Positions 1 through 26,065 of a stretch of DNA of 26,065 nt are shown piece by piece. Every line of letters begins with the position of its first letter. Position 1 is the stretch's first letter. The DNA is from a virus. Location: the IMG/VR virus record IMGVR_UViG_3300044302_005204, positions 1 to 26,065 of that record; one strand, given 5' to 3'. The position numbers were made by a program, and so were the translations under genes. A model generated the notes under the pieces. The model made no database searches and was not told the origin of the DNA. It was given only the letters and a program-made list of their open reading frames with translations.

Positions 1-899
1 TTCATTAAAATTGAAGTTGTAAGTTCTTTAGCTTTATGTAATAATTTTGTAAATTCTTTAAATCCTAATTCATTAGGATCTTTACCTTGCATTTCTATAA
101 AATAAACACGTTTTCCATAGCCTATAAAAGTTTCAGCATGTTTAAGAGCATCTTTTAAAGCATCATCATCTAATGCAAGATATATTTTTTCAACATTACT
201 TTCAATAATTTTTTTCATTAATGATGAAGATATTTTTTTACCAAATAAAGGTATTGCATTACGTTTAATAGTCATTGCATCGAATGCTCCCTCGCATAAA
301 ATCAACGGTAAATCCCAGTTTATATACATTTCAAAACCAATTATGTCCTTTGTGGTGGGAGCCAATTTATGTTTAATATACGCGTTTTTATCAAACGAAC
401 GACCCACATAATAATTAATCATACCATCTGCATCATATGAGGGAATTACTACCATATTTTTTAAATCACCTTGTTCACTGTAATGTATGTTGTATTTAAC
501 TATATCTTGTTGTGATATGCCTCTTTGATCTAAATAATGTAAAGCATGTTTTGACAATATAGCAGATGAAGAAATTAAAGGTTGTACACCTTCAGGTAAA
601 TTAAAGGTTGATTCTTTTTTTTTAACTATTTGTTGTTTAAAATTATATTGACTGTCTATTTCTTTTAAGGTTGAATAGTAAGATGCAGAAGCTTTAGATT
701 TTTTAAGTAATTGATAAGCCCTATGACCCTTATAACCACAAACCCAACACTGAAATTTTTGTGATTGTAAATTAAATGTAAGTTTTTTCTTATGATGGTT
801 ACAACTAGGGCAAGTAAATACTGCTTCATCACCTCCTCTAGCTGATTTACTTCTACCTAATACAGATTCTAATAGTTGTTTTAAAAGATCTTCCTTCAT
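1..899 (-). CDS. gp61: DnaG-type DNA primase (T4 gp61-like), C-terminus cut by window edge
   Basis: This would synthesise RNA primers for lagging-strand replication with the replicative helicase. It was translated by hand from the ATG at 899; 299 residues are visible and the frame is open to base 1. The N-terminus has a zinc ribbon: CPSC at residues 30-33 and CWVC at 51-54. A TOPRIM domain follows, with the acidic motif EGAFDA at 203-208 and LDDD at 243-246, which are the metal-binding sites of DnaG-family primases. Between them lies a segment typical of the primase core (YLDQRGIS, then NMVVIPSYD and GR). T4 gp61 is about 340 residues, so little is probably missing. It lies 26 bases after the nuclease-like gene and is the only clear replication gene here. 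A helicase-fused or DnaG-proper relative is the alternative. The primase call is firm; equating it with gp61 is inferred from context. Confidence 0.9.
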   Translation of the reverse strand, partial: MKEDLLKQLLESVLGRSKSARGGDEAVFTCPSCNHHKKKLTFNLQSQKFQCWVCGYKGHRAYQLLKKSKASASYYSTLKEIDSQYNFKQQIVKKKESTFNLPEGVQPLISSSAILSKHALHYLDQRGISQQDIVKYNIHYSEQGDLKNMVVIPSYDADGMINYYVGRSFDKNAYIKHKLAPTTKDIIGFEMYINWDLPLILCEGAFDAMTIKRNAIPLFGKKISSSLMKKIIESNVEKIYLALDDDALKDALKHAETFIGYGKRVYFIEMQGKDPNELGFKEFTKLLHKAKELTTSILM

Positions 900-925
900 A
901 CTATGATTGTATGAAAAATAAGTAA

Positions 926-1354
926 CTAAACAAAATCTTTATCGAAGAATTTACCGAGAATATTGTCATTAAGGTAAGATCTACTTTCAAGCACACCAAG
1001 CGTAAACTGATACTTACATTCAAGGTAAGTCAATTCTTTTTTATAGTAAGCAATTTCTAAGATTTCTCTTTTTAAATCTTCTTTATTTGCTTCTTTAATA
1101 AAACCATGTGAACCATAGTAATTTTTCCAATCGCTTTCTTTAAGTACTCTTTTATAGACAGGAGGTCTACCTTTACCTTCCCAAAGTGCTTTTTCCTTTT
1201 TACCTAATTTTTTCTTTAAATTATACATTAGGGATTTTTTACCAATGTATTTTTTATTTGTAGGTAAGTGAGTTGTTTGATAAACAAAGCCAAAGGCATT
1301 GTTTGGTAAGTCAGAAATCTCATTGATCTCTGATCCTTTATATAACCATTTCAT
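926..1354 (-). CDS. GIY-YIG nuclease-like protein (Seg/homing type)
   Basis: This is a 142-residue protein with the signature of the GIY-YIG nuclease fold. GFVY at residues 22-25 stands in for GIY, KYIGKK at 35-40 for YIG, and a downstream DWKNYYGSHG segment (75-84) plus KREILEIAYYKKELTYLECKYQ-type helix carry the glutamate region (E near 108). The W..YYGS followed by REIL pattern is common in free-standing phage GIY-YIG proteins. The expected catalytic arginine is not obvious because this stretch is mostly lysine, so activity is uncertain. The protein is short and has no visible DNA-targeting domain, unlike I-TevI. It sits between the last virion gene and the primase, with only 11 bases before it, and is probably co-transcribed. 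It could be a homing endonuclease or a domesticated DNA-processing nuclease. Confidence 0.65.
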   Translation of the reverse strand: MKWLYKGSEINEISDLPNNAFGFVYQTTHLPTNKKYIGKKSLMYNLKKKLGKKEKALWEGKGRPPVYKRVLKESDWKNYYGSHGFIKEANKEDLKREILEIAYYKKELTYLECKYQFTLGVLESRSYLNDNILGKFFDKDFV

Positions 1355-1365
1355 TCTTTAAAATT

Positions 1366-2115
1366 TTAGCTAAAGTCTGCTTTTACTCCGTAAAGTTTAA
1401 TTATAAATTTACCTGCAGTATAAACACCGTCTGTTGCTGCATCTCCTGCTACTAAATATAAGTAATCATTATTAGCAGGTGTTGTTGATACAATAGCAGC
1501 ACCTGATGTAGGAGCTTCAAAAGTACCTACTCCAGCAAGTGATCCTTTTCTCATTCTTATAGTCCAATCTTCTCCTGTAGTTATTAAAGCAGTATAAGCA
1601 CTACCATCAGTATCATAAGTTGCAGTTGCTGATGAATTTGCTCTTAAATCTATATCTTCAGTACCTCCTGTTGGTGCTTCAATACAAGCCATTTCTAATT
1701 TATAACACACGCCATGAATATCATCTTGCCATTTCATTAAATAAGAATTAGTGGTTCCTGCAATTCCAATTACATCACCCTCATCATTTTTAGATTTCAT
1801 TCCTTCAATATCTACTAATATTGTAGTAATAGTTTCTCCATTAATATTTGCTGTTTTACATGAATAAGCAGAACCTGTAAGTGCTCCTGCTCCTCTTAAT
1901 GTCATTTGATGTGTTGTGTTATGAATAGACCCACTAAGATATACAGAACCTGAACTACCTGACACATGGCCTGAAAATACAGTATTTCCTGTTACTGTTC
2001 CTCCATCTGTTATGTTGAGATTACTGTCTATTAAATCTTCAAAATTTGATTCTGTAGGTTGATCACCTGTATTAAAATATCCTTTTAGATTATCTCTTGT
2101 TACATTACTAGCCAT
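1366..2115 (-). CDS. Virion structural protein, probably tail fibre or tail tip
   Basis: This is a 249-residue protein with no catalytic motif. It is rich in Gly, Ser, Thr and Ala, with many short beta-type stretches typical of fibre proteins. The N-terminal segment (residues about 8-33) contains a GYFNTGDQPTESNFEDLIDS motif, which I remember as an N-terminal attachment segment of tail proteins in Bacteroidota phages and prophages. It is followed by a Gly/Ser-rich stretch (about 37-62) resembling a repeat-rich shaft, then a beta-rich C-terminal half. It is last in the run of structural genes. The 62-base gap upstream holds two copies of a promoter-like element, so it may have its own late promoter. 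It could alternatively be a capsid decoration protein. The structural role is likely; the exact position in the particle is unknown. Confidence 0.55.
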   Translation of the reverse strand: MASNVTRDNLKGYFNTGDQPTESNFEDLIDSNLNITDGGTVTGNTVFSGHVSGSSGSVYLSGSIHNTTHQMTLRGAGALTGSAYSCKTANINGETITTILVDIEGMKSKNDEGDVIGIAGTTNSYLMKWQDDIHGVCYKLEMACIEAPTGGTEDIDLRANSSATATYDTDGSAYTALITTGEDWTIRMRKGSLAGVGTFEAPTSGAAIVSTTPANNDYLYLVAGDAATDGVYTAGKFIIKLYGVKADFS

Positions 2116-2125
2116 AGTGTTCTAT

Positions 2126-2154
2126 TTTATTATAATTGTTTTGTTATACATATA
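2126..2154 (-). promoter_or_regulatory. Candidate tandem late promoter elements
   Basis: In the 62-base gap before the gene starting at 2115, the minus strand carries TATATGTATAACAAA (2154-2140) and then TTATAATAAA (2135-2126). Both resemble TATATTTATAAYAAA seen before the genes starting at 5958, 19167 and 22727. The nearer copy ends 10 bases before the ATG, matching the 9-12 base spacing of the others. A role as a gp55-dependent late promoter is inferred. AT-rich sequence makes chance matches a real risk. Confidence 0.4.
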
Positions 2155-2177
2155 TAAAATTCTTAAAAAGTGTAATT

Positions 2178-4163
2178 TTATGTGTCCCAACGTAAAACAA
2201 ATGTTAAATCTGTATTTTCAGGGACTCTTATAGGTTGTCCTAATTTAGCTGTTACTAATAACTCATGAGCTTCATTATATAATCCTATTGTTGTTATATG
2301 GGGTTGAAAGAAAGAACTTGTTGTAAAATCTGCCATATCATAAGGACTTCCTTCTCTTGTTTTTCTTGTTGTTATATTAGTTGTATGGTTATATTCGTGT
2401 TCTTGGATATGACAAACATATTCGTGTTCATGTATTAAATGGGTTCCTTGAAATTGTATTGTGTTGATTCCATCATCGATTCCTCCTCCTACTATAAAAG
2501 GATTATAGAATTGACTATCACCTATTTCCATATTTCCTATGTATGATCCTTCTCCTCTTGCTATTTTATTATATTTAGGATGAGTAATTGTAGCAAACCC
2601 CATTCTATAAAATATGTTTCCTATATAAGGTGAACCATTTATGCTTTCTGATATATTTTCTACTTGAGTTGCAGTAAAAGGTCTATTCCATATATTTATG
2701 TTACTTAATTCTCCATTAAAGTGTTTATTACGTTGATCATATCTCCACATATCATAATTAGTTGAAAAATATTCTACGTTAAACCCATCTCCTATAGGTG
2801 CTGATCCTATTCCTAAATCTCTAGATCCACTGTCTACTGAAGTATTTAAAGGTCCTTTTGAACCTATGTATAAATTAGCATTATTTTTAGTAGAACCTGA
2901 TAAGTAATAAGTTTGAGAAACTTTTTTTATACCATCAATATAAAGTTCTAATTTAGAAGCAGAACTTTGACATAAAACATGAGATGTTTTTTGAACAGAA
3001 TCACTAGAGGTTATTTCAGCATCTACAACTATTATTTGGTCTCCATCTGATCTTGAAAAATATAATGATTGACTTATCATAAATATTTCAAAAGGATATT
3101 GTGGTCCTTCTTCTGCTAAAGAAGCTGTTGCTACCATTCCAACAGGAAGGTGATCTACATTAGGGAAAACTGTTTTGGTTCCACTTTTAGCTATTATATA
3201 CCTTTTTTCTAAATTAGATATATTATTTTGAGACCCTGTTGCTTTAGGGGTTATCCAAAATGAAATAGCAAAATCTTCATCACTATTAAAATTATATTTA
3301 GTACTATTAGGAGATGAAATATATGATTGTGAATAACTATTAAAAACAATAGAAGAAAAATTTGATGAATTGCTTCCTAAAGAAGAAGTTGAAAAAGTTA
3401 CTTTTTCATAACTAATAAAATTATTAAAATAACTATCATCTCCATCTCTATCTATCCACTTTCCTGTTTGATACGATGTAGGAGAAGTATATGATTGAGA
3501 AGCTGCAGGGTTGATTTGTCCTTGTCTCCAGTATTCATTAAGTACTCCCATATGTACAGGAGTTGTATGTCCAAAAGCAGGAATTGATTCTACTCCTGGA
3601 AGATGATAATAAGTTGTTTTAGCATAACCATCATATATACTTAAATCATATTTTTTAAACCCTTTAACAGGACCTAATTGAAATACATTTTCATCAACAT
3701 CCGTAGGATAATCATTTAAATTAGTACCACTAATTATTAAATTGCCATAAGAATCATCTACAACTTCATACGTACTAGAACTTAAATAAAAAGAAGATTT
3801 TTTTATTTCAGAACCATATAAGCCTGAAGGGATAGAAATAATATTTGCTTTTTCGTATAGTTCTCTTCTTTGTTTTTTAGGATCAATAAAGTCTCTTAAA
3901 TTAATAAAATTTGATTTATAGTCTTTATAAAACAAAAAATCTAATTGATTATATTTAATAGTATTAATTCTATCAAATATTCCTTCAGGGTTAGAGCTTG
4001 CACTACTATGAACAGATACAGATTCTGATGTCCAACGAGTGTTATATATACTTACACTGTTAGAAGCTGCTGAAGCTGAATTGAAATTATACTGTTTATG
4101 AGCATTAAAGGAAGTTGTCCTATAGTCTTGATTAGTAAATTTTTTATAGACGTACGATGCCAT
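2178..4163 (-). CDS. Tail fibre/adhesin protein with LamG-like lectin domain
   Basis: This is a 661-residue structural protein. The centre (about residues 265-510) is a LamG/concanavalin A-like jelly roll: a beta strand ending in YISSP, then FAISFWITP, then KLELYIDGIKK, then NLYIGSKG and finally FNGELSNINIWNRPFT. These are the successive landmarks of the family, which commonly binds carbohydrate. The N-terminal 150 residues are Ser/Tyr/Asn-rich and probably mediate assembly. The last 40 residues (TTIGLYNEAHELLVTAKLGQP and following) closely match the C-terminus of the neighbouring protein at 4176-5258. A short GIGSAPIGDGFNV segment near residue 455 recurs in two other proteins of this window. 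It starts 12 bases after its upstream neighbour's stop. A receptor-binding role is inferred from domain and position. Confidence 0.65.
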   Translation of the reverse strand: MASYVYKKFTNQDYRTTSFNAHKQYNFNSASAASNSVSIYNTRWTSESVSVHSSASSNPEGIFDRINTIKYNQLDFLFYKDYKSNFINLRDFIDPKKQRRELYEKANIISIPSGLYGSEIKKSSFYLSSSTYEVVDDSYGNLIISGTNLNDYPTDVDENVFQLGPVKGFKKYDLSIYDGYAKTTYYHLPGVESIPAFGHTTPVHMGVLNEYWRQGQINPAASQSYTSPTSYQTGKWIDRDGDDSYFNNFISYEKVTFSTSSLGSNSSNFSSIVFNSYSQSYISSPNSTKYNFNSDEDFAISFWITPKATGSQNNISNLEKRYIIAKSGTKTVFPNVDHLPVGMVATASLAEEGPQYPFEIFMISQSLYFSRSDGDQIIVVDAEITSSDSVQKTSHVLCQSSASKLELYIDGIKKVSQTYYLSGSTKNNANLYIGSKGPLNTSVDSGSRDLGIGSAPIGDGFNVEYFSTNYDMWRYDQRNKHFNGELSNINIWNRPFTATQVENISESINGSPYIGNIFYRMGFATITHPKYNKIARGEGSYIGNMEIGDSQFYNPFIVGGGIDDGINTIQFQGTHLIHEHEYVCHIQEHEYNHTTNITTRKTREGSPYDMADFTTSSFFQPHITTIGLYNEAHELLVTAKLGQPIRVPENTDLTFVLRWDT

Positions 4164-4175
4164 TTAAATAACATT

Positions 4176-5258
4176 TTAATAGTCTAATTTTACTCTTATA
4201 AGTGCTTCTTTTGTAAAATCTTTAGCGACTGGTTGACTTAATTTAGCTACTGCTAATAATTCGAAGGCATCATTATATAGTCCAACGGTAGTTATGAAAG
4301 TTTTAGGGTTAAGTTTCATAGTTTCATGTCTAATATTACCATTTGCATCTACAAATGAAGAGTTATTGGTATAATTAAAAGCACCATTAGTTGCTCTACA
4401 GAAGAAGAATGTTGAAGTTACTTGTTCTGTAGTATCTACTATAAATGTTCCTGCTCCTGAAATATGTCTATATAATCTTTCTGTATTTTTATCTAGATTA
4501 TCATCATCAAAATTTTGAGCTCCCGAAGAAGTAACAGGTCTTAATGAACCTTTAAAAGCATCTCCATTTAAAATTATAATTCCTGCATGTGGGTAATAAT
4601 GACCAAATCTAGAACCACTATTATTAATAGTTAATTGATTAAGATTAGAGCCACTTAAAACACCATTTGATCCAGATACAATATTGTATCTAGGGCCTAA
4701 ATTAGTATCAACTGATGTTCCTACAGTAACACTATCATCTGTAAGTTCAATTACTTGATCTGCAGATACATCTTGTCCATGTGCTGTTCCTGAAATTTTT
4801 AAATTTAAAGAACCTAAAGTAAGTCTATTTTTATATCTAGACCTATTTATATTTATTACATAAATACCATCAGGTGTATGGTCACCAAATTCAAAAAATT
4901 GAGTATTACCTTGGGAATCAAGGTCATTTCCAAAATGAAGTTGTCTATATTGGTTATAAGTAACTTTTGAAGCCCCTAACCCAAATGAACCGGTGTCATT
5001 AGTAAAATCAGGAGAACCTGATCCATATCTATGTCCGTATGCAATAGAATATTGTACTTCAGAAGTTACGTCAGATGTTTGTTTATTGTAAACGTCTAAA
5101 TAAAAATGTCCTGAACTTGTAGGTGTAGAGAAATCTGCTTGTACTGATGAAGTATGAGCTGATGCTAAGTTGTTAGTATTATCAGTCCATGTAGAAGTTA
5201 TTAGTTCTTGAGCTTGTTCTGAAACAATATCTTGTGTTTGATTAAATCGTGTATACAT
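4176..5258 (-). CDS. Virion structural protein sharing a C-terminal module with its neighbour
   Basis: This is a 360-residue protein with beta-rich, Ser/Thr/Asn-rich composition and no catalytic motif. I do not recognise the N-terminal 300 residues as a named family. The C-terminus (residues about 321-360, ITTVGLYNDAFELLAVAKLSQP and following) is clearly related to the C-terminus of the protein at 2178-4163, which suggests a shared docking module or divergence after duplication. The gene lies between other virion genes with a 13-base spacer upstream, so co-transcription is likely. A tail or fibre-associated component is the best guess. Confidence 0.5.
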   Translation of the reverse strand: MYTRFNQTQDIVSEQAQELITSTWTDNTNNLASAHTSSVQADFSTPTSSGHFYLDVYNKQTSDVTSEVQYSIAYGHRYGSGSPDFTNDTGSFGLGASKVTYNQYRQLHFGNDLDSQGNTQFFEFGDHTPDGIYVININRSRYKNRLTLGSLNLKISGTAHGQDVSADQVIELTDDSVTVGTSVDTNLGPRYNIVSGSNGVLSGSNLNQLTINNSGSRFGHYYPHAGIIILNGDAFKGSLRPVTSSGAQNFDDDNLDKNTERLYRHISGAGTFIVDTTEQVTSTFFFCRATNGAFNYTNNSSFVDANGNIRHETMKLNPKTFITTVGLYNDAFELLAVAKLSQPVAKDFTKEALIRVKLDY

Positions 5259-5271
5259 TATATTTTATATT

Positions 5272-5958
5272 TTAGTCTGCTGTTATAGTTACAGGAATTA
5301 CTACTCGAGCTGTTGATACTACTCCTTCCATAATTACATTACAAGTTCTTTGATATCCTGTTGTTGGAAATAAAGTATCTAAATCTGTAGCTACAAGTTG
5401 AGCATTTGGGCCTTGAATTGATCTAGAGTGTGTAACCGTAGAAAATGCTTCTAAGTAGGTTCCAGTTGGTTCTGTTCCTGCTGTTCCTCCTGGTTGTCCC
5501 CAATGTCCCGCTAATCTAACATCTGTAATTGTAAATACATATTCTTCCTCAAGTGTAGTACCCTGACCTGAAAAGTTTTTAGTTTGACCTGAAAATGTTA
5601 TAGCATCTCCTTGTATAAAAGTACCATTTGCTCCTACTGAATCTACACTAGGAACAATATAAGGAATAGAATTTGATCCTCTTCCTAAAGTTATTAGTTT
5701 AGAATTCATTGAATACAACCCATTAGGTATTGCTTCAATTAAAGCCATATTTTCAATTGCTTCTGCAGCGTATTGGGTACCGTTTGGGTGGCTTTCATTA
5801 AATAATGAGTAATCTATTTCATCATCTCCTAAAGCAAACATTGTAATTTGAAATTTGCTGCTACCATTACCATTATTATTGTTTTTTGATAGTAATTCAC
5901 GGCCTCTTTTAGTTAAAACCGCGTCTACTGTAATTGAACTGTTATCTAAATATCCCAT
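5272..5958 (-). CDS. Conserved phage virion protein (tail-associated)
   Basis: This is a 228-residue protein. Its N-terminus (residues about 3-55) has the pattern SITVDAVLTKRGRELLSK, then FQITMFALGDDEIDYSLFN. I recognise this as a conserved segment in structural proteins of environmental T4-like phages, although I know no assigned function. The remainder is beta-rich with a Gly/Thr-rich loop near 155-165 and ends in a short strand-rich tail. A candidate promoter ends 11 bases before the ATG, so the gene may start a separate late transcript that continues through the next three genes. The conserved N-terminus suggests a fixed assembly interface rather than a rapidly evolving receptor-binding tip. 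Confidence 0.5.
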   Translation of the reverse strand: MGYLDNSSITVDAVLTKRGRELLSKNNNNGNGSSKFQITMFALGDDEIDYSLFNESHPNGTQYAAEAIENMALIEAIPNGLYSMNSKLITLGRGSNSIPYIVPSVDSVGANGTFIQGDAITFSGQTKNFSGQGTTLEEEYVFTITDVRLAGHWGQPGGTAGTEPTGTYLEAFSTVTHSRSIQGPNAQLVATDLDTLFPTTGYQRTCNVIMEGVVSTARVVIPVTITAD

Positions 5959-5969
5959 AGTTATTGTAT

Positions 5970-5984
5970 TTTATTATAAATATA
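5970..5984 (-). promoter_or_regulatory. Candidate late promoter element
   Basis: The minus strand reads TATATTTATAATAAA, ending 11 bases before the ATG at 5958. The same 15 bases occur before the gene starting at 22727, and a one-base variant before the gene at 19167. The position in a rare intergenic gap and the presence of a gp55-like sigma gene support a late-promoter reading. This is inference. Confidence 0.45.
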
Positions 5985-5991
5985 TATATTT

Positions 5992-7779
5992 TTAAGAAAG
6001 ATTAAAGGTTTGTAAATTACTATTTGTTTCATCTATTAGTCCTGCTTGAGCTAAATAATATTCAATGTTGTTTTGTACTTGGGGGTGAATATTTTCAGGA
6101 ATTAACACCATTCCTTTTTCTCCGATACCATCAAACAGTTCTGCTTCTTTATTTAAATTTAATATTAAGGTATGACTTTTATCTAAAAAAGATAATTCAT
6201 ATCCAAAAGACCCTGAAATATAATGGTCTTTATTCATATTTGGTTCTTGACTATCACCATAACCAGCAACATTACCTGAAACAACTCCTATATATCCTAC
6301 TTCTCCTAAAGCTCCTCCTTGAACATATACTTGTGCATCTTCAAGATAATCAGAAGAAAGTCCATGAGGTAAAGGATCTCCAGTTGATGTAGTATTAATA
6401 GCAGGGCATCCTTGACTTCCACTTACAGATTCTGGATGAGCATTATAAACACTATCGAAATATGTAGATATAGTAGGTAAAAACCTATTATCATCTCTAC
6501 CTTTAAATAAAATTTCATGGTTTCTAGGTAAATAGTCACCACAAAAATCTCCTATATCACTATTTTCTCTTTTTTGGTCTACTTCAAAAGTAGCTATACT
6601 TCTTTCATCGTGTTTTCCTGGAGCAAAATCTTTAGTACCTTCAAAAAAGGTAATATGCACTTCTGTTTTTTCTTGTTCTGTTAAATCAACATCAGAATTA
6701 TTTTGAGCTAAAAATGTTAAAGTGTCTTTTCCTATAAATCTACTAGCTGAACCTAATCCTAAATTACCTAATACTTCAGGGTAAGTAGTTCCTACACTAC
6801 TTCCACTAATTAAACCAAAACTTCCACTATAATATTGTTCGGTAAATTTATTTTGAATAATAGAAGATGAATTAAATGAAGGACCTACTGCTTGAGCTGA
6901 AAATTTAGGTTGGCCCACTGGTTGTTTTGGTACCATTTCTACTACTCCATATCTAAATCTAAGAATATTAGCTTGACGTTCAGCAACGGCATCAGTTAAT
7001 GCAACATGAGAATCTGAACCTGTTCTAACATAATCATTATATATAGATCCTGATTTATATAAATACATTGAATTATTAAATGTAAGAACATCAGTACCTG
7101 GAAGACTTCCTGTATCCATTCCATAAAATTCACCTGCATGAACAAATTTAAAACTTTTAAGTAAAAACCCTTTATTCATTTTTACTCTATAAGTTTCAGT
7201 CATATTATTACTAATACTTTCATCTATAAGTTTTGCTGTTGCTCTATTTCCTGTAGGGAAATCATTTGTTAAAAATCTATGAAATTCTTCATATGGTTCT
7301 GTTGTTTTATTTACAACAGTAACACTATTATCATTAAGATTAACAAATAAAATTTTATTAACACTTACATAAGAATGATTTTTTAAAGTAGCAAATTGAG
7401 GATCTTCTGTTCCTCCAATAACTGTATTAGCAATATATAAAGCTGTAGATACATTTTGAACTGTAGGTAAATTTTGGTAGGTTATATCTCCAGGCCAATC
7501 TGTAAAATCACCAACTGTAAAGGTGTCTCCTATAGAAGCTGAACCTACTCCTACAAATTTAGAATCAGTGTATTTGTTAATACTTTCTGCTGTTGCTTTA
7601 GATCCTTCATATCTTTGTCTTTTCCACCATGTTTGATCAATCAAAGCATCATCAAATTCTGCTTCTGTTAAGATTCTCTCATCAAAACTATGAGATACGT
7701 ATTCTGTTGTACCTGGTCTAACTTGATGGTAATCATAAGGACCAAAACTAGGATTATTATTTATTGGATTATGAGGCAT
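5992..7779 (-). CDS. Large virion structural protein, tail/baseplate-associated
   Basis: This is a 595-residue protein without enzymatic motifs. The N-terminal 75 residues (FDERILTEAEFDDALIDQ, then WWKRQRYEGSKATAESINKY) are charged and likely helical, unlike the beta-rich Ser/Gly-rich remainder. This could be an assembly domain followed by a fibre-like body. Residues about 77-90 (VGVGSASIGDTFTV) match a short motif in the proteins at 7790-11674 and 2178-4163. It begins 10 bases after its large neighbour's stop and is probably translated from the same message. I cannot assign it to a T4 protein. A peripheral baseplate or fibre component is most likely. Confidence 0.5.
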   Translation of the reverse strand: MPHNPINNNPSFGPYDYHQVRPGTTEYVSHSFDERILTEAEFDDALIDQTWWKRQRYEGSKATAESINKYTDSKFVGVGSASIGDTFTVGDFTDWPGDITYQNLPTVQNVSTALYIANTVIGGTEDPQFATLKNHSYVSVNKILFVNLNDNSVTVVNKTTEPYEEFHRFLTNDFPTGNRATAKLIDESISNNMTETYRVKMNKGFLLKSFKFVHAGEFYGMDTGSLPGTDVLTFNNSMYLYKSGSIYNDYVRTGSDSHVALTDAVAERQANILRFRYGVVEMVPKQPVGQPKFSAQAVGPSFNSSSIIQNKFTEQYYSGSFGLISGSSVGTTYPEVLGNLGLGSASRFIGKDTLTFLAQNNSDVDLTEQEKTEVHITFFEGTKDFAPGKHDERSIATFEVDQKRENSDIGDFCGDYLPRNHEILFKGRDDNRFLPTISTYFDSVYNAHPESVSGSQGCPAINTTSTGDPLPHGLSSDYLEDAQVYVQGGALGEVGYIGVVSGNVAGYGDSQEPNMNKDHYISGSFGYELSFLDKSHTLILNLNKEAELFDGIGEKGMVLIPENIHPQVQNNIEYYLAQAGLIDETNSNLQTFNLS

Positions 7780-7789
7780 ATTTTTTATT

Positions 7790-10700
7790 TTAATATAAAC
7801 TTGATGTTCTTAAATAATATCTTGTGTATTTATAATACTTATTAGATTTTCTTCCATTTTGTACATTCCCTAATAAAATAGATGATGCTCGGGGTATATG
7901 AGTTTTAGGTACTTGGTTAGTGTCTGTGATTTGGTATCCTTCAATTACAAAAGTTGAGCCTATTTCTGCTGACCCTACACCTTGTGGGTTTGAATTATAG
8001 GGTTTAATAGGTGCTTGACAAGCATGGTTGTTTTCTTTATGAGGGTCTCCTTTAAAAGGATCTACATAATCATCATATATGTGTATAGTAGCATTATTTT
8101 CTTCTTTTTCTCTTAATCCTTTACTAGAAGTAGATTTTGTTATAGCATCATGATAAATTACATAAGAACCAGGTTCATATTGTCCTGCTGCTGTGTTTGG
8201 ATTAGATGAAGAAGCTATTTGGACTAATTTATTGTCTACAAGATCTGTTGTTATTTGGAATTCAAATGTTTGGTGAGAACCTGTTATTAATGTTTGGCCA
8301 TCTGATCTTTTAGGGAATCCTTTTCTTGGGATTTTATTTCTTTCTAAAATGTTAGGTTCTATTAATAAACCATCTTTTAGTTTAGCTTTAAAAGGAACAA
8401 ACTGTTCTATCATTTTAAATAAAGTATGGTCTATATTTCTAATTTGTTTCATATAGTCCCATACATTATATTTAGTTTTTACTTTTTGGAAGTAAAACTT
8501 TTGTAATGTTTTTAAGTCATTATAGTTAGAAGATGATTGTGCTGAAGGTAATGGATCGCCTATATAATCGTCCATTCTAAAGCTTCCTAAAGTATAAATA
8601 ATATCTTCATCTAATTCATGAGTAGGAGAAAAGAAAATACCTAAATCAGGATAATCAGGAGCTTGTCTATCTAATACAGATGTTTCTAATTTATTAAAAG
8701 GAGATAATATATTATCTTCAATTGTCCCTTGATCTATTCTAACTTTTTCACTTGTCCATGAAGGTCCTATAGTATCTGGAGTAGGTAAATGGTGGTCTTC
8801 TATTACTTCATCCCAAGTAAAACTAGTCATACTACTTGTTCCTCCTCCTAAATAATCTACATCTATATTAGGATGGAAACTAGAACTATCTTTATGATCA
8901 TTACTCCCTAAAGGTAATCTTAAAACTACTTCTTTAAACGAAGAAGATGGATGGTTACCTCCATACATAAAAGGCTCTAAAGCGTGTTTTTTTAGAGTAA
9001 TATGTGATAACATCTCATATGATTGGCTTTGATGAAAATGATATTTTATTTCTTGAAGCGAACCTGAATATCCTAAAGTAGCATAAGTATTATAAGGACT
9101 ATCAACACCTGCGTTAAAACCACCAAAAAATATGTTATGTACTCCTTTAGATATATTAGTAATATGTCCAGGATTAAGATAAGGATCTCCCCAAGAATAT
9201 GTTCTTGATACTTCTGTTTGGGCTACACTAGCTGTGTAGTAGTGTATATTTCCAAGAAAATTAGCTTTATAAGCTCCAAATGTAGTAGTAGAATTACTTC
9301 CTGAGGTACCATCAGTTCCTATAAATATATTCCAAAAGTCTCCATCAAATATAGGCATATTTGCCGTAGAAGCTGCTAAATTACTACCACTATATAAATC
9401 TATTCTACCATGATTTTTATAGTCATCTACAGTTGATATATCAACTCCACTATAAGGAATTAAAACTAAAGCTAATGAATTATCTTTTAGTAAGGGGATT
9501 GAACCAGACATTGCCATTAATAGCTGATTAGAGTCTGCAGCTGTTCCCTCTCTAACAGGTTTAATTCTAAATTCTATTGTTTTAGCTGAGGAAGATAGTT
9601 CATATACAGCGGATGAAGACCAAGGGGTTTCTATAAAGTATTTATTTGTTTGTCCTAAGGTAGTTCCTTTTATAGCCATTCCTGACTTTTGGTATTTGAA
9701 TGTTTTATAGTAATCAGCTAGATTTATATCTTTTAAAGGTCCTCCTACTACGGGAGTAGAACCCCCATATTCTTTTATGTTTAATATTGTTGAAGGAACT
9801 CCATAACAACTCATTAATGCTCTTATTCCTCTTTTTGTTCCTTTAGTTTTTAAAAGATAAGCAGCATTATGGTATAAACGTTTCCATACTTCTTTTGTTA
9901 TATCTTCTTTTGGAATAGATTCATTTGAAGCTGTAACTATAGTTTCTGAAGCTTTTGTATATCCTAAAATATTTGATCCTGAAGCATAGTGTTGAGGACC
10001 ATAAACAAATTCAGGGTCATAAGTACTACTTCCTGATCCCATTCCTAATAGATATTCTATTAAATTAGCATTTTCAAATTGATCAAAAGTTTCTATTCCT
10101 AAAGCTTTTAATTGATAATATACTAAGTCTTTAGAAATACCTTTATTATTACCTGAATTATGAACTTCTGTTATTTTTTTCATGTAAGTCCACATATGGT
10201 CAAAGTGTTGACCTACCATATCTACAAAATTAACATATAAAGCATTGTTTTCATTATCAGCTATATGACTTGGTATAAGTTTATTTAAATTATATTCATT
10301 TTGTCTATCAAATAAAGAAGCAGACAATAACTGACCTCCATAAAAAGAACTATTAGCAATAGAACTTTCATTACCTATCCATGTTTTAGCTTCTGAAGAA
10401 GTTACTGAATATAAAATATAAGGTTTTAAAGTATTTTGTTTAGGCCATGCATAAGCTCCTGAAGTAAAATATAAAAACTGTTCATACCCATCAAACCCTT
10501 GTATTAGGTTTTCTTTTTTCTTATTTATATCTTTTTTATTATTTAAAGTATGTATAGAAGAAGAAGTGGGTCCTGTAATTTTATTTATTTCACTTATATT
10601 TGCATCATATTTTTCGATTAATTTTAGTTTATATCTAAAGTTTTTTAATCTTTCAACAGCACTACTAAAATGGGTAAAATTTTCAAAATGATAAGTTTGT

Positions 10701-11674
10701 TCTTCACTACTTTCAGATACAGGTCTAACGTAATCATACTCTATATTTAGATCTATAGTAGAATCTTCTAATTTACTTAATAAATGTTGGTATGAAGATG
10801 TTATATTATAACTTAATATGTCATCATAACTTTTAAAGCCTGAAGGAATAGAGTTATTTTGTCTTATATCTATATAAAAGTTAGGTCCTCTTAAGTCTAT
10901 AGTATTATCTACTAATTGTGTTTCCCCTAAATCTACATCTAAAATAAAAGGGTCAACTATTTCTTCTACTACTTTAAATGATAATGTAGTTCTAACATTA
11001 TTAGGAAGTACATTTAATGTTTTTAATAAAACTTCGTGTTTTTGAGGTCTTGAATTTAATAAAATGTTTATAGAAGGTAATAGTATATCATTTCCAAAGT
11101 TAAGAGAAAATTCTTTAAAGTATACTGCTGATTCTAATTCTGATATAAAGGTACCAATAGCATTATCAAAAGTACTATTAATAGTATGTATAGAGGTTGC
11201 TCTTATTTCTTTTCTATTACTAGAAATTTCTTTAATTGTAAAAGGAGCCTGGTCTGAATTAAATATTTTGTTTCTTAAAATATTAAGTTTAAGTTTAAAT
11301 TTACCAGCACTAAATCCTCTATTTCTTAATACTTGAACAGGGTTAATTTCTATTGTAGAGGTCATTCCAGAGCCTGGAGGGTTTAAATTACTTTGAGACC
11401 CATCTGAATTGTCTAAAACTATTGTATATTCAGTAAAATTATTTTCAGATTGTATTAACTCGTCGTTAACATTATATATATGTAATTCTATATAATCACT
11501 TCCTCTACCAAAGCTTTTATCAATAACTTTTGAAGTTAAACTGTCTATAACAAGAGAATCTGTATTTCCTTCTTCAGCAATAGTTTGAATCTGAAATCCT
11601 TGTTCTTCTTCATTTTCAGCATTGAAAATTTCTTCTGGTGTTAGTCCTTGTGAGTCGTTATAATGATTAGGCAT
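7790..11674 (-). CDS. Giant tail/baseplate structural protein with LamG-like insert
   Basis: This is the largest gene here at 1294 residues. Three conserved blocks stand out. Residues about 597-637 include YLLKTKGTKRGIRALMSCYG and a following KEYGG, a strongly conserved helical segment. Residues about 690-890 have a LamG/concanavalin-like pattern (KTIEFRIKP, then FWNIFIG, then NIFFGG and a closing helix). Residues about 1070-1112 (YNVWDYMKQIRN, then FKMIEQFVPFKAKLKDGLLI) look like a conserved baseplate-type helical block. A GVGSAEIGSTFV motif lies near 1232. The N-terminal 400 residues are beta-rich. The size is compatible with a multi-domain wedge protein such as T4 gp7 or gp10, but I see no direct homology. 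It could link the baseplate to fibres and expose a sugar-binding domain. The structural assignment is firm; the specific role is inferred. Confidence 0.6.
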   Translation of the reverse strand: MPNHYNDSQGLTPEEIFNAENEEEQGFQIQTIAEEGNTDSLVIDSLTSKVIDKSFGRGSDYIELHIYNVNDELIQSENNFTEYTIVLDNSDGSQSNLNPPGSGMTSTIEINPVQVLRNRGFSAGKFKLKLNILRNKIFNSDQAPFTIKEISSNRKEIRATSIHTINSTFDNAIGTFISELESAVYFKEFSLNFGNDILLPSINILLNSRPQKHEVLLKTLNVLPNNVRTTLSFKVVEEIVDPFILDVDLGETQLVDNTIDLRGPNFYIDIRQNNSIPSGFKSYDDILSYNITSSYQHLLSKLEDSTIDLNIEYDYVRPVSESSEEQTYHFENFTHFSSAVERLKNFRYKLKLIEKYDANISEINKITGPTSSSIHTLNNKKDINKKKENLIQGFDGYEQFLYFTSGAYAWPKQNTLKPYILYSVTSSEAKTWIGNESSIANSSFYGGQLLSASLFDRQNEYNLNKLIPSHIADNENNALYVNFVDMVGQHFDHMWTYMKKITEVHNSGNNKGISKDLVYYQLKALGIETFDQFENANLIEYLLGMGSGSSTYDPEFVYGPQHYASGSNILGYTKASETIVTASNESIPKEDITKEVWKRLYHNAAYLLKTKGTKRGIRALMSCYGVPSTILNIKEYGGSTPVVGGPLKDINLADYYKTFKYQKSGMAIKGTTLGQTNKYFIETPWSSSAVYELSSSAKTIEFRIKPVREGTAADSNQLLMAMSGSIPLLKDNSLALVLIPYSGVDISTVDDYKNHGRIDLYSGSNLAASTANMPIFDGDFWNIFIGTDGTSGSNSTTTFGAYKANFLGNIHYYTASVAQTEVSRTYSWGDPYLNPGHITNISKGVHNIFFGGFNAGVDSPYNTYATLGYSGSLQEIKYHFHQSQSYEMLSHITLKKHALEPFMYGGNHPSSSFKEVVLRLPLGSNDHKDSSSFHPNIDVDYLGGGTSSMTSFTWDEVIEDHHLPTPDTIGPSWTSEKVRIDQGTIEDNILSPFNKLETSVLDRQAPDYPDLGIFFSPTHELDEDIIYTLGSFRMDDYIGDPLPSAQSSSNYNDLKTLQKFYFQKVKTKYNVWDYMKQIRNIDHTLFKMIEQFVPFKAKLKDGLLIEPNILERNKIPRKGFPKRSDGQTLITGSHQTFEFQITTDLVDNKLVQIASSSNPNTAAGQYEPGSYVIYHDAITKSTSSKGLREKEENNATIHIYDDYVDPFKGDPHKENNHACQAPIKPYNSNPQGVGSAEIGSTFVIEGYQITDTNQVPKTHIPRASSILLGNVQNGRKSNKYYKYTRYYLRTSSLY

Positions 11675-11686
11675 AAATTATGTTTT

Positions 11687-12394
11687 TTAATACTCTGTTA
11701 AGGGTGAAACTCCTATATCTTCTATCACATTTCCTGTGTCAAAACCTATTAAACTAGTTACTGGCCCTCCATCATACCTATTAATTTCTAAAGTAGTTTT
11801 ACGAAGATCTTCTTCTGTGTTTATAGGGGGGCCAGAGCTAAAGGTTCCTATAAAATCAGCAGTTACAGGATATAAAAATTCTGCATCCGTAGGTTTAGGG
11901 GACTGTCTAAAGGTTTGTTGATTTTTTATATAAAAATACATGTCCGTATTTAATATTCTTCTTGCTTTATTTGATTGAATATAAAAAACATGTTGGTTTG
12001 TTATTGCAGTTTCAGCTGAATTAGCTCCTGCATATATGTCTACAGGGTATAAAACAGAATTATTAGGAATTATAGGATGGCTTCTTTCTAATGAATCGAT
12101 TTGTTCTTGTATTTGTTCTATTTCAGCTTCAAGATCTCTTATTTGTGCTAATCTTGGGTTTTCCCAATCGGGCCAAGCATAAATTCTACTTCTATCAAAA
12201 AATTCTTGATGAGTATCGGTAGGTAATATATAAAAAAATTCATTATATAGTTCAAAAAATTCATCAACAGTTCTAGGTTTAGGTAAAAACTCAATAAAAG
12301 CCCTATCTAAAGCATTTCTAGCAACATTTGCTCCATAAAGCCTTTTATTTAACTTATAATTATTTATTGAACCTGATGTATGATTTTCTGACAT
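11687..12394 (-). CDS. Small tail fibre-like protein with coiled coil
   Basis: This is a 235-residue protein. After an N-terminal segment containing ELYNEFFYILP (48-58), residues about 82-104 form a clear coiled coil (AQIRDLEAEIEQIQEQIDSL). A module with HPIIPNNSVLYP and YAGAN follows, then a strand ending in KARRIL near 147. The same order of elements occurs at the N-terminus of the 940-residue protein encoded immediately upstream, so the two look like paralogues sharing an anchor region, this one lacking the long distal part. It starts 10 bases after that gene's stop. It may be a short fibre, or an adaptor that forms mixed trimers with the longer protein. Function is inferred from the shared architecture. 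Confidence 0.5.
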   Translation of the reverse strand: MSENHTSGSINNYKLNKRLYGANVARNALDRAFIEFLPKPRTVDEFFELYNEFFYILPTDTHQEFFDRSRIYAWPDWENPRLAQIRDLEAEIEQIQEQIDSLERSHPIIPNNSVLYPVDIYAGANSAETAITNQHVFYIQSNKARRILNTDMYFYIKNQQTFRQSPKPTDAEFLYPVTADFIGTFSSGPPINTEEDLRKTTLEINRYDGGPVTSLIGFDTGNVIEDIGVSPLTEY

Positions 12395-12404
12395 ATTTTA
12401 TTTT

Positions 12405-15227
12405 TTATGGATATTGATAACCTACCCATACTCCGTTTTCTACTCCTGGAGATGCTCCTCCTCCCCCATATTGTAAAATAGAAGTATTAGTTCCTAATTG
12501 ATTAACTATTCCTCCTTGAGGATTATATAGTACATTGCTTCCTCCTAACTGAGTTCCATTAGTTCCACCTGTATTAGGGTTAAAGTAATTATCATGTGAA
12601 TATCCATTATGTGCATTTTTTAAATACCCATTAACAAACATACTAACATATGGATATATATTATATTTACTAAGAAATAATCTATCTCCAAAATTATTAA
12701 GACCTCCATTTTCTAACAACGCATGACCATTATAAGCAGTCCAATAAGGGCCTACTTCTACATTATCTGAATTTGTATAACATGCTTGTCCATATCCTTG
12801 AAGACCTACATAAGCAACTGCAGAAGATTTAAATAAACTATATTTAATCCTATAAGGAGTAGCGTAAGGAGTAACATCCGGATTTGCATATGTTTGATCA
12901 GCAGTTAAGGTTTTATATCCTATTATACTTTGATCTACATTATGATAACCACCATCGAAATTATTATTAGATAATTTAGATGTCATTTCTAGGTCTGTTT
13001 TTAAACAAAATTCTTTTGCTTTTAAATCATAAAAAAGCATATAACTACCATTTTTTCCTGCTAAATTAAAAAGAGACATAGGGTATCCTATATTTTCATA
13101 TTTTGTACCAAATCCTATTTGTGCAAACTGTTGACTAAAAGGAGTTTGAGGAGCTAAAGCTTCAGATAAATAATTATCATAAGTTCCTTCTACTAATCCT
13201 TGAAAAAATCCAGGAGGTATAGGATTTCCTTGTCCTGAACCTGCATCAAAAAAATTATCTGTAAGTGTATACCCATAATTAGAGGCATTTGAATCTGAAT
13301 AATTAGGAGTTTGTCCATTATTTAAATTAAATAATTCTACCATCAATGCATTAAGAGCTTGGTGATCAATCATGCCATTAAAGGCTGAATATTGATTTGT
13401 GATATTTTCTGCTGGATTTGTTATTTCTAAAGCATCTGTAATTTCTGCCATAGCATTAAATATAGAAAATTCATCTACTGTAAATACTGTAGCACTTGAT
13501 GGATGGTTAAGATGATTTGTATCATGGCCTATTAACCAACCTAAATCTCCAAACATATAGTTATATGCAGCTGATCCTACAAAATAAGCTTCCCATGGAT
13601 GAAAATACTGATTAACATTACCATATGTTAACCTAAAATCTATTACGTCACATAATACAAAATAAGAATTATCAAATTCATATATAGGTTGACCATATAT
13701 TTGGAATGTTTTTCCTTCATTATACAATTTAAAATTACCATTTTGATAATTAATAAAAGCACTAGTTCTATATCCTCCAAAATTACCCTGAGCATCAAAT
13801 GCTTCCCAATTTAAACCTCCTATTAAATTAAGTTCTAAAGCCCAATCATTAGGTCTAAAGGATATTCCTGCTTCTTTTGCTATAGAAACTGATTGTTTGT
13901 AATATTCAAAATTTGTATCGTTAAATAAGGCTTGAAGTATAGGGCTTTGGTTTAAACCTCCCCACATTCCTGATCCAGGAGCATTTATTTTAGGGGTACC
14001 ATATACTGTTATTGTAGTTAAACCGCTAGGATTTCCATAATCATCAAGAAATGCATCTGTTGTTGCCCAATCATCTCCTAAAGGTTCTATAACCTCCCAA
14101 GTATTTGGTAATCCATTAAATAATTCTATAGTAGATGTGCTTTCAGGGTGGTGTTCTTTTGATTTGATTCTACCTACTGCATTTAAAACCCCAGCGTATT
14201 TTTTATCTTTACCCCATTTTTTTACATAGTTACTTAAAAAATTTCCATTATAATAAACACCTCCTCCTACATCAGCAGTTTCTATTCCATCAAAACCATA
14301 AAGTTCATATAATGAGTCTATATTTACGGGCCACATAGAGGAGTCTGATGTTTTTCTAATAAATTGAATTTTTTTAAAATGTCCTTTAGGAATAGTTTCT
14401 GTTATTAAGGTAGGTTCATCATTAAAATCTAAAACATTATATAAATATGTTATTTCACAGGGTGAAGAAGTAAGAAAAGAATCAGTTCCTCCTGCTTCGA
14501 TTTGAGCTGCAGTTAAATCTGATTGTTCCGTTCCATAACAATAAAGGGTTACTTCATGGTAAGGGTAATAATCAACTATAGATAAAGATAAATCTTCAAG
14601 ATCTGTTATGTTTAGTTGGTCTCCTTTTAAATTTAAGTCTAAATAGTTATTAATATCAGGACCATCAGGAATAGCATTTAATTCTTCTAAAGAAATAAAA
14701 TAAAAACCACTATCTTCTTCTATAGGTAAACTTAAACTTTTTCTAATAGTTTTATATAGATTTCCATTAAATGATGTATGGTCTATTTTTCTTTTTTTAC
14801 CCTCTTGCATTAAATAAGATTGATTTTCAAAAAAATCAAATGGAGTCCCTTGAGCTCCTGCTGTTATAAAAGAACCATTTTCATATAAGGGGTGAGAATC
14901 TACAATAGGGTTTTGTAAATCGTTTAATATATTTAAAAGTTCTTCTTGATTTTCTAAAAGTTGATCTATTTGGTTGTCAAGATTTTCATTTTCTTGCACA
15001 TGAAGATGTAAATGTTCTGTTTCTACTATTTGTCTGTGTGATTTTGTTCCCTGTTTTGGGATTTTATAAAATAACTCATTGTAATAAAGTACTACCTTTT
15101 CATTAGCTAATTGGTTGTCTATATATTCTGGAGTTTGTGCTAAATTAGAAAAAGATGTTTGATAAATAGAATTAGCATATTTACTGCTAATTACTTTTTT
15201 TTTTAAATCTAACTGTTGGTTTGCCAT
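12405..15227 (-). CDS. Long tail fibre-like protein, candidate receptor-binding protein
   Basis: This is a 940-residue protein. Residues about 45-110 contain YYNELFYKIP and a coiled coil (NLDNQIDQLLENQEELLNIL near 82-101). HPLYENGSFITAGA (112-125) and NQSYLMQEGKKRKI (135-148) follow; this arrangement is shared with the shorter downstream protein. The rest is aromatic, Asn/Gly/Tyr-rich and beta-type, ending in a Gly-rich tail (about 885-940) that includes GGGGASPG near the C-terminus. That composition is usual for distal fibre regions that contact the host surface. No enzymatic motif is visible. Its start overlaps the preceding stop codon by one base (TAATG), which suggests translational coupling. 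The receptor-binding role is inferred. Confidence 0.55.
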   Translation of the reverse strand: MANQQLDLKKKVISSKYANSIYQTSFSNLAQTPEYIDNQLANEKVVLYYNELFYKIPKQGTKSHRQIVETEHLHLHVQENENLDNQIDQLLENQEELLNILNDLQNPIVDSHPLYENGSFITAGAQGTPFDFFENQSYLMQEGKKRKIDHTSFNGNLYKTIRKSLSLPIEEDSGFYFISLEELNAIPDGPDINNYLDLNLKGDQLNITDLEDLSLSIVDYYPYHEVTLYCYGTEQSDLTAAQIEAGGTDSFLTSSPCEITYLYNVLDFNDEPTLITETIPKGHFKKIQFIRKTSDSSMWPVNIDSLYELYGFDGIETADVGGGVYYNGNFLSNYVKKWGKDKKYAGVLNAVGRIKSKEHHPESTSTIELFNGLPNTWEVIEPLGDDWATTDAFLDDYGNPSGLTTITVYGTPKINAPGSGMWGGLNQSPILQALFNDTNFEYYKQSVSIAKEAGISFRPNDWALELNLIGGLNWEAFDAQGNFGGYRTSAFINYQNGNFKLYNEGKTFQIYGQPIYEFDNSYFVLCDVIDFRLTYGNVNQYFHPWEAYFVGSAAYNYMFGDLGWLIGHDTNHLNHPSSATVFTVDEFSIFNAMAEITDALEITNPAENITNQYSAFNGMIDHQALNALMVELFNLNNGQTPNYSDSNASNYGYTLTDNFFDAGSGQGNPIPPGFFQGLVEGTYDNYLSEALAPQTPFSQQFAQIGFGTKYENIGYPMSLFNLAGKNGSYMLFYDLKAKEFCLKTDLEMTSKLSNNNFDGGYHNVDQSIIGYKTLTADQTYANPDVTPYATPYRIKYSLFKSSAVAYVGLQGYGQACYTNSDNVEVGPYWTAYNGHALLENGGLNNFGDRLFLSKYNIYPYVSMFVNGYLKNAHNGYSHDNYFNPNTGGTNGTQLGGSNVLYNPQGGIVNQLGTNTSILQYGGGGASPGVENGVWVGYQYP

Positions 15228-16396
15228 TATCTTACAACTTTAAAATAATAATCATTATCATATATAGTTGTTCCGTCGTTATTTTTATGTTTAAACAAAA
15301 CACGATAATATCTTTCTGGTTGAAGTCCTTTCATATATACTTTAAAATACATTCCATTACTATCAGCGCTTAATTTTGTATTTTTATCATCAAAAGGGAT
15401 TACTTCTTGTTCTGTATGTGCATCTCTTATACTATAGTAAGATGAAGTAGTAAAATAACCTTTATCTAAATAATTTGAAGTTGTAGTAAATCTTCTTGTT
15501 GGGTATTTATCTCTTACATGGATTCTAAAAGTAGCTATATCATTTTGATTATATTGTTCTTTATTTCTGTATAAAGATACTTGTAAATCACCACTAGTTT
15601 TAGCTGAAGCTTGATAAGTGTGAGTACTATCATCCCATATAAAGGCTAATTTAGGAGGGTGAATAGTATGTGTGTCTACAGAAAAATATTGTAATTCTCC
15701 AAAACTACTAGATGTATTAGCTTCTACATTGTTTGGTTTTTTAAGTATTATTCCATAGTTAGGTATTCCATCAGGATAAGTACTTTCACTGTATAAACTT
15801 GCACTCCATTTTTTGACTGTATCTTTTATATTAAAACTAGTGTCTAAAGAGTCTCCAGTTAAAAACTGTTGAGCATATTCAAAACCACTACCTGTATACC
15901 ATACTCCACCTCCTTGGGTAAGTTGTACCCCTGATGAGCTTATAGATCCTGTAGAAAATATTTGGAAACTAGAAGTTATCCATTTAGTTGCTGTTGTATC
16001 ATTGTCTCTATGTATCCAAGTTGCTCCATTTGAACTTGTAGGTAAGTTAGAATATCTTCCTGTACCTTCTCTCCATGATTGAGAAACTGCATAAGCATGT
16101 ACATTTAAAATATGTACTAAATTTTTGGGTTCCGCTGATGTAAGTTGTAAACTAGCTGTAATAGGGCCTGCAGAATCTGATCTATTAAAAACATCATGTC
16201 CCATAGATTCAATAGCTCCTTTAATATCATCATTAGAAAATTGAACTAATATTCTTGAGGGATATAAATAATTATCTGTTGATCCTTGTTCTTTGGTTAT
16301 TTCTAAGATTTCATCACTTCCTGCATTCATATCTGATCTATCAGGATGACTATATAGGGTTGTATCTTTTTCCGGAAATATAAAATAATATGCCAT
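15227..16396 (-). CDS. Virion protein with DNRLRE-like domain
   Basis: This is a 389-residue protein. Residues about 7-130 and about 200-255 follow the pattern of DNRLRE domains. The opening is EKDTTLYSHP, then NAGSDEILEI, then SRILVQFS and ITASLQLTSA, then SQSWREGTG. Next come an IKDTVKKWSASL segment, NYGIILKKP and PPKLAFIWDD near 245-255. DNRLRE domains are beta sandwiches usually found in secreted bacterial surface proteins. The C-terminal third (from about residue 265) looks like a second beta domain with LQVSLYRNKEQYNQNDIATF. The gene directly follows gp6 (TAATATG junction) and overlaps the next fibre gene by one base, so it probably makes a baseplate-to-fibre connector or peripheral baseplate part. 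The domain call is from memory of the family pattern. Confidence 0.6.
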   Translation of the reverse strand: MAYYFIFPEKDTTLYSHPDRSDMNAGSDEILEITKEQGSTDNYLYPSRILVQFSNDDIKGAIESMGHDVFNRSDSAGPITASLQLTSAEPKNLVHILNVHAYAVSQSWREGTGRYSNLPTSSNGATWIHRDNDTTATKWITSSFQIFSTGSISSSGVQLTQGGGVWYTGSGFEYAQQFLTGDSLDTSFNIKDTVKKWSASLYSESTYPDGIPNYGIILKKPNNVEANTSSSFGELQYFSVDTHTIHPPKLAFIWDDSTHTYQASAKTSGDLQVSLYRNKEQYNQNDIATFRIHVRDKYPTRRFTTTSNYLDKGYFTTSSYYSIRDAHTEQEVIPFDDKNTKLSADSNGMYFKVYMKGLQPERYYRVLFKHKNNDGTTIYDNDYYFKVVR

Positions 16397-16397
16397 A

Positions 16398-18299
16398 TTA
16401 GTATGTTGTTACGCGTCCTTTAATATCTGTATTAGGGTATTTTAATTCAAAAATACTTGGGTCTAATGAGGGGTAAATTACCTCATTTTTAGTTGCTGTA
16501 TCTAAAGGATATTTATATTGAGAATATCCTGAAAGGGCTCCTGATTTATTTGAAAATGTAACACTTTCAACTGTTTGAACTCCTTTTACTCCTCCTATTA
16601 CGTTTTTAATATCTGTAATAATTATAGGTTGATTTATTTGCCATTTATCTATATTGAAATAGCTTTTTAATTCATTAATACAATCTAATATTACACTTTG
16701 GTTGTTATAATTTTTAAAAGCAGTAACTTCAAAATCAATAGCTATATTAATTACAAAAGCATCCTTAATATTAATAGCATCTGTTAAAGTTCTAAATTCT
16801 TCTAAATATGTAGCTAAATTTGTTTTTGTAGCTGTATTTAAGGTAGCTAATTCTTTACTAGAATTATACCCCATAACATATAAATTCATAGCTAAAGGGT
16901 TAGGAATACGATGTTCTAAACTATAAGAACCTGGATTTAAAGCTATTTGATCATCTTGAACGATATATGCTTTAGCTACACTCCCAAATTGTGGAGGCAT
17001 AGATAGGGCTCTTATAATATAATCTTCTCTAGTTATTGTTCTACCTTGAGTAGAAAAATTAGCCATAGTATTTAGTCTTATATCTTCTATACTATCACCA
17101 TCACTTCCTCCTCTTGCTGCTTTTGGATTAGTAACAGTTATGCTACTATTTATAAAGTTTTTCATACTTGAAACTAGGTTAGGTTTAAAGTTAACCTGTA
17201 GAGTTTCTTTATTAACAATAGTATTACTATTTACATTAGCTCCTAACCCCCCTCCTGCTATATATTTTATATTTAAGGTAGTATTTGCAGGGGCTTGGCC
17301 ATAAGCTTTTGTATGAAGAAAATTAGAAGGATCATAAAAAGTATCTAATTTATTTCTTCCATCTTTAATACCTAGTCCTATATTATCTGGGTTAGGAACA
17401 ATTAGTTCATCAGATTGTGTGCTTGTACCTGCTCCAAATTGAATTTCTATCCTATTGTTAGGTTTAACTCTAGATATAAATCTTCTAGGGACTTGTTTTG
17501 TTTTTAATAAGTAAGGAGTTTGATGGGAGTATTGGCTTAACGAAGGATCATTAGCTTCATTATTTGGGACCTTTTCAAATATAGTATCTTGAGCTAAAAA
17601 ATCAACCTCAGACCATTCATTACCTTCTCCATCTGTAATAGAATCTATAGCTATTATATCAGTATCAAATAGAGTTATAGTTTTAAATTTTGTAGCAGAA
17701 CCTATTGTAATATTTTGAGATCTTACTTCACCAGATATAGCGGGGACTGTTTTTGTTAAAATATAGTATTCAGGATTCATACTTGAATCATACTGATATA
17801 TGCTTGATGTAGTTTGTCCAAAAGAAGAAGAATAAGTAAAATCACAATCACGTGTAGTATAAAATGTAGGCCCATCAGTAGAAGTAAAAGTAGCATTAGC
17901 CATAATAACTGTAGCATAGTCATAATCAGGTACATATGCCCCATCTAACATTTTAGAAGGTACTAATTGTGATATTTCTAAGTCTACACTAGCTGCTGTT
18001 GTTACTTTGGGTTTATATCCCATCGCATGAGCCATATTATATAAATTTTCTCTATCTTGTGCTAAAGATAGGAAAGTTTCCTGCATTTGAGTATCAGTAT
18101 AAAAAGATAATACATCACCTACGTAAGCAGCCATTTCTAAAAACATCATACCTGGATTTCCTTCACTAAAATCATTAAAATTTTGAGGAAAATAAGTTTT
18201 AGCAAACTCTATAAGTTGATTTTTATAAGAATCAAAATCTTTATTTAGATATTTAACATCTTTACTTTGAAATTTATTTGATACTTTATTATAAGCCAT
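16398..18299 (-). CDS. gp6: Baseplate wedge protein, T4 gp6-like (baseplate J family)
   Basis: This is a 633-residue protein, close to T4 gp6 at 660. gp6 forms the inner ring of the baseplate, joining wedges around the hub and controlling contraction. The N-terminal region has the family pattern: LNKDFDSYKNQLIEFAKTYFP, then FSEGNPGMMFLEMAAYVGDVLSFYTD, then QETFLSLAQDRENLYNMAHAMGYKP. The centre has a SRVKPNNRIEIQFGAG strand and a GGGLGANVNSNT loop. TREDYIIRALSMPPQFGSVA near residue 420 is another typical gp6 segment. It immediately follows gp25 through a TAATATG junction, the usual gp25-gp6 pairing of T4-like phages. The assignment is firm. Confidence 0.92.
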   Translation of the reverse strand: MAYNKVSNKFQSKDVKYLNKDFDSYKNQLIEFAKTYFPQNFNDFSEGNPGMMFLEMAAYVGDVLSFYTDTQMQETFLSLAQDRENLYNMAHAMGYKPKVTTAASVDLEISQLVPSKMLDGAYVPDYDYATVIMANATFTSTDGPTFYTTRDCDFTYSSSFGQTTSSIYQYDSSMNPEYYILTKTVPAISGEVRSQNITIGSATKFKTITLFDTDIIAIDSITDGEGNEWSEVDFLAQDTIFEKVPNNEANDPSLSQYSHQTPYLLKTKQVPRRFISRVKPNNRIEIQFGAGTSTQSDELIVPNPDNIGLGIKDGRNKLDTFYDPSNFLHTKAYGQAPANTTLNIKYIAGGGLGANVNSNTIVNKETLQVNFKPNLVSSMKNFINSSITVTNPKAARGGSDGDSIEDIRLNTMANFSTQGRTITREDYIIRALSMPPQFGSVAKAYIVQDDQIALNPGSYSLEHRIPNPLAMNLYVMGYNSSKELATLNTATKTNLATYLEEFRTLTDAINIKDAFVINIAIDFEVTAFKNYNNQSVILDCINELKSYFNIDKWQINQPIIITDIKNVIGGVKGVQTVESVTFSNKSGALSGYSQYKYPLDTATKNEVIYPSLDPSIFELKYPNTDIKGRVTTY

Positions 18300-18300
18300 A

Positions 18301-18711
18301 TTATCTAAAATTTAATTGTATAACATCTGATTTATTATTTAATAAATTTTTATAAATAATAGTCAGATGAAGTAAGTGTTCATTGTCGTCATTTTTTTTA
18401 ACTGTCATTTCTTCTAAACTTATATTAGGGATATGGGTTCTTATTTGGTTTCTTGTTCTTAATTTTAATAAATCTAAATTTAAATTAGATTCAAATAGAT
18501 ATTTTTTTATTCCTATTCCATATTTAGGTAAATTTACTCTTTCTCCGGGTTGGGTTAAAAGTAAATTAATAAGATTAGCCTTATTTTGTTCAGACATAAG
18601 TTTAGTCCCATTAAAAAAATTTTTTTCATCTATAGGGAATCCTACTCCTATCGTAACATTTTTGTTTTGATCTAAGGGGTTTATTCTTTTATGTTCTTTT
18701 ATTATAGGCAT
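18301..18711 (-). CDS. gp25: Baseplate wedge protein, T4 gp25-like (GPW/gp25 family)
   Basis: This is a 136-residue protein; T4 gp25 has 132. It is a sheath-initiator and wedge-core component conserved in contractile tails and type VI secretion systems. The family landmarks are visible: GVGFPIDE near 22-29, NLINLLLTQPGERVNLPKYG (46-65) with the conserved Pro-Gly-Glu-Arg at 55-58, and KKYLFE ending in Glu 74. A Leu-rich helix (LDLLKLRTRNQIRTHIP) follows, then a terminal strand pair. It is encoded directly before gp6, with only one base between stop and start, and after a coiled-coil protein with a 6-base gap. Despite the historical lysozyme label of this family, no catalytic role is claimed. 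Confidence 0.92.
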   Translation of the reverse strand: MPIIKEHKRINPLDQNKNVTIGVGFPIDEKNFFNGTKLMSEQNKANLINLLLTQPGERVNLPKYGIGIKKYLFESNLNLDLLKLRTRNQIRTHIPNISLEEMTVKKNDDNEHLLHLTIIYKNLLNNKSDVIQLNFR

Positions 18712-18717
18712 TGTTTA

Positions 18718-19167
18718 TTATCCCTTTTTTTTATTTATTGCTTGCATCAAATCACTATAATCTCTTGTTACTGCATTAGCTACTTCAGTAGGCATACCTG
18801 CTGTATCCATAGGTAAAGGGGCTCCACTTGAAAAAGGAGAAGATAAACTTACAGGAGCGTTTGCTGTTTCTGTATTTGTATCCCCCATTGCTGTTTCTGT
18901 TAAGAGGTCATTTAAAGTACTATTACTTGAAAAGGTTGTATTTGGGCGTGGCTTTTTTATAGGGGCTTTACCCATAATTTTTTCTTTTAAAGTATTTTGT
19001 GTTTCTTCTGATACTGGTAAGTTAGAAGATTGTTGTTGTTCTATTATTTGAGGTTTAATTTCGTCTCTTAAGTCTTCTTTTAAAGATTTAATTTCTCTGC
19101 GTAATGCGTAATCAATTTCTTCTCTAACTACTTTTCTAATTAGATTTTCAAATGTTTTTGCTTTCAT
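18718..19167 (-). CDS. Hypothetical baseplate-locus protein with N-terminal coiled coil
   Basis: This is a 149-residue protein of unknown function. Residues 1-45 form a charged amphipathic helix (FENLIRKVVREEIDYALRRE, then IKSLKEDLRDEI), probably a coiled coil. The centre is disordered and rich in Ser, Thr, Pro and Asn. A short helix closes the protein near 128-147 (ANAVTRDYSDLMQAINKKK). The sequence has no transmembrane segment or catalytic motif. A candidate promoter sits 12 bases before the ATG and only 6 bases separate it from gp25, so it may lead a gp25-gp6 transcript. It could be a chaperone, scaffold or linker for baseplate assembly. Confidence 0.45.
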   Translation of the reverse strand: MKAKTFENLIRKVVREEIDYALRREIKSLKEDLRDEIKPQIIEQQQSSNLPVSEETQNTLKEKIMGKAPIKKPRPNTTFSSNSTLNDLLTETAMGDTNTETANAPVSLSSPFSSGAPLPMDTAGMPTEVANAVTRDYSDLMQAINKKKG

Positions 19168-19179
19168 ATAAAATTGTTA

Positions 19180-19194
19180 TTTGTTATAAATATA
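19180..19194 (-). promoter_or_regulatory. Candidate late promoter element
   Basis: The minus strand reads TATATTTATAACAAA, ending 12 bases before the ATG at 19167, in a 40-base intergenic gap. It differs by one base from the elements before the genes at 5958 and 22727. A gp55-dependent late promoter driving the wedge genes is inferred. Confidence 0.45.
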
Positions 19195-19207
19195 GTTTTT
19201 TTTTAAA

Positions 19208-20251
19208 TTATTGCAGCTGATTTGGACTAATATTAACTTGAGTGAATGATAGGTTATATTGTTCTCTAAATTGTGCGTCAAGTTTTACTAGTCTTTCAAC
19301 AGCTACGAGATTATTTTGTGATAATAATGTTTGAAGAATATTTTGATAATGGTCATTATACCAAGTTATGGCATCGTCATAAGTTGCAAATCCTCTTGTA
19401 GGGTCTCCTACCCAGTTGTTCCCATCATTATTATTATTATCATTATCATAATCATCTGTGTCTTGAGTATCTGTATCTCCATTATCAAATCCATCAAAAT
19501 CATCTGTGTCACTTTGAGCAGCTAAAAAGTTATTACAATTTAATTCATGTTGGTTACGTAAGCTTTGTAAATAAACAGCCATTGATACTGCTTGGTCCCT
19601 TATACCTGCTACTCTTTCTCTAAAAGCTAACATTTTATTATATGTAAGCAGAGCCATGTCTATAATATTTTGTATCATAGGGGGGATTGCAATAATAAGA
19701 TTTGCATATCCTAATATAGCCTTTCTAGCATTGTCTCTTGATGATGTAATTTTATCTTCTGCAGTAGCATTTGAAAACATAGCAGTAAAAGTTAATAGTA
19801 AAAGAGGAGCTAATGCTACTATTATTCGTAATATCTCCATTATAGGTTCTATTTTACATAATATACGTTGAATTTTTCCTAAAGGACCTGCAGGTTGGTC
19901 TTCTGAACCTGTTTCTTCTGAACATCCTTCTACTCCTTCTACTAATTTTCCTAATTTATCTAAATATTTGTCAAATTGTTCTAATGACCCTTCAAGTATA
20001 TTTTTTGCAGTAACTAAAATATCATTAATTTCATCATATTTTTCGTTCCATTTTTCCATGCCTTTTTCACTGCATGTTTCTTCGTTTACATCTACTTTTA
20101 AGTCTTCTTGTATACTTTTTGCTGTTGGGAGTTTCTGTTGTTGTTCTAAAAGTTTCTTTTTAACTTCTTTCATTAACCATTGTTTACCCCTATTTATTTG
20201 AGGGGTAATTTGAGATATTACTATATTTCTTATTTGTCTATTTAAAGCCAT
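19208..20251 (-). CDS. Baseplate-locus protein with two hydrophobic segments and acidic linker
   Basis: This is a 347-residue protein I do not recognise. The N-terminal 110 residues are helical and charged, with cysteines at 60 and 110. Two strongly hydrophobic stretches follow: about 138-159 (EILRIIVALAPLLLLTFTAM) and about 179-201 (ILGYANLIIAIPPMIQNII, continuing), separated by a short charged loop and so resembling a membrane hairpin. Residues about 247-278 are an Asp/Asn/Gly low-complexity linker, and a C-terminal helical domain (about 288-332) ends the protein. It lies between the spike protein and the gp25 cluster, starting 2 bases after the spike stop. Hydrophobic segments are unusual in a baseplate protein. 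They may act in crossing the host inner membrane or be buried in a multimer. No T4 counterpart is evident, and tape-measure-like function is only a possibility. Confidence 0.45.
   Translation of the reverse strand: MALNRQIRNIVISQITPQINRGKQWLMKEVKKKLLEQQQKLPTAKSIQEDLKVDVNEETCSEKGMEKWNEKYDEINDILVTAKNILEGSLEQFDKYLDKLGKLVEGVEGCSEETGSEDQPAGPLGKIQRILCKIEPIMEILRIIVALAPLLLLTFTAMFSNATAEDKITSSRDNARKAILGYANLIIAIPPMIQNIIDMALLTYNKMLAFRERVAGIRDQAVSMAVYLQSLRNQHELNCNNFLAAQSDTDDFDGFDNGDTDTQDTDDYDNDNNNNDGNNWVGDPTRGFATYDDAITWYNDHYQNILQTLLSQNNLVAVERLVKLDAQFREQYNLSFTQVNISPNQLQ
19424..19456. repeat. Trinucleotide-rich low-complexity tract (ATT/ATC)
   Basis: The plus strand has an ATC/ATT repeat run that encodes the Asp/Asn-rich linker of the hydrophobic baseplate-locus protein on the minus strand. 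Such tracts can change length by replication slippage in steps of one codon without breaking the frame. Confidence 0.7.
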
Positions 20252-20253
20252 GG

Positions 20254-20811
20254 CTATGCTATTTTTACTTTTTTACTTAACATATCTACAAGTCTTTGTT
20301 TAAGAATTTTCATATTATCTTTAGTTATTTTAAAAGCTTTTTCATTTGCTTCTCCTCCTATCATAGTCTCTGGACCACCTGAAGATGTAAATTCAGAGTC
20401 ATTTACTCTGTATGAAACCCCATATTGAACACCAAAAATTACTTGACCTATAACATCTATAATGTCATCTAAAATATCAAGTAATTCAAATCCAAGAACT
20501 GCAGGTTGTTCAGGTAAACCTGTAATATTATCCATTCCTAAAAATACATAAGTAGTATTTATTACAAACCTAGATTGAACTCCTCCATCAAAATTAAACC
20601 CCCCATTAGTACTAAATCCTATACCCTTATCTGCAAAATGAAGTATACTATCACTTTTAGCATTAAATACTAATCTATCTGAATTTAATATAACTTGATT
20701 ACCTATATAAGTTTGTGGACTTTGTGGTACATAAGAAGAAGCAGCCGCCATCGATATCCTGGTAGCCATATTCCAATCTCCTTGTACTATTGCGTGTGAT
20801 TCTAATCCCAT
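20254..20811 (-). CDS. Baseplate spike-like protein (short beta-structured spike)
   Basis: This is a 185-residue protein counted from the ATG at 20811. A TTG at 20820 would add three residues, but the ATG sits one base after the preceding stop, matching other junctions here. Residues about 36-76 repeat a strand pattern (NQVILNSDRLVFNA, then DSILHFADKGIGFSTNGGFNFDG) like the intertwined beta-helix of gp5 or VgrG spikes. GLPEQPAVLGFELLDILDDI (98-117) resembles a conserved segment I recall from phage baseplate spike proteins. A basic helix (KDNMKILKQRLVDMLSKKVK) ends it. It follows the OB-fold and peptidase genes in the order of the domains in T4 gp5. It would form the needle that punctures the outer membrane. 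The beta-helix reading is by eye. Confidence 0.55.
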   Translation of the reverse strand: MGLESHAIVQGDWNMATRISMAAASSYVPQSPQTYIGNQVILNSDRLVFNAKSDSILHFADKGIGFSTNGGFNFDGGVQSRFVINTTYVFLGMDNITGLPEQPAVLGFELLDILDDIIDVIGQVIFGVQYGVSYRVNDSEFTSSGGPETMIGGEANEKAFKITKDNMKILKQRLVDMLSKKVKIA

Positions 20812-20812
20812 A

Positions 20813-21382
20813 TTATTCAATTACTGCATCTAATGCAGGTTTATTTATATCATGGGTAAAATTACCTGATCTTGTTGTATTCTCACTTTCATAAAAACTA
20901 TGAACTGTATCTTTTTCAGAAGAAATAGATAATGTTTTTGGGAGACTATACTCATTATAGGAAATATGAATCCATGAACTATTTGTATTATTTTGACTAT
21001 ATTGGCCTCTTTCAGGATATTCCCATATTAATTGAGTAAAATAAGGTAAATTATTAACACACCAATTAAATAATACAGATGTAGATCTACCTATACTAAT
21101 AAAATCTACTGCATATCCTTTAATATGTTGGGAGTTTTCAACTCCTGGAGGTGAAAGTTGTGAATTTAATGCTTTACTTCTATATGCAGATTTAATAGCA
21201 ATATCTCCAAAAGCATCTATAAGGGGTCCTATGCAATACATATGTACTTGTTGTAAATTATGCCATATAAAATCTTCAGTAAGAAGAGGATCAGTACCAA
21301 CATCAACCCCCGGGTAGTTATTGATACTTTTCATTATAGCAACTTCACTATATATTTGTTCATATTTATTAAATCTTGCCAT
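20813..21382 (-). CDS. M15-family zinc peptidase, likely tail-associated peptidoglycan hydrolase
   Basis: This 189-residue enzyme would cleave peptide cross-links in peptidoglycan. It shows the M15 (VanY/D-Ala-D-Ala peptidase) motifs in order: AYRS at 66-69, NSQHIKGYAVDF at 83-94 with zinc ligands His86 and Asp93, LIWE with the candidate catalytic Glu121, and WIHISY with zinc ligand His139. No signal peptide, membrane segment or holin gene is near. It sits between an OB-fold hub protein and a spike protein, with single-base spacing on both sides. That points to a baseplate enzyme that locally opens the cell wall during infection, replacing the lysozyme domain of T4 gp5. A conventional endolysin for host lysis is the alternative. 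The catalytic family is firm; the role in the particle is inferred. Confidence 0.85.
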   Translation of the reverse strand: MARFNKYEQIYSEVAIMKSINNYPGVDVGTDPLLTEDFIWHNLQQVHMYCIGPLIDAFGDIAIKSAYRSKALNSQLSPPGVENSQHIKGYAVDFISIGRSTSVLFNWCVNNLPYFTQLIWEYPERGQYSQNNTNSSWIHISYNEYSLPKTLSISSEKDTVHSFYESENTTRSGNFTHDINKPALDAVIE

Positions 21383-21383
21383 A

Positions 21384-22349
21384 TTATCCTAATATTTCAC
21401 TTAAATTTACTCCTGCAGGAACTATATAGGTTTCTGGTAAAGAAAATATAGTTTGTGGGAGTATTATTTGTTCTTCTGTAGGAGCTATATCGTAAAATGC
21501 TGTTTCTGAATCTTCTAAATATTGTAATTCGTTTTCTGTTTGTAATTCAAGAGGAACTAAATTAGGAGATTCACTTAATACTATATCTTCTTCTACATTA
21601 TCATTTAAATCATTATTTTGTATTTTAGGAGCTTTTACTTTTGTAGTAAAAATACTTACTGCTGAACCATAAGACCCATCGTTTGTAGATGCAGGTATAA
21701 AATCAGATATTTGTTGTCTAGAACATAAATATATACTAGAGTCATCATCATTTATATTTTCAACTATACGTTCAAAAGATTCTCCTCTATCTTTTGTTCC
21801 TTGTCCGTTTCTAATTATAGTAATAGGTTCACCAGGTTCTCCTTCATTGCTCCAAGAATTTTGATGAGTAGTGCTTTCTGAAGAGTTATTTGTTGTAGAT
21901 CCAAATCTTATACTATTTCCCCATCGACCTTCAAAAGTTATATCTCCTTCATATGGTCTTAAAGGTTGTATATTTTCTTTTATTTTAAAAGTTCTACCTT
22001 GTTCATAATCTGAATTATATACATTTAATTGTCCTGGTAAAGGGGATCCTTGAGGAGCTTGATGAAGAGATATAGGTGAGCCATAATACCATATTTCGGC
22101 TTCATTATTATTGTATTCAGAACTAGGAGCAGGATATATATGTACTAATTCTTTTCTTACAGGATAATGTGACAAGTTGAAATGTAGTGGTCTTGCAACA
22201 TGACAACTTCCATAATTATCAGTTGCTGGTTCATCTTGACCTAACCAAGTAAAAAGAATACTACCTATAGAATCTTCTTCTCCTAAAGTAGAATAATATT
22301 TTGCGTCTAAGGCATCTAATATAATAAGTTGTACTTTTCCTATATACAT
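21384..22349 (-). CDS. Baseplate hub protein with gp5-type OB-fold pattern
   Basis: This is a 321-residue protein. Residues about 50-75 (HVARPLHFNLSHYPVRKELVH, then IYPAP) and 131-151 (RPYEGDITFEGRWGNSIRFG) match the strand pattern of OB-fold hub proteins in T4-like phages. EPITIIRNGQG (174-184) and ENINDDDSSIYLCSRQQI (197-214) complete the barrel-like region. The C-terminal 100 residues are acidic and low in structure, ending in a short strand-rich segment around 285-321 (TIFSLPETYIVPAG) that could dock a partner. It is followed after one base by the peptidase and then the spike, paralleling the domain order of T4 gp5. It would form the tail-tip ring that holds the spike. The alternative is another hub protein with a similar fold. 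Confidence 0.6.
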   Translation of the reverse strand: MYIGKVQLIILDALDAKYYSTLGEEDSIGSILFTWLGQDEPATDNYGSCHVARPLHFNLSHYPVRKELVHIYPAPSSEYNNNEAEIWYYGSPISLHQAPQGSPLPGQLNVYNSDYEQGRTFKIKENIQPLRPYEGDITFEGRWGNSIRFGSTTNNSSESTTHQNSWSNEGEPGEPITIIRNGQGTKDRGESFERIVENINDDDSSIYLCSRQQISDFIPASTNDGSYGSAVSIFTTKVKAPKIQNNDLNDNVEEDIVLSESPNLVPLELQTENELQYLEDSETAFYDIAPTEEQIILPQTIFSLPETYIVPAGVNLSEILG

Positions 22350-22352
22350 TAT

Positions 22353-22727
22353 CTATTCTTCTTTAGGTTCTTCTAATTGTTTAGGTTTTTCAACAGTTTT
22401 TGATATTTCTTCTGCTACATTCTGAAGTTGTTCCATTTCTTCTTCTGTTAATAATCCCCCATCGCCACTAGAAGTAGCTCCTGTAGATAAGCGTTGTACT
22501 ATAGCAGCCATTTTTATTAGTTGGTCGTCATTTTTAACGCTGATTTCCATATATTCTTTAATTAAGGGTACTACTACAGTGGCATCTCCTAAAGAAGTAA
22601 TAAGAGGACGCAATTCAGCAATTAAAGAAGCTAATTGTTTTGATTTTTTTGATTGATTTTTGTGAATTTCTTTTAATAAGTCAGAAAAACTTTTATCATC
22701 AAAAATTATTTGGTTTAATGAGTCCAT
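22353..22727 (-). CDS. Small helical protein, first gene of the baseplate block
   Basis: This is a 124-residue protein predicted by eye to be nearly all helix. The N-terminal half is basic and Leu-rich (FSDLLKEIHKNQSKKSKQLA, then SLIAELRPLITSLGDATVV). A Gly/Ser hinge lies at about 84-91 and the acidic tail (residues 93-124) is rich in Glu, Lys and Pro. No family is recognised with certainty. It is the first gene after the candidate late promoter, and 3 bases separate it from the OB-fold hub gene, so it is probably co-expressed with the hub genes. An assembly chaperone or small hub component is possible. Confidence 0.45.
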   Translation of the reverse strand: MDSLNQIIFDDKSFSDLLKEIHKNQSKKSKQLASLIAELRPLITSLGDATVVVPLIKEYMEISVKNDDQLIKMAAIVQRLSTGATSSGDGGLLTEEEMEQLQNVAEEISKTVEKPKQLEEPKEE

Positions 22728-22736
22728 ATTTAACGG

Positions 22737-22751
22737 TTTATTATAAATATA
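22737..22751 (-). promoter_or_regulatory. Candidate late promoter at head of the virion gene block
   Basis: The minus strand reads TATATTTATAATAAA, ending 9 bases before the ATG at 22727. It is identical over 15 bases to the element before the gene at 5958. It lies exactly where the regulatory genes end and the structural genes begin, directly after a palindrome that may be a terminator. The late-promoter role is inferred. Confidence 0.5.
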
Positions 22752-22752
22752 A

Positions 22753-22768
22753 AAGGATTTAAATCCTT
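22753..22768 (-). terminator. 16-bp perfect palindrome over the late sigma stop codon, possible terminator
   Basis: The sequence AAGGATTTAAATCCTT is a perfect palindrome and includes the TAA stop of the sigma gene. As RNA it can form a 6-bp stem with a 4-base loop, followed on the minus strand by TTTTATATTTAT, a weak U-rich tract. It may be a weak intrinsic terminator or a protein-binding operator next to the candidate late promoter. The stem is AT-rich, so confidence is low. Confidence 0.35.
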
Positions 22769-23514
22769 ACATATCCCGTATCACGATATTCGTTATGGAG
22801 TTTTTTATATATTTTTTTTAAGTATTTTGTTACTTTAGTAATAACTGGAGTTTCTACATTAGTCATTTCGCGAATATAAATATATAGTGCTTTTTTATTA
22901 AAAATTTCTAAATTTTCTCTACGTTTAAAGAGAGTATTTACAGCATCACAAACTTTTCTATCGTTATCTTTTTTAAACATAGTAAACATATGTTTATCTA
23001 CATATGCAGTAAAGTAATCTATAAAATCTTTTAATTCTTTTTTTCTTTCATCTCTACCTAATGAATGTATAACACTACTATCTTCATCTGCAGCCATAAC
23101 ATCTGTTTTTATTTTTTTCTTCTTATAATTGTTATTATTATAAAGAATGAGGTAGTTTTTACCTACAATAGAAAAATAAGAAAAAGCTTTTGATCCTTTA
23201 GATGGGTCAAAATAGTCTAATTTTTCTAAGAGAAAACAAATTACTTCATGTTTTAGGTCTTCTAAATTATCTACTTCTGTATAGTAAAACTTAAAAGTAT
23301 GGATAAGATTTTCTGCTAGTTTATAAAAAGGGTAATGAATACGAGTTTTATATATGTAATCTCTTTCATCTTGGTTAGAGGATTCTAAATATTGTTTTAT
23401 AGCTAAGTCTGTATCTTCAGTAAAGTATCTTTTTTTTGTTCTTTTTCTTCCTCTCTTTTTTTTAGGAGGAGGAATAGAGTCTGATTCCAGTTTAATTTTG
23501 GTTTGGTTTGTCAT
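22759..23514 (-). CDS. gp55: Late-transcription RNA polymerase sigma factor, T4 gp55-like
   Basis: gp55 binds host core RNA polymerase and directs it to late promoters, coupled to replication through the sliding clamp in T4. The sigma region 2-like core is at about 84-124 (LEDLKHEVICFLLEKLDYFD, then PSKGSKAFSYFSIVGKNYLI), preceded by a conserved helical segment (YPFYKLAENLIHTFKFYY, 61-78). At 251 residues it is longer than T4 gp55 (185). The N-terminus is strongly basic and disordered (PPPKKKRGRKRTKKR, 15-29). The C-terminal 40 residues (REMTNVETPVITKVTKYLKK, from 215) may form an extra helix-turn-helix. I do not see an obvious C-terminal clamp-binding hydrophobic motif. It lies between a small membrane protein and the start of the virion block. 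Confidence 0.82.
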   Translation of the reverse strand: MTNQTKIKLESDSIPPPKKKRGRKRTKKRYFTEDTDLAIKQYLESSNQDERDYIYKTRIHYPFYKLAENLIHTFKFYYTEVDNLEDLKHEVICFLLEKLDYFDPSKGSKAFSYFSIVGKNYLILYNNNNYKKKKIKTDVMAADEDSSVIHSLGRDERKKELKDFIDYFTAYVDKHMFTMFKKDNDRKVCDAVNTLFKRRENLEIFNKKALYIYIREMTNVETPVITKVTKYLKKIYKKLHNEYRDTGYVRI

Positions 23515-23517
23515 ATT

Positions 23518-23772
23518 TTATTTAAGGGTAAATTCGTTTAGAGCTTCTTGTATTTTTTTTAGTTCTTTAAAAAACCATCCTATTTCATCATCTGCATAGA
23601 ATATGCCTTTATCATCAATTTGTTTTAGTCTTGAATCACATTCGTTTATAGCTTCGCTCTGTTTTGCAATGAAGTCTTCTAAAGTTTCATTCTTTTTTAT
23701 TAAATTCATAAGAGCAAAACTCATTGAGGTTACAATTATGATAAGTATTATTGTTGATATTATCCAGCCCAT
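23518..23772 (-). CDS. Small single-pass membrane protein
   Basis: This is an 84-residue protein. Residues 2-26 are a clear N-terminal transmembrane helix (WIISTIILIIIVTSMSFALM), followed by a charged helical cytoplasmic or periplasmic segment. The C-terminal part (DDEIGWFFKELKKIQEALNEF, 61-81) resembles small conserved proteins seen in T4-like marine phages, although no function is known to me. Spacing of 3 bases on each side places it in one operon with the HD protein and the late sigma gene. It is too short for an enzyme. A lysis or host-membrane role is conceivable but not shown. Confidence 0.55.
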   Translation of the reverse strand: MGWIISTIILIIIVTSMSFALMNLIKKNETLEDFIAKQSEAINECDSRLKQIDDKGIFYADDEIGWFFKELKKIQEALNEFTLK

Positions 23773-23775
23773 AAT

Positions 23776-24561
23776 TTAGTCTTTAAAAAACGAATCTATA
23801 ACATCTAAAGTAGCATTAGATAAATTCGGATTATTTTTAGTATTTATTTTTTTAGCATTTCTCATTGTTTTATCCCCTTTAGTACCATTTTTAGGTTTTG
23901 ATTGTTTAGGGACAGCATCTGTTGCATTATTCCATATTTCAAACTCAATTTGAGCTGCCATATGATCAGCTTGATGCATTAATAAGGGTAAATGTGATCT
24001 TAATTTAGTTTCTTTCATACCTGACATAAAGTAAAATTTATTACTTTCATCATATAAACCATCGTGTATTTTAATTCCTATATATTCGTTTTGAGATACT
24101 ATACATCCTATTTGTTGCAATAAAAATAAAGATCGTTCTGGTATTTTCATAGCAGGAATATCGGTATTAAACTTATAAATTTGACCTAATTTATCTATAT
24201 GCCATTGTGAATCATTTGGTTGATAATATTCACCTTCTTGCTGACCCATCTTGCCTAAATCATGGAATAAAGCGACGAAATGCATTTCTTCAATTGTATA
24301 TGTGGATATATCACCTCCCATTTTTTTCCACGTTTTATATAACTCATTTGCGCAATCATATACACGTAATACATGGTCAACATAACCACCCGCAAATGCT
24401 GAATGATGCCAATTTTTAGCTGCGGCAGGCATCATCATTATTCGTTCGTCAAATTTTTCTAAAAAAGGAATTAATATATCGGTTCGTTCTTTAGATATAT
24501 TTGCTTTTATTTCATTGAGATAGCGTTCCCAATTTGATTGGATTTTTTCTGCTGATAACAT
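23776..24561 (-). CDS. HD-domain phosphohydrolase
   Basis: This is a 261-residue HD-superfamily protein. The metal-binding residues appear in order: His63 (GGYVDHVLRVYD), the His100-Asp101 pair (ALFHDLGKMG), a His at 166 (IKIHDGLYD) and Asp199 (MHQADHMA). The WHHSAFAGGYVDHVL opening is similar to the HD domain of YhaM-type 3'-5' exoribonucleases, but no OB-fold RNA-binding domain precedes it. The last 50 residues are Lys/Asn-rich and probably disordered, apart from a short terminal helix. Likely substrates are nucleotides or nucleic-acid 3' ends, either for host nucleotide recycling or for degrading signalling nucleotides. It is co-directional with the late sigma gene. The fold is firm; the substrate is unknown. 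Confidence 0.8.
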   Translation of the reverse strand: MLSAEKIQSNWERYLNEIKANISKERTDILIPFLEKFDERIMMMPAAAKNWHHSAFAGGYVDHVLRVYDCANELYKTWKKMGGDISTYTIEEMHFVALFHDLGKMGQQEGEYYQPNDSQWHIDKLGQIYKFNTDIPAMKIPERSLFLLQQIGCIVSQNEYIGIKIHDGLYDESNKFYFMSGMKETKLRSHLPLLMHQADHMAAQIEFEIWNNATDAVPKQSKPKNGTKGDKTMRNAKKINTKNNPNLSNATLDVIDSFFKD

Positions 24562-24574
24562 AACCTATTTTTTA

Positions 24575-24793
24575 TTAAAGTATACCTGTATTTGAAGCTC
24601 CTCTAGCTCCTAAAGGATTTGTATATGATAGTGTAATCATACTTCGTAAATCGGCAAATTTTTCTTTAAGCTCTCCGTTTTCCATAAATTCAAGAGCTTC
24701 TTTTTGTTTACCATTTTTAATTAGCATATATAATTTGTTTAAACTAACATCCATGTTGTCTAAAGCACCATTAACTTGTCTTTCGTATCTCAT
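24575..24793 (-). CDS. Small conserved phage protein of unknown function
   Basis: This is a 72-residue helical protein (MRYERQVNGALDNMDVSLNK, then LYMLIKNGKQKEALEFMENGELKEKFADLRSM). I recall similar short proteins beside regulatory genes in T4-like marine phages, but no function is known to me. The C-terminal 18 residues lack clear structure. It has a 50-base gap upstream that shows no convincing promoter, and 13 bases separate it from the HD-domain gene. The charged amphipathic helix pair could be a binding partner for a host protein. Confidence 0.5.
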   Translation of the reverse strand: MRYERQVNGALDNMDVSLNKLYMLIKNGKQKEALEFMENGELKEKFADLRSMITLSYTNPLGARGASNTGIL

Positions 24794-24843
24794 AATTGTT
24801 GTATTTTTATGTTATGTAGTAAAGGGATTCTGCAAAACCAAAT

Positions 24844-26065
24844 TTATCCTGATATTTTTACAAACTTAGATGAGTCTTTAGTAGTAGAGTAAGCATATCG
24901 TATAATATCATCTAATATTTCGTTAGTAGGTTCTGGTTGGTTGTCTTCTAATCTTTGTATAAGTTCTAAACTATAATAGTTACCTATTTTCCATGCTAAA
25001 TCAGAAGATTCATATGTTTTTTTAAAATTTTCTTTTGATATTCCTCCTGGTACAAATCTATCTATTAAATAATATAGTTTATTGTAATGACCTTCACTAT
25101 TAGCCTCAAAAGCATCTAATTCTTTTTGAATATCTGATGGTAAAGGAGTTAAACCATTACGTTTTAAAACATTATTTACAGCTCCTAATCCCGCTTTTCC
25201 TCCTTGAGCGGCTATTCCTTTTATTTCTACAGCAAATCCTTTTGTTGTTTGGAACATTCTAGCTGTTGCTGATCCTCCTGTAAATATTATGTCAGCACCT
25301 GCAGATCCTATTGTGGTTTTATACCCTTCATATGTGTATGTTTCAGGGTCTACCCCTGGGTCATTATATACTTTTTCTATTGCTGGATTTTTTTTACTTA
25401 TCATTTTTAATGATATTCCTACCATATCTCCATCTTCATATAAATCAGCAATTTGCCCATTTAATACTTCTACATTACCTGAAAATTCTTCAGGGTCAAC
25501 TTTATCATTTATTAACCAAATATCTGCAGGATTCCATTTATCATCTTTCATATCACTAAAATCTAGTGATTTATCTACTTTTTTTTCTAAAGAATATCTA
25601 AAAGCATTATATAACATTTCTACAGTTTCTGAATTTCTGTGTATTGTATAATTTTTGTTTGGAAATAATTCATATATTTTATTAGTTGCTTTAACTATAG
25701 AAAGATACCAAGCTTCTTTTCTATCAAAAAATTCCTCTATTTCATCAAGTTCAGCATCAACATCTACATACTGTGCCGCTTGTGCAAACTGTTCTGAACT
25801 GGTAGCACCTAATAAGTCATCCTCATCAATAGGACCTTGTTTAACATAGTAAGCTATTGCTAAAGCATAGCAATGAGCAGATTCCATTATTTTAGTGTCA
25901 TCAATTTTTCCTCCAAATTCTGGTGTTTTTTTAAATTTAGTTAATTTATGCGTTTTACCCGAAGTATCTGTAAATGTTAGATTTGCATAATCTTGGTTTT
26001 GAATTTTTTGAATAGATTCAGCAGATTGTTTAGGATCTATAATAATTTTAGAACCATCTTCCATT
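24844..26065 (-). CDS. Conserved phage protein, possible PD-(D/E)XK-like nuclease core; start cut by window edge
   Basis: At least 406 residues are visible. The Met at 26064 lies at the window edge and the sequence there reads like the middle of a protein, so the true start is probably outside. Landmarks include KKTPEFGGK near 44-52, DKWNPADIWLIND (about 180-192), DMVGISLKMISKKNPAIEKV (about 214-233) and a C-terminal helical region. The FGGK, PADIW and GISLK motifs recur in a family I recall from large marine phages without a known function. Asp in PADIW followed about 35 residues later by SLK is compatible with a PD-(D/E)XK-type nuclease core, but this is speculative. The gene is on the same strand as the sigma and HD genes and is followed by a 50-base gap. 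Confidence 0.4.
   Translation of the reverse strand, partial: MEDGSKIIIDPKQSAESIQKIQNQDYANLTFTDTSGKTHKLTKFKKTPEFGGKIDDTKIMESAHCYALAIAYYVKQGPIDEDDLLGATSSEQFAQAAQYVDVDAELDEIEEFFDRKEAWYLSIVKATNKIYELFPNKNYTIHRNSETVEMLYNAFRYSLEKKVDKSLDFSDMKDDKWNPADIWLINDKVDPEEFSGNVEVLNGQIADLYEDGDMVGISLKMISKKNPAIEKVYNDPGVDPETYTYEGYKTTIGSAGADIIFTGGSATARMFQTTKGFAVEIKGIAAQGGKAGLGAVNNVLKRNGLTPLPSDIQKELDAFEANSEGHYNKLYYLIDRFVPGGISKENFKKTYESSDLAWKIGNYYSLELIQRLEDNQPEPTNEILDDIIRYAYSTTKDSSKFVKISG

Follow-up and report, generated by a model that had tools for sequence, protein, structure and literature searches.

Analysis of a 26-kb phage fragment (the window, that is, the whole stretch of 26,065 nucleotides that was analysed) revealed three consecutive genes that very likely encode the central spike of a contractile tail, of the gp5/gpV/VgrG type, made of three chains and carrying an M15_3 peptidase in the virion at the joint between hub and needle. 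We also lean towards a wider reading, in which a marine phage lineage would possess a split spike with an exchangeable cartridge (M15, amidase, M23 or VanY) that was swapped in evolution and is maybe held non-covalently. In any member of this lineage that has an enzyme, the chain would be interrupted between needle base and distal needle, and this interruption would replace the proteolytic maturation of T4 gp5.

Three genes in a baseplate cluster

The three genes are transcribed from the minus strand in the order hub, M15 peptidase, spike. They are encoded within a baseplate gene cluster and are followed by genes for gp25 and gp6 homologues, which indicate a contractile tail (Table 1). A sequence-only reading of this DNA had claimed three consecutive ORFs with one base between each pair. 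This was borne out by ORFs of 321, 189 and 185 amino acids, with TAA-T-ATG at both junctions. One-base spacing was also found between the gp25 and gp6 genes of the window; the spacing is therefore ordinary packing of the phage and not special. Measured against T4 gp5 in the strict sense, the window encodes three separate ORFs instead of a single precursor polypeptide and an M15_3 domain in place of the lysozyme domain. The spike could also start at an upstream TTG, which would give 188 amino acids, or at one of the ATGs at codons 1, 15 and 21; its homologues start at about residue 25 of the window protein.

From the AT-rich upstream regions, which show no evident Shine-Dalgarno motif, and from a Flavobacterium relative, we infer a host among the Bacteroidota. 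Other genes around the cluster drew attention as well. The gene that directly follows the spike diverges fast: it is 26% identical to its counterpart in one relative (L008), whereas gp6 is 67% identical there. In two relatives (L013:6795-8429 and L015:10747-12324), the homologue of a 389-aa gene (window 15227-16396) gives a match that is broken in two, with 400 to 470 bases between the parts. Directly upstream of the baseplate cluster, positions 22759-23514 weakly match the T4 late sigma factor (phrog_234, E 0.0086), and this gene is kept in relatives. Positions 926-1354 match phrog_447, labelled NAD synthetase (1.1e-26), as well as homing endonuclease families, and the label looks doubtful.

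Table 1. Coordinates in the window of the three genes, their predicted parts and neighbouring genes
Feature	Position	Strand	Basis or remark
Conserved 124-aa gene upstream of the hub, marker for finding relatives	22353..22727	-	
Hub gene, 321 aa	21384..22349	-	ORF; gp5-type OB fold, proximal needle strands and acidic tail predicted (AF2, VIA-align)
Predicted OB fold, hub residues 1-105	22035..22349	-	strands 2-9, 31-35, 50-54, 68-75, 85-93 (AF2); alignments to OB domains
Four strands, probable needle base (compare T4 gp5 389-427), hub residues 130-215	21705..21962	-	strands 137-140, 145-151, 175-181, 205-209
Acidic, low-confidence tail, hub residues 216-321, probably disordered	21387..21704	-	pLDDT mostly 45-65, net charge -16
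Hub/M15 junction TAA-T-ATG	21380..21386	-	sequence
M15_3 zinc peptidase, 189 aa, slot enzyme	20813..21382	-	Pfam PF08291 2.2e-7; phrog_894 endolysin 5.9e-15
His86 and Asp93, predicted zinc ligands	21104..21127	-	each kept in 51/51 slot enzymes
Glu121 to His139	20966..21022	-	Glu121 46/51, Glu124 51/51, His139 49/51 slot enzymes
M15 C-terminal extension, residues 147-189, motif around H161...RSGxYTHxI	20816..20944	-	common to split and hub-fused slot enzymes
M15/spike junction TAA-T-ATG	20809..20815	-	sequence
Distal spike gene, 185 aa from ATG	20254..20811	-	ORF; start codon uncertain; homology to the C-terminal portion of fused hub-spike chains
Hydrophobic period of 8 residues, likely an intertwined beta needle, spike residues 34-78	20578..20712	-	lag-8 autocorrelation 0.41, p=0.002 vs shuffles
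Two predicted helices, spike residues 108-176	20284..20490	-	AF2
347-aa variable gene directly after the spike, no function assigned	19208..20251	-	ORF
gp25-like baseplate wedge gene	18301..18711	-	Pfam GPW_gp25 6.1e-11
gp6-like baseplate wedge gene	16398..18299	-	phrog_6 8.8e-21

Hub, spike and peptidase

T4 gp5 comprises an OB fold (residues 1-129), a lysozyme domain (174-339) and a needle beta-helix (389-575), of which residues 389-427 form a four-strand antiparallel base and residues 428-575 an intertwined corkscrew (PMC4576200). The AF2 model of the hub (mean pLDDT 78.6; mostly 81-97 over residues 1-100 and 121-200) predicted an N-terminal OB fold that continues, in the same chain, into the strands of a probable needle base. 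Alignment of the model with VIA-align returned, among the matches listed, 16 with at least 100 aligned residues, and all 16 were central spikes of contractile systems or VgrG. Their Z scores were 4.7 to 6.1, and values below 8 are weak by the tool's own notes. The matches included P1 (9vzk_q, Z 6.1), P2 gpV (3qr8, Z 5.7), VgrG (9jg9_G, Z 5.6), Mu (9ki1_V, Z 5.5) and T4 gp5 (1k28_A, Z 5.4 over 153 residues). Most of the unrelated OB proteins that were matched cover only about the first 100 residues of the hub, and this pattern of coverage is a stronger argument for a predicted spike hub than the Z values, which are moderate.

At moderate Z, residues 1-229 of the hub model aligned to T4 gp5 10-442 and residues 1-239 to gpV 18-162. 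Because the model spans T4 gp5 10-442, the hub would hold the OB fold together with the initial strands of the needle, leaving the distal needle alone to a separate spike chain; the equivalence with the T4 needle base is drawn from aligned ranges and not from residue pairs. In the most natural reading, the hub chain would stop once the needle base is complete, and the corkscrew would be the spike chain. The OB-fold hub proposed from sequence was thus retained as a predicted fold, but the chain appears to carry more than an OB fold, and the implied break at the border between OB fold and needle gives way to a break inside the spike, after the needle base. Acidic tails of 90 to 196 amino acids occur in most split hubs. 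In five relatives (L011:1911-2908, L065, L162, L166 and L196) the hub stops early ('SYxHML'). One of these, L011, has a separate 96-aa ORF before the M15 gene, and L065, L162 and L196 have a gap of about 300 bases there, perhaps a four-piece version.

Foldseek comparison of the hub and spike models with the PDB gave no match below E 0.001, and the BFVD matches to the hub model were viral relatives only. Searches of Pfam, PHROGs and NCBIfam returned nothing usable for either protein, and sequence profiles of both proteins gave no meaningful match among PDB chains; one spike homologue weakly matched phrog_3216 (baseplate assembly protein, E 0.0055). The OB and beta assignments thus rest on structure prediction and on relatives. 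The profile searches that the sequence-only reading had suggested placed the peptidase above a Pfam cut-off but found no family for the spike or for the hub, which did not match Gp5_OB or Phage_base_V.

In the AF2 monomer of the spike, residues 34-78 form an extended chain (pLDDT about 70-87) and no beta pairing is present. The beta part of the model had no match in the PDB, and VIA-align matched helical pairs only. Homology links the spike to the C-terminal portion of the fused hub-spike proteins, and the 8-residue repeat of the spike recalls the octapeptide repeats of T4 gp5 (PMC3004832). The beta-structured spike that had been proposed would fit this homology, this repeat and the extended chain of the monomer model.

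The enzyme matched Pfam Peptidase_M15_3 with 31.4 bits (cut-off, 23.2). His86, Asp93 and His139, the predicted His-Asp-His zinc ligands, and Glu121 were all located where they had been assigned, and the enzyme lies between hub and spike as in the gp5 order; a predicted peptide-cleaving enzyme thus stands where T4 has a lysozyme, as claimed. Glu121 aligns to the Glu of endolysin-type M15s. It is present in the window but is less constant than the neighbouring Glu124: in five of the 51 slot enzymes (L015, L052, L072, L075 and L181) it is replaced by Ala, Glu124 being kept in all, and the catalytic Glu may have shifted. In two further relatives (L134 and L147) the third zinc ligand, His139, is replaced by Ser, and these enzymes may be inactive or use another ligand. 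The C-terminal extension is common to split and hub-fused slot M15s and absent from endolysin-type M15s. Phylogenetic analysis separated the slot enzymes, as one group, from every other M15 in the tree (98% of bootstrap trees).

Layouts in relatives and alternative explanations

IMG/VR was scanned with the upstream 124-aa gene, the spike and the fused proteins as anchors. The 327 loci recovered fell into 201 clusters (95% identity over at least 800 bases), of which 175 were complete and were counted. The nearest 80 loci were kept per scan, so the cluster counts describe the sampled loci and are not frequencies in nature. Fused hub-spike proteins without an enzyme were the most numerous layout (68 of 175), followed by hubs with another C-terminal domain and a separate spike (43) and by the three-gene layout of the window (40, reading frames intact). 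A fused hub-M15 protein with a separate spike was found in 16 clusters (e.g., L015, 661 aa), another ORF between hub and spike in two, and hub and spike as separate genes without an enzyme in six. Hub, enzyme and spike in one chain were found in none of the 175. Wherever an enzyme or extra domain occupies the slot, the spike is a separate gene (101/101 clusters), and in the window's own lineage it always is. What had appeared a single oddity is rather a family-wide slot with several enzymes (M15_3, Amidase_2, M23 and VanY).

The domain identities refer to 24 of the 43 'other domain' hubs, those of the first census. Pfam identified Amidase_2 in 13, VanY in three (two below the curated cut-off) and M23 in one; PHROGs added an amidase in two more, and five had no identity in Pfam or PHROGs. 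The C-terminal parts of the hubs of L054, L069, L071, L076 and L092, together with L056:2140-4353, are large slot domains without a Pfam match, possibly undescribed wall enzymes. The fused forms belong to distant relatives. Two of them, Flavobacterium phage immuto and Microcystis phage Mel-JY01, have a single protein that is homologous to the hub in its first part and to the spike in its second part, with no enzyme between. Scanning of the genes that follow fused hub-spike proteins revealed VanY in L006 and a GH19/chitinase-like gene in Mel-JY01; the ten others scanned contained no wall enzyme.

In a tree of the hub OB region only, the fused hub-spike proteins form one side of a single branch (support, 100/99). 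This tree requires at least 6 changes between separate and fused M15 and at least 14 changes of enzyme type; a first, quicker tree that included long branches gave 5 and 15. Because the split corresponds to a single branch, the perfect co-occurrence of a filled slot with a separate spike amounts to one historical event and not to 101 independent ones. The tree is unrooted; the fused spikes of P1, P2 and Mu suggest that fusion is the older state. In the six clusters with a separate spike and no enzyme, the enzyme seems to have been lost later; one of them, L093, sits among amidase hubs. The fusions of hub with M15, amidase, M23 and VanY argue strongly that the enzyme belongs to the hub.

The presence of fused forms in relatives might suggest that the three genes are a broken gp5-like gene or an assembly error. 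The layout recurs in 40 clusters from independent contigs, its frames intact, and so reflects neither chance nor gene breakage; the broken gene and the assembly error were both rejected as having practically no chance of being correct. Programmed frameshifting and readthrough were likewise rejected, since the frame of M15 relative to that of the hub is not constant (8, 17 and 15 cases). An endolysin made late for host lysis, merely sitting between two baseplate genes, would agree with the best family matches of the M15, which are endolysins (phrog_894), and with the annotation of free-standing M15_3 proteins of pelagiphages and Bacteroides phages as endolysin or peptidase. Four longer relative contigs contain no Amidase_2 or Phage_lysozyme gene, which is uninformative, these contigs being fragments. 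However, the peptidase is part of the hub polypeptide in 16 clusters, amidase, M23 and VanY domains occur in the same hub-fused position, and the slot M15s are a group of their own with an extension that endolysin-type M15s lack. Position and the 16 fusion clusters tie the M15 to the hub and set it apart from a free-standing lysis gene; as the main explanation the endolysin was rejected, and we regard it as improbable.

The hub-M15 fusions, together with the conserved position between hub and spike, also speak against a virion peptidase with another place in the tail, away from the hub/needle joint. In P1 the wall enzyme is carried on the tape measure (PMC9024508), and the link between the M15 and the joint comes from gene position and from fusion in relatives; such a placement is just as improbable as the endolysin. 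For the small third protein, a role as another baseplate or fibre part would be consistent with an AF2 monomer without beta pairing and with structural matches dominated by helices. A needle is favoured by homology to the C-terminal part of the fused hub-spike proteins, by an 8-residue repeat as in T4 gp5 and by the phrog_3216 match of one homologue, so that we give a non-needle part a marginally smaller chance than these two.

Proposed device and known systems

To our knowledge, a tail spike is normally presented as a single chain, and the reason for the cutting of T4 gp5 is known from one phage. In the three-chain spike that we favour, the hub chain would trimerise, closing the end of the tail tube and providing a predicted OB collar and needle base, and the spike chain would be stacked on it as the distal, intertwined trimeric needle. 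The M15_3 peptidase would be a wall enzyme carried in the virion at the joint, docked probably through contact of its C-terminal extension with the acidic tail of the hub, two elements that are a candidate natural docking pair. When the tail contracts, the needle would be driven through the outer membrane and then detach, and the peptidase thus freed would cut peptide bonds in the wall. Relatives provide a series from fused proteins without an enzyme through fused hub-enzyme proteins with a separate needle to fully split forms, and this natural series makes the need for separating enzyme and needle in wall cutting testable. Evolution appears to have refilled the enzyme slot repeatedly, and pieces arranged around an exchangeable wall-cutting enzyme suggest a modular way to build an injection tip.

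T4 gp5 shares with the window the order of hub, wall enzyme and needle and the predicted OB fold and needle base. It differs in that it is made as one precursor that is then cut, with the lysozyme before the needle base, whereas the window has three genes, an M15 and a break after the needle base. Separate chains do not set the window apart from T4, as had been thought, because T4 gp5 is itself cleaved at Ser351-Ala352, within the stretch that links the lysozyme to the needle (PMC3004832), and both products, gp5* and gp5C, stay in the virion (PMC3004832, PMC7650644). Enzyme and needle thus end as separate chains in both, and encoding them on separate genes gives the arrangement that T4 reaches by proteolysis. 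Trimeric T4 gp5 with gp5C has 10% of the lysozyme activity of the free form (PMC3004832).

P1 gp5, P2 gpV, the Mu spike and the R2 pyocin spike resemble the window in combining an OB fold with a needle and are structural matches of the hub model. As in the fused relatives, each is one chain with no enzyme inside and, unlike the window, has no separate spike gene and no slot. That gp5-like proteins can lack the lysozyme or carry a replacement is already known, for example from P1, whose gp5-like spike lacks the lysozyme domain (PMC9024508). The spikes of T6SS (VgrG) and eCIS have a similar modular OB/needle core, which the hub model also matched. Enzyme domains attached to VgrG/eCIS-type spikes are known, and such effector domains are usually found at the C-terminal end, whereas the enzyme of the window would lie between needle base and distal needle. 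Phages immuto and Mel-JY01 have a homologous baseplate cluster and hub-spike protein, but with hub and spike fused and no enzyme inside.

The cultured Methylophilales phage Melnitz (MZ577097.1, L204:2462-5505) has a gp5 split in two genes (QZI94880 and QZI94881), the first with Gp5_OB and a VanY-like domain and the second encoding the needle with a C-terminal domain. We take this domain to be M15-like from its motifs SQHNTGNAVDL and WIHIS; Pfam gives only a weak VanY match there. A text search of the Melnitz paper for a split gp5 with VanY/M15-like domains found no mention of them, and the phage is said there to be without other lysin-like genes. Nor was a description of split gp5 genes found in the literature searched, a coverage that leaves out most subscription journals. 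Melnitz resembles the window in its split gp5 with VanY/M15-like domains; it differs in its recognisable T4 gp5 sequences, its two genes, the position of one peptidase domain after the needle and its lineage, and its gp5 was split independently of the window's lineage. Three features are new compared with these systems: the three-gene form, which is conserved, the position of the break within the needle, and the enzyme slot.
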